Position numbers and translations under genes: made by a program. The notes beneath the pieces are model-generated. The model searched no databases and was not told the DNA's origin. It saw only the letters and a program-made list of their open reading frames with translations. Positions 1 to 64,000 of a DNA stretch of 64,000 nucleotides are shown piece after piece (within the stretch, counting starts at the first letter, position 1; every line of letters starts with the position of its first letter). Source of the DNA: Fontisphaera persica (GTDB taxonomy: Bacteria; Verrucomicrobiota; Verrucomicrobiia; Limisphaerales; Fontisphaeraceae); the NCBI RefSeq assembly GCF_024832785.1, contig NZ_CP116615.1:3844001-3908000 (forward strand), written 5' to 3'.

Positions 1-863
1 GGGCCGTTGAGCTTGATGTACGGCACGTTGGCCTTGAGGCCTTCCCATAGTTTTTTCTGCAGGCGCGCGGTGTGCGCAAAGCGCTGGTTCAGCTCGCGCA
101 GGGCCACTTCAGCGGCCACGCCGGCGCCGACGATGGCCGGCACATTTTCCGTGCCGGCACGGCGCCCGCCTTCCTGCACCCCGCCATGAAGGATGCTCAC
201 CAGGCGCGCCTTTTTGTTGCGGTAGAGCACGCCCACGCCCTTGGGACCGTAGAATTTGTGCGGTGAAAAGGACAACAGGCTCGCGCCCATTTGCTGCACG
301 TCAATGGGCAGCCAGCCGGCGCTGGCCTCGGCGTCCACGTAGAACGGCACGCCTTTTTCCGCGCAAATGCGCCCGATTTCACGAATCGGCTCGAGGGTGC
401 CAATGTCGTGGTTGACATGGTGGACGGCCACCAGAATGGTTTTGTCGGTAATGGCGGCGCGGACATCCTCCGGATTGACGAAACCTTCGCTGTCCACTTT
501 GACGCGTGTGCAAGTGAAGCCCTGTTTTTCGAGGAATTCGACGGAATTGAGCACGGCGGGGTGCTCAATTTCGCTCACCACCAGGTGATTCCCGCGGCGC
601 TGGTTGGCATAGGCCACGCCTTTGATGGCCAGATTGGCCGATTCGGTGCCGTCGGAGGTGAAAAAGATTTCCTCGGCCGATTCGGCGTTGACGAGGGCGG
701 CGATTTGCGAGCGGGCCTTGGCCAGCGCATCGCGCACCCGCAGGCCATATTGGTGGAGGGACGCGGCGTTGCCAAAGGCTTCCATGAAGTAGGGCTTCAT
801 GGCCTCAAAGGCCTCGGGCAGCAGGGGCGTCGCCGACAGATGGTCCAAATAAACGCGGCGCAT
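1..863 (-). CDS. Cysteine desulfurase, NifS/IscS-like (3' end outside window)
   Basis: Pyridoxal-phosphate enzyme of aminotransferase class V that takes sulfur from cysteine for Fe-S cluster assembly. The ATG at 861-863 gives MRRVYLDHLSATP, the usual start of the family, and 287 codons are inside the window. The PLP lysine is K203 in SFSPHKFYGPKG, with the family's E-H-P-A-V-L at about 100-105 and G-T-E-N-V-P further on. The reading frame is open to position 1, so about 100 residues, including the catalytic cysteine loop, lie outside. HVNHDIGT and VDAEASAG replace the VNNEIG and VDATQ motifs of E. coli IscS, so this is a divergent NifS-type member. It starts 6 bases after the iscU-like stop and is surely co-transcribed with it. 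Confidence 0.93.
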   Translation of the reverse strand, partial: MRRVYLDHLSATPLLPEAFEAMKPYFMEAFGNAASLHQYGLRVRDALAKARSQIAALVNAESAEEIFFTSDGTESANLAIKGVAYANQRRGNHLVVSEIEHPAVLNSVEFLEKQGFTCTRVKVDSEGFVNPEDVRAAITDKTILVAVHHVNHDIGTLEPIREIGRICAEKGVPFYVDAEASAGWLPIDVQQMGASLLSFSPHKFYGPKGVGVLYRNKKARLVSILHGGVQEGGRRAGTENVPAIVGAGVAAEVALRELNQRFAHTARLQKKLWEGLKANVPYIKLNG

Positions 864-869
864 AGATAA

Positions 870-1322
870 TCAGGCGTTGGCGGTTTCCGGCGCGGCGGAC
901 CGGGCCGCTTCTTTCTCCTTCACCTTGGCCGCCACGTCCGGGTGTTTCTTGAGGTAGTCCTCCAGCGCCGCCTTGAGCGCCTCTTCCGCCAGCACGGAGC
1001 AGTGAATCTTCACCGGCGGCAGGCCGCCCAGAGCATCCACCACCTCCTGATTGGAGAAATTGAGCGCTTCTTCCACGGTGCGGCCCTTGATTAGCTCGGT
1101 GGCCATGCTGGAGCTGGCGATGGCCGACCCGCAGCCAAAGGTTTTGAAGCGGGCATCGGTGATTTTGCCGTCCTGGATTTTCAGGCTGATCTTCATGATG
1201 TCGCCGCAGGCGGCGGCGCCCACCTCGCCCACGCCGTCCGCATCCGGCAAATCGCCCATGTTGCGTGGATTCATGAAGTGATCCATCACGGTCTGGCCGT
1301 ACAGGGTGTAGGTTTCGCTCAT
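870..1322 (-). CDS. iscU: Fe-S cluster scaffold protein IscU/NifU-N type
   Basis: 150-residue scaffold on which iron-sulfur clusters are built from sulfur delivered by the desulfurase downstream. The three cluster-binding cysteines are visible at C39 (in ACGD, with D41), C64 (in TFGCGSAIASSSM) and C108 (in KIHCSV). The LPPVK motif recognised by the HscA chaperone in other bacteria is present at 101-105. The start is the ATG at 1320-1322 (MSETYTLYGQ); the frame stays open further upstream but that extension overlaps iscR and is not family-like. The tail after about 135 is charged and Ala-rich. It lies 20 bases after iscR and 6 before the desulfurase in a single minus-strand operon. No hscA, hscB or fdx gene is seen next to it. 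Confidence 0.95.
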   Translation of the reverse strand: MSETYTLYGQTVMDHFMNPRNMGDLPDADGVGEVGAAACGDIMKISLKIQDGKITDARFKTFGCGSAIASSSMATELIKGRTVEEALNFSNQEVVDALGGLPPVKIHCSVLAEEALKAALEDYLKKHPDVAAKVKEKEAARSAAPETANA

Positions 1323-1342
1323 ATTCTTAGTTCGGTTTAAGT

Positions 1343-1810
1343 TCAGGGCACTGTTTCCGGTTTGAGTAAAAGCTGGGAGGAACGCTCGGCGGCAGGCTTG
1401 CGCGGCGGCTGCCGCAGCGCCAACTCCGCCAAAGTGGTGCGGGAGAGCGTCTGCCGCAGGCGCCCCTGGGCCTCGGCCAGCAGGCCGCACAAGGCGCAGT
1501 GGGTCATGTGGACGCAGTCGGGCTTTTCCTCCAGACACCGTTGCAGGGCAATGGGGCCTTCCACGCCTTCAATGATGTCCAGCACGGTAATTTCCGAAGC
1601 CGGCCGCGCCAGCCGGAAACCGCCGCCCGTGCCGCGCACCGATTGCACCAGGCCGGCCCGGACCAGGGACTGGAAAATCTTGGCCAGAAAACTGCGCGGA
1701 ATGTCCATCTCGCGGCTGACCTCATCAATCATGACCACCGCGCCCTCAGGGCGCCGTGCCAGGGCGGTCAGCCCGATGACTCCATATTCACTGGCCCGTG
1801 TGATTTGCAT
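1343..1810 (-). CDS. iscR: Rrf2-family Fe-S regulator, IscR-like
   Basis: 155-residue winged-helix transcription factor of the Rrf2 family, first gene of the iscR-iscU-nifS operon, so probably the autorepressor that senses Fe-S status. The start MQITRASEYG at ATG 1808-1810 matches the family exactly; an upstream TTG two codons earlier is less likely. The wing GTGGGFRLARP is at about 60-70. Cysteines C92, C99 and C105 sit close to the E. coli IscR cluster ligands C92, C98 and C104. The fourth ligand position, His107 in E. coli, is occupied by C108 here, so an all-cysteine site is possible. The C-terminal 45 residues are variable. A promoter and an inverted repeat lie just upstream. Confidence 0.93.
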   Translation of the reverse strand: MQITRASEYGVIGLTALARRPEGAVVMIDEVSREMDIPRSFLAKIFQSLVRAGLVQSVRGTGGGFRLARPASEITVLDIIEGVEGPIALQRCLEEKPDCVHMTHCALCGLLAEAQGRLRQTLSRTTLAELALRQPPRKPAAERSSQLLLKPETVP

Positions 1811-1819
1811 GTTCAAACA

Positions 1820-1834
1820 GGACTTAATTTGTCC
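1820..1834. promoter_or_regulatory. Candidate IscR (Rrf2) operator
   Basis: Imperfect palindrome GGAC-N7-GTCC with an AT-only centre (GGACTTAATTTGTCC). It lies between the predicted -10 box and the iscR start codon and covers the expected transcription start. The position fits a repressor site for the Rrf2 protein encoded immediately downstream. The assignment is inferred from position and symmetry only. Confidence 0.45.
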
Positions 1835-1840
1835 GCTTTC

Positions 1841-1868
1841 AATATAACGGGGTTCTGTAACTTGTCAA
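1841..1868 (-). promoter_or_regulatory. Promoter of the iscR-iscU-nifS operon
   Basis: On the minus strand TTGACA (1863-1868) is followed after 16 bases by TATATT (1841-1846). The expected start of transcription is near 1834, giving a leader of about 24 bases before the iscR ATG. Confidence 0.65.
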
Positions 1869-2122
1869 ACGCGCAGGGGCATTTGGGCCTTTACCTTTGT
1901 TTGCCGCATTTTTTGGGGGATACAGGTTCACTTTTCCTTTCAACATTTGTAACCACTGCACTGCAAAATTCATCGAACAATGAGTGATGAGGTGCGTTCA
2001 AGGGGCGCATGCGAACGACCCGCAACCCTCGGCAAACCCACCAATCCCTCCTTCCAACTCACCAACACTTGGTTTGCCTGAAATTTGCAAGAAACTGCGC
2101 TGCTCCCCCCTACGACCCTCCA

Positions 2123-2160
2123 CCTCTTGCGTCTTCGTGCCTTTGCGCCTTGGCGTTAAT
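2123..2160. repeat. Degenerate intergenic repeat of the aacgccaaggcgcaaagg type
   Basis: On the minus strand this reads ttaacgccaaggcgcaaagg followed by cacgaagacgcaagagg. Short repeats of this kind (aacgcaaaggcgcaaag) are scattered in intergenic DNA of many bacteria. Only one copy is in the window, so the call rests on recognition, not on a second copy. Confidence 0.4.
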
Positions 2161-2253
2161 TGAAACAGACAAACCAAACCCCACGCACCTCCCGGGTAAA
2201 CCCCGTGATATTGCGGGAGAATCAATATACCACCCCGCTGGGGCTGTTTTCGA

Positions 2254-2408
2254 TGGGGTGAAGGGAAAAGGGGTCAGAGCGCGTGAAGGGGGGAGATTAA
2301 CCACGAATGAACACGAATGGACACAAATTTTGAACAGAAGGAAACAAAGGGAACGAAGGGTGGAAACCGCCCCCTCACCCTGGCCCTCTCCCCGGGGGGA
2401 GAGGGAAA
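2254..2408 (+). repeat. Duplicated ~155-base block, copy A
   Basis: Diverged direct repeat of 2669-2823. In order it holds a G/A-rich start (tggggtgaagggaaaag), a gcgtgaagggg stretch, accacgaatg-nacacgaatgg, acagaaggaaac-aagggaacgaag, and a ccctcaccctggccctct block ending in a short hairpin cccgggggg-agaggg. A related ccctcaccctagccctct block follows at about 2438-2475. Confidence 0.75.
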
Positions 2409-2598
2409 TACATCAAGTTCTGTCACAGACTTTGACCACCCTCACCCTAGCCCTCTTCCAATGGGAAAGGGAGGATTTTTAGCTGCGCGGATTATCCTGC
2501 CCCAGCCCAGAGTTCCCCTTCGCCTACTGAAGGCCTGAGTAATTGCACAGGAGAGACTGACGGGCGGCCTAGTGTTTTCAAGCGTAGCCGCTGGACTG

Positions 2599-2662
2599 CG
2601 GCAATTAAGCAATCACGGAGCCGGGAGGCTCCGTGAACCCGCAGGCGAGACGCCTGCGCTAC
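2599..2662 (+). repeat. 64-base twin-hairpin repeat, copy 1
   Basis: Identical over 64 bases to 3044-3107. It contains two adjacent perfect hairpins: CACGGAGCC-GGGA-GGCTCCGTG (9-bp stem) and GCAGGCG-AGA-CGCCTGC (7-bp stem), ending in GCTAC. Identity over the whole length in otherwise decayed DNA suggests recent spread or conversion, as in REP/BIME-like elements. Confidence 0.85.
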
Positions 2663-2668
2663 ACACCT

Positions 2669-2823
2669 TTGGGGTAGAGGGAAAAGGTGGTAGAGAGCGT
2701 GAAGGGGAAAACACCAACCACGAATGGACACGGATAGACACGGATTATTAACAGAAGGAAACGAAGGGAACGAAGAGGGAGAAGAGGCCCCTATCCCTAG
2801 CTCTCTCCCGGGGGAGAGGGAAA
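2669..2823 (+). repeat. Duplicated ~155-base block, copy B
   Basis: Second copy of the block at 2254-2408, same order of motifs: tggggtagagggaaaagg, gagcgtgaagggg, accacgaatggacacgg, acagaaggaaacgaaggg, then ccctatccctagctctct and cccgggggagaggg. The copy begins 7 bases after the end of the first twin-hairpin repeat. Confidence 0.75.
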
Positions 2824-3043
2824 CTGTTAATGGGCGTTGTGGGATTTTTTCACCCGCTTTTGTTGGTTGCAGGACAAGATGAAGATGAGGGAAACGGCAG
2901 CCGCAGAAAAAAACTCATTCATCCTTTGCCCACCCGCCTGCAAGACGCGGGCCGAATCCCGCTGTGCGGGACGGGACGCCTGAGTTACGACACAGGAAAG
3001 TTTGACGGGCAGACTGGTGGTTACAGGGGCGTCTGTTTGACAA

Positions 3044-3107
3044 CGGCAATTAAGCAATCACGGAGCCGGGAGGCTCCGTGAACCCGCAGGCGAGACGCCT
3101 GCGCTAC
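3044..3107 (+). repeat. 64-base twin-hairpin repeat, copy 2
   Basis: Exact second copy of 2599-2662 in the same orientation. It is followed by a run of G and a second GACGCCTGCGCTAC at 3116-3129, which is the last 14 bases of the element again. Confidence 0.85.
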
Positions 3108-3240
3108 AGGGGGGGACGCCTGCGCTACGGGGGCGGGGGAGTTGTGGCGGGGTGGGAGGTAAGGTCGGAGGGGGTAAGGGTGGTTTTGACGAAGGGGTGG
3201 GGGTGTGGTATTCAAAGAAATAGTGGGAAAAATTTGTGGG

Positions 3241-3300
3241 GGGCCGCGAATAATTTAAGCGGCCCAAAGTCCAATCTGGTGAAGGCCCCGCAGTGGGGCC
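3241..3300 (+). promoter_or_regulatory. Two hairpins in the leader of the Pro/Val-rich protein gene
   Basis: GGGCCGC (3241-3247) pairs with GCGGCCC (3259-3265), and GGCCCC (3284-3289) pairs with GGGGCC (3295-3300). The second hairpin ends a few bases before the purine-rich ribosome binding site GGAAAGAAAGGA. These could protect the messenger or control translation; neither has a U-tract, so they are not terminators. Confidence 0.4.
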
Positions 3301-3318
3301 GGAAAGAAAGGACAAGTT

Positions 3319-3645
3319 ATGAAACGGTTGCTTTTAGCAGGTGGTTTGATGGGGTTGATGGCGGTGAAGGCCATGGCGGGTGGATTCGGGTTCTCGATTT
3401 CCATCGGCTTGCCGGTGGTGTGCCCGCCGCCACCTCCGCCGGTGTATGTGGCGCCGGCCCCCGTGGTGGTGACGCCTGCGCCCGCTCCGGTGGTGGTCCC
3501 GGCTCCGGTGGTCGCGCCCGCTCCGGTGGTGGCTCCGGCGCCGGTGTATGTGGCGCCGCCGCCGCCCGTGGTGGTGTATCCGCGGGTGGTGGTGCCGGGG
3601 GTGGTTTATTTCGGCCATTGGCGGCATCATCGGCATTGCTGGTAA
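3319..3645 (+). CDS. Small exported Pro/Val/Ala-rich repeat protein
   Basis: 108-residue protein with a clear signal peptide (MKRLLLAGGLMGLMAVKAMA) and then a low-complexity body of Pro, Val and Ala, with repeats such as APAPVVV and APVVAPAPV. The C-terminus is short and aromatic/His-rich (YFGHWRHHRHCW). The ATG at 3319 has a good purine-rich ribosome binding site, and a strong terminator follows 25 bases after the stop, so this is a real single-gene unit in spite of its composition. An extended, surface- or envelope-associated structural role is the natural guess, and the His/Trp end could bind metal, but no known family is recognised. Confidence 0.75.
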   Translation: MKRLLLAGGLMGLMAVKAMAGGFGFSISIGLPVVCPPPPPPVYVAPAPVVVTPAPAPVVVPAPVVAPAPVVAPAPVYVAPPPPVVVYPRVVVPGVVYFGHWRHHRHCW

Positions 3646-3670
3646 CCGCGGTTGACCCCCATGTTTTCAG

Positions 3671-3697
3671 CGCGGCCCCTAGTGGGCCGCGTTTTTT
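3671..3697 (+). terminator. Rho-independent terminator
   Basis: Stem CGCGGCCC / GGGCCGCG (3671-3678 and 3684-3691) with a five-base loop CTAGT, followed by TTTTTT. It ends the Pro/Val-rich protein gene. Confidence 0.88.
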
Positions 3698-3766
3698 ATT
3701 TGCGCCGATTCATACAGCCGGCATGGCGCAAGGCGGGCCGCCCATCGGGCATGGCCTGGCGGGGTT

Positions 3767-6403
3767 TCAGGGGGCAGGGGTGATTTTGAAGACGGCGGTC
3801 TGTTCCGGAGCCAGGGTACATGACCACGAGGCGGTGGCGGCCGATACTTCCACCGGGCGCGCCGTGATGAGTTCTTCCACGGTAATTTGTTGGAGAGCCT
3901 GGGCGGCCGGTGGGGTCCACTGGATGCGCCCGGTTTGGGTTTGGGCGGTGGGGTTGAAGACGGTCACATAAACCGCCGGGGTTTGGCCGGGACCGAAGCG
4001 TTCCAGCCAAAGGGCGGGGTTGTCGCATGTGGCGCTGGTGACGGGCCGCCAGCCGGCTTCGGCGGTTTGTTTGATGAGGGGAATGTATTTGCGAAAGAGG
4101 GGGCGGTCGCGGTTGTACCAGTTGGGGTTTTGCCAGTAGGGGTTTTCCGAGGCGTTATGGGAAAACATGCTGGGGTAAAATCCGTAAAAGGCGCAGCGTT
4201 GAAAATACTTTTCCACCAGCTCCGGCGTGAAGGCGTCATAGTGGGTGTTCATGAGGAGGACGTAGGGTTTGGCGCCGGACATGAACCGCCAGAGGCTGAG
4301 GGTGGCATCGGCAGGTGGACTCCAGCGTCCACCGGGATTCCAATCGGTCTCGGTGCCCATGACGTCCAGCCAGGGGCAGAGGAAGGTGAAGCGATAGGGG
4401 ACGCCGTTGGCGAAGGTGAGTTTGCCCATTTGATGCAGGTCATCGCAAAACCAGCGGGTGAATTCAAAGACGGCCAGACCCTTGTACAGGGCCAGTCGTT
4501 TGGTGTCCGAGGCAAAGGTGAGGGGGACGGTGGTGTGGGCAAAGTGGTCGCGCCGGTAATTCAAATCGGTGGTAACGTAGCCTTCGAGCGAGTCCAGATA
4601 CTCACCATCCAACTGGCCTTTGGCGCCGGGGCCGTAGAGCAGGCGTTTGGTGTCGTCGCTCCAATGCCAGGTGGCAAAATTCGTGGGGCCGGGCAGCCAG
4701 GGGTTGGGGTTGAGGCTCCAGATGGCGCCGTCGCACCAGGGTTCGTTGCGGAAGAGGAGGGCGGGCTGGTCTGATTCGTCATGCATGGCGGCCACCAAGG
4801 TAACTTTGGCGGGCGTGCGCTGATGGGGCTTGCCGCGTTCGAGGAGTTCATCACGGATTTTCAGGGCGGCTTCGCGGGTGCGCGGGACGTCCTTGGGCAT
4901 GGGCATCCACCAGGTCATGGGTTCGGTGTAACGAAAGCTGAGGATTTGGTGGGCGTCGTCAAAGGGCACGTTGTTGTTGCCTTCGTGGTACTTGAAGCCG
5001 AAATCCTGCCAGTCCTGCACGGTGGAAATGTCCGTGAAGGGCATCCAGATGCCCTGGTCTTTGGAGCGCACGACAAAATAGTCAGGGAAGATGTCCATGT
5101 ATTTTTGCCATGCGCCGCGGAAACCCTCGGCGGCGGGGAAGTGGTAAAGGACGAATTGGAATTCGGCGGCGCGCGGGAAACGGCGGGTATCAGGGGCGAG
5201 GCCGAAGTCATAGGCTATCCAGAGCCATTGCAGGGCGCGGTCGTAACCCAGGCGGTAAAGGGCGGGTTTAGCGAGGTCCAGTCCGAGGGCCAGTCCGGTG
5301 TTGCCCTGCCACATGGGCAGGACGGGGTAGAGGGCCAAGGTGCCGGTGGCGCCGCATTTCACCTGGGTTTCCGTGCTGTAAGCGCGCGGGGGGCGGATGA
5401 CCGGGCCGTAGTGGTCGCCGAGGCTGTCTGGCAGGAAGCCGTTGGTGCTTACGGGCAGGGCAAAGACGAGGGTGATGGCGCGGTCCTGGCCGGTGGTGTC
5501 GGTCACGCGGCCCGTAATCATCAAGTGATTGGAGCGCGGGGTAAGGGTGTAGTCCAGCCGCAGGCCCAGCTCGGGGCATTGGCCTTGGTTAAACGGATGA
5601 AAGTCACTGTTGCGCGCCACGTCACGCGCCATGAAACCGCCTGGGGCCGGGCCCTGCGGCCAACTGCCACCGAGGACGAAATCGCCGGCCATGACCAGTT
5701 GGAGGCCGTCGAGGGATTGGAAGGAGCGAGGGGGATGCGGAGGGGGATTTAACGCCTCGGCGGGGCGGGTGACAAAGGCCCCTTGAAAAAGGGAGGCGCC
5801 GCCTTCCGGACGCAATTCTTCGAGATGCACGTCATCAAACCATACCTTGCCGGTGTGCCCGCGAAAGAGGCAGTAGAGGGTGAGCTGCCGGATGGGCTTT
5901 TCGGGCACGATGCAGACTTCGCGTTTTTCCCAATCGTGGGTGCCGCAGCGGAAGTTGGCGGTCTGGCCCCACAGCGGCGTGCCGTCCGTGTAAATCAAGT
6001 CCACATAGAGCGAGTAATTATTGTCCGGGCTGCCGCTGACGTTTTCCGCCTTGCTCCAGCCGTGAACGAGAATGGGTGCTGGCTCGGATTGATTGAGCAC
6101 GAGCGTCTGTGAGGCGCCGCCGCCGGGGCTGGGCTGTTCATTCAGGCAAAAGATGCCCTGCGAGCCGTTGCGGCCGGCGGTGGGGGCAAGTTCAAAGCCG
6201 CGCTGATAGGCGGACCAGCCGGTGGGGCGCCCGTTTTGGGCCTGATCGAAATCGCCGTTTTGGAGGCGGTTGGCGGCGGGGGTGGAGGATTGCACGACGC
6301 GCAGCAGGGGAGCGGCGGCGGGAAGGCTGGCGGCGAGGAGCAGCGCGGCAAGGCAGGCCAACAGCAGGCGTGAGCGGACAAACGGGCAGCCGGTGGTGTT
6401 CAT
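3767..6403 (-). CDS. Large secreted protein with N-terminal carbohydrate-binding-like domain
   Basis: 878 residues starting at ATG 6401-6403. A signal peptide (hydrophobic LLLACLAALLLAASLPAAA) ends at about 30. Residues 45-200 look like a jelly-roll carbohydrate-binding module: N-G-D-F start, GWSKAENVSG, and the closing KVWFDDVHLEEL typical of CBM4/9-like folds. A beta-rich middle (about 230-430) precedes an aromatic-rich region with D-G-E-Y-L-D-S-L-E-G and many W/Y/D/E residues that could be a TIM-barrel glycosidase. I cannot assign a glycoside hydrolase family or catalytic pair. It is transcribed divergently from the Tat-exported oxidoreductase, 76 bases apart, which suggests a shared role in sugar breakdown. 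Confidence 0.8.
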   Translation of the reverse strand: MNTTGCPFVRSRLLLACLAALLLAASLPAAAPLLRVVQSSTPAANRLQNGDFDQAQNGRPTGWSAYQRGFELAPTAGRNGSQGIFCLNEQPSPGGGASQTLVLNQSEPAPILVHGWSKAENVSGSPDNNYSLYVDLIYTDGTPLWGQTANFRCGTHDWEKREVCIVPEKPIRQLTLYCLFRGHTGKVWFDDVHLEELRPEGGASLFQGAFVTRPAEALNPPPHPPRSFQSLDGLQLVMAGDFVLGGSWPQGPAPGGFMARDVARNSDFHPFNQGQCPELGLRLDYTLTPRSNHLMITGRVTDTTGQDRAITLVFALPVSTNGFLPDSLGDHYGPVIRPPRAYSTETQVKCGATGTLALYPVLPMWQGNTGLALGLDLAKPALYRLGYDRALQWLWIAYDFGLAPDTRRFPRAAEFQFVLYHFPAAEGFRGAWQKYMDIFPDYFVVRSKDQGIWMPFTDISTVQDWQDFGFKYHEGNNNVPFDDAHQILSFRYTEPMTWWMPMPKDVPRTREAALKIRDELLERGKPHQRTPAKVTLVAAMHDESDQPALLFRNEPWCDGAIWSLNPNPWLPGPTNFATWHWSDDTKRLLYGPGAKGQLDGEYLDSLEGYVTTDLNYRRDHFAHTTVPLTFASDTKRLALYKGLAVFEFTRWFCDDLHQMGKLTFANGVPYRFTFLCPWLDVMGTETDWNPGGRWSPPADATLSLWRFMSGAKPYVLLMNTHYDAFTPELVEKYFQRCAFYGFYPSMFSHNASENPYWQNPNWYNRDRPLFRKYIPLIKQTAEAGWRPVTSATCDNPALWLERFGPGQTPAVYVTVFNPTAQTQTGRIQWTPPAAQALQQITVEELITARPVEVSAATASWSCTLAPEQTAVFKITPAP

Positions 6404-6445
6404 GGAGGCAGCCTACCGCAGGCTGGCGGAAGTCGCAACATCTGC

Positions 6446-6473
6446 TGGTCAAAGGCGGGGCCAGCGGTATAAT
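6446..6473 (+). promoter_or_regulatory. Promoter, possibly giving a leaderless mRNA
   Basis: A perfect TATAAT at 6468-6473 lies 16 bases after TGGTCA (6446-6451). The expected start is 6479-6481, which coincides with the ATG at 6480 of the oxidoreductase gene. No Shine-Dalgarno sequence is seen between the -10 box and that ATG. Confidence 0.5.
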
Positions 6474-6479
6474 GAAAAC

Positions 6480-7781
6480 ATGAATCAGCCGACAACTCGC
6501 CGCCGGTTTCTCGCCGGGATGTCTTTAAGCGCGCTGGCGCTGGCCGGCAGCGCGCCGCAAGTGTGGACGCAAAATGCAGGTGGCCCGCCCAGCCGCCGCA
6601 TCAACCTGGGGGTGATTGGGGTGGCCAATCGCGGGGGCGAAAACCTGCGGGCGGTGGGTTTTGAAAACATCGTGGCCTTGTGCGATGTGGACAAGAACAA
6701 CCTGAACGCGGCGGCTCAGCGTTTTCCCAACGCCCAAACCTTTCAGGATTTTCGGGAATTGCTGGAGGTGAAGGATTTGGACGCGGTGTTAATCAGCACG
6801 CCGGATCACTGCCATGCGGTGATTGCGGCGGCGGCGCTGGAAAAGGGGCTGCATATTTATTGTGAAAAACCGCTGGCGCGCACGGTCAGCGAGGCCCGGC
6901 GCATCACGGAGCTGGCGCGGCAGAAGCGCAAAGTCACGCAATTGGGCACGCAAATTCACGCTTCCAACAATTACCGGCGGGTGGTGGAGCTGGTGCAAAG
7001 CGGGGCGATTGGGGCGGTGCGGGAGGTGCATGTGTGGGTGCAGGTGGTGTACGGGGGCCTGAAAATGCCCACCGAATTTCCCCCGGTGCCGCCCACGTTG
7101 AATTACGATTTATGGCTGGGGCCGCTGGAGCATCGCCCCTACAGCCCGGAGTGGGTGCCGTTCAAGTGGCGCAACTGGTGGGCGTTTGGCGGGGGCACGC
7201 TGGCGGATTTTGGGTGTCACTACATGGATTTGCCGCATTGGGCGCTGGAGCTGAGTCATCCCCGGACCATTGAGGTGCTGGAGGGCCCGCCGGTGGATGC
7301 GGAATCGGTGCCGCCGTGGCTCAAGGTGCGTTATGAGCATCCGGCCCGCGGCAACAAACCGCCCGTGACGCTCTATTGGTACCAGGGCAAGGGCCAGCGG
7401 CCGGCGCGGTTGACCGAGGAGCAATACCGGCAATGGCGCAGCGGGGTGTTGTTTGTGGGCGAGGAGGGCGAGATTATCGCCAACTACACGAATCATGAGC
7501 TGTGGCCGGAGCAGAAGTTTGCCAATTTCCAGCGGCCCAGGCCGTTCATCAAGAACTCCATCGGGCATCATGCGGAGTGGCTGGAAGCGATTCGGAATGG
7601 GGGGACGACGACTTGTCATTTCGATTACGGCGGGCCGCTGACGGAGACTTCGTTGCTGGGGAATGTGGCGTATCGCGCGCAGAAAAAGCTCGAGTGGAAC
7701 TGGCGCGAGCTGCGGGCCGCCAATGCACCGGAGGCGGACCGGTTCATCCAGCATCGGTATCGGGCGGGGTGGAAGATTTAG
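6480..7781 (+). CDS. Tat-exported Gfo/Idh/MocA-family oxidoreductase
   Basis: 433-residue NAD(P)-dependent oxidoreductase of the Gfo/Idh/MocA family, which act on sugars and cyclitols. The N-terminus has a twin-arginine signal (TTRRRFLAG followed by a hydrophobic stretch to about 27). The Rossmann fold begins INLGVIGVANRG at about 40, the cofactor acidic position follows in ALCDVDKNN, and the family signature C-E-K-P-L-A is at about 125. The start MNQPTTRRRF at 6480 is chosen because it gives the Tat signal; the frame stays open upstream into the divergent gene. A tiny frame ATG-AAA-ACA-TGA at 6472 overlaps the start codon. Exported members of this family are abundant in Verrucomicrobiota and Planctomycetota. 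Confidence 0.9.
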   Translation: MNQPTTRRRFLAGMSLSALALAGSAPQVWTQNAGGPPSRRINLGVIGVANRGGENLRAVGFENIVALCDVDKNNLNAAAQRFPNAQTFQDFRELLEVKDLDAVLISTPDHCHAVIAAAALEKGLHIYCEKPLARTVSEARRITELARQKRKVTQLGTQIHASNNYRRVVELVQSGAIGAVREVHVWVQVVYGGLKMPTEFPPVPPTLNYDLWLGPLEHRPYSPEWVPFKWRNWWAFGGGTLADFGCHYMDLPHWALELSHPRTIEVLEGPPVDAESVPPWLKVRYEHPARGNKPPVTLYWYQGKGQRPARLTEEQYRQWRSGVLFVGEEGEIIANYTNHELWPEQKFANFQRPRPFIKNSIGHHAEWLEAIRNGGTTTCHFDYGGPLTETSLLGNVAYRAQKKLEWNWRELRAANAPEADRFIQHRYRAGWKI

Positions 7782-7872
7782 GCCGGGGCGGTTTGGGCGG
7801 GCGACTCGGAAAAACAGGCTGGCAAACTTCCCGTGATGCGCTACATTGAGGGGGGGTCAGCGAGTGTGAGGT

Positions 7873-8565
7873 ATGTCCATGATGCTATTGGCAGCAGCAG
7901 GCGGGTCGGCCAGCCCCAGTACGGAAATGTCCGGGGCGTGGTTTGACGTGCTGACGGTGGTGGTGTTGGGATGGGGCATCTTTCGTGGGCGCAAGCGGGG
8001 GATGTCGGAGGAATTGTTATCCCTTTTCCAGATTCTGACCATCCTGGTGGTTTGCGGCATGTACCATCGGCCAGTGGGCAACTGGTTTGCGCAAACGGCG
8101 GGGGTCACGCATTTGTTTGCGTATATGTTTGTGTATGTGGCCATGCTAATCATCATCCTCTCCCTATTTACCGCCACCCGGCGGGCGGTGGGGGAGAAAC
8201 TGGTGAGCAGCGATTTGTTTGGGCGGATGGAATACATTCTGGGAATGCTGGCGGGGATGATTCGCTATGCCGGGTATCTGGTGGTGGCACTGGCCCTGCT
8301 CAACGCGCCGGTGTACACCCGGGAGGAGATTCAGGCGCAGGTGGACGCCCAGCTTCGTAATTTGGGGAGTCATTTTTTTCCCACGCCCGGGCAGTTGCAG
8401 GAATCCATCTTCAAAAAAAGCTTTTGCGGGCAGTGGGTGCGGCGTAATCTGGAGCTGCTCTTGATTCGGCCCACGCCCACGACGGACGCGGTGTCCAACG
8501 GCGGGAAGCGCCCGACCTTGAAGGAACTCAAAGAGCAAGAGCTCAAAAAAGCCACAGAAAAGTAA
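7873..8565 (+). CDS. CvpA-family membrane protein (first of two)
   Basis: 230 residues with about four membrane segments in the first 150, starting W-F-D-V-L-T-V-V-V-L-G-W-G-I-F-R-G-R-K-R-G-M-S-E-E, the classic CvpA entry (colicin V production protein family). The C-terminal 80 residues are soluble and charged and contain a conserved SHFFPTPGQLQESIFKKSF stretch also found in the next gene. Length is longer than E. coli CvpA (about 160). It starts at ATG 7873 and lies 72 bases before its paralogue. CvpA proteins act at the inner membrane; their molecular job is not settled. Confidence 0.85.
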   Translation: MSMMLLAAAGGSASPSTEMSGAWFDVLTVVVLGWGIFRGRKRGMSEELLSLFQILTILVVCGMYHRPVGNWFAQTAGVTHLFAYMFVYVAMLIIILSLFTATRRAVGEKLVSSDLFGRMEYILGMLAGMIRYAGYLVVALALLNAPVYTREEIQAQVDAQLRNLGSHFFPTPGQLQESIFKKSFCGQWVRRNLELLLIRPTPTTDAVSNGGKRPTLKELKEQELKKATEK

Positions 8566-8637
8566 GCCTTCGCCCGCGCGTGAACGGCCCGGAGGCCAGC
8601 CGGCGCAACCCACCCGGGACGGCATTTGCAAAGACGT

Positions 8638-9282
8638 ATGCCCAGCAGTTTGCCCTTCGGTTGGTTTGATGCCCTGGTGGTCATCATGGTGGTCATTGGT
8701 GTGTTGCGCGGCCGCCGCCGCGGGATGTCCCAGGAATTATTGGATTTCTTCATGTGGGTGGGGATGGTATGCGGCGGCGCCTATGTGTGCCGCCAGGCCG
8801 CCCCTTATCTGGTGAAGTGGACGGGGCTGAGCCAGCTTACCGCGCATTTGCTGGGGTATCTGGGCACGGCGGTGGTAGTGTGGTTCGTCTTCATGCTCCT
8901 GAAAAATGCCCTGCGCGACAAACTGGCCGGCAGCGACTTCTTCGGGCGGCTCGAGTATCCGCTGGGCATGTTGGCAGGCATCATTCGTTTTCTGTGCATC
9001 CTGGTGATATTGGCGGCGCTGGTGAATGCCAAGTTTCAAACCGAGGAACAAAAAGCCCAGGCGCGCAAGGACCAGGAGCGTGAGCTGGGCAGCAGTTTTT
9101 TCCCCACCTTGGGAGACATCCAGGACGGCATTTTCAAAAAATCCTTCAGTGGCGCCCTCTTGGCCAAGCACGCCCCTCAATTGCTCATCCCGCCCTGCAA
9201 GAGTGAGGGTGAGGATTTGCGGACCAAGGAAGGACTGGGTCGGCAGCGTGAGCGTGAACTGGACAAAATCATGGGCAAGTGA
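8638..9282 (+). CDS. CvpA-family membrane protein (second of two)
   Basis: 214 residues from ATG 8638 (MPSSLPFGWFDALVV); a TTG four codons earlier is less likely. About four membrane segments, then a soluble tail with SSFFPTLGDIQDGIFKKSF, closely matching the tail of the preceding gene, so the two arose by tandem duplication. RGRRRGMSQELLDF corresponds to RGRKRGMSEELLSL in the first copy. The stop at 9282 is 6 bases from the dnaG start, so it is translated in the same operon as primase. Confidence 0.85.
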   Translation: MPSSLPFGWFDALVVIMVVIGVLRGRRRGMSQELLDFFMWVGMVCGGAYVCRQAAPYLVKWTGLSQLTAHLLGYLGTAVVVWFVFMLLKNALRDKLAGSDFFGRLEYPLGMLAGIIRFLCILVILAALVNAKFQTEEQKAQARKDQERELGSSFFPTLGDIQDGIFKKSFSGALLAKHAPQLLIPPCKSEGEDLRTKEGLGRQRERELDKIMGK

Positions 9283-9288
9283 TGCGCT

Positions 9289-11073
9289 GTGGGCGGACTC
9301 ATTTCACCCCAGGTCATTGAGCAGGTTCGCGCGGCCAGCGACATCGTGGAGGTAATCAGCGGCTATTTTCCGCTGAAGCGGGCGGGGGCGAATTTTGTGG
9401 CGTTGTGCCCGTTTCACAAGGAGAAGACACCGAGCTTTAACGTTAATCCTCAGCGTCAAATCTTCCATTGTTTCGGCTGCCACAAAGGGGGTGATGTCAT
9501 CACTTTTGTGCGGGAGTACGAGAACATCTCCTTCCTGGAAGCCGTGCGGCGGCTGGCTGAGCGGGCGAATATCCCGCTGGCCTTTGAGAACGACCCCCAC
9601 TACCGCCAGACGCGGCAGGTGAAGGACGTGCTGCTGGAGATTCACGAGCAGTTGACGCGCCGCTGGCAGCAGGCGCTCAACCAGGACAGCCGGGGTCAGG
9701 CGGCGCGCGAATACTTGGAAAAACGCGGGGTCAGCCCGGAGGCCGTCCAGCTTTTCCGGCTGGGTTATGCGCCGGAAGCGTGGGATGACACGGTGAATTG
9801 GGCGCGCCACAAGGGCTATGACATGGCGGTGATGGAGCTGGCGGGGCTGGTGGTGCGGGCCGAGGGGCGGGAGCATTATTATGACCGGTTTCGGGGGCGG
9901 CTGATGTTTCCCATCTGCGATGAACAGGGGCGGGTCATCGGCTTCAGCGGGCGCACGTTGAACCCGGAGGAAAAAACCGCGAAATATGTGAACTCGCCGG
10001 AAACGCCCATCTTCACCAAAAGCCGGGTGTTTTACGGGTTGGACAAGAGCCGGCGGGCCATTCAGGAGGCGCGGCAGGCGGTGATTTGCGAGGGGCAGTT
10101 GGATTTGATTGCCTGTTACATGGCCGGGGTGCGGCACGTGGTGGCGCCGCAGGGCACGGCCTTCACCGGGGAACATGCGCGCATTCTCAAGCGCTACGTG
10201 GAGGAAGTGGTGTTGTGTTTTGATGCGGACACCGCGGGGCAAAACGCGGCCGAGCGCGTGGCCGATGGCTTGTTGCCGCTGGGGATGGCGGTGCGGGTGG
10301 CGGTGTTGCCGGCGCCGCATGACCCGGACAGCCTGGTGCGTGAACAAGGCCCCGAGGCGCTGCAGCGAGTGGTGCGCGAGGCGCCGGATTATTTTGATTA
10401 TCTGCTGGACCGGTTGTGCTGCCAGTACAGTCCGGGCACGGACAAGGGCCGGCTGGAAATCACCCGCCGCATGGCCACGGCGTTGCAGAAGGCGCGCAAT
10501 GAGGTGTTGCTGGAGACGTACGCGCAGAAGACGGCGTTGCGTTTCGGACTGAATCCCTCGGTGTTCATCCAGCAGTTTCGCGCCACTCCCGTGGCGGCCA
10601 TGGAGGGGTTGATGGTGGAGGAAACTCCGGCACCGCCGGAGGAACAGCCGCCGGACGTGGAGATGCGGCTGTTGCAACTGGTGATGTGCCATGACGACGC
10701 CGCGCCGGCCTGGCTGGCGGCGATGGACCTGGCCTGGATCACTAGCGAGCCGGTGCGGCGGCTGCTGGCAGTGCGGCGGCTGGCGGGGGAAAACCAGACC
10801 TGGCAGGGGGTGGCCGGCCTGATGACCACGCTGGAGGAGGAGCGGTTGCGTAATTTGCTGAGCGCCGCGCTGCTGGATGAACGGCCCATGACGCGGCCCG
10901 AGGTGGAGGTGCGCGATGCCTTGCAGCAGTTGCGCAATCAATACCTGACCCAGCAAATCAAGCTCCTGCAGGCGCAGTTGAGCCGGACGGATTTGCCGCC
11001 CGAGCAGATGCTGGCGGCCGCCGCCGAGTGCAGCCGCCTGACGCAGCTTAAACGGCAGCCGCTGGTCCTCTGA
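9289..11073 (+). CDS. dnaG: DNA primase
   Basis: 594-residue primase that lays RNA primers for DNA replication. The CHC2 zinc-binding module is complete: C40-P-F-H43 and C61-F-G-C64. The catalytic TOPRIM domain follows with VICEGQLDLIA, the APQGTAFT strand and the metal-binding CFDADTAGQ at about 310-320. The C-terminal 150 residues are the variable helicase-interacting part. The start is a GTG at 9289 (MGGLISPQVIEQVRAASDIV), the normal N-terminus of the family. In many bacteria dnaG is near rpsU and rpoD; here it follows two CvpA-like genes and no rpoD is seen downstream. Confidence 0.96.
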   Translation: MGGLISPQVIEQVRAASDIVEVISGYFPLKRAGANFVALCPFHKEKTPSFNVNPQRQIFHCFGCHKGGDVITFVREYENISFLEAVRRLAERANIPLAFENDPHYRQTRQVKDVLLEIHEQLTRRWQQALNQDSRGQAAREYLEKRGVSPEAVQLFRLGYAPEAWDDTVNWARHKGYDMAVMELAGLVVRAEGREHYYDRFRGRLMFPICDEQGRVIGFSGRTLNPEEKTAKYVNSPETPIFTKSRVFYGLDKSRRAIQEARQAVICEGQLDLIACYMAGVRHVVAPQGTAFTGEHARILKRYVEEVVLCFDADTAGQNAAERVADGLLPLGMAVRVAVLPAPHDPDSLVREQGPEALQRVVREAPDYFDYLLDRLCCQYSPGTDKGRLEITRRMATALQKARNEVLLETYAQKTALRFGLNPSVFIQQFRATPVAAMEGLMVEETPAPPEEQPPDVEMRLLQLVMCHDDAAPAWLAAMDLAWITSEPVRRLLAVRRLAGENQTWQGVAGLMTTLEEERLRNLLSAALLDERPMTRPEVEVRDALQQLRNQYLTQQIKLLQAQLSRTDLPPEQMLAAAAECSRLTQLKRQPLVL

Positions 11074-11190
11074 GGGCGCGGGGCGCCTGCTGGAGAGGGC
11101 GGGCACAGGGGGGGGCGCGCTTGCGCGGCAGCAAAAGTTGCACGAATTTTTATTTTCCCCCGGCTGAGTTTTTCTTATTATACCCCCTGC

Positions 11191-11207
11191 CCGCGCCGTG
11201 GGCGCGG
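11191..11207 (+). promoter_or_regulatory. Hairpin in the aldolase gene leader
   Basis: CCGCGCC-GTG-GGCGCGG forms a perfect 7-bp stem, 21 bases before the fba ATG. An AT-rich TTCTTATTATAC (11173-11184) just upstream may hold the -10 box, which would place this hairpin at the 5' end of the messenger. No U-tract follows. Confidence 0.3.
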
Positions 11208-11228
11208 CCAACCTTAAGTAAAGTCGTT

Positions 11229-12191
11229 ATGCCATTAACACACACGCGCGAGCTGTTTGCGAAGGCCCTGAAGGGCAAGTACGCCCTGGGCGCCTTCAAC
11301 GTCAACAACATGGAATTGATCCAGGCCATTGTCGAGGCCTGCGAAGAGGAAAAAGCGCCCCTGATTTTGCAAATCTCCAAGGGCGCCCGCCAGTATGCCA
11401 ACCCGGTGTACTTGAAAAAGCTCATCGAGGCGGCGGTCAGCCTGTCCACCATCCCCATCGCGGTGCATCTGGACCACGGCGATTCATTTGAGCTGTGCAA
11501 GATGTGCATTGATGAGGGGTTCACCAGCGTGATGATTGACGCCAGCCACGAGCCCTTTGAGAAAAACGTGGAGATTACCCGCAAGGTGGTGGAATACGCC
11601 CACAAGCACAATTGCGTGGTGGAATCCGAGCTGGGGCATCTGGTGGGGGCGCAATTTGACGAAGGCGAGGAGGGCGGCGCCTACAGCAAGGGCGGCCACT
11701 ACACCCATCCGGACGAAGCCGTGCGGTTTGTGAAGGAAAGCGGCTGCGACTCGCTGGCGGTGGCCATTGGCAACAGCCACGGCGCCTACAAGTTCAAGGG
11801 CGAGCAACACCTCGATTTGGAGCGGCTCAAAGCCATCAAAAAGGCCCTGATGGACGCCGGCCTGGGCGATTATCCGCTGGTGCTCCACGGCGCGTCCAGT
11901 GTGCCGGCGGATTTGGTGGCGCTGGTTAACAAATACGGCGGCAAGATGCCCGATGCCCAGGGCGTGCCCGAGGCGGACATCGAGGTGGCCCGCCGTGTCG
12001 GCTGCACCAAGGTCAACATTGATACCGATTTACGCCTGGCCATGACGGCGGGCATCCGCAAGGTGTTGTGGGAAAATCCCAAGGAATTTGACCCGCGCAA
12101 GTACCTGGGCCCCGCCCGCGCGATGGTCAAGGAGCTGGTGCGCCACAAGGTGCGCAACGTTCTTTGTTGCGCCGGCCACGCTTTTGATTGA
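11229..12191 (+). CDS. fba: Class II fructose-bisphosphate aldolase
   Basis: 320-residue zinc aldolase of glycolysis and gluconeogenesis that splits fructose 1,6-bisphosphate. Start MPLTHTRELFAKALKGKYALGAFNVNN at ATG 11229 is typical; the frame is open upstream but the extra 36 residues are not family-like. Zinc and catalytic motifs are visible: HLDHGDS, ESELGHLVG, LHGASS and NIDTDLRLAMTAGIRK, the last binding the substrate phosphate. Length fits the IIB group. It stands alone, between primase and a convergent sulfatase gene, and has its own terminator. Phosphofructokinase, the enzyme one step earlier, is encoded at 27507-28586. Confidence 0.95.
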   Translation: MPLTHTRELFAKALKGKYALGAFNVNNMELIQAIVEACEEEKAPLILQISKGARQYANPVYLKKLIEAAVSLSTIPIAVHLDHGDSFELCKMCIDEGFTSVMIDASHEPFEKNVEITRKVVEYAHKHNCVVESELGHLVGAQFDEGEEGGAYSKGGHYTHPDEAVRFVKESGCDSLAVAIGNSHGAYKFKGEQHLDLERLKAIKKALMDAGLGDYPLVLHGASSVPADLVALVNKYGGKMPDAQGVPEADIEVARRVGCTKVNIDTDLRLAMTAGIRKVLWENPKEFDPRKYLGPARAMVKELVRHKVRNVLCCAGHAFD

Positions 12192-12223
12192 GCCGGAGGC
12201 AGACGGTAATCTGCGACATTCCA

Positions 12224-12259
12224 CGCGTGACGGTATGGCGCCGTCACGCGATTTTTTTT
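12224..12259 (+). terminator. Rho-independent terminator of fba
   Basis: Perfect 10-bp stem CGCGTGACGG (12224-12233) with CCGTCACGCG (12241-12250), 7-base loop, followed by A and eight T. Confidence 0.93.
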
Positions 12260-12300
12260 GCGCCCCGGGAGCCTGCCCGCCCCGCGCCGTCCCGGCGGGG

Positions 12301-13761
12301 TTATTCCTCTTTTTCCGCGGGGTCAATCGGTTTGCCTTCCCAGTACCAGACGCCATTGGTTTGGGTCAGCACCCGGCCGGTGCTGCCGGGCGCGGCCGGC
12401 AAATCCACCTGGGGCAGCCAGCGGGCGTGCTCCTGCCGGACGTCGTGATACCGCGGGTCGCCCGCCAGGTTGCGCCATTCGTTGGGGTCGTTCTGCAAGT
12501 CGTACAGTTCTTCCGCGCCGTTGGCGTAGCGAATGTACCGCCAGCGCAGCGAGCGCACGGCGTGATTGCCCTGGTTGTGGGTGGTAATGGCCGGCCAGGG
12601 GCGCGGGGCTTGGGCATCGCGCAGTTGGGGCGTCAGACTGTGGCCTTCCAAACCGTCCACTGGCGGCAGGCTGCAAAGCTCGATGAGCGTGGGGTAGATG
12701 TCCAGCAACTCGACCGGCTGCGTGCAGCGCCCCCCGCGCGCCACGCCCGGCCCGGCAAAAATCAACGGCACGCGCGTGGAGCGCTCCCACAGGGTGTTTT
12801 TGCCGGTAATGCCTTTTTCGCCCAGATGCCAGCCGTTGTCCGACCAGAGCACGATGAGCGTGTTGGCTTCGGCGCCGATGTCCTTCAGCGTTTGCAGCAC
12901 GCGCTCAATCTGGCTGTCCATGAAGGTGGTGCTGGCCAGGTAAGCCCGGACCAGCGGGCGCCACTGGCCGCTGCGTTGCAGCCAGGAGAGCCGCGGCTCC
13001 GGCAGTTGCCAGTGCAAATACCAGGAAAACTCGGGAACATCGGCGCGGTCGCGGGCGAGCCAGGGCGGGAGAATGATTTGGTCCTCCGGGGGGAAACGAT
13101 TAAACCACGGCGGCGAGGCAAAGCACGGGACGTGCGGCAGACGAAAGCCCACCGCCACGAAAAAGGGCCGGTCTTTGGGCGCATTTTTCAGTTGTTCAAT
13201 GGCGGCGTCGGCAATTTTCCAATCGGCCTGCTCGCGGTCATCTGGGGGAAAGACACCCCAGTCCATGACGCGCATGGCGGCCGGGGTGTTGACGAATTTT
13301 TGGGGGGGCAAAGGCATGCCGGGCGCCGGGCCCCACACATGAAATTCATTGGTTTGGAAGGGGCGCGGAATCGAGCCGTCATGGTACACCTTGCCGAAAG
13401 TGGCGGTGAAATAACCGTGGCGGGCGAAGTGTTGGGGCAGGGTGACGCGGTGGCGGGTGGTCTCCACATTGCGAATGCCCGGAGTCAGGCCGTAGATGCC
13501 TGTGGTGGAAGGTCTTAGGCCGGTCATTAAACTGGCGCGCGAAGGGTTGCAAAGGGGGGATTGCACATGCGCGTTGAGAAATAACGTGCCGCGGGCAGCC
13601 AGGCGGTCCATGGCCGGGGTTTGGGCTTGGGGATGTCCGTACATGCAGCCCACCCAGTCATTGAGGTCGTCAATCGCAATCATCAACACATTGGGCCGCG
13701 CGGCCTGAACCGCGCCGCCGCCCATCAGCACAATGGCGGCGAGCCAGAGCAGTTTTTTCAT
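12301..13761 (-). CDS. Secreted sulfatase (iduronate-2-sulfatase-like)
   Basis: 486-residue type I sulfatase that removes sulfate esters, probably from polysaccharide. The start MKKLLWLAAIVLMGGGAVQA at ATG 13761 gives a signal peptide ending at about 20. Metal-binding D31-D32 follow in MIAIDDLNDW. The maturation motif C71-N-P-S-R matches C-x-P-S-R, where the cysteine becomes formylglycine. WSDNGWHLGEKGITGKNTLWERSTRVPLIF contains the second metal site and is typical of iduronate-2-sulfatase/choline-sulfatase-like proteins, hence the subgroup call. Transcribed divergently from bioD, 91 bases apart. No sulfatase-maturating enzyme gene is seen in the window. Confidence 0.92.
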   Translation of the reverse strand: MKKLLWLAAIVLMGGGAVQAARPNVLMIAIDDLNDWVGCMYGHPQAQTPAMDRLAARGTLFLNAHVQSPLCNPSRASLMTGLRPSTTGIYGLTPGIRNVETTRHRVTLPQHFARHGYFTATFGKVYHDGSIPRPFQTNEFHVWGPAPGMPLPPQKFVNTPAAMRVMDWGVFPPDDREQADWKIADAAIEQLKNAPKDRPFFVAVGFRLPHVPCFASPPWFNRFPPEDQIILPPWLARDRADVPEFSWYLHWQLPEPRLSWLQRSGQWRPLVRAYLASTTFMDSQIERVLQTLKDIGAEANTLIVLWSDNGWHLGEKGITGKNTLWERSTRVPLIFAGPGVARGGRCTQPVELLDIYPTLIELCSLPPVDGLEGHSLTPQLRDAQAPRPWPAITTHNQGNHAVRSLRWRYIRYANGAEELYDLQNDPNEWRNLAGDPRYHDVRQEHARWLPQVDLPAAPGSTGRVLTQTNGVWYWEGKPIDPAEKEE

Positions 13762-13852
13762 GGGAAACTTCGCCGGCAGTGTGCCACAGGCGCAGCGGAG
13801 CGACGAGCGTTTTTTGCGTGAAATGGCGAGATTTTTGTGCGAACAAACGCGC

Positions 13853-14578
13853 ATGCATCATCCTCTTTCCGGGCGCGTGGGGCAGGTGATTTTCATCACC
13901 GGCACCGATACTGGCGTGGGCAAAACCGTTCTCACGGGTTTGCTGCTGGCGCACGCGCGCGCCCGCGGCCTGCGGGCGCTGGCGCTGAAGCCGTTGTGCA
14001 CGGGCGGGCGCGACGATGCGCTTGCGTTGTGCGCGCTGCAGGACGGCGAGCTCTCGCTGGACGAGGTGAATCCGTGGTGGTCCGACGTGCCGCTGACGCC
14101 CGCGCTGGCGCTGCGGCGGAAACGCAAAAAACCCAATAAAGACGCGGTTTTGGCGCATGTGCGCGCGATGCGGAGGCGGGCGGATTTGCTGCTGGTGGAA
14201 GGCGCCGGCGGGCTGCGGTCGCCGCTGGGCGAGGACTTCGACGCGTTGGAGCTGGCGGCGGCGCTGCGCGCTGCGGCCGTGGTGGTGGCGCGCAATCGTC
14301 TGGGGTGTTTGAATCACCTTTTGATGACGGTGGAATTGCTGCGGCAGCGGCGCGTGCCCGTGGCGGCGGTGGTGTTGCAGGAGGAAAAAAAGCCGGATTT
14401 GTCGGCGCCCGGCAATCCGCGATTTTTGCGAAAAATGGCCGATTTTCCACCGCTTTTCACGATGCCGTGGCTGGGCGGCGGCGCGGCGCGGGCGGCGGCC
14501 CTGAAAAAAAATGCAAAAAAATTAAAAAAAACACTTGCACGGATTTTGGCTTTTGCTAAAAAGCGCGCCGCTCTTTGA
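13853..14578 (+). CDS. bioD: Dethiobiotin synthetase
   Basis: 241-residue ATP-dependent carboxylase that closes the ureido ring in biotin synthesis. The P-loop GTDTGVGKT is at 17-25, followed by LKPLCTGGRDDA (substrate-binding lysine) and VEGAGGLRSPL, all family signatures. Start chosen at ATG 13853 (MHHPLSGRVGQVIFITG); an alternative ATG at 13823 would add ten residues. The C-terminus is Lys-rich, coded by A-tracts. No other bio gene is adjacent. The stop codon overlaps a CTCTTTGAGA element resembling the boxA-like sequences of the rRNA operon that follows. Confidence 0.9.
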   Translation: MHHPLSGRVGQVIFITGTDTGVGKTVLTGLLLAHARARGLRALALKPLCTGGRDDALALCALQDGELSLDEVNPWWSDVPLTPALALRRKRKKPNKDAVLAHVRAMRRRADLLLVEGAGGLRSPLGEDFDALELAAALRAAAVVVARNRLGCLNHLLMTVELLRQRRVPVAAVVLQEEKKPDLSAPGNPRFLRKMADFPPLFTMPWLGGGAARAAALKKNAKKLKKTLARILAFAKKRAAL

Positions 14579-14611
14579 GACGGGAGCCGGCGAAAGCCGG
14601 TTCAGACGGCT

Positions 14612-14672
14612 GAAAAAAAATTAAAAAAAAATTCAAAAAGGTGTTGACAGCCGTCGGCGGGATGCGTAGATT
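14612..14672 (+). promoter_or_regulatory. rRNA operon promoter with A-tract UP element
   Basis: TTGACA (14644-14649), 17-base spacer and TAGATT (14667-14672). Directly upstream, 14612-14639, are phased A-tracts (eight A, TT, nine A, TTC, five A) that look like an UP element bound by the RNA polymerase alpha subunit. A GAAA-loop hairpin (stem 14584-14591 with 14596-14603) lies just before. Transcription should begin near 14679. Confidence 0.85.
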
Positions 14673-14784
14673 GACCCGCGTAACGATAAACGGTATCTGA
14701 GATGCCGAAGTCGAGAAAAGAATTCGGCACTCAGATTTTTCGTCCCCAAGCTGGGGAAAAGATTTCTGGGTCTGCGGACCCGCT

Positions 14785-14813
14785 GCTCTTTGAAAGTTGA
14801 ATTGTGCGATAAG
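14785..14813 (+). other. 16S precursor processing stem, 5' arm, with boxA-like element
   Basis: GCTCTTTGA (14785-14793) and TTGTGCGATAAG (14802-14813) are exact complements of TCAAAGAGC (16584-16592) and CTTATCGCACAA (16564-16575) beyond the 3' end of 16S. This is the long stem cut by RNase III. TGCTCTTTGAA also resembles the boxA antitermination element TGCTCTTTAACA. Confidence 0.8.
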
Positions 14814-14919
14814 TTCAAAAGCCCCTTCAGTCTTGGCTTGTGTTAGCGAGCTGAGATTGGAGTTTTAAGATTGCAAACGCCGGGGCGCAAGCCTCGGTGG
14901 AATCAAGCTAACGTTTTAT

Positions 14920-16488
<1,569 letters not shown>

Positions 16489-16563
16489 CCACGGGCGCGG
16501 GGTCACAACCGCGTTCCCTAGGTCGAACAGTCCTGCCTCCGGGCGGGGCTGCGGGCTGCGAAC

Positions 16564-16592
16564 CTTATCGCACAACTCAGCTCTCAAAGAGC
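16564..16592 (+). other. 16S precursor processing stem, 3' arm
   Basis: CTTATCGCACAA and TCAAAGAGC pair with the two segments at 14785-14813, enclosing the whole 16S gene. A second boxA-like TGCTCTTTGG follows at 16598-16607, suggesting antitermination is renewed in the spacer. Confidence 0.8.
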
Positions 16593-16663
16593 GGCATGCT
16601 CTTTGGCAAGTGGAACGAGTTTCGAACTTCCGGGACGGCCGCGCCGTCCCCGGAGAGGGGTGC

Positions 16664-16738
16664 GGGGCTGTAGCTCAGTGGTAGAGCGGTAGCTTTGCAA
16701 GCTATAGGTCGGGAGTTCGACTCTCCTCAGCTCCACCA
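16664..16738 (+). tRNA. tRNA-Ala (UGC)
   Basis: Acceptor GGGGCTG pairs with CAGCTCC and contains the G3-U70 wobble pair that marks alanine tRNAs. Anticodon TGC sits in CTTTGCAAG. CCA is encoded at 16736-16738. It lies in the 16S-23S spacer, its usual place. Confidence 0.97.
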
Positions 16739-16782
16739 AACTGAGATTTCAAATCCCGCCCGCGGGGTTTGGAATGGTCGGC

Positions 16783-16859
16783 GGGCGCGTAGCTCAGTTG
16801 GTTAGAGCATGCGCTTGATAAGCGCAGGGTCACTGGTTCAAGTCCAGTCGCGCCCACCA
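16783..16859 (+). tRNA. tRNA-Ile (GAU)
   Basis: Acceptor GGGCGCG pairs with CGCGCCC, anticodon GAT in CTTGATAAG, encoded CCA at 16857-16859. Second spacer tRNA of the rrn operon. The order Ala then Ile is the reverse of the E. coli rrnA/D/H type. Confidence 0.97.
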
Positions 16860-16947
16860 CTTGCACAACGCAACACCAATTTTTCCGGGCCGAAGGCGGC
16901 CGGGGCTAAACCCCTCGGCGGCGGGAAGGCCGGGAGCGTTCTTTGAC

Positions 16948-16959
16948 AACCACACACAG
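16948..16959 (+). other. 23S precursor processing stem, 5' arm
   Basis: AACCACACACAG is the exact complement of CTGTGTGTGGTT at 20004-20015, beyond the 3' end of 23S. The pair encloses the 23S gene and should be the RNase III stem. GTTCTTTGAC directly before (16938-16947) is another boxA-like sequence. Confidence 0.7.
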
Positions 16960-17031
16960 GCATGATGAAGGCAATCAAAACCCAATGCGGTTGTTCGCTG
17001 AGTTTCTGTAGCGCGAGCTACAGGTGACTTT

Positions 17032-19930
<2,899 letters not shown>

Positions 19931-20065
19931 CTTAATCCTTCTCAAAGGATGGGCGATTTTCAAACTCGGCGCCCGCATCGGGCCTGGATGCCCTCAGCAC
20001 CGTCTGTGTGTGGTTCTCAACGAACACCCGCCTTCCCCTAGGCCCGGGTGATCTTTGGACAATTT

Positions 20066-20180
20066 TCAGGTGGCCATGAAGCCGCGGACCTACCCGTTCC
20101 CATCCCGAACACGGCCGTAAAACGCGGCATTGCCGATGGTAGTGCATGTATAGCTTGCGCGAGAGTAGGTTGCCGCCTGG
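20066..20180 (+). rRNA. rrf: 5S ribosomal RNA
   Basis: About 115 bases. CAGGTGGC (20067-20074) pairs with GCCGCCTG (20172-20179) as helix I; internal landmarks ACCCGTTCCCATCCCGAACACGG and GAGAGTAGG are at their expected places when read in two parts. Last gene of the rrn operon. Confidence 0.95.
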
Positions 20181-20189
20181 TTTTTTTGG

Positions 20190-20225
20190 AAAAACCGGAA
20201 GTCAAAAAAGGCTTCCGGTTTTTTC
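20190..20225 (+). terminator. Terminator of the rrn operon
   Basis: AAAAACCGGAAG (20190-20201) pairs with CTTCCGGTTTTT (20212-20223), loop of about ten bases, inside a T-rich end. It lies 10 bases after the 5S gene. Confidence 0.9.
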
Positions 20226-20407
20226 ATTCCATCATCCTTTTCCCTCCCTCCCGCCTCTGTTCCCTTTGCCGGAATCCCTGGGGATGCCTTTCCTCCGTCC
20301 TGCCCTTCGGCCTTGTTTCCGTGCGCGTTTCCAGCCTTGAATTCTCCGGCCGTTTGGTGCCATGCTTCTTCGCGAGTCAAATTGCTCCCATTACATCGTT
20401 GATTTGC

Positions 20408-22429
20408 ATGAAAAACAGCGCCCATTCCCTGTCCCGCGTTCCCCGCTGCCTGCGGGGATTGCTGGTCTTTGTTTCCCTGACCGCCGCCGGCCCGGCCCTG
20501 CTGGCCGCCACGGTGGGTTTGCACGAGCTGGATTTGAGTACCATGACGTCGGGCTGGGGCAAGGCCCGCACCAATGCCGCCGTCACGGGCAAACCGCTCA
20601 CCGTCGGCAAACAAACCTTTACCCGCGGAGTGGGCACCCATGCCCCCAGCGAATTTTACGTGCGCCTGGATGGGAAGGCCACCTGGTTCACCGCCAAGGT
20701 GGGCGTGGACGGCGCGGCCGGCAATGCCCGGGCCTCCCTGGAGTTCATTGTTTATGGCGATGAAAAGGAGTTGTGGCGCAGCGGCGTGTGCCGATGGCAG
20801 GAAGAGCCGCGCGTGTGCCGGGTGAACCTTGCCGGGGTGAAGCTGTTGGCGCTTGAAGTCACCGAGGCGGGAGACGGGCGCGACTTTGACCATGCCAACT
20901 GGGCCGAAGCGGCCATAGAATATGAAGGAGCGCGGCCAGAGGCGGGGTTGCCGCCGGCGCCACCCGAGGAGCGCGTGTTGCTGACGCCGCCCCCGCCGGC
21001 CGCGCCGCGACTGCACGGCCCGCTGGTCTATGGCGGCCGCCCCGGCAAACCCTTCTTGTACCGCATTCCCTGCACGGGCGAGCGGCCCATCAGTTTCGCG
21101 GCGCAAAACCTGCCGGGCACCCTGCAACTGGACTCCGCCACCGGCATCCTGCGCGGCCAGACGCCTCCGGCGGGACGGTACACGATGACCTTCACCGCGA
21201 AAAACCGGCACGGCCAGGCGCAGCGCTCCTTTACGCTGATTTCCTCCAACAGCCTGCACGTGCTGGCGCTGACCCCGCCGATGGGCTGGAATAGCTGGTA
21301 CATCCACTACCATCGCGTGAGCGAGCAAACCATGCGCGAGGCCGCCGACCAAATGATTGCCAGCGGCATGGCTGATTTTGGCTACGAGTACGTGAACATT
21401 GACGATTGCTGGATGGTGAAGGTGAATTCCAATGACCCGGAAATCGGCGGCCCCACCCGCGATGCCCAGGGGCGGCTCCTGCCCAATAAACGGTTTCCGG
21501 ACATTCGCGGAATGGTGGAGTACATCCACCGCAAGGGGCTGAAGGCCGGCACCTACATCTCCCCCGGCCCTTCCACCTGCGCCGGTTATGCGGGCAGTTA
21601 TCAACATGAGGCCCTGGACGCGCGGACCTTTGCCGAGTGGGGCTTTGATTTCCTGAAATATGACTGGTGCTCTTATGGCCGCGTGGCCGGCGGCAACACG
21701 CTCGAACATCTGAAAAAGCCTTATCAAATCATGTGGGCGGAGCTGCAAAAACAGGAGCGCGACATTGTCTTCAATCTTTGCCAGTACGGCATGGGCGAGG
21801 TCTGGAAATGGGGTGGCGAAGTGGGGCATTGCTGGCGCACCACGGGAGATTTGGGGCTGGAGCGCGGGGACGCGCTGCCCGGTTTTTACCGCATCGGCCT
21901 GAGCAACGGGCGGCATCATGAATACGCCGGGCCGGGCCGGTGGAATGACCCGGATTACATTCTCATCGGCTGGGTGGGCGATGCCCATACGGCGGGCGAG
22001 GGCAAGCCCACCCCGCTCACGCCCAACGAGCAGTACTCGTACATGTCCATGTGGTGTCTCATGGCGGCGCCGCTCATTTTCAGCGGCGACATGGCGAAGC
22101 TGGACCCGTTCACGCTGAACGTCCTGTGCAACCACGAAGTGATTGCCGTGGACCAGGACCCCCTGGGACGGCAGGCGCGCATCGTGGCCCAGGACCGGCG
22201 CCGGCTGGTGATGCTCAAGGAATTATCGGACGGCGCCCATGCGGTGGGGCTTTTCAATCTGGGGCCATTGCCGGCCAAAATGCGCGTGACCTGGGCCGAG
22301 CTGGGGTTGAGGGGCCCGCGCCGCGTGCGTGACCTGTGGCGGCAACGCGAAGCGGGGGAGGCGGACGGCGAACTGGTGGCGGACATCCCGCGCCATGGCG
22401 TCATGCTCTGGCGGCTGGAGCGGCCGTGA
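20408..22429 (+). CDS. Secreted GH27 alpha-galactosidase with NPCBM domain
   Basis: 673-residue enzyme predicted to remove alpha-galactose from oligo- or polysaccharides. A signal peptide ends at about 34 (LLVFVSLTAAGPALLAA). Residues 35-180 form an NPCBM-type sugar-binding domain (LSTMTSGWGKARTN, GVGTHAPS, the closing DHANWAEAAIEY). A short putative-Ig linker follows, then the GH27 barrel from TPPMGWNSWYIHYH at about 290. The catalytic nucleophile is D419 in KYDWCSYG and the acid/base D481 in RTTGDLG. A C-terminal beta domain closes the protein. Start ATG 20408 gives the signal peptide; the frame is open upstream through the 5S region but that part cannot be coding. Confidence 0.93.
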   Translation: MKNSAHSLSRVPRCLRGLLVFVSLTAAGPALLAATVGLHELDLSTMTSGWGKARTNAAVTGKPLTVGKQTFTRGVGTHAPSEFYVRLDGKATWFTAKVGVDGAAGNARASLEFIVYGDEKELWRSGVCRWQEEPRVCRVNLAGVKLLALEVTEAGDGRDFDHANWAEAAIEYEGARPEAGLPPAPPEERVLLTPPPPAAPRLHGPLVYGGRPGKPFLYRIPCTGERPISFAAQNLPGTLQLDSATGILRGQTPPAGRYTMTFTAKNRHGQAQRSFTLISSNSLHVLALTPPMGWNSWYIHYHRVSEQTMREAADQMIASGMADFGYEYVNIDDCWMVKVNSNDPEIGGPTRDAQGRLLPNKRFPDIRGMVEYIHRKGLKAGTYISPGPSTCAGYAGSYQHEALDARTFAEWGFDFLKYDWCSYGRVAGGNTLEHLKKPYQIMWAELQKQERDIVFNLCQYGMGEVWKWGGEVGHCWRTTGDLGLERGDALPGFYRIGLSNGRHHEYAGPGRWNDPDYILIGWVGDAHTAGEGKPTPLTPNEQYSYMSMWCLMAAPLIFSGDMAKLDPFTLNVLCNHEVIAVDQDPLGRQARIVAQDRRRLVMLKELSDGAHAVGLFNLGPLPAKMRVTWAELGLRGPRRVRDLWRQREAGEADGELVADIPRHGVMLWRLERP

Positions 22430-22462
22430 GACAACGAGAGTAATTTGCCAGCCGGTCAGGCC

Positions 22463-24394
22463 CTATTTCAGTTCATCAAAGTATTCTTTGACCTGCTGGC
22501 GGTAGGCGCGCGGCACGCGCTCCTGGTTGATGGCGTTTTGGGCTTCGGCCTGCGCGGCGGCGGCGGCTTCTTCAAATTCCACCTTGCTGGCGCCTTTGAT
22601 GCTGACGCCCTTGAGCGTGACCGAGGGCATGGGCTGGCCGGGGGTGATTTTGCCCTGGATTTTGGCGGGGTCGAGCTGGTCCGGTTTTTCCACCGCCCGC
22701 TCGGTGTGGCCGCGCGCCTCTTTGTCGGGGCGCTGGATGCCGCTGTTGTCGGCCACTTCCTCCAGCACCAGGTCATTGGGGTCCAATCCCTGGTCTGCCC
22801 AATTGCCCACCCCTTTGGCGTTGGGGCGTATGCCTCTGCATGCCAGGTCCTGGACGCCCCGGCATTGTCCCAGGCACTGGCCCTGGGCAATGGCCCGCTC
22901 CGCCCGCAAGAGGGCCTGCAAACACTCACCCAGCGCCTCCGCATCCTGGAGCTGTTTGAGCAGCTCCTCCAGTACCTGAATGGCTTCGCCCAAACATTGG
23001 GCCGCCTGCTCGCGCCGGCCTTGCTGCAAATCTTGGAGGGCGCGCGCCAGTTTTTCCTCAAGCTGGCCGTAGTCCTGGGCGGGTTTGAGCGCCTGCCTTA
23101 AATCGTCCATCATTTTCTGAAGCTGCTCCGGGGATGGCTGGGCGGACAGGAGTTGTTGTTTCCATCGCTCCAGCGTGACAATGGCGGCCAGCACCTGGCC
23201 CCGCTCCAGTTGCTCGGCCAGATTTTTCCCGAGGGCTTGGGCCAGTTCTTTCTGGGCCTGGTTGAGTTTTTTCGCCAGCTCGCGCAAATGTTCCAAATCC
23301 TGCAGGGCCAAATCGAGGTTCTTCAACACCTGGCCGGGCTTGCTTTCGTTCAGGGCCTTGAGCGCGGCGTCCAGCCCCTCGAGGTTCTGTCCCAGTTGCA
23401 AGGCTTCCTGCTGCAGGGCGCTGAGCGCCTCGGCCAGTTGCTGGCGGGCCGCCTCCGCGTCTTCGCCTTGCGCCTGCGCCAGTTTTTCGGCGGCGGCGCG
23501 GGCTTTTTCGAGGCGCTTTTGGAGGTCCTGAAGTTTCTCGCCCTGTCCGGCGGCGGCGCCCAGTTTATTCTGGAGCTCTTCCACCTTGCGTTGCAACGCA
23601 GCGGGGTCGGTGGCTGCCTGCAAGGCTCCCTCCCGCGCGGCTTTTTCCAGCTTTTTGAGGCCTGGATTTTTCTCCAGTTCGGAGGCCTGTTTTTGCAGCT
23701 CGGCGGCCAGTTTCACGGCGTCCTGAATGGCCTCGTTCCGGGTGGGGGGGGCTTTGTTCCATTGGCTGCCCAGCTCCGCGACGGCCTCCAGCGCCTTTTG
23801 GGTGGGGGGCAGCGCGGGCGGATTGACCTTCATTTGGTGTTTGGCAATTTCCATCAACCGCCGGCCCGTTTCCGCGATGTTGGCCGTGTCCAGGGCCGCC
23901 TGCTCGCGGGCGGGGGAGCGATACTCCGGCAGGAAGCTCAAGACGGCTGCCAGGCCCAGACTGAGCAAGGCCCAGCGGCCCTGCAGAGGCACTGTGAAGG
24001 GCAGCAATTGCTTCAATTTTTCGGGCGGGCACTCCGCGGCGTGGCGGGCGGCATCATCGCAAAGAAGCTGGCGCCAGGGATGCTCCTGCTGGCGCCATTC
24101 CCAGGCGGTGCTCAAGCGTTCTTCGAGCTGCAGGGCGCGGTCGAGCCAGCGGGCCAGTTCCAATTCGGCTGGTTTGCGCCACGCGCCGGCAACCGCACCC
24201 ACTGCGATGCCCACCGGCAAGACGGCCACCGCGGCCAGCGGCGTCCACAAGGGCAGGGGAAGCAACTTCCAGAGCAACAAAACCAGCCCGCAGAGGACGC
24301 TGGCCACGAGCAGTCCGGTGAACGCCCCGCGCCAGGCCAGTCGCGTGCGGCGCAGGCGTGCCGCTTCCTGCAACAGGCGCGCGATGGGTTCCAT
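22463..24394 (-). CDS. Membrane-anchored long coiled-coil protein, function unknown
   Basis: 643 residues from ATG 24394 (MEPIARLLQEAARLRRTRLAW). Two membrane segments at about 20-45 and 48-70 and a third near 145-160 are followed by some 400 residues of Ala/Leu/Gln/Glu/Lys heptads, a long coiled coil. The motif RWLDRALQLEERLSTAWEW after the first membrane pair is shared, from memory, with large proteins encoded near MoxR/BatA-type operons in Planctomycetota and Verrucomicrobiota, but none of those genes is next to it here. The last 120 residues are less regular and contain several cysteines (QCLGQCRGVQDLAC). It is convergent with the GH27 gene and divergent from the NusG-like gene. Confidence 0.75.
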   Translation of the reverse strand: MEPIARLLQEAARLRRTRLAWRGAFTGLLVASVLCGLVLLLWKLLPLPLWTPLAAVAVLPVGIAVGAVAGAWRKPAELELARWLDRALQLEERLSTAWEWRQQEHPWRQLLCDDAARHAAECPPEKLKQLLPFTVPLQGRWALLSLGLAAVLSFLPEYRSPAREQAALDTANIAETGRRLMEIAKHQMKVNPPALPPTQKALEAVAELGSQWNKAPPTRNEAIQDAVKLAAELQKQASELEKNPGLKKLEKAAREGALQAATDPAALQRKVEELQNKLGAAAGQGEKLQDLQKRLEKARAAAEKLAQAQGEDAEAARQQLAEALSALQQEALQLGQNLEGLDAALKALNESKPGQVLKNLDLALQDLEHLRELAKKLNQAQKELAQALGKNLAEQLERGQVLAAIVTLERWKQQLLSAQPSPEQLQKMMDDLRQALKPAQDYGQLEEKLARALQDLQQGRREQAAQCLGEAIQVLEELLKQLQDAEALGECLQALLRAERAIAQGQCLGQCRGVQDLACRGIRPNAKGVGNWADQGLDPNDLVLEEVADNSGIQRPDKEARGHTERAVEKPDQLDPAKIQGKITPGQPMPSVTLKGVSIKGASKVEFEEAAAAAQAEAQNAINQERVPRAYRQQVKEYFDELK

Positions 24395-24589
24395 CTGGCT
24401 CACCAGCTTAAGATGCCTCAAAAACCGGGTATTGGCCAGCGCGAAAAGGCGGTGTGAACCCGCCGCCGCCATTGGCCCAACCCGTGTGGTCGTCGAGCCA
24501 TTGACAAGGGGGCAAGGGTTGCGCAGCATGGGCTTGTGTATAGTGAATCGTTGACACCGCAGGCCGGCACTCCAGGGAACAGGTCACCG

Positions 24590-25135
24590 TTGGAGGGGGG
24601 CCGCCACTGGTTTTGCATCAAGGCCAAGCCCAAGCACGAGCACATTGCTGCCGCGCACATTCAGCTCTGCCGCGAGGCGGAGGTGTTTTTTCCGCGCATT
24701 CGCTTTGAGCGTCCGTTCAAGGGCAAGAAAATCCGCGTCATTGAGCCGTTGTTTCCGGGGTACTTGTTTGCGCGGTTTGAGCTGCCCCGGCATGTTTTGC
24801 AGGTGCGGTACGCGGCCGGGGTGCAGACCATTGTGCATTTTGGCACGCACATCCCCATTGTGCCGGAGGACATCATGGCGGCGCTCATGGCCGAGTTTGG
24901 CCGGGAGGAGGTGCGGGAGGTCAATGCCGACCCGGCGCCGGGAGATGCGGTGGAGATTGTGATGGGCGCCTTTGCCGGGTTGAAGGCGGTGGTGACGCGG
25001 GTGATTCCCGCCCGGCAGCGGGTGGCGGTGTTGCTGGAATTTCTGGGGCGACAGTTGACAGTGGAGATTCCGGTGGAATTTTTGCTTAAAAAGCGACCGC
25101 CCCGCCACCTGGTGGCCGGCCGAGATATTGCATGA
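24590..25135 (+). CDS. Specialised NusG paralogue (RfaH/UpxY/LoaP type)
   Basis: About 181 residues if the TTG at 24590 is the start (EGGRHWFCIKAKPKHE follows), which fits NusG-family N-termini; a GTG at 24536 would add 18 unusual residues and no ATG is available. The NGN domain is recognisable: W-F-C-I-K-A-K-P-K-H-E, EVFFPRIRFERPFKGKK, EPLFPGYLFARFEL, and the R-Y-A-A-G-V motif. The KOW part follows as PGDAVEIVMGAFAGLKAVVTRV. Such paralogues ride on RNA polymerase to let it read through long or polar transcripts. The stop overlaps the start of the beta-helix gene (ATGA), so the two are translationally coupled. It is not the housekeeping nusG, which sits with secE and ribosomal genes. Confidence 0.85.
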   Translation: MEGGRHWFCIKAKPKHEHIAAAHIQLCREAEVFFPRIRFERPFKGKKIRVIEPLFPGYLFARFELPRHVLQVRYAAGVQTIVHFGTHIPIVPEDIMAALMAEFGREEVREVNADPAPGDAVEIVMGAFAGLKAVVTRVIPARQRVAVLLEFLGRQLTVEIPVEFLLKKRPPRHLVAGRDIA

Positions 25136-27465
25136 AAGGGACACCATTTGGGCGCATAGCCTTGGGTTTGGGGCTGCTGGCCGGCACGCTGGCGGCATCC
25201 GCGGCCACTTTGACCGTCACGCACACGGGGGACAGCGGCGCGGGTTCCTTGCGGCAGGCCATCGCCGACGCCAATAATCAGCTTGGCCCGCATCAGATTG
25301 TGTTTGCCATTCCCGGCGCCGCCCCGCACCGCATCGCCCCGCTCAGCCCGCTGCCGCAGATTCAAGAAACGCTGGTCCTCGATGCCACCACCCAGCCCGG
25401 CTACAGCGGCCAGCCGCTGGTCGTGCTGGATGGCGTCAATGCCGGCAACGCCTACGGCCTGCTGATTTCGGCCGATGATTGCGTGGTGCGCGGGCTGGTG
25501 ATTCACCGTTTCAACCGCGATGGCATCCGGCTGGAAAATGTCTCGCGCTGCGTGGTGCAGGCCAATTACATCGGCACCGATGCCTCCGGCCTGGCGGCGG
25601 CGGGCATGGGCGAGAACGGCATCGGCATTTCCGGCGGCGGCGAGCATCTGATTGGCGGGCTGACGGCTGCCGAGCGCAATGTCATCGCCGCCTGCGGCGA
25701 GAATGGTATCATCATTGCCGGCGCGGGCGCGGGGCGGCACCGCGTCTGGGGCAATTACCTCGGCGTCAATGCCACGGGGGCGGCCGCGCTGGGCAACGGG
25801 CAATCGGGCGTGGTGGTTTCTGGCAGTACCCTCAACGAAATTGGCGGGCTGGCGCCCGGAGCGGGCAACCTCATTTCCGGCAACCTCCAAAGCGGCGTCT
25901 ATCTGCTGGGGCCGGGCGCGGACCACAACCGCGTGCAGGGCAATCGCATCGGAGTCAATGCCGCGGGGACGGCCGCCCTGCCCAACCGGCAGGACGGCGT
26001 GACGCTGTACCAGGCCGCCGCCAATCTCATCGGCCGTTGTCTGGAGGCCGGCGGGAATCTCATTTCCGGCAACGGCGAAGCGGGGGTTTATATCGGCGGC
26101 AACAACAGCGTGAGCAATCTGGTGGCGGGCAACCGGATTGGTGTAAACGCCACCGGCACGGCGGCCCTCAGCAATCAATGGGGCGTGGCCATTGAAAATG
26201 CCCCGCGCAACCTCGTCGGGGGCAGCGCGCCCGGGGAGGGCAATCAGATTGCGGGCAATTTGCTGGTGGGGGTTACCATCCAGGGATTGTCGGCCGTGGC
26301 CAACCGGGTGGAAGGCAACTGGATTGGCACCGACGCCCAGGGCCGCGCCGCGATTCCCAACCTGGGGCCGGGCATATTTCTCAGCGCGCCTTCCAATCAC
26401 ATCGGCGGGGCGCGCGTGGGCGCGGGCAACGTCATCAGCGGCAACCAAGCGGCGGGCATCTCCCTTAATGATCCCTTGAGCCGGGGCAATGTCATCCTGG
26501 GCAATTTCATTGGGCTGGCGGCGGACGGTTGCACGCCCCTGGGCAATCTTTTCCACGGCATCGAGATTCAAATGGATGCCAGCAACAATCGCATCGGAGG
26601 CACGGCCCCCGGCGAAGGCAACCGCATCGGCTACGCCCGCCAGGCGGATTTTGACGGCGTGCGCATCCACGACCACGGCGTGGGCAATGTCATTCGCGGC
26701 AATGCGGTCTTTGGCCAGCCGGGTTTGCCCATTGATGTGGGACCCAACGGACCGACGGCCAATGATGCGGGCGATGCGGATGACGGCCCCAATCAATTGC
26801 AAAATTATCCGGTGCTTACCCTGGCCACCGGCAGGTTTGCCGTGGTCATCAGCGGGCAGCTCGCCTCCCGCCCGCAGCAGAACTACACGCTGGATTTTTA
26901 CCTGACCACTGCCTCCAACCAGGTGTGGCTGGGTGAGGCGCAGGTGTTCACGGATGCCGCCGGTCTGGCGCCGTTCACCGTCGCGCTGACCAACGCCTGG
27001 GCCGCCGCCGGGGAACTCTCCGCCACCGCCACCGATGCGGCGGGAAACACTTCCGAGTATTTACCCGCCATTACCTTGGCGGACTCTCCGACGGGGGATG
27101 TTGATGGCGACGGCCTGCCGGATGATTATGAGCTGGCGTTTGGGTTGAATCCACTCAACGCGGCGGATGCCGCGCAGGACGCGGATGGGGACGGCGCCTC
27201 CAATTTGCAGGAATATCGGGCGGGGACGCATCCGCGTCAGGCTGCCAGCGGTGTGCGGCTCACGGCGATTTATCGCAGCGCCTGTGGCGGCATGGTGGTG
27301 GAAGGAGGGCTGGGGCGCAGCGGGACGTGGGTGCTGGAGGGGGCGGCGCAGGTGACCGGCCCCTGGCAGCCGCTGACTTCCGCCGCGCCGGCCCTGGGGT
27401 TGCCGGTGCGCTGGGTGGACACCACCCCCGGGACGCTTCGCTTCTTCCGCCTGCGCCTCCCTTAA
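25132..27465 (+). CDS. Secreted right-handed beta-helix protein with calcium-binding repeats
   Basis: 777 residues. A signal peptide ends at about 24. Residues 24-110 resemble a CSLREA-type N-terminal segment (TLTVTHTGDSGAGSLRQAI). From about 110 to 545 there are repeats of some 50 residues built on N-x-I-G/S-G-N, G-V-x-I/L and NRIGVNAxGTAALPN, a parallel beta-helix. A beta-sandwich-like region follows. At about 660-690, DVDGDGLPDDYE and QDADGDGASNLQEY are two Asp-rich calcium loops of the thrombospondin-3/EF-hand type. The end is a W-P-L...FFRLRLP tail like those of the two giant proteins downstream. Its start overlaps the NusG-like gene by 4 bases. It may be a polysaccharide lyase-like enzyme or a surface adhesin; no catalytic residues are evident. 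Confidence 0.85.
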   Translation: MKGTPFGRIALGLGLLAGTLAASAATLTVTHTGDSGAGSLRQAIADANNQLGPHQIVFAIPGAAPHRIAPLSPLPQIQETLVLDATTQPGYSGQPLVVLDGVNAGNAYGLLISADDCVVRGLVIHRFNRDGIRLENVSRCVVQANYIGTDASGLAAAGMGENGIGISGGGEHLIGGLTAAERNVIAACGENGIIIAGAGAGRHRVWGNYLGVNATGAAALGNGQSGVVVSGSTLNEIGGLAPGAGNLISGNLQSGVYLLGPGADHNRVQGNRIGVNAAGTAALPNRQDGVTLYQAAANLIGRCLEAGGNLISGNGEAGVYIGGNNSVSNLVAGNRIGVNATGTAALSNQWGVAIENAPRNLVGGSAPGEGNQIAGNLLVGVTIQGLSAVANRVEGNWIGTDAQGRAAIPNLGPGIFLSAPSNHIGGARVGAGNVISGNQAAGISLNDPLSRGNVILGNFIGLAADGCTPLGNLFHGIEIQMDASNNRIGGTAPGEGNRIGYARQADFDGVRIHDHGVGNVIRGNAVFGQPGLPIDVGPNGPTANDAGDADDGPNQLQNYPVLTLATGRFAVVISGQLASRPQQNYTLDFYLTTASNQVWLGEAQVFTDAAGLAPFTVALTNAWAAAGELSATATDAAGNTSEYLPAITLADSPTGDVDGDGLPDDYELAFGLNPLNAADAAQDADGDGASNLQEYRAGTHPRQAASGVRLTAIYRSACGGMVVEGGLGRSGTWVLEGAAQVTGPWQPLTSAAPALGLPVRWVDTTPGTLRFFRLRLP

Positions 27466-27506
27466 TCGCGCCCCCGCCGAGGCGCGGCATAAACTGCAAA
27501 ATAATT

Positions 27507-28586
27507 TCAATCCCCCAAACTCACGCCCAAATCGCGGGCGGTTTGGACTAATTCGCCCTTGGGATCAATCGTGCGCAAACGGCCAATGGCTTCGCGGATG
27601 GGCACGGCCACCACCTCCGGCGGACGCAGGGCGGCCATGTAGCCGTATTGTTCTCCGGCAATCAGGCGCACCGCCATGGCCCCAAACTGCGTGCAAATCA
27701 TGCGGTCAAAGGTGGTGGGCCCGCCGCCGCGCTGCAAATGGCCCAGCACGCACACGCGGGTTTCCTTGCCGGTGCGCTTCTGGATTTCCGCCGCCACGAC
27801 GGCGCCGATGCCGCCCAGGCGCGCCTCGCGGTTGGTTTCCTGCGGGCCGCTGGTCACAAAATCGCCCCCCTTGGGCCGCGCGCCCTCGGCCACCACCACC
27901 AGGGTGAAGTGTTTGCCGCGGGCCTCGCGCTCGGCAATTTTCGTGCAGATGCTTTCGTAGGTGAAGGGAATTTCCGGGATTAAAATCACGTCGCCGCCGC
28001 CGGCGATGCCCGCATGCATGGCGATCCAGCCCGCGTACCGGCCCATGACCTCCAGCACCATTACGCGGTTGTGGCTCTCGGCGGTGGTGTGCAGGCGGTC
28101 CAGGGCGTCGGTGGCGCAGGCCACCGCGCTGTCGAAACCGAAGGTGAAGGCGGTGGCTTCCAGGTCATTGTCAATGGTCTTGGGCACGCCCACCAGCGGC
28201 ACGCCCGCCTCGAAGAGTTGCTGGGCAATGGTCAGCGTGCCATCCCCGCCCACGACCACCAGGGCCCGCAGGCCTAGCGCGTGGATGTTTTCCTTGGTGC
28301 GAGCCAGTACGGCCTCGGGGATGCGGTGAGTCTCGCCATGGCCGGTCTTGACGGCGAAGCGTCCCTTGTTGGTGGTGCCCAGGATGGTGCCCCCGCGCAG
28401 TAGGAGGCCGTCCATGTCCTTGTAATTGAGCACGCGGTAATCGTTGTCCAGCAGGCCCTCGAAGCCGTTGTGAAAGCCCAGAGTCTCCCAGCCGCGGGTG
28501 GTGGCCGATTTGCCCACGGCGCGAATCACCGCGTTTAATCCGGGGCAGTCACCGCCGCCGGTCAAAATGCCAATGCGAATGCTCAT
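27507..28586 (-). CDS. pfkA: 6-phosphofructokinase
   Basis: 359-residue enzyme that phosphorylates fructose 6-phosphate in glycolysis. The phosphoryl-donor loop is LTGGGDCPGLNAV at 9-20. The two positions that separate ATP from PPi enzymes are G in GGDGT (113-117), as in ATP enzymes, and K in PKTIDND (135-141), as in PPi enzymes, so the donor is not settled from sequence. MGRYAGWIA and LGHLQRGG are the usual substrate-binding motifs. The gene follows the YfhO-like gene on the minus strand by 12 bases and is probably co-transcribed with it. It ends 41 bases from the convergent beta-helix gene. Confidence 0.93.
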   Translation of the reverse strand: MSIRIGILTGGGDCPGLNAVIRAVGKSATTRGWETLGFHNGFEGLLDNDYRVLNYKDMDGLLLRGGTILGTTNKGRFAVKTGHGETHRIPEAVLARTKENIHALGLRALVVVGGDGTLTIAQQLFEAGVPLVGVPKTIDNDLEATAFTFGFDSAVACATDALDRLHTTAESHNRVMVLEVMGRYAGWIAMHAGIAGGGDVILIPEIPFTYESICTKIAEREARGKHFTLVVVAEGARPKGGDFVTSGPQETNREARLGGIGAVVAAEIQKRTGKETRVCVLGHLQRGGGPTTFDRMICTQFGAMAVRLIAGEQYGYMAALRPPEVVAVPIREAIGRLRTIDPKGELVQTARDLGVSLGD

Positions 28587-28598
28587 GGTTTCCTGCCC

Positions 28599-31268
28599 TT
28601 ATTTATTGCGAGCTGGTTTTTCCCGTGTTTCCACCGCCACGGCCGCCAGTGCGGGGGCCGGTGGCCGGGCGGTCAGGAGCAGCCACACACACAGCACCAG
28701 CGCCACGCCAAACGAGGCCAGACTCACATAAAACACGGTGACCGGCGGCTCAAAGCGCAACTCCACCCGGTGTTTGCCGGCGGGGACGAAGACGCCCTGC
28801 ATCAGGAAATTGGCGCGCAACAGCTCCGCTGGCTGGCCGTCCACCCGGACTTTCCAGGCGGGATGATGTTTGTTGTTGATGAGCAACACGGCGGGCTGGG
28901 CGCAGTCGGTCTGCAGCGTGTAGGCCTTGGGCGCGTAGCTCACCCACTCGACCTGGCCGGTGGAGGCGGCCTCGGAGGCAGTTTGGGCGTTTGCGGGCAG
29001 GGAGGCCACCAGCACCCGCTGCCAGGGGTCAAAGTTCAGGTCGGCAAGGATTTTCAACGCCTCCTGGTCATTGGTGACCACCTGCCATTGCGGATAGAGC
29101 CGGGCCCGCGGGAGCGCGCCGGTGAATTCAATGAGCGCAAAAGGGCCGTTGGTGGTGATTTCCACCGTTATATCACTGAACTGCCGCGCCTCGTTTTTCC
29201 GGGGCACGAGGTTGAAGGCCGTATGCAGCCGGAAGCGCCGTTTTTGCGGGTCCACCATCTGGTTGAGCAAATCGGGCAGATTGCCCGCCATGCCCAGCAG
29301 GTAACGGGTGTTGGTCAGCTCCCACATGCGGCCAATCAAAGCAAAATTGGTGCCTTCAAAAGCTTCCCGATACATGACATTCTCGATGGCCCGGCGCGGC
29401 TCCTGCACGATGTCGAGCGACTGGATGTTCAGGTAGGGAAACTGATGCTGAGCCCATTCCACCTGATACACCTGCTGCAACAGGCCCATCGCCTCGCTTA
29501 CGCGGAAGGGCAGGATTTTCACGCGGTGTTCGTGGGGCTTGTCGCGCAGGATGTCGAAGAGGGGGTTGGAGGCGAGCCGCTCCTTGTAGTCATAGTAAAT
29601 CACCCACGGCGCGTTGGCGCGGGCCATGTCGGCCACCAGCACCGCCAGGGCCAGTCCGAAAGCCCAGCCGGCGCGCGGCCCGCTCAGGGCGCGGCTCATG
29701 ACCAGCACCGCCAGCCCCGCTGCCAGCGCCAGGAAAAACAGGTACCAGCCCATTTCGCCCAGGCTGAAGCTGAAGATTTGGGCGGCCGTCTGGGCGTCGA
29801 AGCCGGAGCGCTGCAGAAATTCCAGTTTTTCCGTGCGGCCGGCGGCAAACATCAGGAAGCCCACGGCACTGGCGGCCAGGGCGGCGGCCAGCCCCCAGAA
29901 AAACCGTTTTTCGAAGCCGCGTTCATGGCGCCACCACTGAGCCAGTTGCTCGGCCACGGAAGTTTGGGGCGTTGCGGCTCGCGCCAGATAGGCCCGCCAC
30001 ACCCCCACCAGGCCCAGGATGAAGAGAATGATGAGGCTGAAGTGAAAGGGGTGCGTGAACTTGATGGGATTGCGGATGGTCGAGAAATACGGCAGCGCAT
30101 AAATGAGACGGTAAAACGGCGCGTGCCGTCCCCAGGCCAGCAGCAGCGATATCAGCGCCGCCACCGCCCAGAACAGGATGATTTTGCGCTCGCGGGGGTC
30201 AAAGACGCTTTTTTCGCCGCGCAGGGCCTGGGCGATGGCCCACGCCGCCACGAGCACCACCAGCAGGCCGGCGTATTCGCCCGCGCCGGAATAGCGCGGC
30301 CAGCCCTGGCGATGCTGCTCCCAGCCGGGGGTTTGCCCCACCGTGCCCCAGTACGCGCCGCCGTCGGGCGTGTCCATGCGGTAGCCATAGAGGCCGGGAA
30401 TGAGGATGCGGAAGGTCTCGGCCTTGGGCAGGCTCCATTGGGTGGCTTCGTCCCAGCGGCGCTCGACATTTTCCCTGGTTTGTTCCATGCCGGCCACGCC
30501 TTTGATTTGCGTGCCAATGAGGGTGGAGAGGGTATGCGCCGCCATGATGGCTGCGCACACGGCCAGCAACGCCACGCGCAACACGCCGCGCCCCGCGCCG
30601 GGCAGCGGCCGGGGGGCGTCAATGATGGCCAGGAAAAAGGCGAAGGCGGCGAGGTACAGGCTGAAGATGGCGCCCACGTCGTAACTTTCCATCAACCCCA
30701 CGCCGATGGTGAAGCCGGCGAGGATGGTTTTGATGAGCCAGTGGCGTTTTTCCGGCCCCCAGAGGGCGGCAATGCCCAGGAGCAACACGCCCAGGGTGAG
30801 CGGGCGCGCGGCCAGGCCCCAGCAGGCGTAGGAGAAAAAGTTGGCATTGAGCGCCGCCGCCAGCCCTGCCAGGGCCATGATGCCACCGTTGCCCCCCAGC
30901 CGCCGCGCCAGAAACGCCCCGCACAACCCGGCAAACAAAATGGAGAGCGGAGCGTACCATTTCAAATGTCCCACCGGTCCCAAGGCATAAAGAATGAACG
31001 AGGTGAAGGTGGGCGAGGCGCTGGGCTGCTGGCCCCCCACCCAGTACAGGTCATTCCAGACGCCGAACATGATGCTGGGCATTTCCACAAACCGGGCGCT
31101 CATGCCGCCCAGCGGGCCGTCGTTGGAAAACATCACCTGGGGGGGGGAAAAACTGCGCGCAAAGATGAGCAGCACCACCAGCAAAAGGACGACTCCCGCC
31201 AGCGCCCATCCCCGGCCACGGCCGCTTGTACCCAGCGGCTCGCTTGCTGCGTTGCTTGGCTTTGCCAT
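28599..31268 (-). CDS. YfhO-like polytopic membrane protein
   Basis: 889 residues from ATG 31268 (MAKPSNAASEPLG). About a dozen membrane segments occupy the first 560 residues, followed by a soluble periplasmic C-terminal part and a last membrane helix near 860 (VTVFYVSLASFGVALVLCVWLLL). SNDGPLGGM near the first loop, and the C-terminal stretch with PAVLLINNKHHPAWKVRVDGQP and VFVPAGKHRVELRF, are hallmarks of the YfhO family, which are GT-C-fold membrane proteins linked in Firmicutes to glycosylation of lipoteichoic acid. It probably transfers a sugar from a lipid carrier outside the membrane. It is divergent from the methyltransferase/glycosyltransferase cluster. Confidence 0.85.
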   Translation of the reverse strand: MAKPSNAASEPLGTSGRGRGWALAGVVLLLVVLLIFARSFSPPQVMFSNDGPLGGMSARFVEMPSIMFGVWNDLYWVGGQQPSASPTFTSFILYALGPVGHLKWYAPLSILFAGLCGAFLARRLGGNGGIMALAGLAAALNANFFSYACWGLAARPLTLGVLLLGIAALWGPEKRHWLIKTILAGFTIGVGLMESYDVGAIFSLYLAAFAFFLAIIDAPRPLPGAGRGVLRVALLAVCAAIMAAHTLSTLIGTQIKGVAGMEQTRENVERRWDEATQWSLPKAETFRILIPGLYGYRMDTPDGGAYWGTVGQTPGWEQHRQGWPRYSGAGEYAGLLVVLVAAWAIAQALRGEKSVFDPRERKIILFWAVAALISLLLAWGRHAPFYRLIYALPYFSTIRNPIKFTHPFHFSLIILFILGLVGVWRAYLARAATPQTSVAEQLAQWWRHERGFEKRFFWGLAAALAASAVGFLMFAAGRTEKLEFLQRSGFDAQTAAQIFSFSLGEMGWYLFFLALAAGLAVLVMSRALSGPRAGWAFGLALAVLVADMARANAPWVIYYDYKERLASNPLFDILRDKPHEHRVKILPFRVSEAMGLLQQVYQVEWAQHQFPYLNIQSLDIVQEPRRAIENVMYREAFEGTNFALIGRMWELTNTRYLLGMAGNLPDLLNQMVDPQKRRFRLHTAFNLVPRKNEARQFSDITVEITTNGPFALIEFTGALPRARLYPQWQVVTNDQEALKILADLNFDPWQRVLVASLPANAQTASEAASTGQVEWVSYAPKAYTLQTDCAQPAVLLINNKHHPAWKVRVDGQPAELLRANFLMQGVFVPAGKHRVELRFEPPVTVFYVSLASFGVALVLCVWLLLTARPPAPALAAVAVETREKPARNK

Positions 31269-31496
31269 AAGTCGCGCCACTCTATGCCGCCCGCCTCTCC
31301 AAGGCAATCATGGAAAGGCCGGTGAACCTGCGCCGGGACGTTGCCGAGTGCGCCGGTTTAGGGAGCCTGGGGTGTCCTGCTTGCCCGTGAACCTTGATGG
31401 CGGGCTTTTTCACTCGACAAAGGGCTCCATCTCACCGATACAAAAAACGGCGCGAGGTGCGCTGCTTTGCTGGCGGCTTCGCTGCGCCGAGCATCC

Positions 31497-32282
31497 ATGC
31501 AAATCCGACGCCTGATCAAAGAATTAATAAAAAAAACCGGCTATACCATCGTCCCGGTGCAAAGCAATCCTCTGGACGATCATGCCGACATTTACGACCA
31601 GGATGGCTTAAAAACCCATCACAATCATGACTTCATGAAAGACCCGGACTTCTGCCGGGCCTATGCACGCGGCGCCAAAGCCGCCGATGACTACCGCATT
31701 CATTGGCGCGTTCACATTGCCCTGTGGGCAGCCAGCCATGCTGCGCGGTTACCGGGGGATTTTGTGGAATGCGGTGTCAACTATGGCTTCATGAGTTCCG
31801 CCATTATGACTTTCTTGAACTGGGACACCTTGGGAAAGACATTCTATTTACTGGATACTTTCTCTGGCATGGACCCCCGTTATATTTCTCCTGAAGAGGC
31901 GCAAGCGGGCATTCTGGAAAAGAATCGTCAGCACTTGCAAACTGGCTTTTATATCGAGGGGGTGGAGGCCGTGCGCCGCAATTTCAGCGAATGGAAGAAT
32001 GTCCGCATCATTCAGGGGTCAGTTCCCGACACCCTGGCCCAGGTGGACACCGCCAGCGTGGCTTACCTGCACCTCGACATGAACTGCGCCCCGCCGGAAG
32101 CCGCTGCCTTACAACATTTCTGGAAGTTAATGACACCTGGGGCTGTGGCCTTGTTTGATGATTACGCATATCATGGATACGAGGCGCAAAAAGCCGCCCT
32201 GGACGCCGTGGTTAAGCCGTGGGGAGTGAGAATCGCCGCTTTGCCCACCGGCCAGGGGGTATTACTAAAACCGCCTCAATAA
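31497..32282 (+). CDS. TylF/MycF-like SAM-dependent methyltransferase
   Basis: 261-residue class I methyltransferase related to macrocin O-methyltransferase TylF, which methylates sugar hydroxyls. The SAM-binding start is GDFVECGVNYGFMSS at about 87-100, then FYLLDTFSGMDP, and the metal-binding HLDMNCAPP and FDDYAYHGY near the end. Start ATG 31497 (MQIRRLIKELIKKTGYTI) is chosen because it matches the usual N-terminus. It is followed by two glycosyltransferases in the same direction, with 31 bases to the next, so a role in capping or methylating a surface sugar is likely. Confidence 0.85.
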   Translation: MQIRRLIKELIKKTGYTIVPVQSNPLDDHADIYDQDGLKTHHNHDFMKDPDFCRAYARGAKAADDYRIHWRVHIALWAASHAARLPGDFVECGVNYGFMSSAIMTFLNWDTLGKTFYLLDTFSGMDPRYISPEEAQAGILEKNRQHLQTGFYIEGVEAVRRNFSEWKNVRIIQGSVPDTLAQVDTASVAYLHLDMNCAPPEAAALQHFWKLMTPGAVALFDDYAYHGYEAQKAALDAVVKPWGVRIAALPTGQGVLLKPPQ

Positions 32283-32313
32283 ACAATATGGGCTGCCGGC
32301 ACCCCGGTCCTCC

Positions 32314-33252
32314 ATGAGCAAGGTTTGTGCTGTCATCGTGACTTTTAATCCGCTTCCTTCTCTGGCGGAAAATCTGTCCGCTTTGCAGAATCAAGTGGAT
32401 GCCTTGGTCTTGGTGGACAACGGCACTTTCCCCCGCTGGCCTGCTCCCTTGCAGGCGGTGGTTAAAAAGCCAGGCATCACTTTTTTGCCGAACCCCGAAA
32501 ACCTGGGAGTGGCCACCGCTTTCAATCAAGGGCTGCGCCACGCGCTGAGCCAGGGGTATGAATGGGCGGTCACTTTTGACCAGGACAGCCAGCCGCCGCC
32601 GCAGTTCATGGCAGGCTTGTGGGAAGCATGGCAGGCTTGCCCGTTACGCGATCATGTGGCCGTCATCGCTCCCCAATATTGGCTCAAAGAGACTGCGCCT
32701 CCGGCCAGTCCAGCCGGGCGCCCTGCCTGGCGCCCTCTCCGGGTGGCCATGGCCTCGGGCAACCTGGTGCGTTTGCAGGCCGCGCAATCGGTGGGCTGGA
32801 TGGACGAATCTTTTTTCATTGACTACGTGGATTTTGATTTTTGCCTTCGCCTGCGTCGGCAGGGCTGGCAAATCATCCAGGCCACAAACGTCTGGTTGCC
32901 CCATCGGCTGGGCGCGCGTCAAAAACACCGCTGTTTGGGATTGGAGTTCGGCCTGGTGGCGCACAGCCCCTTGCGCCGCTATTACAATACGCGCAACCGG
33001 CTGGTTGCCTACCGCCGCCATGCCCTGAGGTTTCCGGGCTGGTTTTTGCATGACCTGGCCTGGTGGATGCTGGAGATGGGAAAAATCGCATTGTTCGAGG
33101 ACCAAAAAACCGCCAAATGCCGCGCCATCTGGCTTGGCTTGCACGATGGCTTCAGCGGTGTCATGGGGCCTGTCCGCTCTGCGACGGCCAGCCTCCTGCA
33201 ACCGTCCGAGCCGCCGCGCGGCTTCAACTCTTCCCCTTGTGCTCATGGCTGA
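32314..33252 (+). CDS. Family 2 glycosyltransferase (rhamnosyltransferase-like)
   Basis: 312 residues with a GT-A fold. VCAVIVTFNPLPSLAENL is the N-terminal nucleotide-binding strand, LVLVDNG follows, and the metal-binding D-x-D equivalent is TFDQDSQPP at about 88. DESFFIDYVDFDFCLRLRRQG at about 170 is typical of rhamnosyltransferase-type GT2 enzymes. The C-terminus is Pro/Ser-rich. The stop at 33252 overlaps the next gene by 8 bases, so the two transferases are made together and likely act on the same glycan. Confidence 0.88.
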   Translation: MSKVCAVIVTFNPLPSLAENLSALQNQVDALVLVDNGTFPRWPAPLQAVVKKPGITFLPNPENLGVATAFNQGLRHALSQGYEWAVTFDQDSQPPPQFMAGLWEAWQACPLRDHVAVIAPQYWLKETAPPASPAGRPAWRPLRVAMASGNLVRLQAAQSVGWMDESFFIDYVDFDFCLRLRRQGWQIIQATNVWLPHRLGARQKHRCLGLEFGLVAHSPLRRYYNTRNRLVAYRRHALRFPGWFLHDLAWWMLEMGKIALFEDQKTAKCRAIWLGLHDGFSGVMGPVRSATASLLQPSEPPRGFNSSPCAHG

Positions 33253-34171
33253 AAAAAACGCCATCTCTGCTCTGCCACCCGTCGGCGTGGTCATCGTCAA
33301 CTGGAACCTCAAGGAGGTTTTGCGGGCCACGCTGGAGTCCTGCCTGCAGATTGATTATCCGCAGTTCCAGATTGTGGTGGTGGACAATGGCTCCACCGAC
33401 GGCGCGCCCGACATGGTGCGGCGTGACTTTCCCCAGGTGCACCTCATCGCCAATCCCACGGGCATGGGCTATGCGCACGCCACCAGCCAGGGCATGGAGT
33501 GGCTGGTGCAGCAGGGCGCCCGCTATCTGTTCAGCACCAGTAATGATGTGCTCTTTGACCGCGCCATCCTGCGCGAGATGGTCGCTTACATGGAGAGTCA
33601 TCCGGAGGTGGGCATCGTGGGCTCCAAGGTGTATTTCCATGACCGGCCGGAGGTCCTCTGGCATGCGGGCGGCCACATTGGCTGGCACGGGCATTCTTTC
33701 CATTTCGGCTGGGAGCGCCGGGACCATCCCCGCTACCATCAGCCGCGGGAATGTGTGTTTGTCACCGGTTGCGGTTACATGGTCCGCGCCGAGCTGGCGC
33801 AACGGCTGGGCTATTTGAAAAGCGATTTGGTCTTTTATTCCGAGGACTCCGATTTTTGCCAGCGGGTGAAGCGGGCGGGTTACCGGGTGATGTACCTGCC
33901 CACGGCCAAACTGTGGCACAAAACCTCCACCACTCTGGCCAAAAACCGCGGCCTGCAATTACGGTACAGCACCCGCAACAACCTCTATGTGCTGCAAACC
34001 CATCGCGTGGGGCTGCCCTATCCCCTGACCCTGGGGATTCACTTGGCAGCCGTCTTGCCCCTCAAGATGTTGTTTTTCCTGCTGCTGGGCCAGCCTGCCA
34101 ATGCCGCCGGCATCTGGCGGGGCATCCGGGACTGGCGGCGGGGGCGGTATGGGATGATCAACGTTGATTAA
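33245..34171 (+). CDS. Family 2 glycosyltransferase
   Basis: 308 residues from ATG 33245. VGVVIVNWNLKEVLRATLESCL and IVVVDNGSTDGAPDMV are the GT2 N-terminal motifs; FSTSNDVLFDRA holds the N-D in place of D-x-D; FYSEDSDFCQRVKRAGYRV is the acceptor-side motif. Two hydrophobic segments at about 262-285 suggest membrane attachment. It overlaps the preceding GT2 gene. The next gene downstream encodes a 1202-residue exported protein, 135 bases away across an AT-rich gap. Confidence 0.9.
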   Translation: MAEKNAISALPPVGVVIVNWNLKEVLRATLESCLQIDYPQFQIVVVDNGSTDGAPDMVRRDFPQVHLIANPTGMGYAHATSQGMEWLVQQGARYLFSTSNDVLFDRAILREMVAYMESHPEVGIVGSKVYFHDRPEVLWHAGGHIGWHGHSFHFGWERRDHPRYHQPRECVFVTGCGYMVRAELAQRLGYLKSDLVFYSEDSDFCQRVKRAGYRVMYLPTAKLWHKTSTTLAKNRGLQLRYSTRNNLYVLQTHRVGLPYPLTLGIHLAAVLPLKMLFFLLLGQPANAAGIWRGIRDWRRGRYGMINVD

Positions 34172-34306
34172 TGACTGATATTATAAAAACATAAAATTAA
34201 ATATCCTAGCCAGGCTTACAGTATCTGGACAACATTTATTCCATAAAATTTCTTGCCCAGAATGGCGTTTGTGGTTTAGGCTTCTGGCGACAAGAAAGGC
34301 CAAATT

Positions 34307-37300
34307 ATGAGAAAAATTATGAGAAATATTCCCGCTGTCAAAGGAGTGTGGGCAATGGGGTTGTTCGTATTATTCTGCTGCGCCCCTAAAGCCATAATCT
34401 CGGCTGAGTGTACTCCCTCCCCACAAGGGTTGGTGGCGTTTTGGAAAGCTGAAAACAGTCCCTCTAATTCGGTGGGAGGTAGTGCTCTGGAAATTGCTAC
34501 AGGGATAACTTATGGTGAGGGAAAGGTGGGGAGATCATTTGTTTTTTCCGGATTCGCCAGTGCTGCCACTGCTTCTGCCAGTACAAACCTTAATGTGACG
34601 AGTTTTACATGGGAGGCATGGATATATCCCAGTAACACTGCATTTGCCCAACCTCTTTTTGAGTACGCAACTTATGGCGCTTATAGACACGGCCCGCTTC
34701 TCTGGCTGAGTATTGATTGCAGTGGAAACATCAATGCACCACGCCCCGGCAGTTTAATGGCCAACCTCGGGGACACCGTTGGGAGCGGCCATGTTTTTTG
34801 CACCACCAACACCCCCGTCGCGGCAAATACTTGGAATCACGTGGCCCTTTCCTACGATTGGACCAGCGGCATGGGGAAGATATATGTCAATGGTGTATTA
34901 TGTGGGGCCGAGTCCTTGGGAAGTTTTTATCCGCAAACCGCTTTGCCCCTAAATATCGGCCATCGCGCAAATTTTCAATTTAACGGAAGGATGGATGAAA
35001 TAACTCTCTATAATCGGGCATTAACAGACGATGAAATTCGACGGATATACGAGGCAGGCTCAAACGGCAAATGCCAGACGGTTCTCGCGCCAGCGATTTT
35101 GAATCAAGTGGAGGATAAATGGTACTTTGCAGGCACTACCGGACGTCTTGAGGCCGTGGTGACCGGTGACCAGCCGCTTTTTCTCCAATGGTTGTTAAAT
35201 AATCAACCTTTACCCGGCGAAACCAATTCCGTGCTGGTCTTGAATTCGCTCACCGCGGCAAACGAAGGGATATATTCTCTGATTGCCTCCAATGGTGGCG
35301 GAGCAGTTACGGGCACCATTGCTGTGATATGGGTGGCCACCGACGGCTGTGTGAATATGCGTAACGGCATGATTGGGTGGTGGCCTGGAGACAACGAAGG
35401 ATTGGATTTGATAGGCACCAATGCTGCGCAATTACTCAATGGCGCAAGTTTTGCTGAAGGCAAGGTACGTGAGGCGTTCAATTTTGATGGGACAAACGAT
35501 GCCGTAGTTATTCCAGCCCACCCTAGTTACAGAGTGAACAGTATTACTCTTGAAGGATGGATTTATCCCCGTGTTCACCAAAGTTTCCAGCCTCTGGCAG
35601 AATTTTCGCGCCCTTATGCCTACGGGGTCATTTTATGGATGAACATCCATAAATCTAGTATCTCGACGATTACTCCAGGTGCTCTATTCGCAAACATTAC
35701 TGACACCTGGGGAGGCTTCCACATGCTGAGCAGTCCGGCCGGAGCCATTCCCACCAATCAATGGACTCATGTGGCGCTTACTTACGATAGTAGCAGCGGC
35801 ATTGGGCGGCTTTTTATTAATGGTGAGGTGGTAGATTCACAAAATTTCGGTCCCTTTACGCCATATACCAGTGAACCACTAAATCTTGGCAATCGCCAGC
35901 CCACGTATTTCTTTGATGGAAAACTCGACGAGTTTGCCCTTTACAACCGGGCCTTGGCCAGCGAGGAGGTGCGCCGGATTTATCTGGCGGGCAGCCAGGG
36001 CAAGTGCCAGCCGGAGATTCCGCCTTCTGTCGCCGGTGGACCGCAACAGCTTACAGTGCCGCTGGGAAGTACATTGCGGCTGGCTCCGATTGTGCAAGGC
36101 ACCCGGCCATTAAGTGTTTGGTGGCAATTCAACGGCACAAATCTTACCGAGGAACCTGCCCTCCCTGAATGGGTCATTCCGGTGGCGACGCTTGCCCATA
36201 CGGGCGATTATTCCATCGTCTTGAGCAATGCCTTTGGTGTGGTTACAGCAATGGTGGCCCAGGTGACCGTGCAGGTGCTGCCGCCGACCATCACTGCACA
36301 GCCGCAGTCGCGGTCGGTCGTGGTTGGGGGTGAAGCCTCGTTCTCCGTCACTGCTTCGGGCACGCCACCGCTGGCGTATCAATGGTACTACAATGACGCG
36401 GCGCTGGCGGGGGCCACCAATGCCACGCTGGTGTTGACCAATGTGTCCTTGGCGCAATCCGGCAGGTATCAGGTGGTGGTAACCAACGAATTTGGCGCGG
36501 CCACCAGCGCGGTGGCCATGTTGACGGTGGAATTGCCCCAGCCCAAGCTCATCGTCAAGAACGTTTCAGGCATGGCGGGCGCGGTGATTACGGTGCCTGT
36601 GCTGCTGGTGGCCAACGGCACCGAAAACGCCATGCAATTCAGCCTGTCTTACAACGTCAGCCGCCTGCAGTTTGTGCAGGCGCAACTGGGCGCAGATGTG
36701 CCCACCGCCACCTTGTTCACCAATGGCACGCAAGTGGCCAATGGCCGCATTGGCCTGGCTATCAGCCTGCCGGCCGAGCAGTCCATCCCGGCCGGCACGC
36801 AGGAAGTGGCCCGTCTGGTATTCCAATCTATTGCGAGTTCGCAGACCACCTCGACGACCATTTCCTTCACCGGCTGGCCCCTGGCTCAACAGGTGGCCAA
36901 TGCCCGGGCGCAGGTGTTGCCCGCGCAATACTTCAGCGGCACGGTGTCATTGGTGCCGACCGAATACGAAGCCGATGTGGCGCCGCGCGGTGATCCCGAC
37001 CGCCAGGTGACGGTGATTGACTGGGTGCAGGTGGGCCGATACGTCGCGGCCTTGGACACGCCCGCCCCGGGTCGGGAGTTCCAGCGCGCCGACTGTGCGC
37101 CGCGCGGGGAGGGCGGCAATGGCATCCTCTCCGCCACCGACTGGGTGCAGGCCGGGCGTTTTGCTGCGGGTTTGGACCCCTTGATGGTGCTGAGCGGGCC
37201 GACCAACTTCGTTGATGTTTCAGACCCGCCGCCCGGGCTGGTGCGGCAGGCGCTGCCGGCCAAGGCCGCCAACGGCAATGCCTGCACGGTGACCGTGGCC

Positions 37301-37915
37301 GAGACAACCTTGGTTTTGGGTCAGGAGGTGACGGTGCCCGTGGTGCTGCATGGGAGCGGCGGGGAAGGCGCGCTGACCTTCAGCCTGCAATTTAATCCTG
37401 CCTCACTGACTTTTGTCCGGGCACAGGCGCTGGCGCCGGCCGGGGCGTCGGCCATCCTGAATCAAAATACCGCCCAGGCGGCCCAGGGCCGCGTGGGATT
37501 TGCCTTGTCGCTGCAAGCGGGCCAGAGCTTCAGCGCGGGCCAGCAGCAGGTGGTGCTGGTCACCTTCAGGGCCCAACCCGAGGCTCGCGGGCCGGTTGCT
37601 TTGAGCTTTGCCAGCCAGCCGGTGGCGCGCGAGGTGGCCACGGTGGATGCGCAACCTGTCGCCAACACCACGTGGACAGGCCGGGTGCTGCCGCTGGCGC
37701 TGCCGGCGCCGGAGGTCAGCACGAGCGCCGAGGCGGGCCGGCTTACCTTCCGCTGGCCGGCGGCGCTGAGCGGGGTGTATCTGGAGGCCACCGATGATTT
37801 GGCCAGTCCCAACTGGACCCGCGTCAACCTGACGGCCGAGGCAGTGGACGGCAAGATGCAGTTGAACATCCCGGCGGATGCGGCGCGGAAGTTTTATAGG
37901 CTGCGCACGGAGTAA
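34307..37915 (+). CDS. Exported LamG/Ig/cohesin-dockerin multidomain protein
   Basis: 1202 residues; start ATG 34307 has ribosome binding site AAGAAAGG seven bases upstream and a signal peptide to about 33. Two LamG/concanavalin-type domains lie at about 35-255 and 350-570, each ending LYNRAL...EIRRIY.AGS.GKCQ. Ig-like domains sit between and after them. At about 750-880 is a cohesin-like domain (VITVPVLLVANG, FSLSYNVSRLQFVQAQ), at about 885-960 two dockerin-type repeats (ADVAPRGDPD, IDWVQVGRYVAALD; ATDWVQAGRFAAGLDPL), at about 980-1120 a second cohesin-like domain. The C-terminus is a W...KFYRLRTE tail. The first half (to about 35900) has visibly lower GC and different codon use than the second half, so it may be a chimera. 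Confidence 0.88.
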   Translation: MRKIMRNIPAVKGVWAMGLFVLFCCAPKAIISAECTPSPQGLVAFWKAENSPSNSVGGSALEIATGITYGEGKVGRSFVFSGFASAATASASTNLNVTSFTWEAWIYPSNTAFAQPLFEYATYGAYRHGPLLWLSIDCSGNINAPRPGSLMANLGDTVGSGHVFCTTNTPVAANTWNHVALSYDWTSGMGKIYVNGVLCGAESLGSFYPQTALPLNIGHRANFQFNGRMDEITLYNRALTDDEIRRIYEAGSNGKCQTVLAPAILNQVEDKWYFAGTTGRLEAVVTGDQPLFLQWLLNNQPLPGETNSVLVLNSLTAANEGIYSLIASNGGGAVTGTIAVIWVATDGCVNMRNGMIGWWPGDNEGLDLIGTNAAQLLNGASFAEGKVREAFNFDGTNDAVVIPAHPSYRVNSITLEGWIYPRVHQSFQPLAEFSRPYAYGVILWMNIHKSSISTITPGALFANITDTWGGFHMLSSPAGAIPTNQWTHVALTYDSSSGIGRLFINGEVVDSQNFGPFTPYTSEPLNLGNRQPTYFFDGKLDEFALYNRALASEEVRRIYLAGSQGKCQPEIPPSVAGGPQQLTVPLGSTLRLAPIVQGTRPLSVWWQFNGTNLTEEPALPEWVIPVATLAHTGDYSIVLSNAFGVVTAMVAQVTVQVLPPTITAQPQSRSVVVGGEASFSVTASGTPPLAYQWYYNDAALAGATNATLVLTNVSLAQSGRYQVVVTNEFGAATSAVAMLTVELPQPKLIVKNVSGMAGAVITVPVLLVANGTENAMQFSLSYNVSRLQFVQAQLGADVPTATLFTNGTQVANGRIGLAISLPAEQSIPAGTQEVARLVFQSIASSQTTSTTISFTGWPLAQQVANARAQVLPAQYFSGTVSLVPTEYEADVAPRGDPDRQVTVIDWVQVGRYVAALDTPAPGREFQRADCAPRGEGGNGILSATDWVQAGRFAAGLDPLMVLSGPTNFVDVSDPPPGLVRQALPAKAANGNACTVTVAETTLVLGQEVTVPVVLHGSGGEGALTFSLQFNPASLTFVRAQALAPAGASAILNQNTAQAAQGRVGFALSLQAGQSFSAGQQQVVLVTFRAQPEARGPVALSFASQPVAREVATVDAQPVANTTWTGRVLPLALPAPEVSTSAEAGRLTFRWPAALSGVYLEATDDLASPNWTRVNLTAEAVDGKMQLNIPADAARKFYRLRTE

Positions 37916-37945
37916 TCCCGCCGCTTCTCTGTCTGTTTCAACCTA

Positions 37946-37977
37946 AGAGCAGCCCGCGGGGGGCTGCTCTTTTTTTA
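37946..37977 (+). terminator. Rho-independent terminator
   Basis: Perfect 10-bp stem AGAGCAGCCC (37946-37955) with GGGCTGCTCT (37961-37970), five-base loop, seven T. It ends the LamG/cohesin gene 30 bases after the stop. Confidence 0.95.
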
Positions 37978-38063
37978 TGCACGCCCCGGGGGCGGGAGTA
38001 GCCCAAGGCACGCCACGATTGGGAAATTTCCGGATCAAAATGCAGCTTTTTTGTGCGCGGGCG

Positions 38064-38092
38064 TTGTCAAACGCCTTTTCATTGTTTAGATT
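38064..38092 (+). promoter_or_regulatory. Promoter of the giant CotH/lamin-tail protein gene
   Basis: TTGTCA (38064-38069), 17-base spacer, TAGATT (38087-38092). The -10 hexamer and the spacing are the same as in the rRNA promoter. Expected start near 38099, about 25 bases before the ATG at 38124. Confidence 0.6.
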
Positions 38093-38123
38093 AGGCGGGT
38101 ACCCATAAAACCCGGTGGTGAAC

Positions 38124-41100
38124 ATGCGTGATTTTGTTGTTTGGCAACGGCGCGGTTACAAGTGCATGGCAATTTTGTGCGTGGTGTTCTTGGCCGCGTC
38201 CTTCAGTGTTTCGGCTCAATCTCTATTGCGCGAGGTCTGGTACGGTGTGGAGGGCGGCAGTGTGGCCGATTTGACCAGTCATCCTGATTATCCTGCCTCG
38301 CCGGCGGAGTTTTCCTACGTGACCCTTTTTGAAGGCCCGGTGAACATCGCCGAGCGCTATGGCACGCGCATCCGGGGGTATCTCATTCCGCCGCAAACGG
38401 GCAATTACACCTTTTGGATAGCCAGTGACAATGCGAGCCAGTTGTTTTTGAGCACGAATGAGTTGCCGGCCAACAAGCGGCTGATTGCCAGCGTGCAAAA
38501 CTACACCGGCTCGCGCGAGTGGACGCGGGAGCCGAATCAGCAATCGGCGCCGGTGCCGTTGGTGGCCGGGCAGCGTTATTACGTGGAGGTGTTGCACGTG
38601 GAGGGCACGGGGGGGGACAATGTGGCGGTGGGCTGGCAATGGCCGGACGGCACGCTGGACCGGCCCATCACCAGCCCGTACCTGGCGCCGTGGGTGCGCT
38701 CGACCAATCCGCCGGTTGTCCTGCAACAGCCCCAGAGTGTGGTGGCGCAGGAATCCAGCCAGGTTTCCTTCACGGTGGTGGCCGACGGGGACGAGCCGCT
38801 CCGTTATCAATGGTATGAGGACGGGGTGGCGTTGGACGGCGAGATAACGGCCACGCTGTTGTTCTTCCGGGTGGCGCGGGAAGACAGCGGGCGCCAGTAT
38901 CGGTGTGTCATTTCCAATCCTTTTGGCGCAGTCACCAGCGCGGTGGCCACGCTCACGGTCACGCTGGACATCACGCCGCCGGCGCTGTTGCGCGTGCATC
39001 CGGCCACCAACGCCCTCGTGCGCCGGCTGGAGGAGGTGGAGGTGCATTTCAACGAGCCGGTCACCGGTTTGCGCGCGCAGGATTTGCTCATCAACGGCCA
39101 GCCCGCCACCCATCTGGCGGGGCTTGGCTCGGGGCCTTACCTTTTCCGGTTTCCCGCGCCGGCGCCCGGGCCGGTCACGTTTTCGTGGGGGCCGCACCAG
39201 ATTACCGATTACGCGGAGGTTTCCAACCGTTTTGCGGGCGGCAGTTGGACGGTGCATTACCAGCCGGACGCGCCGGCGCCACAGGTGCGCCTCAATGAAA
39301 TCGTGGCCAGCAACGAAAAAGGGATATTGGATGAAGACGGGCAGGAGGTGGACTGGATTGAACTTTACAATGCCGGCACCAACGCGGTGGATTTGGGGGG
39401 GTGGTCATTGACGGATGACCCCGCCCTGCCGGGGCAGTGGGTATTTCCTTCGGTGACGATGGGGCCGGGCGAATACCTGCTGGTGTTTGCCTCCGGCAAA
39501 GACCGCCGCGCCACTGGTGGCACTAACCGGTTGCACACCAATTTCCAGCTCGCCGGCAACGGGGAATACCTGGGGCTGTATGACGGTAACAGCCCGCGCC
39601 AGGCAGTGAGCGAGCTGGCGCCAAGCTTTCCCGAGCAGCGCAACGACATCGCCTATGGTCTGGATGCCCAGGGCCAATGGCGTTATTTCCTGCAAGCCAC
39701 TCCCGGCCAGCCCAACTCCGGCCTGACGGCCACCGGCATGGTGAGCGAGCCGGTGTTCAGTGCGCGCCGCGGCTTTTACAATGTGTCCTTCAACCTTCAG
39801 CTTTATTGCCCCACGCCGGGGGCCGTCATCAAGTACACCACCGACGGCCAGCCGCCCACCGAAACGGTGGGGCTGGTGTACACGGGAAAAATCGCCGTCA
39901 CCAGTACGCGCATGATTCGGGCGGCGGCGTTCAAGCCGGGACATCTCCCCTCGAAGGTGGTGACGCACACCTACCTGCTGGGGCAAACAGCGGCCATTGC
40001 TTCCCTGCCCGTGCTTTCGCTGGTGACGGCCGAGAACAACCTCACCGGCCCCACGGGCATCATTGGCATCAACGGCGGCACCTACTCCAACGGCGTCTGG
40101 CAGGGGGTGAACCCGGGGGATTATTTCAACCCCACCAATCATGGCATTGCATGGGAGCGGCCGGTATCGGCCGAGTTGATTCGCTACGACGGCGCCGAGG
40201 GTTTCCAGATTGACTGCGGCATTCGCGTGCATGGCAGCGACCACATCCGCCCCCGCTACACCACGACCAGCAAGTTCAGTTACCGCCTCTATTTCCGGGG
40301 CGATTACGGCGAGGGCCAACTGGTATATCCCCTGATGGGCGATTCGCCGGTGCAGACGTTTGACCGGCTGGTGATTCGGGCCGGGAAAAACGATTTGACC
40401 AACCCTTTCATCAAGGACGAGCTCATCCGCCGCCTGGCCATTGACATGGGGCAGGTGAATGTGCGCGGCACCTTCGTCAACCTGTTCATCAACGGCGTGT
40501 ACAAAGGTTACTACAATCCCACCGAGCGGGTGGACGACACCTTTTTCAAAGCGTGGCTGGGCGGCGAGGTATGGGACGTGGTGGGGGTGCGCAGCGAGGC
40601 CATTGACGGCAACAACCTGGACTTCAATGCCATGCGCTCATTCATCAGCGGCACGCGCATGACCAACAACGCCAACTACGTGGCCGCCGCGCGCTGGCTG
40701 GACCTCACCAATTTTGTGGATTACCTGCTGGTCAACATTTACGGCGCCATGCGCGACTGGCCGCACAACAACTGGCGCGCCGCCCGCGAGCGACGGACGG
40801 GGGCGCTGTGGCGGTTTTACATCTGGGATGCCGAGGGGGCCTTCGGCACGTTTGGCCAGCCGGTGGATGAAAGCACCTTTACCAACGCGCTGGTGACCGG
40901 CACCTCCGAGATTCCGCGGCTTTACCAGGCCCTGGTGCAAAACCCGGAGTTCCGGTTGCTGTTTGCCGACCGGATTCAAAAACACTTCTTCAATCAGGGC
41001 GCGCTCACGGACAGCAACATCGTGGCGCACTTCCAGCGCATGCGGCAGGAATTGCTGGGGGTGATTCCCAGCATGCAGACCACCATCATTGATACGTGGG

Positions 41101-44100
41101 TGCCGCAGCGCCGGCCCGCCATTTTCAGCCACTTCCCGCAATATGGCCTGGCGGCCTACACCAACGCGCCGGTGTTGCGTCAGCATGGCGGGCGCGTGCC
41201 GCCGGGGTACCAGCTCACCATGAGCACCACGGCCGGACAGATTTACTACACCACCAACGGGACCGACCCGCGCGTACCCTTCACTGGTGAAGTTTCACCG
41301 GAGGCCCGGCTGTACACCGGCCCGCTGACACTGGCGCAGAGCCTGCCCATCCGGGCGCGCGCCCTGGCCGGCACGCAGTGGAGCGCGCTCACGGCGGCCG
41401 ATTTTCAGGTGGGCGAACTGGGCGTGCCGGTGCGCATCAGTGAAATCATGTATCAGCCCGTGGGGGGCGGGGCGTATGAGTACGTCGAATTGTTGAACAC
41501 CGGCGGGGCGGCGGTGAACCTGGGCAACTATTCCTTTGTGGGCATTGATTTCAAATTCCTGCCGGACACCTGGCTGGCCCCCGGTCAGCGGCTGGTCATC
41601 GCCTCGGGGCAAAGTCCCGCCGACTTCCAGACACGCTACCCGGCAGTGGCGGTGGCAGGGTGGTTCGGCGGCAATCTGCGCAACGAAGGCGAGCGCATAG
41701 ATTTGCTGGACTTCAACGGGCGGCTGGTGGATTCGGTCACCTACAACAACAAAAATGGCTGGCCCGGCGCGGCGGCGGGCGGCGGGGCCTCGCTGGAATT
41801 GGCGGACGCGTCGGGCGATTCCAGTTCCCCCGCCTCATGGCGCGCCAGTCTGGTGCCCAATGGCACGCCGGGCGCGCCGCCGGCGCTGCCGCCGCCTTCC
41901 CCCATCCTGCTCCATGAACTGATGGCGGACAATGCCGGCGCGGTGACCAACGGCGGCGCCTTTCCGGACTGGGTGGAGCTGTACAATCGCAGCGCGGAAC
42001 CGGTACTGCTCACCGGCTGGCGATTGCGCGATGCCGGGACCAATGTCTTTGTCTTTCCGGAGAACACCATCCTGGGCGCCGGCCAATATCTAGTGCTGTG
42101 GATGGACCACGAGACGGCTGCGCCCGGATGGCATGCCGGCTTTGCCTTGAGCCGACGCGGGGACGCACTGTTTTTGGAAAATTCCGCAGGGCAAACAGTG
42201 GATGCCATTGAGTTCGGACAACAATTGCCCAATTACACGCTGGGCCGGGTGTCTTCCGGGGCGTGGGGCTTGTGCCTGCCCACGCCGGGGGCAGCGAATC
42301 AGGCCGCCCCCACGGCGTCCACCACCAACCTTTGGATTAATGAGTGGCTGGCCAACAGCCTGCCCGGCCAGCCGGACTGGGTGGAATTGCACAACCGCCA
42401 TCCCTCGCTGCCGGTGGCGGTGCAGGGTATCTATCTGGGCACCAGCAATGCCCTCCATCGCGTGCGGCATCCTGCTTTTGTACCCGCTGGAGGTTTCCTG
42501 ACGTTCGAGGCGGATGAAAACCCCGGCCCGCAACACTTGAACTTCAAGTTGCCCGCCGCAGGCACCGCGCTTTTCCTGTATGACGAGCTGGGATTCGAGC
42601 TGCAGAAGGTGGTCTATGCGGCCCAAAGCCAGAATGTATCCCGCGGCAGCCTGCCGGATGGCACGTCGTCGCTCAGCAACTTCACCGCCAGCCAAAGCCC
42701 GGGTTTTTCCAACTACCTTGCGGTGCCCACGGGCATTTGGATTAACGAGGTGATGGCGCGTAACACCGCTTTTCGGACCAACGAGGCCGGCAATTATGCG
42801 GATTGGATTGAGTTGTATAACACCAACAATGTGCCGGTTTCCCTGGCGGGCATGAGCTTGTGCCTGGACCGTCCCGGCGAGAACCGCTGGTATTTCCCGC
42901 CCGGCCTGGTCCTGGAGCCGCGCGGTTTTCTCCTCATCTGGTGTGATGGCCAGCAGCCCGCTTCGACCAATGCCGGCGGCTGGCTGAACACCGGCTATGG
43001 CATCGAAGCGGCGGGCGGCGGCGTGTATCTCTATACGGCCGACGGGCGGGTCGCCGATGCCGTGGAATATGGTTTCCAGCCAGCCAACTGGAGCGTGGGG
43101 CGGGTGAGCGGGGCCTGGCGTCTGCTGGCCGCCCCCACGCCCGGCGCCACCAACAGCGCGGCGGCCTCCCTGGCCCCGGCCAGCAACCTGCGGCTCAACG
43201 AATGGTATGCCAACAGTCTGCCGGGCGAGGATGACTGGGTGGAGATTTACAACATGGCCAGTCTGCCGGCGGAGCTGAGCGGCCTGTACCTCACGGACGA
43301 CCCCTCGGTGGCGGGGCAAACTCGATACCAGTTCCCGCCGCTGTCGTTCATTGCCCCCACCGGTTTTGTGCAGGTCATCCTGGACAAAAACCCGGAGCGC
43401 GGCGGCAATCATGCCGCGTTTTCCCTGGCGGCCATCGGGGAGACGCTGCGGCTTTACAACCCCAGTTTTGGAGTCTTGGACAGCGTGGACACCGCACCCG
43501 TGGAGCCGGGAGTGGGCCAAGCCCGCCAGCCGAATGGCGCGGCCAGCATTTTCTTCACCACCCGCCTGACCCCTGAGGCGCCGAACAACATCTTTTACCC
43601 GCTGACCATTTTTACGCATCCGGTCAGTGTGGTGGCCACCAACGGCAATGCGGTCTCGTTCTCGGTGTGGGCGCAGGGCACAGGCAACCTGCGTTATCAA
43701 TGGTTCCAGAATGGGCAGCCGCTGGCCAATGCCACCAACGCCTCCCTGGCGTTGAGCAATGTGGGCAGCAATCACCTGGGCCAGTATTTCGTCCGCCTGA
43801 CCGACGATGTGGATACGCTGGACAGCGCGCCGGCCACGCTGACCATTCTGTTCCGGCCCAGTTTCTATTTGTCCCCTTCCAATAAGATTGCGCTGCTGGG
43901 GGATTCGTTGACCTTCCGGGTGGGGGTGGATGGCACCGCGCCCCTCACTTACCGCTGGCAGCGCGGGGCCAGCACCATCTTTGCCACCACGGTGGATGTG
44001 CCGGAGCTGCGACTGACCAACCTCACCACCGAAGCCGCCACTTATTATCGCGTCATTGTCACCAATGTGGCCAGCTCAGGGGTGGGCAGCCGGCTGTTCT

Positions 44101-44573
44101 TTGTCCTGGTGGTCACCAATACGCCCGCCAGCCGGGTGGTGGCGGAGGGGGAAACCGTGACCTTGAATGTCGGAACCACCGGCGCGGTGGCGGTGGCGCG
44201 GCAGTGGCTCTTCAACGGGCAGCCGCTGGCGGGGCAGACCAATGCGAGCCTGGTGATTTCCAACTTCACTGTGGCCCAGGAAGGCGTGTATGCGGTGCGC
44301 CTGACCATTCCCGAAGATGAATGGACCACCCCGCCTGCCTGGTTGACGCTGCCGCGGCCCATTGTGCTGGATGCCGCTCCCGCTCCCACTCCCGCAGGTT
44401 TGCTTCTGCATCTGGCGGCAAATCCCGGATTGACATACGTGGTGGAGGGCAGCACGGATTTGCGGCAGTGGCAGCCATTGCTTTCCGTGGTTTATACCAA
44501 TGGCCCCCTCCTGCTGCCTTACGCCAGTAATGGCTCATATCAGTTTTACCGCCTGCGCCGGGCCGGTCCGTGA
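38124..44573 (+). CDS. Giant exported PA14/CotH/lamin-tail/Ig protein
   Basis: About 2149 residues from ATG 38124; ATG 38166 (MAILCVVFLAAS) would remove 14 residues before the signal peptide. In order: PA14 domain (about 35-190), Ig-like, a second beta domain, lamin-tail domain 1 (RLNEIVASN, DWIELYNAG, about 390-530), a chitobiase-C-like repeat, a CotH-type kinase domain (about 640-960, with FVNLFINGVYKGYYNPTE, DWPHNNWRAA and FYIWDAEGAFG), a second chitobiase-C-like repeat, then five further lamin-tail domains, three Ig-like domains and a Y-V-V-E-G-S-T-D-L...FYRLRRAGP tail. CotH kinases phosphorylate secreted proteins in Bacillus; whether this one is active is not known. It has its own promoter and follows a strong terminator. 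Confidence 0.9.
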   Translation: MRDFVVWQRRGYKCMAILCVVFLAASFSVSAQSLLREVWYGVEGGSVADLTSHPDYPASPAEFSYVTLFEGPVNIAERYGTRIRGYLIPPQTGNYTFWIASDNASQLFLSTNELPANKRLIASVQNYTGSREWTREPNQQSAPVPLVAGQRYYVEVLHVEGTGGDNVAVGWQWPDGTLDRPITSPYLAPWVRSTNPPVVLQQPQSVVAQESSQVSFTVVADGDEPLRYQWYEDGVALDGEITATLLFFRVAREDSGRQYRCVISNPFGAVTSAVATLTVTLDITPPALLRVHPATNALVRRLEEVEVHFNEPVTGLRAQDLLINGQPATHLAGLGSGPYLFRFPAPAPGPVTFSWGPHQITDYAEVSNRFAGGSWTVHYQPDAPAPQVRLNEIVASNEKGILDEDGQEVDWIELYNAGTNAVDLGGWSLTDDPALPGQWVFPSVTMGPGEYLLVFASGKDRRATGGTNRLHTNFQLAGNGEYLGLYDGNSPRQAVSELAPSFPEQRNDIAYGLDAQGQWRYFLQATPGQPNSGLTATGMVSEPVFSARRGFYNVSFNLQLYCPTPGAVIKYTTDGQPPTETVGLVYTGKIAVTSTRMIRAAAFKPGHLPSKVVTHTYLLGQTAAIASLPVLSLVTAENNLTGPTGIIGINGGTYSNGVWQGVNPGDYFNPTNHGIAWERPVSAELIRYDGAEGFQIDCGIRVHGSDHIRPRYTTTSKFSYRLYFRGDYGEGQLVYPLMGDSPVQTFDRLVIRAGKNDLTNPFIKDELIRRLAIDMGQVNVRGTFVNLFINGVYKGYYNPTERVDDTFFKAWLGGEVWDVVGVRSEAIDGNNLDFNAMRSFISGTRMTNNANYVAAARWLDLTNFVDYLLVNIYGAMRDWPHNNWRAARERRTGALWRFYIWDAEGAFGTFGQPVDESTFTNALVTGTSEIPRLYQALVQNPEFRLLFADRIQKHFFNQGALTDSNIVAHFQRMRQELLGVIPSMQTTIIDTWVPQRRPAIFSHFPQYGLAAYTNAPVLRQHGGRVPPGYQLTMSTTAGQIYYTTNGTDPRVPFTGEVSPEARLYTGPLTLAQSLPIRARALAGTQWSALTAADFQVGELGVPVRISEIMYQPVGGGAYEYVELLNTGGAAVNLGNYSFVGIDFKFLPDTWLAPGQRLVIASGQSPADFQTRYPAVAVAGWFGGNLRNEGERIDLLDFNGRLVDSVTYNNKNGWPGAAAGGGASLELADASGDSSSPASWRASLVPNGTPGAPPALPPPSPILLHELMADNAGAVTNGGAFPDWVELYNRSAEPVLLTGWRLRDAGTNVFVFPENTILGAGQYLVLWMDHETAAPGWHAGFALSRRGDALFLENSAGQTVDAIEFGQQLPNYTLGRVSSGAWGLCLPTPGAANQAAPTASTTNLWINEWLANSLPGQPDWVELHNRHPSLPVAVQGIYLGTSNALHRVRHPAFVPAGGFLTFEADENPGPQHLNFKLPAAGTALFLYDELGFELQKVVYAAQSQNVSRGSLPDGTSSLSNFTASQSPGFSNYLAVPTGIWINEVMARNTAFRTNEAGNYADWIELYNTNNVPVSLAGMSLCLDRPGENRWYFPPGLVLEPRGFLLIWCDGQQPASTNAGGWLNTGYGIEAAGGGVYLYTADGRVADAVEYGFQPANWSVGRVSGAWRLLAAPTPGATNSAAASLAPASNLRLNEWYANSLPGEDDWVEIYNMASLPAELSGLYLTDDPSVAGQTRYQFPPLSFIAPTGFVQVILDKNPERGGNHAAFSLAAIGETLRLYNPSFGVLDSVDTAPVEPGVGQARQPNGAASIFFTTRLTPEAPNNIFYPLTIFTHPVSVVATNGNAVSFSVWAQGTGNLRYQWFQNGQPLANATNASLALSNVGSNHLGQYFVRLTDDVDTLDSAPATLTILFRPSFYLSPSNKIALLGDSLTFRVGVDGTAPLTYRWQRGASTIFATTVDVPELRLTNLTTEAATYYRVIVTNVASSGVGSRLFFVLVVTNTPASRVVAEGETVTLNVGTTGAVAVARQWLFNGQPLAGQTNASLVISNFTVAQEGVYAVRLTIPEDEWTTPPAWLTLPRPIVLDAAPAPTPAGLLLHLAANPGLTYVVEGSTDLRQWQPLLSVVYTNGPLLLPYASNGSYQFYRLRRAGP

Positions 44574-44631
44574 GTGAACATTCGCGTCCCCGGCAGCAGG
44601 CTGTCCCTTGCCGCCCCGCGTGGCAGGGGGG

Positions 44632-46863
44632 TTAGCGGGTATCCGGCAGCAGCCACCGCCGCACGGCGGCCAGCCAGCCGTCATCCTCCAGGACGAGGAC
44701 ACGAAACAAATCGCTGCGGTCATCCGTCCATTCCAGCAGCGGGGCGTCCGGGGGCGCCTCAGCCGCGGCGGCGGCAATGGCGCCGGTGGCCAGCAAATCC
44801 GGCTCGCGCGCCAGCAGCAGCCAGTCCGAGTGGTAGAAATCATCGCGGGTCGGGTCCTCGGCGGCCGTGGTTTCCTCGCTGTTGCGCACCAGCGCTGCAT
44901 GCAACTGATAATGGCGGGCGGCGGCGCGTACCACGGGCTCGAGGTTGAGGTATTTGTTGGAGATATGCACCGCGAGCACCCCGCCCGCCCGCAGATGCCG
45001 CAAGTACACCCCAAAGGCTTCGCGCGTGAGCAGATGGGCCGGGATGGCATCGCTGTTGAAGGCATCGAGCACCAACACATCGAAAGCCTGGGGCGGCTCG
45101 CGCTCCAGCGAGAGGCGGGCATCCCCCAGCGCAATGTCCACCTGCGCGGGGCAATGAGAGAGATAGGTGAACTCGCGGCGGGCCAGTGCCACCACGGCCG
45201 GATTGATTTCGTAAAATTTGAAGTAATCGCCCGGCCTGCCCCAGGCCGCCATGGAGCCGGTGCCCAGGCCCACCACGCCCACGCGCCGCTGCTCGCGGCG
45301 GGGATGATACTGCATGACCATGCCCACGCCGCTGGAGCCGATGTAATAGGAAGTGGGCAGCCAGCGTTTTTCCTCGCTGACATACTGGAGGCCGTGGGTG
45401 GTGGTCCCGTGCAGCAGCGTGACCTTGTGCCATTGAGGGTCGTCCACGGAATATTCCTTCACTTTGAGCACGCCGTAGAAATTGCGCTGCACCGTGCGCG
45501 CGGCGCGCGTGCTCTGGAGAATGTCGGCCCCCAGACCTGCGGCCAGAAATGCCAGCGCCGCTGCGGCGGCTGGCCAGGCCAGCCAGTTGCGCCAGCGGGA
45601 GGGGCTGCCACCGGGCCAGCCCAGCACGGCCACGGCGGCCAGCACGCCGGTGAGCCACAACGTCAGATGCAGCTCGTAATACCCGCGAAAGACCGCCGGC
45701 GCCACCACCGCCACCAGCAGCCCCCCGAGCGTGCCGCCGGCGGCCGCCCACAAATAGAAAGTGGTCAGCCGGCCGGCCGGCGGCCGCAGCCGGTGCAATT
45801 CGCCGTGGCACACCATGCAACAGCAGAACAACACCCCCAGATACAGCGCAATGGCTTTGAAGAGGGTGAGATTGGCCGCCCACTCGAGCGCCTGGCGCAG
45901 GGGCCACAGGAACCAGCCGGAAGGCAGATTCACCCGCTCGCCGATGAGATTGCCGGCCGCAGCCAGCAACGCCAGCACCAGCAACGGCAGCCACAAGGCC
46001 CGCACATACCAGCGGGGACTGTCGAAACAGAGAATGTAGGAGACCAGGTACAGCCCTAGTGGCAACACCCAGAGAAACGGGATGACGGCGATGTCATGGC
46101 ACAGACGGTTGGTAATGGCCAGCAAGAGGGCCGTGCTGCAAGCCGGCAGGGCCAGCCATAACCAGCGGGGGTCGCGAGGCTGCTCGAGAGACTCGGCCGG
46201 GGAGGCTGGAGCGGTTTCCGGGCCGGGGGTTGGGGAGGCATCGGGTGTGGGGCCGGAGTTGGAAAGCGGCAGGAGGGCGGCTTGAGCTTTCCACACGCGC
46301 CAACCGCCCAGGGCGACGCAGACAGCAAAGAAAATTAAGCCCCATTTCCACGCGGCGGCCTGGCTCTGGCGGGTGAGATGCGGCTCGAGCACAAAGGGGA
46401 ATGCCAGCAGCGCAAGCAGCGAGCCGGCATTGGACAACGAATACAAGCGGTAAGGGGAGACGCCGGGATGGGCCTGATTAAACCATGCCTGCAGGAGCGG
46501 GCTGGTGGCCGCCAGGGCAACATACGGCAGCCCCAGGCAACTGAGCAGCAGCAGAAGTATGCGGCCGGTGGGCGCGGCGCCGTTGGCCGGTTGCCACGTA
46601 TCGGGCGGAATGATGCGGGCAAAAATCACGGCCAGCGCCAGCACCACCAGATGGATGATGACCTGGCGCCGCGGGGGCAGCAGGCGGGTCAATGCGTGGG
46701 CGTAGGCGTAGCCCACCAGCAGGCCGGCCTGAAAAAACAACATGCAGGTGGTCCAGACCGCCGGCGTGCCGCCAAACCAGGGCAGGATGAACTTGGCCAT
46801 CAAAGGTTGAATCAAAAACAGCAGAAACGCGCCGCTGAATATGGCCAGGCCGAATGCAAGCAT
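44632..46863 (-). CDS. Membrane-fused spermidine-synthase-like protein
   Basis: 743 residues. About twelve membrane segments fill the first 440 residues, beginning MLAFGLAIFSGAFLLFLIQP, a start characteristic of fused MFS/spermidine synthases. The C-terminal 250 residues form a spermidine-synthase-type SAM-binding fold: VGVVGLGTGSMAAWG, YEINPAVVALA, DIALGDARLSLE and LVLDAFNSDAIPAHLLT. A Pro/Thr-rich linker with low complexity lies near 200-225 in the membrane part. Whether it makes polyamines or uses the fold for something else at the membrane is unknown for this group. It is convergent with the giant protein gene. Confidence 0.88.
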   Translation of the reverse strand: MLAFGLAIFSGAFLLFLIQPLMAKFILPWFGGTPAVWTTCMLFFQAGLLVGYAYAHALTRLLPPRRQVIIHLVVLALAVIFARIIPPDTWQPANGAAPTGRILLLLLSCLGLPYVALAATSPLLQAWFNQAHPGVSPYRLYSLSNAGSLLALLAFPFVLEPHLTRQSQAAAWKWGLIFFAVCVALGGWRVWKAQAALLPLSNSGPTPDASPTPGPETAPASPAESLEQPRDPRWLWLALPACSTALLLAITNRLCHDIAVIPFLWVLPLGLYLVSYILCFDSPRWYVRALWLPLLVLALLAAAGNLIGERVNLPSGWFLWPLRQALEWAANLTLFKAIALYLGVLFCCCMVCHGELHRLRPPAGRLTTFYLWAAAGGTLGGLLVAVVAPAVFRGYYELHLTLWLTGVLAAVAVLGWPGGSPSRWRNWLAWPAAAAALAFLAAGLGADILQSTRAARTVQRNFYGVLKVKEYSVDDPQWHKVTLLHGTTTHGLQYVSEEKRWLPTSYYIGSSGVGMVMQYHPRREQRRVGVVGLGTGSMAAWGRPGDYFKFYEINPAVVALARREFTYLSHCPAQVDIALGDARLSLEREPPQAFDVLVLDAFNSDAIPAHLLTREAFGVYLRHLRAGGVLAVHISNKYLNLEPVVRAAARHYQLHAALVRNSEETTAAEDPTRDDFYHSDWLLLAREPDLLATGAIAAAAAEAPPDAPLLEWTDDRSDLFRVLVLEDDGWLAAVRRWLLPDTR

Positions 46864-46967
46864 TGCTAGGACGCCAGCTTACCGGCCAGGCCGGACTTTG
46901 ACAAGCGGTGAGCGGGCGCCGGGCCCAGCGCCGTGGCGCGCTGGCGTGAATGGTGAGTTGTGTAATT

Positions 46968-46998
46968 TTGACTTGTCACCGCAAGGGGTACATATTAT
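46968..46998 (+). promoter_or_regulatory. Likely promoter of the tRNA-Leu gene
   Basis: TTGACT (46968-46973) followed after 17 bases by CATATT (46991-46996), or after 19 bases by TATTAT (46993-46998). It lies about 60 bases before the tRNA in an otherwise GC-rich gap. Confidence 0.45.
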
Positions 46999-47059
46999 AA
47001 CCACCGCTGCGATAACGTACGCGGTCAGTGCGGACGGAAACGCCCGCAATGGCTAGGGT

Positions 47060-47144
47060 GCCCGCGTGGCGGAATTGGCAGACGCGCTAGATTCAGGTTC
47101 TAGTGAGTAACATCGTACAGGTTCAAATCCTGTCGCGGGCACCA
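47060..47144 (+). tRNA. tRNA-Leu (CAG)
   Basis: 85 bases with the long variable arm of a class II tRNA. Acceptor GCCCGCG pairs with CGCGGGC, anticodon stem CTAGA/TCTAG encloses TTCAGGT, so the anticodon is CAG. CCA is encoded at 47142-47144. It stands alone, 90 bases before the acetyltransferase-like gene. Confidence 0.96.
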
Positions 47145-47233
47145 TTTAATTTTACAAACACAAAGCCCGGACATTCCCCCTGGGGGATTGCCTTGTCAGG
47201 CCGGCGGGCGGGTGCATCGCAGCGGAGTGTTGC

Positions 47234-48838
47234 ATGGCTGTCTCGATTCGACTGGCGGAAGCTCAGGATGCGGCCAAATGGGTGGACCTGCTCAGGGCCA
47301 CCCTGGGCGATGAATATCCGGCCAAGGAAGCCTACAACCCCGCGAGTGTGGCGGCGCAACTGGATGCGCAGTCCGGCAATGAAACATGGGTGGCGGAGGA
47401 GGGCGACCAGATTCTGGCCAGCGCCACCGTGTTGCGGCCCATTGAAGGGAATGTCAATCCGGTGGCCAATCTGGGGCGCAACCTGGCCCGGCCGGAAGCC
47501 TACAGCAACGGCGCCGCGGAATTGCTGGTCAGGAGCCTTACGCAATTGCTGGACCAGCGCGGCCAGATGATTGTGGTGCGCATCCCCGCCAACGACAACC
47601 CCCAGCAAATCATTTACGAGCAGAATGGTTACGCCTGCGTGGGGTATCAGCCGTTGAAGCACATTTTGCGCACACGGCAGGGGGTGTTGTTCTACGTGCA
47701 TTCGGCCAACCCCGTCCTCGCCTCGCGCCAGCCCATTTCCGAATCGCTGCCCCAGGTGAGTGATTTGGCGGCGCTGGTCTTCGAGAATCTGAACATCCCC
47801 AATCCGTTGACCGTGCGGGATGGAGCCACCGGGTATCCGCTCCAGACGGACATACAAATCCACGACGCCACGTTGGACGATTTTGAGCTGTGGAAAACGC
47901 AGGCGCGCGCCGCCAACCCGTTGCTGGAAGTTTCCAGCGGCGGCAATCGCGGGGCGGGTTTCTTGCGGCTGAACGCCGAGGCGCCGTGCCGGGCCATCTT
48001 GGGCCAGCGCGGCTCGCAAATCGTGGGCGGCGTGGCCTTCTTCAACGATGATCAGGATCGCTGCGTGCGCATCATGGACAGCTTTGCCACGGATGACTTG
48101 TCCACGGGCGCCCTTTTTAATCACGTGGTCCGTCTGGCCCAGGAGCAGCTCAGCGCCGCCTATGTGGAGGTGGACATCCTGGCCAACTGCCCCAAGCTCC
48201 TCAAAAGCACCGAGCAGCTCGGGTTTGTGCCCATCGCTTATTTGCCGGGCTTCTGTGTCCTCAACGGCCGCCCCTCGGACGTGGTCAAGCTCATCAAGCT
48301 CAACATGATGTACACCACGGAAACCGCCGCGCTGACGGCGCAGGCGGCCCGCATGGTAAAGGTGGTGGACACCAATTTCCAGGACCAGAAAATCGGCGTG
48401 GCCATCATCAACCTGCTGCGCACGCTGCCCATCTTCAGCGGCCTGGGAGATGGGGAGCTGCGGAAAATTGCCCGCCTGTTCACCCAGAAACTCTATCGCC
48501 CCGGCGAGCGCGTGTTCAACAAGGGCGACGCGGGCAGCGAGGCCTACATCGTCATGCGCGGGCAGATTGACATTTGCCTGAACGAAGAATCCCGCCCCAT
48601 CGCCACCGTCAACAGCGGCCAGGTCTTTGGCGAACTGGCCTTCCTGGACGGCTCGCCGCGCACCGCCATGGCGGTGGCCTCGCAGGCCAGCATTTTGCTG
48701 GTGGTGCAGCGCAACGCCTTCAATGAGCTGGTCCAGCGCGAGCCGCACCTGGGCATGGTGGTGATTCGCAACATCGCCATTGACCTTTCCAACAAGCTGC
48801 GCCGCGCCAACACCGCGCTCTCGCCGGTGAAAAAGTAA
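47234..48838 (+). CDS. GNAT-GNAT-cyclic nucleotide-binding domain fusion protein
   Basis: 534 residues. Residues 1-155 and about 195-355 each look like GCN5-type acetyltransferase folds: SIRLAEAQDAAKWVDLL and the end GYACVGYQPLKH in the first; IQIHDATLDDFELWK, STGALFNHVVRLAQEQ and LGFVPIAYLPGF in the second. Residues about 396-525 are a cNMP-binding domain: LRTLPIFSGLGDGELRKIA, RPGERVFNKGDAGSEAYIV, and the phosphate-binding cassette FGELAFLDGSPRTAMAVA with the conserved E and R. No helix-turn-helix follows, so it is not a CRP-type regulator. It is probably an acetyltransferase or sensor controlled by a cyclic nucleotide. The ATG at 47234 has AGCGGAG upstream. Confidence 0.8.
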   Translation: MAVSIRLAEAQDAAKWVDLLRATLGDEYPAKEAYNPASVAAQLDAQSGNETWVAEEGDQILASATVLRPIEGNVNPVANLGRNLARPEAYSNGAAELLVRSLTQLLDQRGQMIVVRIPANDNPQQIIYEQNGYACVGYQPLKHILRTRQGVLFYVHSANPVLASRQPISESLPQVSDLAALVFENLNIPNPLTVRDGATGYPLQTDIQIHDATLDDFELWKTQARAANPLLEVSSGGNRGAGFLRLNAEAPCRAILGQRGSQIVGGVAFFNDDQDRCVRIMDSFATDDLSTGALFNHVVRLAQEQLSAAYVEVDILANCPKLLKSTEQLGFVPIAYLPGFCVLNGRPSDVVKLIKLNMMYTTETAALTAQAARMVKVVDTNFQDQKIGVAIINLLRTLPIFSGLGDGELRKIARLFTQKLYRPGERVFNKGDAGSEAYIVMRGQIDICLNEESRPIATVNSGQVFGELAFLDGSPRTAMAVASQASILLVVQRNAFNELVQREPHLGMVVIRNIAIDLSNKLRRANTALSPVKK

Positions 48839-48992
48839 ACCCTGCTTTCCCTCCCGCTCCCCGCCGAGGGGCCGGCGCACTGGGCCTGTTCTTGAGACGT
48901 CGCCCACCTTTCTGACGGCCTGTGGATAGCTTCGGTTAATTAAAGTAGATATACTAATATAACGCTTTAGATATAACAATACATTAGAACAC

Positions 48993-49006
48993 TTGATTTA
49001 TATCAA
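48993..49006. promoter_or_regulatory. FNR/CRP-family binding site upstream of hcp
   Basis: TTGATTTATATCAA is a perfect match to the FNR/DNR consensus TTGAT-N4-ATCAA. Its centre is 41.5 bases before the start of transcription predicted from the -10 box at 49029, the position of a class II activator. An AT-rich stretch (48935-48990) precedes it. Confidence 0.8.
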
Positions 49007-49028
49007 GGCCCCTGCTTCCCACCGGTCC

Positions 49029-49034
49029 TATGCT
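49029..49034 (+). promoter_or_regulatory. -10 box of the hcp promoter
   Basis: TATGCT. Predicted start near 49041, leaving a leader of about 77 bases before the hcp ATG. No good -35 box is present, as expected for an activator-dependent promoter. Confidence 0.55.
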
Positions 49035-49117
49035 TCACCCGTAATTGCGCAAGACCATGACGGCCGGGAGCCGGTGGCGCGCCAGCACAGCAACAGCAGT
49101 TAAACCGAACTCGAATT

Positions 49118-50761
49118 ATGTTTTGTTATCAATGTGAGCAAACTTCCCGCGGAGTGGCCTGTCAGGACTTTGGCGTGTGCGGCAAGGATGAACATTCTGC
49201 CGCGTTGCAGGATTTGATTGTGCACGTGGTCAAGGGCATTGCGCAGTACGCGCATCGGGCGCGGCAACTGGGCGCGGCCGACCGCGCGGTGGATGTGTAT
49301 ATCGTGGAGGCGCTCTTTTCCACGGTCACCAATGTGAATTTCGACAGCGTGCGTCTGAACGCGGTGTTGGGCGAGGGGCTGAAAATTCGCGAGCGTGCGC
49401 GGCAGCTTTACGTGGAAGCCTGCCAGCGCCGGGGCCAGGCCGTGGCCCGCCTTAATGGCGCCACGCAATGGGTGCCGGCCCTGGATGCGGCGGGGCAAAT
49501 CCGCCAGGCGCAGGAAGTGGGCATTGAGGCCCGCCGCCAGCAACTGGGCGCGGATGTGGCAGGGCTGCAGGAGCTGCTGTTGTACGGCGTGAAAGGCACG
49601 GCGGCGTATGCGGACCACGCGCTAATCCTGGGCCAGGAGGACCCGGCTGTGTTTGCGTTTTTTGCCGAGGCGCTGGATTACCTGTGCGAGCCGCAGCCGG
49701 CGGTGCCGGAGCTGCTGCGCTTGTGCCTGAAGTGCGGCGAGGTGAATCTGCGCGTGATGGAATTGCTGGACGCCGCGAACACCGGCGCGTATGGGCATCC
49801 GGTGCCCACGCCGGTGCGCATCACGCCGGTGAAAGGCAAATGCATACTGGTGAGCGGCCACGACCTGAAGGACCTGGAGGAGTTGCTCAAGCAGACCGAG
49901 GGCAAGGGCATTAACATTTACACCCACGGCGAAATGCTGCCGGCGCATGGCTACCCCGGGTTGAAAAAATACAAGCATCTGGTGGGCAACTTTGGCGGGG
50001 CCTGGCAGGACCAGGCGGTGGAGTTCCAGCAATTCCCCGGCGCCATTTTGATGACCACCAACTGCATCCAGCGCCCGGTGGAGAATTACCGGGACCGGCT
50101 GTTCACCTGCGGCCTGGTGGCGTGGCCCGGCGTGCGGCACATCCGCAATCGCGACTTTTCGCCGGTCATCGAGGCCGCCCTGGCTGCGCCGGGATTCACC
50201 AAGGACGAGCCGGAGAAGACCATCCTGGTGGGCTTTGGGCATCAGACGGTAATGTCCGTGGCCGACAAGGTGATTGCCGGGGTGAAGAGCGGCGCCATCA
50301 AGCGCTTTTTCCTGATTGGCGGCTGCGACGGCGCGCGCAGCGGGCGCGACTACTACACCGAGCTGGCGGAGAGGGTGCCGTCCGATTGCGTGATTCTGAC
50401 GCTGGCCTGCGGCAAGTACCGCTTCAACAAAATGGATTTCGGCGCGATTGACGGCATCCCGCGCCTGCTGGACATGGGGCAGTGCAATGATGCGTATTCG
50501 GCCATCAAGGTGGCGCAGGCGCTGGCCGGCGCGTTCAACTGCGGTGTGAATGATCTGCCGCTCTCGCTGGTGCTCTCGTGGTACGAGCAAAAAGCGGTGG
50601 CGATTCTGCTGACCCTTTTGCATCTGGGCATCAAGAACATTCGCCTGGGCCCCACGCTGCCGGCGTTTGTCAGTCCTGCCGTGCTGCAGGTACTGGTGGA
50701 GCAATTCCAGCTTCACCCCATCACCCGTCCCGCCGACGACCTCAAAGCAATCATGGCTTGA
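49118..50761 (+). CDS. hcp: Hybrid cluster protein (hydroxylamine / NO-stress reductase)
   Basis: 547-residue cytoplasmic Fe-S protein that reduces hydroxylamine in vitro and protects against nitric oxide stress. The N-terminal cluster motif is C3-x2-C6-x8-C15-x5-C21, the class I/III spacing for a [4Fe-4S] cluster rather than the [2Fe-2S] of the E. coli type, and the length fits class I. Hybrid-cluster ligands are in VSGHDLKDLEELL, IYTHGEMLPAHGYP, TTNCIQRP, FTCGLV, GGCDGARSGRDYY and LACGKYRFN. In E. coli a reductase gene (hcr) follows; here none does. The promoter carries an FNR-type box, so anaerobic or NO-responsive expression is likely. A strong terminator follows. Confidence 0.96.
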   Translation: MFCYQCEQTSRGVACQDFGVCGKDEHSAALQDLIVHVVKGIAQYAHRARQLGAADRAVDVYIVEALFSTVTNVNFDSVRLNAVLGEGLKIRERARQLYVEACQRRGQAVARLNGATQWVPALDAAGQIRQAQEVGIEARRQQLGADVAGLQELLLYGVKGTAAYADHALILGQEDPAVFAFFAEALDYLCEPQPAVPELLRLCLKCGEVNLRVMELLDAANTGAYGHPVPTPVRITPVKGKCILVSGHDLKDLEELLKQTEGKGINIYTHGEMLPAHGYPGLKKYKHLVGNFGGAWQDQAVEFQQFPGAILMTTNCIQRPVENYRDRLFTCGLVAWPGVRHIRNRDFSPVIEAALAAPGFTKDEPEKTILVGFGHQTVMSVADKVIAGVKSGAIKRFFLIGGCDGARSGRDYYTELAERVPSDCVILTLACGKYRFNKMDFGAIDGIPRLLDMGQCNDAYSAIKVAQALAGAFNCGVNDLPLSLVLSWYEQKAVAILLTLLHLGIKNIRLGPTLPAFVSPAVLQVLVEQFQLHPITRPADDLKAIMA

Positions 50762-50817
50762 GGGAAAGAGTCCTGGGGGAATGGCGGGCTCATGGGCCTG
50801 GCAGAGAAGCCAGGACG

Positions 50818-50850
50818 GAGGGACGTTAGAAAAGACGTCCCTCTCTTTTT
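50818..50850 (+). terminator. Rho-independent terminator of hcp
   Basis: Perfect 9-bp stem GAGGGACGT (50818-50826) with ACGTCCCTC (50835-50843), 8-base loop, then TCTTTTT. Confidence 0.93.
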
Positions 50851-50939
50851 GCCACGTTGTGGCGGTCTTTGAAGGGGCGAGGCGGGGAGGCGCATTTTGG
50901 ACTGTTGAGCGGGGGCGAAGCGGGCTAAGATGCGGGGGT

Positions 50940-51485
50940 ATGCGAATTGAGCAAATGCATGTGGGGATGCGGGTGCGGCATCCGCATTATGGGACGGGTG
51001 AGGTGAAGGCGCTGGAGCCGAAGCTGGCGACGGTGGTGTTTCCGCAGGGCGAACAAAAGCTTTCACCGGAGTTGAGCGGGCTGGAGCCGGCGGAGCCGCT
51101 GGCGGAGGTGAGCGGCTTGACGCGGCCGCTGGCGGCGGTGATTCGCGAGACGGTGCAGGCGCTGGCGGAGGAGCTGGGGCTGGAGCGGGAGGAGGGCCTG
51201 GTGGAGGCGCTGGGGGCGCGCTGGCACGGGGGCCGGCTGGTGTTGCATCCGGCGGATCCGTCCCTGCAAACCAAGGAGGTGCCGCTGGAGGTGTTTTTCC
51301 ACAAGATTGTGATGATGCGGAACAACCTGCGCACGCTGGAGCAGAAAATCAACGCGCACGAGAAGTTGACGGACGGCGAGAAGGTGGAATTGCAGCAGTA
51401 CATCACGCGGTGTTACGGCTCGATGACCACTTTCAATTTATTGTTCAAGCACAAGCAGGACCAGTTCAGCGGAAGCAGCAGTTGA
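50940..51485 (+). CDS. Hypothetical protein with Tudor-like N-terminus
   Basis: 181 residues from ATG 50940. The first 45 residues (VGMRVRHPHYGTGEVKAL, TVVFPQGEQKL) resemble the small beta-barrel 'V-x-H-P-x-x-G-x-G-x-V' module found at the ends of UvrD/PcrA helicases and CarD-like proteins. The middle is Leu/Glu-rich and helical. The C-terminal 70 residues (VPLEVFFHKIVMMRNNLRTLEQKINAH) form a probable coiled coil. No family name is recognised; a nucleic-acid- or polymerase-associated role is only a guess. It lies 37 bases before the DUF2270 gene, in the same direction. Confidence 0.75.
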   Translation: MRIEQMHVGMRVRHPHYGTGEVKALEPKLATVVFPQGEQKLSPELSGLEPAEPLAEVSGLTRPLAAVIRETVQALAEELGLEREEGLVEALGARWHGGRLVLHPADPSLQTKEVPLEVFFHKIVMMRNNLRTLEQKINAHEKLTDGEKVELQQYITRCYGSMTTFNLLFKHKQDQFSGSSS

Positions 51486-51522
51486 ACGGGAGGCGCCGCC
51501 GGCGGGCGCCGGAGGTGGAGGC

Positions 51523-52221
51523 ATGAGCGAGCCACAACCGGAAAGGACACCGCGCGATTTGTTGCGTGACCCGTGTTACGTCAACGCCATGGCGCACTTC
51601 TACCGTGGCGAAATTGGGCGCATCATGGTGTGGCGGCAGCGGCTGGACACGACGACCACCTGGGCGATTACCTCCACCGGCACCATTTTCACCGTGGCCT
51701 TCAGTGTGCCGGATGTGCCGCATCTGATTTTCTTTTTCAACCTGGCGATTGTGTGGGTGATGCTCTGGATTGAAGCGCGGCGGTACCGGTTTTACGATGC
51801 GTTTCAGGCCCGCGTGCGGATGTTGGAGGCGCATTTTCTCTCCCCCATGGTGGCGCAGAATCCGGAGCGGCTGGAGGGGGACTGGCGCAAGCTGGTGGCG
51901 GAGGATTTGTTGATACCCAGCTTCAAAATTTCGCAGGTGGAGGCGATGGCGCACCGGCTGCGGCGGAATTACGCGTTTATTTTCATGATCATTCTGATGG
52001 CGTGGCTGGCCAAGATTTTCATGCACACGCCTTACCCAGTTGATTCGGCGGCGATGTTGTATCAGGCGCTGGCGGTGGGCCAGATCCCGAGCTGGCTGGT
52101 GGCGGGGGTGATGGTGGGGACGTTTTTAAGCGTGGTGGTGTTTGCGTTTTACGTGGCGCGGCACATGCCGCCGGAAATCACCGAGTTTGGCGTGCAACGG
52201 GGGCGGCGCTGGCAGTTGTGA
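51523..52221 (+). CDS. DUF2270-like membrane protein
   Basis: 232 residues. AMAHFYRGEIGRIMVWRQRLDTTTTWAIT at about 22-50 is the signature of the DUF2270 family of predicted integral membrane proteins. Two membrane segments at about 45-85 and two at about 148-215 flank a cytoplasmic loop with WIEARRYRFYDAFQARVRMLE and NPERLEGDWRKLV. Function is unknown. Probably co-transcribed with the hypothetical gene upstream. Confidence 0.8.
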   Translation: MSEPQPERTPRDLLRDPCYVNAMAHFYRGEIGRIMVWRQRLDTTTTWAITSTGTIFTVAFSVPDVPHLIFFFNLAIVWVMLWIEARRYRFYDAFQARVRMLEAHFLSPMVAQNPERLEGDWRKLVAEDLLIPSFKISQVEAMAHRLRRNYAFIFMIILMAWLAKIFMHTPYPVDSAAMLYQALAVGQIPSWLVAGVMVGTFLSVVVFAFYVARHMPPEITEFGVQRGRRWQL

Positions 52222-52364
52222 AGCGCAGGCGGGCCATGCGGCGAAGCGAGGTCCTTCCTCGGCGGCCGGCCTGCTGGGATTTTTCCTTCCCCGTCTGGCA
52301 AATGGAGCGAAGGGGAAACGGGGCCTCGACAGGACGCCAGCCACGCCGGCACCGAAGCGGGCAA

Positions 52365-52988
52365 TCATTCAACTTCTTCGCCCAGCTCGACGTTCCAGTA
52401 GGCCAGGTCAATGAAATGTTTCCAACTGTCGTGCACCACGGCGCCGAAGCTGATTTGCACGAAGGGCCGCCACTTGGGCCGCTTGGGTTTGCGGATGAGG
52501 CGCATGCCGGCTTCCTGGGGAGTGCGGTTGGCCTTGCGGGTATTGCACTCGATGCAGGAGCAGACGATGTTTTCCCAGGTGGTGGGGCCGCCGCGGTCGC
52601 GGGGGATGACGTGGTCGAGGTTCAGGTCCTTGCGGTCAAACACGCGCCCGCAATACTGGCAGGTGTTTTTGTCGCGCTCGAAAATGTTGTGGCGGGTGAA
52701 CTTGACCTCTTTGCGGGGCAGGCGGTCAAAGGCCAGCAGGAGAATGACGCGCGGGATGCGGATGCGGAAAGAGACGGTGGCGATGCTTTCCGGATGCGGC
52801 GCCTGCTGGGAGAAATCCTTCCAGTCGTTGAAGCTGAAGGTTTGGAAATTGCCCTCTTCGGTGGCAAACACCACTTGGGCGTGGCCCTCAAAGACAAGCG
52901 TCAGCGCCCGGCGCACTGAGCAGACATTGACGGCCTGCCAGAGCCGATTCAACACCAGCACATGCTGGGTCAGGAACGACGCACTCAT
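52365..52988 (-). CDS. HNH endonuclease
   Basis: 207 residues from ATG 52988. The N-terminal 70 residues (VLVLNRLWQAVNVCSVRRALTLV) are typical of a conserved free-standing HNH family in Cyanobacteria and other phyla. The HNH motif follows: NTCQYCGRVF, LNLDHVIPRDRGGPTTWENIV and CIECNTRKANRTP, so two Cys-x2-Cys zinc knuckles surround the catalytic D-H. The C-terminal 40 residues are aromatic. There is no intein, intron or phage context nearby, so a housekeeping or repair role is more likely than a mobile element. Confidence 0.9.
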   Translation of the reverse strand: MSASFLTQHVLVLNRLWQAVNVCSVRRALTLVFEGHAQVVFATEEGNFQTFSFNDWKDFSQQAPHPESIATVSFRIRIPRVILLLAFDRLPRKEVKFTRHNIFERDKNTCQYCGRVFDRKDLNLDHVIPRDRGGPTTWENIVCSCIECNTRKANRTPQEAGMRLIRKPKRPKWRPFVQISFGAVVHDSWKHFIDLAYWNVELGEEVE

Positions 52989-53101
52989 AACCGCAAGCCA
53001 GTTGCGCCGGAAACTATCACAGGAGCTAATGTCCTGTCAACGGAGTGGGCGTGAGCATGGCCGAAAGACAACGGCCATTTCGCCCGGTCGTGGTGATGAC
53101 G

Positions 53102-55975
53102 CTACTGGGAATCAGGCCGGGGTTGGAGCACCTGGCGCACGGTGAGGGCCAGTTGGCGGGGGGTGAAGGGTTTGGAGAGGAAGGTTTTGTCCTTGAAGTA
53201 ATCGGGTTTGGCGGCGGGGGTTTCGCCGGGGAAGCCGCTCATGAAAATGACTTTGAGGGAGGGTTGCATGGCCTGCAGTTGCTCGGCCAGCCGGTCGCCG
53301 CGGAAGTTGTCGGGGAGGAGGATGTCGGTGAGCAGCAGGTGAATGGGGTGGGGGTGCTGCTTGAAGATTTGCAGGGCTTCGGCGGCGTGGGCGGCGCTCA
53401 GCACCTGGTAGCCCAGGCGGCGCAGGCTTTTGGCAGTGAGGTCGCGCACGAGGTTTTCATCTTCCACCAGCAGGATGGTTTCGCCGCCGCCGTGAGCGGG
53501 GATTTCTCTGGCGGTGGCGGGCAGCGCGGCGGAGGAGCGCGAAACGGGAAAATAGAGGCGGAAAGTGGTGCCCTGCCCCGGCTGGCTTTCCACCTGGAGG
53601 CCGCCGCAGAGGTCGCGGAGGATGGTGCTGACGACGGTGAGGCCGATGCCGGTGCCTTTGCCCGGCGGTTTGGTGGTGAAGAAGGGGTCAAAAATCCGGC
53701 TGAGGATTTCCGGGGTCATGCCGCAGCCGGTGTCCTGAAAGGTGAGCGCAACGAAGGGGCCTTCTTTGGGCAAGGTGGAGGCGAGGGTGAGCGGGCCGGG
53801 GGTTTCCACCAGGGCCGTCTCCATGAGCAGGGTGCCGCCTTTGGGCATGGCATCGCGGGCGTTGACCGCCAGGTTCATGATGATTTGTTCCAAACGGTTG
53901 CGGTCGCCGCGCATCCGCAGGGGTTCCTTGGCGAGCTGGGTGACGAGGGTGACCTCCGCGCCGATGAGGCGCTTCAAAGTATTTTCAAACGTCTTGACCA
54001 CTTCATTGAGGTCGAGCTCTTCCCAGCGCACGGGGTCGCGGCGCGCGAAGCTGAGCAGTTGGCCGGTCAACTTGGCGCCTTTTTCGGCGGAGGCGAGGAT
54101 ATCCCGCACATCCTCCCGCGCGGAGTCGGGGAGGGCGGGGTGTTCATCGAGCATGTTGGCACAGAGTTGGATGGTGGTGAGGAGGTTGTTGAAGTCGTGG
54201 GCCACGCCGCTGGCCACCTGGCCCATGATGTCGAGCTTTTGCGCCTGGCGCAGCTCCTCCTCCATGGCTTTGCGCTGGGTGAGGTCCTCGAACACCCCCA
54301 CCACCTTGATTAATTGGCCGCGGGGGTTGGTGAGGGGGGAGAGGGTGAAATCGGCGCTGAACAGTTCGCCGCCCGCCCGGCGCGCCTGCAACTCGCCACG
54401 CCAGGTTTGGCCGGCCAGCAGCAACGCCATGATGCTGTCATAGCTTTCGGCCTGGGTTTGCGGCGAGGGCTGAAAGAAGTCCTCCCAACTTTTGCCGGGA
54501 ACAGACTCGCGCGCCAGGCGCAAGTTCGCGGCAAAGGCGGGGTTGACCCACTCGATGAAGCCGGCGGCATCAGCGAGGAAAACGCAGGCGGCGCTGGCTT
54601 CCAGCGCGCTGATGAGCAGGCGTTCTCGTTCCAGGGATTCGTGCTGCTCGGTGATGTCGAGGCAGAAGCCGATATATCCCTGGTGCTGGCCCTGGCGGTC
54701 CCCGATGGGCACGGCTTCCTCCTGCAGCCAGCGGTATTGTCCATCATGGCGTTGGAGGCGGTAAGTGGCCTGCCAGGGGCGCTGCTGGCGGAAGGCTTCC
54801 TCCAGGGCGTGCTGGTAGTCCAGCCAATCTTCAGGATGCACTCCGGCGTGCCAGCGCCGGCCCTGCTCTTCGGCCAGCGGGCGGCCGCGGAAGGCCAGCC
54901 AGCGTTGATTGAAGTAATCGAAATTACCCTGGGCGTCGCAGCGCCAGATGAGGGCGGGGGCGGATTCCACGAGCGTGCGGTAGCGGGTTTCGCTTTCGAT
55001 GAGGGCGTTGCGGGCTTCGCGTTCCCGGGTTTGATCACGAAAGACCAGCACCACGCCGCAACAGCGGTTGCGGTTGTCCATAATTGGCGCTGCGCTATCG
55101 GCGATGGGATGCTCCCGCCCTTGCCGGCTGCGGAGGACGGTGTGATTGGCCAGGCCCACTACGCGACCTTCCTTGAGGACGCGATGAACGGGATTTTCGA
55201 CGGACTTGCCGGTTTGCTCATTGAAGATGGGAAAAATTTCCTGAATGGGGCGTCCGGTTGCTTCGTCGGCGGGCCAGCCGGTCAATTGTTCGGCGGTGGG
55301 ATTCATGGTGACGATGCGGCCTTGCAAATCGGTGGCGATGACCCCATCGGCAATGGAGCGCAGGGTGATGTCGAGGCGTTGATTGGTGTGCTGCAGGGCG
55401 GAGATCATCCGGCTGAGGCGGGCGTTATCGGCCAGCACTTTGCCCGCCAGGACGGTGACCAGGGGATAAACCAGCAGAATGGGCAGGGCCATTCTCTTCA
55501 GGGTGGCCCACCGCACTTCCGCCGGCAAGGCGGAGGACATGGCCAGCATGGCCACATGTACGAGCAGGCCAAACCAGAGCAACTCAAGCGTACTGGGAGG
55601 TTCCGGGCGTTTGTGCCACCGGTGATGGAAAAACAAGCCCACGGCGGCCGAACTGAAGATGGTGAGCACGCCCATGTACACTCCCGGACCGCCCAGACCG
55701 GCGCGGTAGAGGACGGGGGCAATCATGGCCGCCAGCGCTGCGCGCGGGCCGAAGAACAAGGCGCAGAGGCTTAGCATCATGCTGCGGCCGTCGAAAATAA
55801 GGCCCGGCGCAATGACCATGGGGCGAATCATGCCAATGACAGCGGCCGCGCCAAACAGGCAGCCCTGGATGATGGCGCCCGAGGTCTCGCGGGGGTCGAA
55901 TCGGCGCCAGAAGAAGGTCGAAACCACCGTGAGAGCCACGAGCAGGCACAAATTCAGCAGTAAATCCACCGCCAT
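53102..55975 (-). CDS. Hybrid sensor histidine kinase with LytS-type membrane sensor
   Basis: 957 residues. Six or so membrane segments in the first 190 residues with RPMVIAPGLIFDGRSMMLSLCALFFGPRAALAA form a 5TMR-LYT sensor. Three PAS domains follow at about 205-315, 325-445 and 455-570. The HisKA helix has the phosphorylated histidine in GVAHDFNNLL; the ATPase domain has the N box (NLAVNARDAM), D-T-G-C-G-M and G-K-G-T-G-I-G-L. A receiver domain closes the protein (VEDENLVRD, TDILLPD, FLSKPFTPRQL). Signals could be cell-wall fragments or pyruvate, known inputs of this sensor type. No response-regulator gene with an output domain is adjacent. Confidence 0.92.
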   Translation of the reverse strand: MAVDLLLNLCLLVALTVVSTFFWRRFDPRETSGAIIQGCLFGAAAVIGMIRPMVIAPGLIFDGRSMMLSLCALFFGPRAALAAMIAPVLYRAGLGGPGVYMGVLTIFSSAAVGLFFHHRWHKRPEPPSTLELLWFGLLVHVAMLAMSSALPAEVRWATLKRMALPILLVYPLVTVLAGKVLADNARLSRMISALQHTNQRLDITLRSIADGVIATDLQGRIVTMNPTAEQLTGWPADEATGRPIQEIFPIFNEQTGKSVENPVHRVLKEGRVVGLANHTVLRSRQGREHPIADSAAPIMDNRNRCCGVVLVFRDQTREREARNALIESETRYRTLVESAPALIWRCDAQGNFDYFNQRWLAFRGRPLAEEQGRRWHAGVHPEDWLDYQHALEEAFRQQRPWQATYRLQRHDGQYRWLQEEAVPIGDRQGQHQGYIGFCLDITEQHESLERERLLISALEASAACVFLADAAGFIEWVNPAFAANLRLARESVPGKSWEDFFQPSPQTQAESYDSIMALLLAGQTWRGELQARRAGGELFSADFTLSPLTNPRGQLIKVVGVFEDLTQRKAMEEELRQAQKLDIMGQVASGVAHDFNNLLTTIQLCANMLDEHPALPDSAREDVRDILASAEKGAKLTGQLLSFARRDPVRWEELDLNEVVKTFENTLKRLIGAEVTLVTQLAKEPLRMRGDRNRLEQIIMNLAVNARDAMPKGGTLLMETALVETPGPLTLASTLPKEGPFVALTFQDTGCGMTPEILSRIFDPFFTTKPPGKGTGIGLTVVSTILRDLCGGLQVESQPGQGTTFRLYFPVSRSSAALPATAREIPAHGGGETILLVEDENLVRDLTAKSLRRLGYQVLSAAHAAEALQIFKQHPHPIHLLLTDILLPDNFRGDRLAEQLQAMQPSLKVIFMSGFPGETPAAKPDYFKDKTFLSKPFTPRQLALTVRQVLQPRPDSQ

Positions 55976-56196
55976 ACTTCATCCTCCGGGGGCAAAGATA
56001 TCGCCTTCCATGGCAAGACGTTGGGCGCTTCCTGGAAAAATCCCCACCTTTTGCAAATAAAGGCGGTTCACAAAAACTACGATAATTTAATGGCACACGC
56101 ATGCCAAAAAGTCCAGCCTGAACTGGTTTCCGGACGGGCGCGGCCGGGGCTGCGCGCAAGATTGACAAGCGCGGGCGGGTGGCATTGACTGGCTGC

Positions 56197-57849
56197 ATGC
56201 GTTTCCTTCTGGCAGTGGGGCTGTGGCTGTTGAGCGCAATGGCACCGTGGCTGGCCCAGGCGGCGCCGGCCAAACCGCCGCTGAACATCCTGTTTTGTTT
56301 TGCCGATGACTGGGGCCGCTATGCGGGGGCGTATGCGCCGCACGGGCCGCAGCCCAATGTGAATCAAATCCTCAAGACGCCGCATCTGGACCGGGTGGCG
56401 CGGGAGGGGGTGCTCTTTTTGAATGCCTTTGTCAATTCCCCCTCCTGCACGCCGTGCCGGAGCTCGCTGCTGTCGGGGCGATATTTTTTTGCCACCGGGC
56501 GCGGGGCCATATTGCGGGGAGCGGTGTGGGACGAGAGCATTCCCAGTTTTCCGTTGTTGTTGCGGGACGCCGGCTATCACATCGGCAAAAGCTACAAGGT
56601 GTGGGGTCCGGGGCGTCCGGCGGATGCGCCGTATGGGGGACAGCTATGCGCCTACGAGAAAGCGGGGCGGGCGTTCAATGATTTTTCGGAAAATGTGACG
56701 CGAATGATGGCGACGAACGTGCCGCTGGCGGAGGCCAAGGAGCGGGTGTTGCGGCAGGTGCGGCGCAACTTTGCCGACTTTCTGGCGGCACGGCCGGCGG
56801 GCAAGCCGTTTTGCTACTGGTTTGGGCCGACCCTGACGCATCGCGCATGGGAAAGGGGAAGCGGCAAGGCGTTGTGGGGGATTGACCCGGAAAGCCTCAA
56901 GGGCAGGCTGCCGCCGTTTTTACCGGATGTGCCTGAGGTGCGCGAGGATTTCGCGGATTATCTGGGGGAGGTGCAGGCGTGGGATGCGGGCGTGGGGGTG
57001 TTGCTGGAGGAATTGGAAAAGGCCGGCGAACTGGAGCGCACGCTGATTGTCATCAGCGGGGACCACGGGGCGCCGGGATTTCCGAACGGCAAATGCAATC
57101 TATACGATTTCGGCGTGCAGGTGGCCTTGATTGCGCGCTGGCCGGGGACGCGCGGCGGGCGGGTGGTGGAAGATTTTACGGTGCTGATGGATTTGGCCCC
57201 GACCTTTCTGGAAGCGGGCGGCCTGCCCCCCGCCCCCGGCATGCACGGACGCAGCCTGGCGCCCATTCTCACCAGCCATCGTTCAGGACAAGTGGACCCG
57301 CGCCGCACGTGGGTCATCACCGGCCGCGAGCGGCACGTGGACACGGCCCGCGAAGGCAACCTGCCCTATCCCCACCGGGCCTTGCGGACGCGGGATTTCC
57401 TGTACATTCGCAATTTTGCGCCCGAGCGCTGGCCAATGGGCGCGCCGCTGGCGGTCACGGCGACGAGCGCGCCGCCGTTTGCGGTGCTGGCGAGCAATAC
57501 CCGGGTGGCGTTTCCGGATTTTGATGCCAGCCCGACGAAAGCCTGGCTCATCGAGCAACGGCATGCTCCGGAGTGGCAGAAGTATTATGACCTGGCGTTT
57601 GGCCGGCGTCCGGCGGAGGAGCTGTATGATTTGCGGCGGGACCCCCATCAGACGCGCAATGTGGCGGGGCAAAGCGAGTACGCCAAAATCCAACGGCAAC
57701 TGTCCCGGCAGTTGATGGAGGAGCTGAAGCGCGCCGGGGACCCGCGGGTGTTGGGCGACGGCCAGACCTTCGAGCGCCCGCCGTTCACCGACGTGGAGCC
57801 GGAAGCCCCGCCGCCCAAGGCCGGAGCGGCGCCCAAAAAATCGCCCTGA
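56197..57849 (+). CDS. Secreted sulfatase with C-T-P-C-R maturation motif
   Basis: 550 residues from ATG 56197; a GTG six codons earlier is less likely. Signal peptide to about 23. Metal-binding D37-D38 are in FCFADDWG. The maturation site is C84-T-P-C87-R88, with Cys where Ser is usual in C-x-[35 protein letters not shown] holds the second metal site and is of the heparan N-sulfatase-like kind. The C-terminal 40 residues are Pro/Ala/Lys-rich. It ends 11 bases before prmC, so the two are probably co-transcribed by chance of position. Confidence 0.9.
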
Positions 57850-57860
57850 GTTTTTCCGGT

Positions 57861-58751
57861 GTGACGATTTTGGAAATCATTCAGAGGAGCACGGATTACC
57901 TCCAGCGTCATGGCGTGCCTGCGCCGCGGCTGCAGGCGGAATGTTTGCTGGCCCACGTGCTGAAGCAAAAGCGGTTGCAGCTTTATTTGCAGTTTGACCG
58001 GCCCGTGCCGGAGCCAGCGCTGGAGCAGATGCGGCAGTTGTTGCGCCGGCGCGCCGCGCGCGAGCCGTTGCAACATCTGGTGGGCACGGCGGCGTTTGCG
58101 GATTTTGAGTTGCTGACCACGCCGCAAGCCCTGATTCCCCGGCCGGAGACGGAGCTGCTGCTGGAACATGCCGGGCGCTGGCTGGCCGGGCGGCTGGCGT
58201 CCGCGGCGGGGCCGCTGCCGCAAATCCTGGATTGGGGGACGGGCACCGGATGTCTGGCGATTGGGCTGGCGCGGCAATTCCCGGCCGCGCAGGTGACCGC
58301 CGTGGATGTTTCCGCGGAAGCTCTGGCCCTGGCGCGGCTGAACGCGGACAAGAACGGCGTGAGCGGGAGGATTGAGTTTGTGGAAAGCGATGGTTTGGCC
58401 GCGCTGCCGGCGGACCGCCGTTTTGATTTGGTGGTGGCCAATCCGCCCTACATTCCCAGCGCGGAAATCGAGCAATTGGAGCCGGAGGTGCGCGAGCATG
58501 ACCCGCGCCTGGCGTTGGATGGAGGGCCGGATGGGTTGCGATTTTACCGGCGCCTGGCTGTGGAGTGTCCCCCTTTTCTGGCGGCCGGCGGGACCTTGTG
58601 GCTGGAGCTGGGCCATGGCCAGGCGGCGGCGGTGTGCCAGATTTTTGAAAGCCACGGATGGCGGGTGATGGCGCTGGAGCAGGATTACCAACGGATTGAG
58701 CGCGTGCTGGGGGTGGAAAGGCACACGGTGCCGCCGCCAGTTCAGCGCTGA
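57861..58751 (+). CDS. prmC: Peptide chain release factor glutamine methyltransferase
   Basis: 296-residue SAM-dependent enzyme that methylates the GGQ glutamine of release factors RF1 and RF2. The N-terminal helical domain (1-85) is followed by LVGTAAFADFELLTTPQALIPRPETELL, the SAM motif ILDWGTGTGCLAIGLA at about 128, and the catalytic N194-P-P-Y in VVANPPYIPS. The start is a GTG at 57861. prfA, its usual partner, is not in the window. A terminator follows. Confidence 0.95.
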   Translation: MTILEIIQRSTDYLQRHGVPAPRLQAECLLAHVLKQKRLQLYLQFDRPVPEPALEQMRQLLRRRAAREPLQHLVGTAAFADFELLTTPQALIPRPETELLLEHAGRWLAGRLASAAGPLPQILDWGTGTGCLAIGLARQFPAAQVTAVDVSAEALALARLNADKNGVSGRIEFVESDGLAALPADRRFDLVVANPPYIPSAEIEQLEPEVREHDPRLALDGGPDGLRFYRRLAVECPPFLAAGGTLWLELGHGQAAAVCQIFESHGWRVMALEQDYQRIERVLGVERHTVPPPVQR

Positions 58752-58783
58752 TTCGGGCAGTCCTCGGGCAGACCCGCCACCCT

Positions 58784-58823
58784 GGCGCCGCCTGCTTTTT
58801 TCAGGATAACCGGCGCCTTTTTT
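58784..58823 (+). terminator. Rho-independent terminator of prmC
   Basis: GGCGCCG (58784-58790) pairs with CGGCGCC (58811-58817), extended inside by CCTG/CAGG with a short asymmetric bulge; six T follow. Confidence 0.8.
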
Positions 58824-58843
58824 AGATGAGGATTGGCCTTCGG

Positions 58844-60550
58844 CTAGGCTCCCTCGACGGGCTGGCGCGCGCTTTCGATGACCGGAGTTTCCGTGCCTGG
58901 CTCGGCGGCCGGGGCTTCGGCTACGGGAGCGGACACGTCAGCGGTGGATTCTGCGACGGCTGATTCGCTGGTCTCCGCCTCTGCCGGGGCGGCCGCTGGC
59001 GCCTCAAGAGGAGGCACCGGCAGCGTGGTTTCCGCTGGGGGCACGTCCGCATTGCCGTCGGCCGGCGCGGGAGCCGCAGCTTCCGGGGCCGGGGCCGCCG
59101 GCGCGGGCGCGGGCTTGGGCGGTTTGGGCGCGGGTTTTTTGGCGGTCAGCAAAGTGCCATTGGCCAGCTCGATGACGTGGCCTTGGTGCACCAGCCAGTG
59201 CAAGTCGCTGATGAGGGCCATTTGTTCCGGCGTGGGTTCCGGGGCTGGAGGCGCAGCTTCGCCTGGGGCCGCAGAGCCCTCCGGCATCGGGACGGGCGCC
59301 GGGGCGGGAGCCGGAGCGGGGGCCAGAGCCTCCATGAGTTTCTGGCGGTTGCTGCCCGGATTTTGCTGGATGAACTGGATGATGCGCCGGACGTTGTCCG
59401 AGACGATGGAGGTTTCCAAATCCAGGTAATGCGGGCGCGCGACGCCCACGTGGGTGATGTCCTTGTCGAGCTTGAAGAACTGCAATTTGCGCTCGTTGAA
59501 CAAGGCGCTCAAAGAATGCACCAGCTCAAGCGGGAAACGGCGCTGCCTTTCAATGAGCTGCCAGGCCAGGCGGCGGAGCCCGCGGCAGGGCAGTTGCAGC
59601 GCGGCCTGGCCGTTGATGGCGTGTGACTCAACTTCCTGCAAAATGAGCGGCAGGTGAACTTCGCGGAAATGCGCCACCACACTCTCGCGGTCGGCCAGCC
59701 GCGGGGCCTCTGGCACGTTGAGGCAGAGGTACTCGGTTTTCCAGCTCTGGTCTTCAATCCACTTTTTGACGACGGCTTCATCGCGCACGATGCGGATTTT
59801 GGCCTTGAACGCTTCCAGCGGCATGTGCGCGTAGTGCTCGCGGTGGAGGCGGCGCAATTCTTCCTGGTAGCCGTGATAATTGGGCGGGCCGAGGATGGCG
59901 CCGTTGAGGTCACACACGGCCACAAAGGTGTACACGCCCTTGGGGGGATTGGTGGGGGTGCGTTCGGCCTGGTAGAAGGTGTCAAAATGTTTGTCCAGCA
60001 GATATTGGAGGGCTTCTTCCTTGTCCGTCCACACCGTTTCATCCAGCGCGCAACGATAGAGTGGCTGCTCGGGGGCGCCGCTATTGTTTTTGATGACGTT
60101 GAAACGAATCAGGAAACGGTCGTTCTTCTGCAAAATAAGCCGCGCCAGGTCAAAGATGGGATACGAGCGGCCGGTGGCGCGGATTTGCCGCGCGAGGCTG
60201 TCGGCCACTTTGTCTTCGATGGTGATGCCCACCTTGACCTTGGGCAGGGGCTCGCGTTCCACGGGCCGCGGCGGGCCGGGGCGGCGCTGGTCGCGGCGGC
60301 CGCGCGGGGGTCGCTGGCCCGGTTCGCCGGCGTGCGCGGGAGCGCGCTGGCCCCCGCGATTCGGAGCCGGCCCGCGGTCCGGGCGGCGTTGGTCCCCCTG
60401 GCCTTCACGACGTCTCCCCGGGCCGCGACGGCGGCCGCCGGATTCTTCCTCACCGGTGTAGTGGTCAAACCGGTTGGCAGGCGGCGCCTCTTTGGCCCAG
60501 GCCGGCAGGAACATGCGTTCCAAGTCCAATAATGGCTGACTTTCGCTCAT
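58844..60550 (-). CDS. Unrecognised RG-rich / Pro-Ala-rich three-part protein
   Basis: 568 residues from ATG 60550 (MSESQPLLDLERMFLPAWAKEAPPANRFDHY). Residues about 30-100 are disordered and rich in Arg, Gly, Gln and Pro (GRRRGPGRRREGQGDQRRP), like RNA-binding RGG tracts. Residues about 105-400 are a conserved-looking globular part (KVKVGITIEDKVADSLARQI, PPKGVYTFVAVCDLNGAILGPPNYHGY, VRDEAVVKKWIEDQSWKTEYL). The last 170 residues are Pro/Ala-rich linker with a short helical island (EQMALISDLHWLVHQGHVIELANGTL) that resembles a winged-helix-like end. I do not recognise the family; I recall similar globular segments only in Verrucomicrobiota. A nucleic-acid-binding role is inferred from composition. 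It is convergent with prmC. Confidence 0.8.
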   Translation of the reverse strand: MSESQPLLDLERMFLPAWAKEAPPANRFDHYTGEEESGGRRRGPGRRREGQGDQRRPDRGPAPNRGGQRAPAHAGEPGQRPPRGRRDQRRPGPPRPVEREPLPKVKVGITIEDKVADSLARQIRATGRSYPIFDLARLILQKNDRFLIRFNVIKNNSGAPEQPLYRCALDETVWTDKEEALQYLLDKHFDTFYQAERTPTNPPKGVYTFVAVCDLNGAILGPPNYHGYQEELRRLHREHYAHMPLEAFKAKIRIVRDEAVVKKWIEDQSWKTEYLCLNVPEAPRLADRESVVAHFREVHLPLILQEVESHAINGQAALQLPCRGLRRLAWQLIERQRRFPLELVHSLSALFNERKLQFFKLDKDITHVGVARPHYLDLETSIVSDNVRRIIQFIQQNPGSNRQKLMEALAPAPAPAPAPVPMPEGSAAPGEAAPPAPEPTPEQMALISDLHWLVHQGHVIELANGTLLTAKKPAPKPPKPAPAPAAPAPEAAAPAPADGNADVPPAETTLPVPPLEAPAAAPAEAETSESAVAESTADVSAPVAEAPAAEPGTETPVIESARQPVEGA

Positions 60551-60766
60551 AATCACCATGGCCTGCCGCGGGCGTTAATTCCGCCGTGCGCGGCAGGTGC
60601 AGCGCCTTGATCAATCATCAAGGCAATTCAATCGGCACAGCATGGGCTGGCGGACGCAGGAAAGCAAGCGCGCAGATTGCCGCCCGCAATGACGATGCAC
60701 AAGCCGCGCCCTTGGGTGTGCACTGCGCATTGGACCGCACAGGGCAGGCTGGGCCTCTTCTCCTTA

Positions 60767-60794
60767 AAACTTGAAACTTGAAACTTCAAACTTT
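60767..60794 (+). repeat. Four-copy heptamer array (AAACTTG)
   Basis: Tandem copies AAACTTG, AAACTTG, AAACTTC, AAACTTT. Length 28 bases, just upstream of an AT-rich promoter region; function unknown. Confidence 0.7.
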
Positions 60795-60909
60795 TGCAAA
60801 TCAGATGCCCCGGCTCTCCAGGCGCCCTCGGTTTGGCGTGCCGGATGGGTTCAACTGAAGCATGTCCGAAAAGTGTTTCATTTTATTCGACAAAAACAGT
60901 TCATTATTT

Positions 60910-60939
60910 TTGACATTATACAAATCTAATACATAATAT
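60910..60939 (+). promoter_or_regulatory. Likely promoter of the fasciclin-domain gene
   Basis: TTGACA (60910-60915) followed after 18 bases by TAATAT (60934-60939). A perfect TATAAT overlaps at 60937-60942 but at 21 bases spacing. The region is strongly AT-rich. Confidence 0.55.
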
Positions 60940-61013
60940 AATCAAGTTTTAGTCAGTTGCGCCCACTGATGAAGCGAATGGCGGTTGAACAGAGTAAAAA
61001 AAGAACAAAACCT

Positions 61014-61547
61014 ATGAAGACGATGCGTATTCTGCCGGTGGCCATGTTGACGGTGGCCTTCACTGTAACCCCCGTGTTGCGCGCGGATAACTGTGCTGCT
61101 TCGCAGGCCACTTCCAGTCCGGCGGCCTCCACCGCGGCCAAGGATTTGGTGGCGGTGGCTTCGGGGGCCGAAAATTTCAAGACGCTGGTGGCGGCGATTA
61201 AAGCGGCCGGGCTGGTGGAAGTGCTGCAGGGCAAAGGCCCCTTCACGGTATTTGCGCCCACCGATGAGGCTTTTGCGAAGCTGCCGCCGGGGACGGTGGA
61301 AAACCTGCTGAAGCCGGAAAACCGCGAGAAGCTGGTGGCCGTGCTCAAGTATCACGTGGTACCGGGCAAGGTGATGGCGGCGGACGTGAAAACCATGGAA
61401 GCCCGGACGGCGCAGGGCCAGGCGGTGTCCATCAAAGTCACCAGTGAAGGGGTGATGGTGGACAATGCCAAAGTGGTCAAGACGGACATTGTGGCTGAGA
61501 ACGGCGTGATTCACGTGATTGACACGGTGATATTGCCGAAGTCCTGA
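61014..61547 (+). CDS. Exported fasciclin (FAS1) domain protein
   Basis: 177 residues from ATG 61014 ([24 protein letters not shown]), which gives a clean signal peptide; an ATG at 60969 would add 15 charged residues. One FAS1 domain covers about 40-177, with the H1 motif [17 protein letters not shown], the central [12 protein letters not shown] and the H2 motif [14 protein letters not shown]. Such single-domain proteins are secreted or surface adhesins that may bind sugars or proteins. It stands alone with its own promoter and a terminator shared with the convergent mfd gene. Confidence 0.92.
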
Positions 61548-61570
61548 GATAGACGCGCAACGTCCATGCC

Positions 61571-61597
61571 AGGCGGAGGTTGGCCTCCGCCTTTTTT
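61571..61597 (+). terminator. Rho-independent terminator of the fasciclin gene
   Basis: AGGCGGAGG (61571-61579) pairs with CCTCCGCCT (61584-61592), loop TTGG, followed by a T run. It lies 23 bases after the stop codon and between two convergent genes. Confidence 0.92.
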
Positions 61598-61619
61598 ATT
61601 GGCTTGGGGCGCGGCGGAT

Positions 61620-64000
61620 TCAGGCGGGGGCGGCGTCCTGGAGCTGGCGGAGGAAACGGCGAATTTCACCGAGCCGCGCGGTGGCGCTGCGTTTTTGCAG
61701 GCGGGGAAACTTGCCGCCGAATTGCAGGAAATCTCCCCCGCGCCGGATTTTAAGGCGGGCGCCGTCGGTTTCCAGGGATTCCAGGCCTTTGCGGGCGGCG
61801 AGGATTTTAATTTCCTGGAGCAGCAGCAGGCGTTGTACGGCGTCGGGGAGGGGGCCGAAGCGGTCGCGCCATTCGGCCTTGGTGCTTTCCAGCTCCTCCT
61901 CCCGTTGGATGGCGGCGAGGCGGCGGTAGGCTTCGACGCGCAGCGCCGGTTCGTGGATGTAGGATTCAGGCAGGTAACAGGCATGGCGGCCGATGCGGCC
62001 GGCGTTTTCGTCCTCCGCCTCTGCGTCGGCGTCTTCAAGCGGCACGTACACGGCGACTTCGCGGGGGATGTGGAGTTCCTCCGGACGGTTGCGGCGGCGC
62101 GGGGTTGGGGGTGGCGGGGGCAGTTCCTCGCTGGGATTGAAGGCCAGAAAGTCCAGGCGCACTTCGGCGGTCAACGGCGGGGGGACGGATTCGCCCTTGA
62201 GCCGGGCGATGCTTTGGCGGAGGAGGCGGCAGTAGAGGTCAAAGCCGACGGCGTTGATGTGGCCGCTTTGCTCGGTGCCGAGGATGTTGCCGGCGCCGCG
62301 AATTTCGAGGTCGCGCATGGCGACTTTGAAGCCGCTGCCGGGGGTGGAATACTGGCGGATGGCGCTGATGCGTTTGCGGGCATCGTTGAGGAGCGCGGCG
62401 TGGCGGGGGATAAGGAGGTAGGCGTAGGCCTGGTGTTTGTAGCGGCCGACGCGGCCGCGGAGCTGGTACAGGTCGCTCAAGCCGTAACGGTCGGCGCGGT
62501 CAATGATGATGGTGTTGGCGTTGGGGATGTCGAGGCCGCTTTCGATGATGGTGGTGGAGACGAGCACATCGGCCTCGCCGTTGACGAATTGCGTCATGAC
62601 ACGCTCGAGGTCGCGGGCGGGCATCTGGCCGTGGCCCATGACGACGCGGGCGTGGGGCACGAGCGCCTTGACGCGATGCGCTACGGCTGCGAGGTCCTCA
62701 ATGCGGTTGTGGAGGTAGAACACCTGGCCCTGGCGGTTGAGTTCGCGCTGGATGGCCTCGCGGATGAGGCGCTCGTCAAATTCCGCCACCTGCGTTTCAA
62801 TGGGCAGGCGGTCGGGGGGCGGGGTTTCGATGATGCTCATGTCGCGGGCGCCCATCAAGGCGAGGTGCAGGGTGCGGGGGATGGGGGTGGCGCTGAGGGT
62901 CAGCACATCCACCAGGGCGCGCAGGCGTTTGAGCTGTTCCTTGTGCTCGACGCCAAAGCGCTGCTCTTCGTCAATGATGACCAGGCCCAGGTCTTTGAAC
63001 ACCACGTCCGCCTGCAGCAGCCGGTGGGTGCCGATGAGAATGTCCACCCCGCCCCCCGCCAGCCGGCGCAAAATATCCGCCTGCTCGCGGCGGCTGCGGA
63101 AGCGGGACAGCACTTCGACGGTGACGGGGTAGGCGGCCATGCGCTCGGTGAAAGTGCGATAATGCTGCTGGGCCAGGACGGTGGTGGGGGCGAGCATGGC
63201 CACCTGTTTGCCGCCCATGACGACTTTGAAGGCGGCGCGGATGGCCACTTCTGTTTTGCCGAAGCCGACATCGCCGCAGATAAGGCGGTCCATGGGCCGG
63301 GGCTGTTCCAAGTCCCTTTTTGTTTCGTGAATGGCCTTCCATTGGTCCGGTGTTTCCTCGAAGGGAAAAGCGTTTTCAAATTCCATTTGCCAGGGGCCAT
63401 CCGGGGGGAAGGCGTGGCCGGGCTGGGTGGCGCGCAGGGCCTGCACCTGCAGCAGCTCCGCGGCCAGGGCCTGGGCGGCGGCCTCGGCGTCGGCGCGCGT
63501 TTTGGCCCAGCGGCGGCTGCCCAGCACGCTGAGTTTGGGCCGCGCCCTGCCCGCGCCAACGTAGCGGCTGACGAGGTGGGCTTCGGTGACGGGCACGTAG
63601 AGCTTGGGCGGCGGCTGGCCTTCGCGCGCGGGGGCATACTCGATGACCAGACATTCCTGGCCGCCGGCCGTGTCGGGGGCAGGCTCGCCGGGACGACGTG
63701 AGGGGGCGAGGCGTTGGAGACCGAGGTAGCGGCCGATGCCGTGGCGCACATGCACCACCAGGTCGCCCGGGGCCATTTCGGAAAAGTCCAGCGCCCAGGC
63801 GGCGCGTGCGGCTTGCGCCTGGGGCGACTTGAGCCGGCGGGGACGCGCCGCCTTGTACCGGCCAAAGATTTCCGCGTCGGTGGCCACCACCCAGCGCGCG
63901 GCAGGGCAGAGGAAACCCTGGCTCACCGCGGCCAGCTCCATCCGGGGTTGCAAGGGTTTGCCCTCCGGGCCTTCGTCCAGCCGGAGTTCCTGCCACAATT
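61620..64000 (-). CDS. mfd: Transcription-repair coupling factor Mfd (5' end outside window)
   Basis: The frame is open from the right edge to TGA at 61620, about 793 residues of a protein usually near 1150. Mfd removes RNA polymerase stalled at DNA damage and recruits UvrA. Seen in order: the polymerase-interacting domain (GDLVVHVRHGIGRYLGL, YVPVTEAHLVSRYVG), helicase motifs MDRLICGDVGFGKTEVA, DEEQRFGVEHKEQLK, SATPIPRTLHLALMGARDMS, and the translocation motif with STTIIESGLDIPN and QLRGRVGR. The C-terminal D7 domain (about 640-793) has a Pro-rich insert (PPPPPTPRRRNRP). The apparent start TTG near 63998 is inside the protein; the UvrB-like N-terminus is missing only because of the window edge. 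Confidence 0.96.
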   Translation of the reverse strand, partial: LWQELRLDEGPEGKPLQPRMELAAVSQGFLCPAARWVVATDAEIFGRYKAARPRRLKSPQAQAARAAWALDFSEMAPGDLVVHVRHGIGRYLGLQRLAPSRRPGEPAPDTAGGQECLVIEYAPAREGQPPPKLYVPVTEAHLVSRYVGAGRARPKLSVLGSRRWAKTRADAEAAAQALAAELLQVQALRATQPGHAFPPDGPWQMEFENAFPFEETPDQWKAIHETKRDLEQPRPMDRLICGDVGFGKTEVAIRAAFKVVMGGKQVAMLAPTTVLAQQHYRTFTERMAAYPVTVEVLSRFRSRREQADILRRLAGGGVDILIGTHRLLQADVVFKDLGLVIIDEEQRFGVEHKEQLKRLRALVDVLTLSATPIPRTLHLALMGARDMSIIETPPPDRLPIETQVAEFDERLIREAIQRELNRQGQVFYLHNRIEDLAAVAHRVKALVPHARVVMGHGQMPARDLERVMTQFVNGEADVLVSTTIIESGLDIPNANTIIIDRADRYGLSDLYQLRGRVGRYKHQAYAYLLIPRHAALLNDARKRISAIRQYSTPGSGFKVAMRDLEIRGAGNILGTEQSGHINAVGFDLYCRLLRQSIARLKGESVPPPLTAEVRLDFLAFNPSEELPPPPPTPRRRNRPEELHIPREVAVYVPLEDADAEAEDENAGRIGRHACYLPESYIHEPALRVEAYRRLAAIQREEELESTKAEWRDRFGPLPDAVQRLLLLQEIKILAARKGLESLETDGARLKIRRGGDFLQFGGKFPRLQKRSATARLGEIRRFLRQLQDAAPA

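Follow-up and report, generated by a model that had tools for sequence, protein, structure and literature searches.

Why does one apparently exported polypeptide carry both a dockerin-like module and cohesins, and what would its dockerin bind? Few known protein pairs bind as tightly as cohesin and dockerin, and protein engineers make wide use of them. In the window (the whole stretch of 64,000 nucleotides of Fontisphaera persica DNA that was analysed), an ORF encodes a 1202-residue protein in which two DWVQ repeats lie between two cohesins. A sequence-only reading of this DNA had described two cohesins flanking a pair of dockerin-type repeats. The ORF, its length and the order of its domains were found to be as described, and both cohesins lie above the Pfam cut-off. 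The domain borders, which were set by local profiles (locus L053), are as follows.

34307..37915, plus strand: ORF of 1202 residues with a signal-peptide-like N-terminus, LamG, Ig, LamG, Ig, Ig, cohesin, dockerin-like pair, cohesin and a C-terminal tail
36542..36949, plus strand: cohesin 1, residues 746-881 (Pfam, AlphaFold2, VIA, local profile at 1e-44)
36962..37186, plus strand: dockerin-like module, residues 886-960; both of its F-hand-like repeats carry an insert in the calcium loop (alignment A2, hhalign, local profile at 1e-35)
36974..37021, plus strand: calcium loop of repeat 1, residues 890-905 (sequence)
37091..37141, plus strand: calcium loop of repeat 2, residues 929-945 (sequence, alignment, column counts)
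37187..37276, plus strand: linker of 30 residues from the dockerin module to cohesin 2 (gap between the local-profile placements)
37277..37684, plus strand: cohesin 2, residues 991-1126 (Pfam, A1 profile, AlphaFold2, local profile at 1e-41)

Apart from Cohesin, Pfam recognised two LamG stretches (overlapping with Sialidase-N and Pentaxin matches) and Ig-type domains in the protein, and no cellulose-binding family at E<=1. The signal-peptide-like start was judged by eye. From its sequence, the protein is apparently an exported, non-catalytic surface protein. A TafC match (NCBIfam) in the LamG part reached 69.7 bits, far below the cut-off of 410, and was discarded. The next gene in the window encodes six lamin tail stretches according to Pfam.

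Are the outer domains cohesins? Pfam Cohesin (PF00963) scored 50.5 bits over two stretches of the whole protein; taken separately, cohesin 1 scored 35.5 bits and cohesin 2 25.1 bits, the cut-off being 24.1. In an AlphaFold2 model of residues 740-1133, built from 14 sequences, the pLDDT is mostly above 90 across model residues 21-140 (cohesin 1) and 72-95 in blocks of ten in cohesin 2, whose strand pattern is similar to that of cohesin 1. VIA-align, whose rows mostly cover model residues 2-148 (cohesin 1) and barely cover cohesin 2, matched the model with 6kgc_A, a cohesin from a solved cohesin-dockerin complex (Z 18.9, rmsd 2.1, 137 residues), and with 2xdh, the noncellulosomal cohesin of Archaeoglobus fulgidus (Z 17.4). 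The top Foldseek match of the model in the PDB is the type II cohesin dyad 3l8q (E 1.3e-13), a match that includes cohesin 2, and 2xdh was matched at 1.1e-9. A phmmer search of the 438-residue region against PDB sequences gave a single match, an unrelated porin at E 1.7, and alignment profiles were needed instead. Compared with solved cohesins, the profiles gave a best match of 1.5e-6 for cohesin 1 and of 7.6e-5 for cohesin 2, the latter through positions 252-348 of the A1 profile (5nrk_A at 7.6e-5 and 5nrm_A at 7.9e-5). By profile and by predicted structure, both outer domains are cohesins.

Is the middle module a dockerin? Pfam gave no Dockerin_1 (PF00404) match in the 1202-residue protein, and 30 of 33 modules of this type are likewise missed at E<=0.1. 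The structure prediction that the sequence-only reading had suggested is confident for the cohesins and not for this module, which has a pLDDT below 50 within the 740-1133 model and a mean of 52.9 when modelled alone; two helices are placed at the expected F-hand helix positions, at low confidence. A profile of the module found seven PDB sequences at E 0.2 or worse, four of which are cellulosomal chains by name (E 0.55-1.6). The Pfam silence, the low pLDDT and the poor PDB matches would suit some other EF-hand-like or TSP3-like repeat. In contrast, hhalign aligned the module with 13 canonical dockerins of the class at 91.6% (score 35.1, 57 columns), with both repeats in register. These 13 were left at 80% identity from a pattern that caught 25 of 31 loci. 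Fifty column-shuffled controls scored 16.1 at most, with probabilities of up to 3.8%, and a control with the cohesin profile gave 0.15%. Moreover, 3 of the 33 modules do match Dockerin_1 (best 9.2e-5), some relatives that lack the insert show a 12-residue loop, and the module nearly always stands beside a cohesin. A repeat that is no dockerin is thus very improbable. With the Pfam match missing, it is the relatives and the profile-profile comparison that make the identity of the middle module as a dockerin well supported by homology. Thus, the profile searches bore out the earlier assignment for both cohesins in Pfam, and for the dockerin through hhalign and not through Dockerin_1.

The alignment offers a reason for the Pfam miss, namely inserts in the calcium loops. 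I take the canonical position numbering of calcium loops to apply to both repeats, and the register across the inserts is my own placement. The loop of repeat 1 then reads D890 (position 1), an insert (892-895), D896 (3), D898 (5), Q900 (7), T902 (9) and D905 (12), and that of repeat 2 reads D929 (1), an insert (931-935), G936 (3), N938 (5), S942 (9) and D945 (12). The absence of Asp/Asn ligands had been named as evidence against a dockerin; in both loops these ligands are present at positions 1, 5 and 12, and at position 3 repeat 1 has Asp and repeat 2 has Gly. Since repeat 1 has Asp at positions 1, 3, 5 and 12, calcium binding by this repeat is plausible from its sequence. By column counts over the 33 rows of alignment A2, Asp occupies positions 1 and 12 of both repeats in all modules, and position 5 is Asp or Asn in 32 modules (repeat 1) and 33 modules (repeat 2). 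Position 3 is Asp or Asn in 15 modules in repeat 1 and in none in repeat 2.

In most modules the insert follows loop position 2 and usually consists of A-P-R or A-P-L plus one or two residues. In repeat 1 it spans one to six residues in 28 of 33 modules (four residues in 21, six in 5) and is missing from five; in repeat 2 it has five residues in 27 modules and 4-13 in the others. The five modules without it (L018, L025, L026, L029 and L047) have a 12-residue dockerin-type loop in repeat 1, and the first loop of L025, E-G-D-I-D-G-D-G-K-L-T-A-A-D, is canonical. The first loop of L050 has lost more ligands. After the loops come the helices WVQVGRY (repeat 1) and WVQAGRF (repeat 2). Their W is kept in 27 of 33 modules in repeat 1 and in 32 in repeat 2, and their G-R pair in 25 and 26, respectively. 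A Lys-Arg contact pair of a C. thermocellum dockerin is described in the available text of PMC4728124, and from the alignment I place the G-R pair at the corresponding position.

Have these domains kept their binding function at all? Across 34 full cassettes the mean pairwise identity is 31% and 33% for the cohesins and 53% for the dockerin, the best-conserved part of the cassette. The three domains might have lost binding and now serve as the stiff stalk of a surface protein. The wide divergence of the cohesins would fit such a spacer, as would the missing position-3 ligand of repeat 2 in 33 of 33 modules and the stalk- or lectin-like nature of the LamG, Ig and DUF11 domains further upstream. 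On the other hand, nothing in the cassette is as well conserved across Verrucomicrobiota and Acidobacteria as the dockerin helices (W-V-Q-x-G-R), a degree of conservation that a spacer would not obviously need. I regard the loss of binding as quite unlikely. In a tree of the 68 cohesins of these cassettes, the N-side and C-side domains are largely separate, with 8 label changes against a mean of 23 for shuffled labels and none of 500 shuffles as low as 8. Two clean clades appeared in 0% of 200 bootstrap trees, a bootstrap that had not settled.

Is the cassette common in the class and beyond? The cassette or a part of it was matched in 19 of 286 class genomes, F. persica included. Near-full-length matches are 31-44% identical, or 68% within the genus; some matches are partial, and that of one genome (G040) is a single cohesin. 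With the best 19 candidates or fewer taken from each genome, the dockerin module was found at no fewer than 29 places in at least 18 of the 286 genomes. Among the matches listed, all 29 share their open frame with a cohesin, in the order cohesin-dockerin-cohesin (21), dockerin-cohesin (5) or cohesin-dockerin (3). A sample of the phylum gave the module in 3 of 387 genomes, one of them outside the class and likewise with the cohesin-dockerin-cohesin order, and in three genomes of Acidobacteria it occurs 7, 8 and 7 times.

In total, 59 of 60 non-redundant modules share a chain with a cohesin, a count that depends on profile seeds found with the whole cassette as the query, so that more divergent lone dockerins could escape it. 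Cohesins lie on both sides of 36 modules, on the C side only of 20, on the N side only of three and on neither side of one (L122), which is at the C-terminus of its chain. Some of the 20 have fewer than 80 residues of N-side frame, too short to show a cohesin, and two of the three N-side-only modules stop at a contig edge, the third being that of genome G164. A cohesin follows after 16-50 residues in 56 of 58 modules with readable downstream sequence, while the gap between cohesin 1 and the dockerin is 1-5 residues in 37 of 39 cases. These gaps suggest that cohesin 1 and the dockerin form a rigid unit, to which cohesin 2 is flexibly tethered. From these comparisons, the cassette is more than a chance arrangement. 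Pfam recognised LamG, Ig, DUF11 and HpiC1-like domains, or nothing, in front of the cassette in seven relatives' proteins, and no glycoside hydrolase was listed in them at E<=0.001. The HpiC1-like domain is named after a cyclase.

Which cohesin would the dockerin bind? In the F. persica genome, two Cohesin matches lie above the cut-off and both are in the 1202-residue chain. A third candidate (L008, 11.1 bits) lies inside an ORF of 10,034 residues, in repeats that are CARDB-like by eye, and it was not counted. The profile of the dockerin module, with all 42 candidates scored, gave one match at E<=10. Thus, the scan for further repeats of this type, which had been suggested in the sequence-only reading, found none beyond this chain at that threshold. 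One other dockerin is above the Pfam cut-off, a canonical one in the 10,034-residue ORF, and four further matches are below it. The several dockerin-bearing enzymes that would mark a cellulosomal scaffoldin were not found in this genome. The suggestion that the protein recruits other dockerin-bearing enzymes is therefore not supported, since the sole other dockerin above the cut-off sits in the giant ORF.

As neither a further cohesin above the cut-off nor a second module like this one was found in the genome, the likely partners of the dockerin are the cohesins of its own protein. For this reason, self-association seems likelier than enzyme recruitment, and the lack of a listed glycoside hydrolase in the seven relatives' cassette proteins also favours it. 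The high conservation of the dockerin, its retained helix W and G-R pair, its near-constant company of a cohesin and the largely separate N-side and C-side cohesins of the tree speak for pairing within this protein family as well. The low confidence of the dockerin model, the missing position-3 ligands, the further losses in L050, the lone module L122 and the lack of two clean cohesin clades speak against it. In this model, the LamG/Ig front would be followed by a self-complementary C-terminal cassette, whose dockerin would bind a cohesin of the same kind in the presence of calcium. The partner could be the chain's own C-terminal cohesin, which the flexible linker would bring within reach, or a cohesin from a second copy of the protein. 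With two cohesins for the single dockerin of each chain, the products might be closed monomers, small rings or branched chains, which would present many copies of the lectin-like LamG domains at the cell surface or beyond it. Judging from the sequence data, I consider self-association through this cassette the best explanation, with moderate confidence. Links between copies of the protein are possible, a view that I hold tentatively, and closure within one chain is rather doubtful. Thus, of the roles suggested earlier, polymerising or folding back fits the data best.

A shared chain does not prove pairing, because the dockerin and the cohesins of known adaptor scaffoldins differ in specificity. 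The F. persica protein could likewise be an adaptor whose cohesins take the canonical dockerin of the 10,034-residue ORF, or others, while its own dockerin docks elsewhere. The giant ORF with a canonical dockerin is common to F. persica and its same-genus relative (G013). In addition, at least five genomes (G096, G264, G201, G135 and G164) have a downstream frame starting within 1 kb with a cohesin near its N-terminus, a lower bound since less than 1.5 kb of downstream sequence was available for many other modules. In G164 the dockerin stands at the C-terminus of a chain closed by a stop codon; shortly afterwards comes another frame, which resembles a signal peptide followed by the first part of a cohesin. 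Two of the three second-gene proteins that were scanned are long and Ig/cadherin-like, and the third has Ig and RHS repeats. Since the downstream gene begins with a cohesin, dockerin binding in trans is plausible in those five relatives, going by their sequences. Published schemes also join dockerin and cohesin in one adaptor, as seen in the available parts of PMC11557425 and PMC6461901. Against an adaptor in F. persica, no third cohesin above the cut-off was found in its genome for the dockerin to bind, and the next gene of the window has no Pfam cohesin. Moreover, of the 18 class genomes that carry the module, 10 lack a canonical dockerin at E<=1e-4 among the matches listed. I therefore regard the adaptor as unlikely, and self-association is retained as the preferred reading.

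Is such a chain new? Noncellulosomal cohesin and dockerin proteins of A. fulgidus were reportedly described by Bayer in 1999 and Peer in 2009, and cohesin 1 resembles the cohesin 2xdh of that archaeon. Cohesins and dockerins had been taken in the earlier reading to sit normally on different proteins. This was imprecise, since adaptor scaffoldins of cellulosomes hold cohesins and a dockerin in one chain, as the consulted part of PMC11557425 describes. The F. persica protein resembles them in this respect. It differs in that no other cohesin was found in its genome, in that the sole other above-cut-off dockerin is in the 10,034-residue ORF, and in having its dockerin between the cohesins, loop inserts and a LamG/Ig front. 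ANME archaea have noncellulosomal proteins in which a dockerin is accompanied by as many as five cohesins (PMC9012536, in the part available), and these are alike in joining both outside cellulose degradation. The loop-insert dockerin subtype and the dockerin-cohesin linkage in nearly every copy found set the present family apart from the proteins of ANME archaea and A. fulgidus.

In the planctosome model of freshwater Planctomycetes, the accessible text of PMC6461901 describes an adaptor with a dockerin and a cohesin in one chain, together with a lamin-tail-domain protein, and proposes that peptidases are gathered. A dockerin and a cohesin in one chain and a lamin-tail protein are shared with the window. 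The neighbouring lamin-tail protein here is without a Pfam cohesin. A Pfam cohesin lies in the same open frame at 14 of the 113 canonical Dockerin_1 places of the class. These chains also hold both domains, with the dockerin before the cohesin in L142, but their loops are canonical and without an insert. The front of the L142 chain resembles a family 31 glycoside hydrolase by eye, unlike the 1202-residue protein. Having a dockerin and a cohesin in one chain is already known. As far as the searched literature goes, both the dockerin subtype with loop inserts and its almost invariable association with a cohesin are new, and no publication on this cohesin-dockerin-cohesin cassette was found among the matches listed in the literature searches.

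What does the cassette mean for these bacteria? Because 30 of the 33 scanned modules were missed, surveys relying on Dockerin_1 alone would overlook most such modules. It is tentatively proposed, as a possibility short of the probable, that an insert-bearing dockerin subfamily is tied to its own cohesin, and that the cohesin-dockerin-cohesin or dockerin-cohesin cassette links copies of lectin-like surface proteins, or paralogues in the genomes with 7-8 modules, without an enzyme complex. In F. persica, plug and sockets lie in one natural chain and no other cohesin was found in the genome. This makes self-assembly or self-closure of bacterial surface proteins directly testable.

I found that the dockerin module with calcium-loop inserts is clustered in an acidobacterium, where a single contig (L124, G559:C614) carries five such modules inside 12 kb and a cohesin comes next after each of them. 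Long cohesin ORFs lie downstream of genes with a dockerin module followed by a cohesin at two other loci:

G135:C195 (locus L163): ORF of 4169 aa
G201:C15 (locus L162): ORF of 4201 aa

Three cohesins were found near the start of each ORF, and the ORF of L163 additionally has Ig and RHS repeats.

Canonical dockerins, which lack the inserts, were found in the following loci:

L142 and loci like it: found in 2.7-3.5 Mb genomes belonging to genus g39 (family f25)
G000:C1, around 1738053-1762637 (loci L001, L008, L082, L083): ORF of 10,034 aa in the F. persica genome

At its C-terminal end, the L142-type chain (~1315 aa) has a canonical dockerin and then a cohesin; by eye, this chain looks like a family 31 glycoside hydrolase. 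The genome G011 has 16 canonical dockerins, and no cohesin was found in it at E <= 0.001. The 10,034-aa ORF has a single canonical dockerin and, in the frame of L008, the motif LEPRVLLSADL; a dockerin similar to this one is present in a 10,043-aa ORF of a same-genus genome.

The cassette gene of the window has these neighbors:

31467-34171, forward strand: immediately upstream, genes encoding TylF-like methyltransferase and glycosyltransferase (family 2) proteins
32314-33252, forward strand: the first glycosyltransferase within that stretch, assigned by eye
38115-44573, forward strand: the next gene downstream, 2152 aa

A Pfam scan of the 2152-aa product found no cohesin and assigned PA14, Ig, lamin tail (six stretches), CotH kinase, and chitobiase-C-like domains. 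The published planctosome model of freshwater Planctomycetes likewise includes a lamin-tail protein (PMC6461901).
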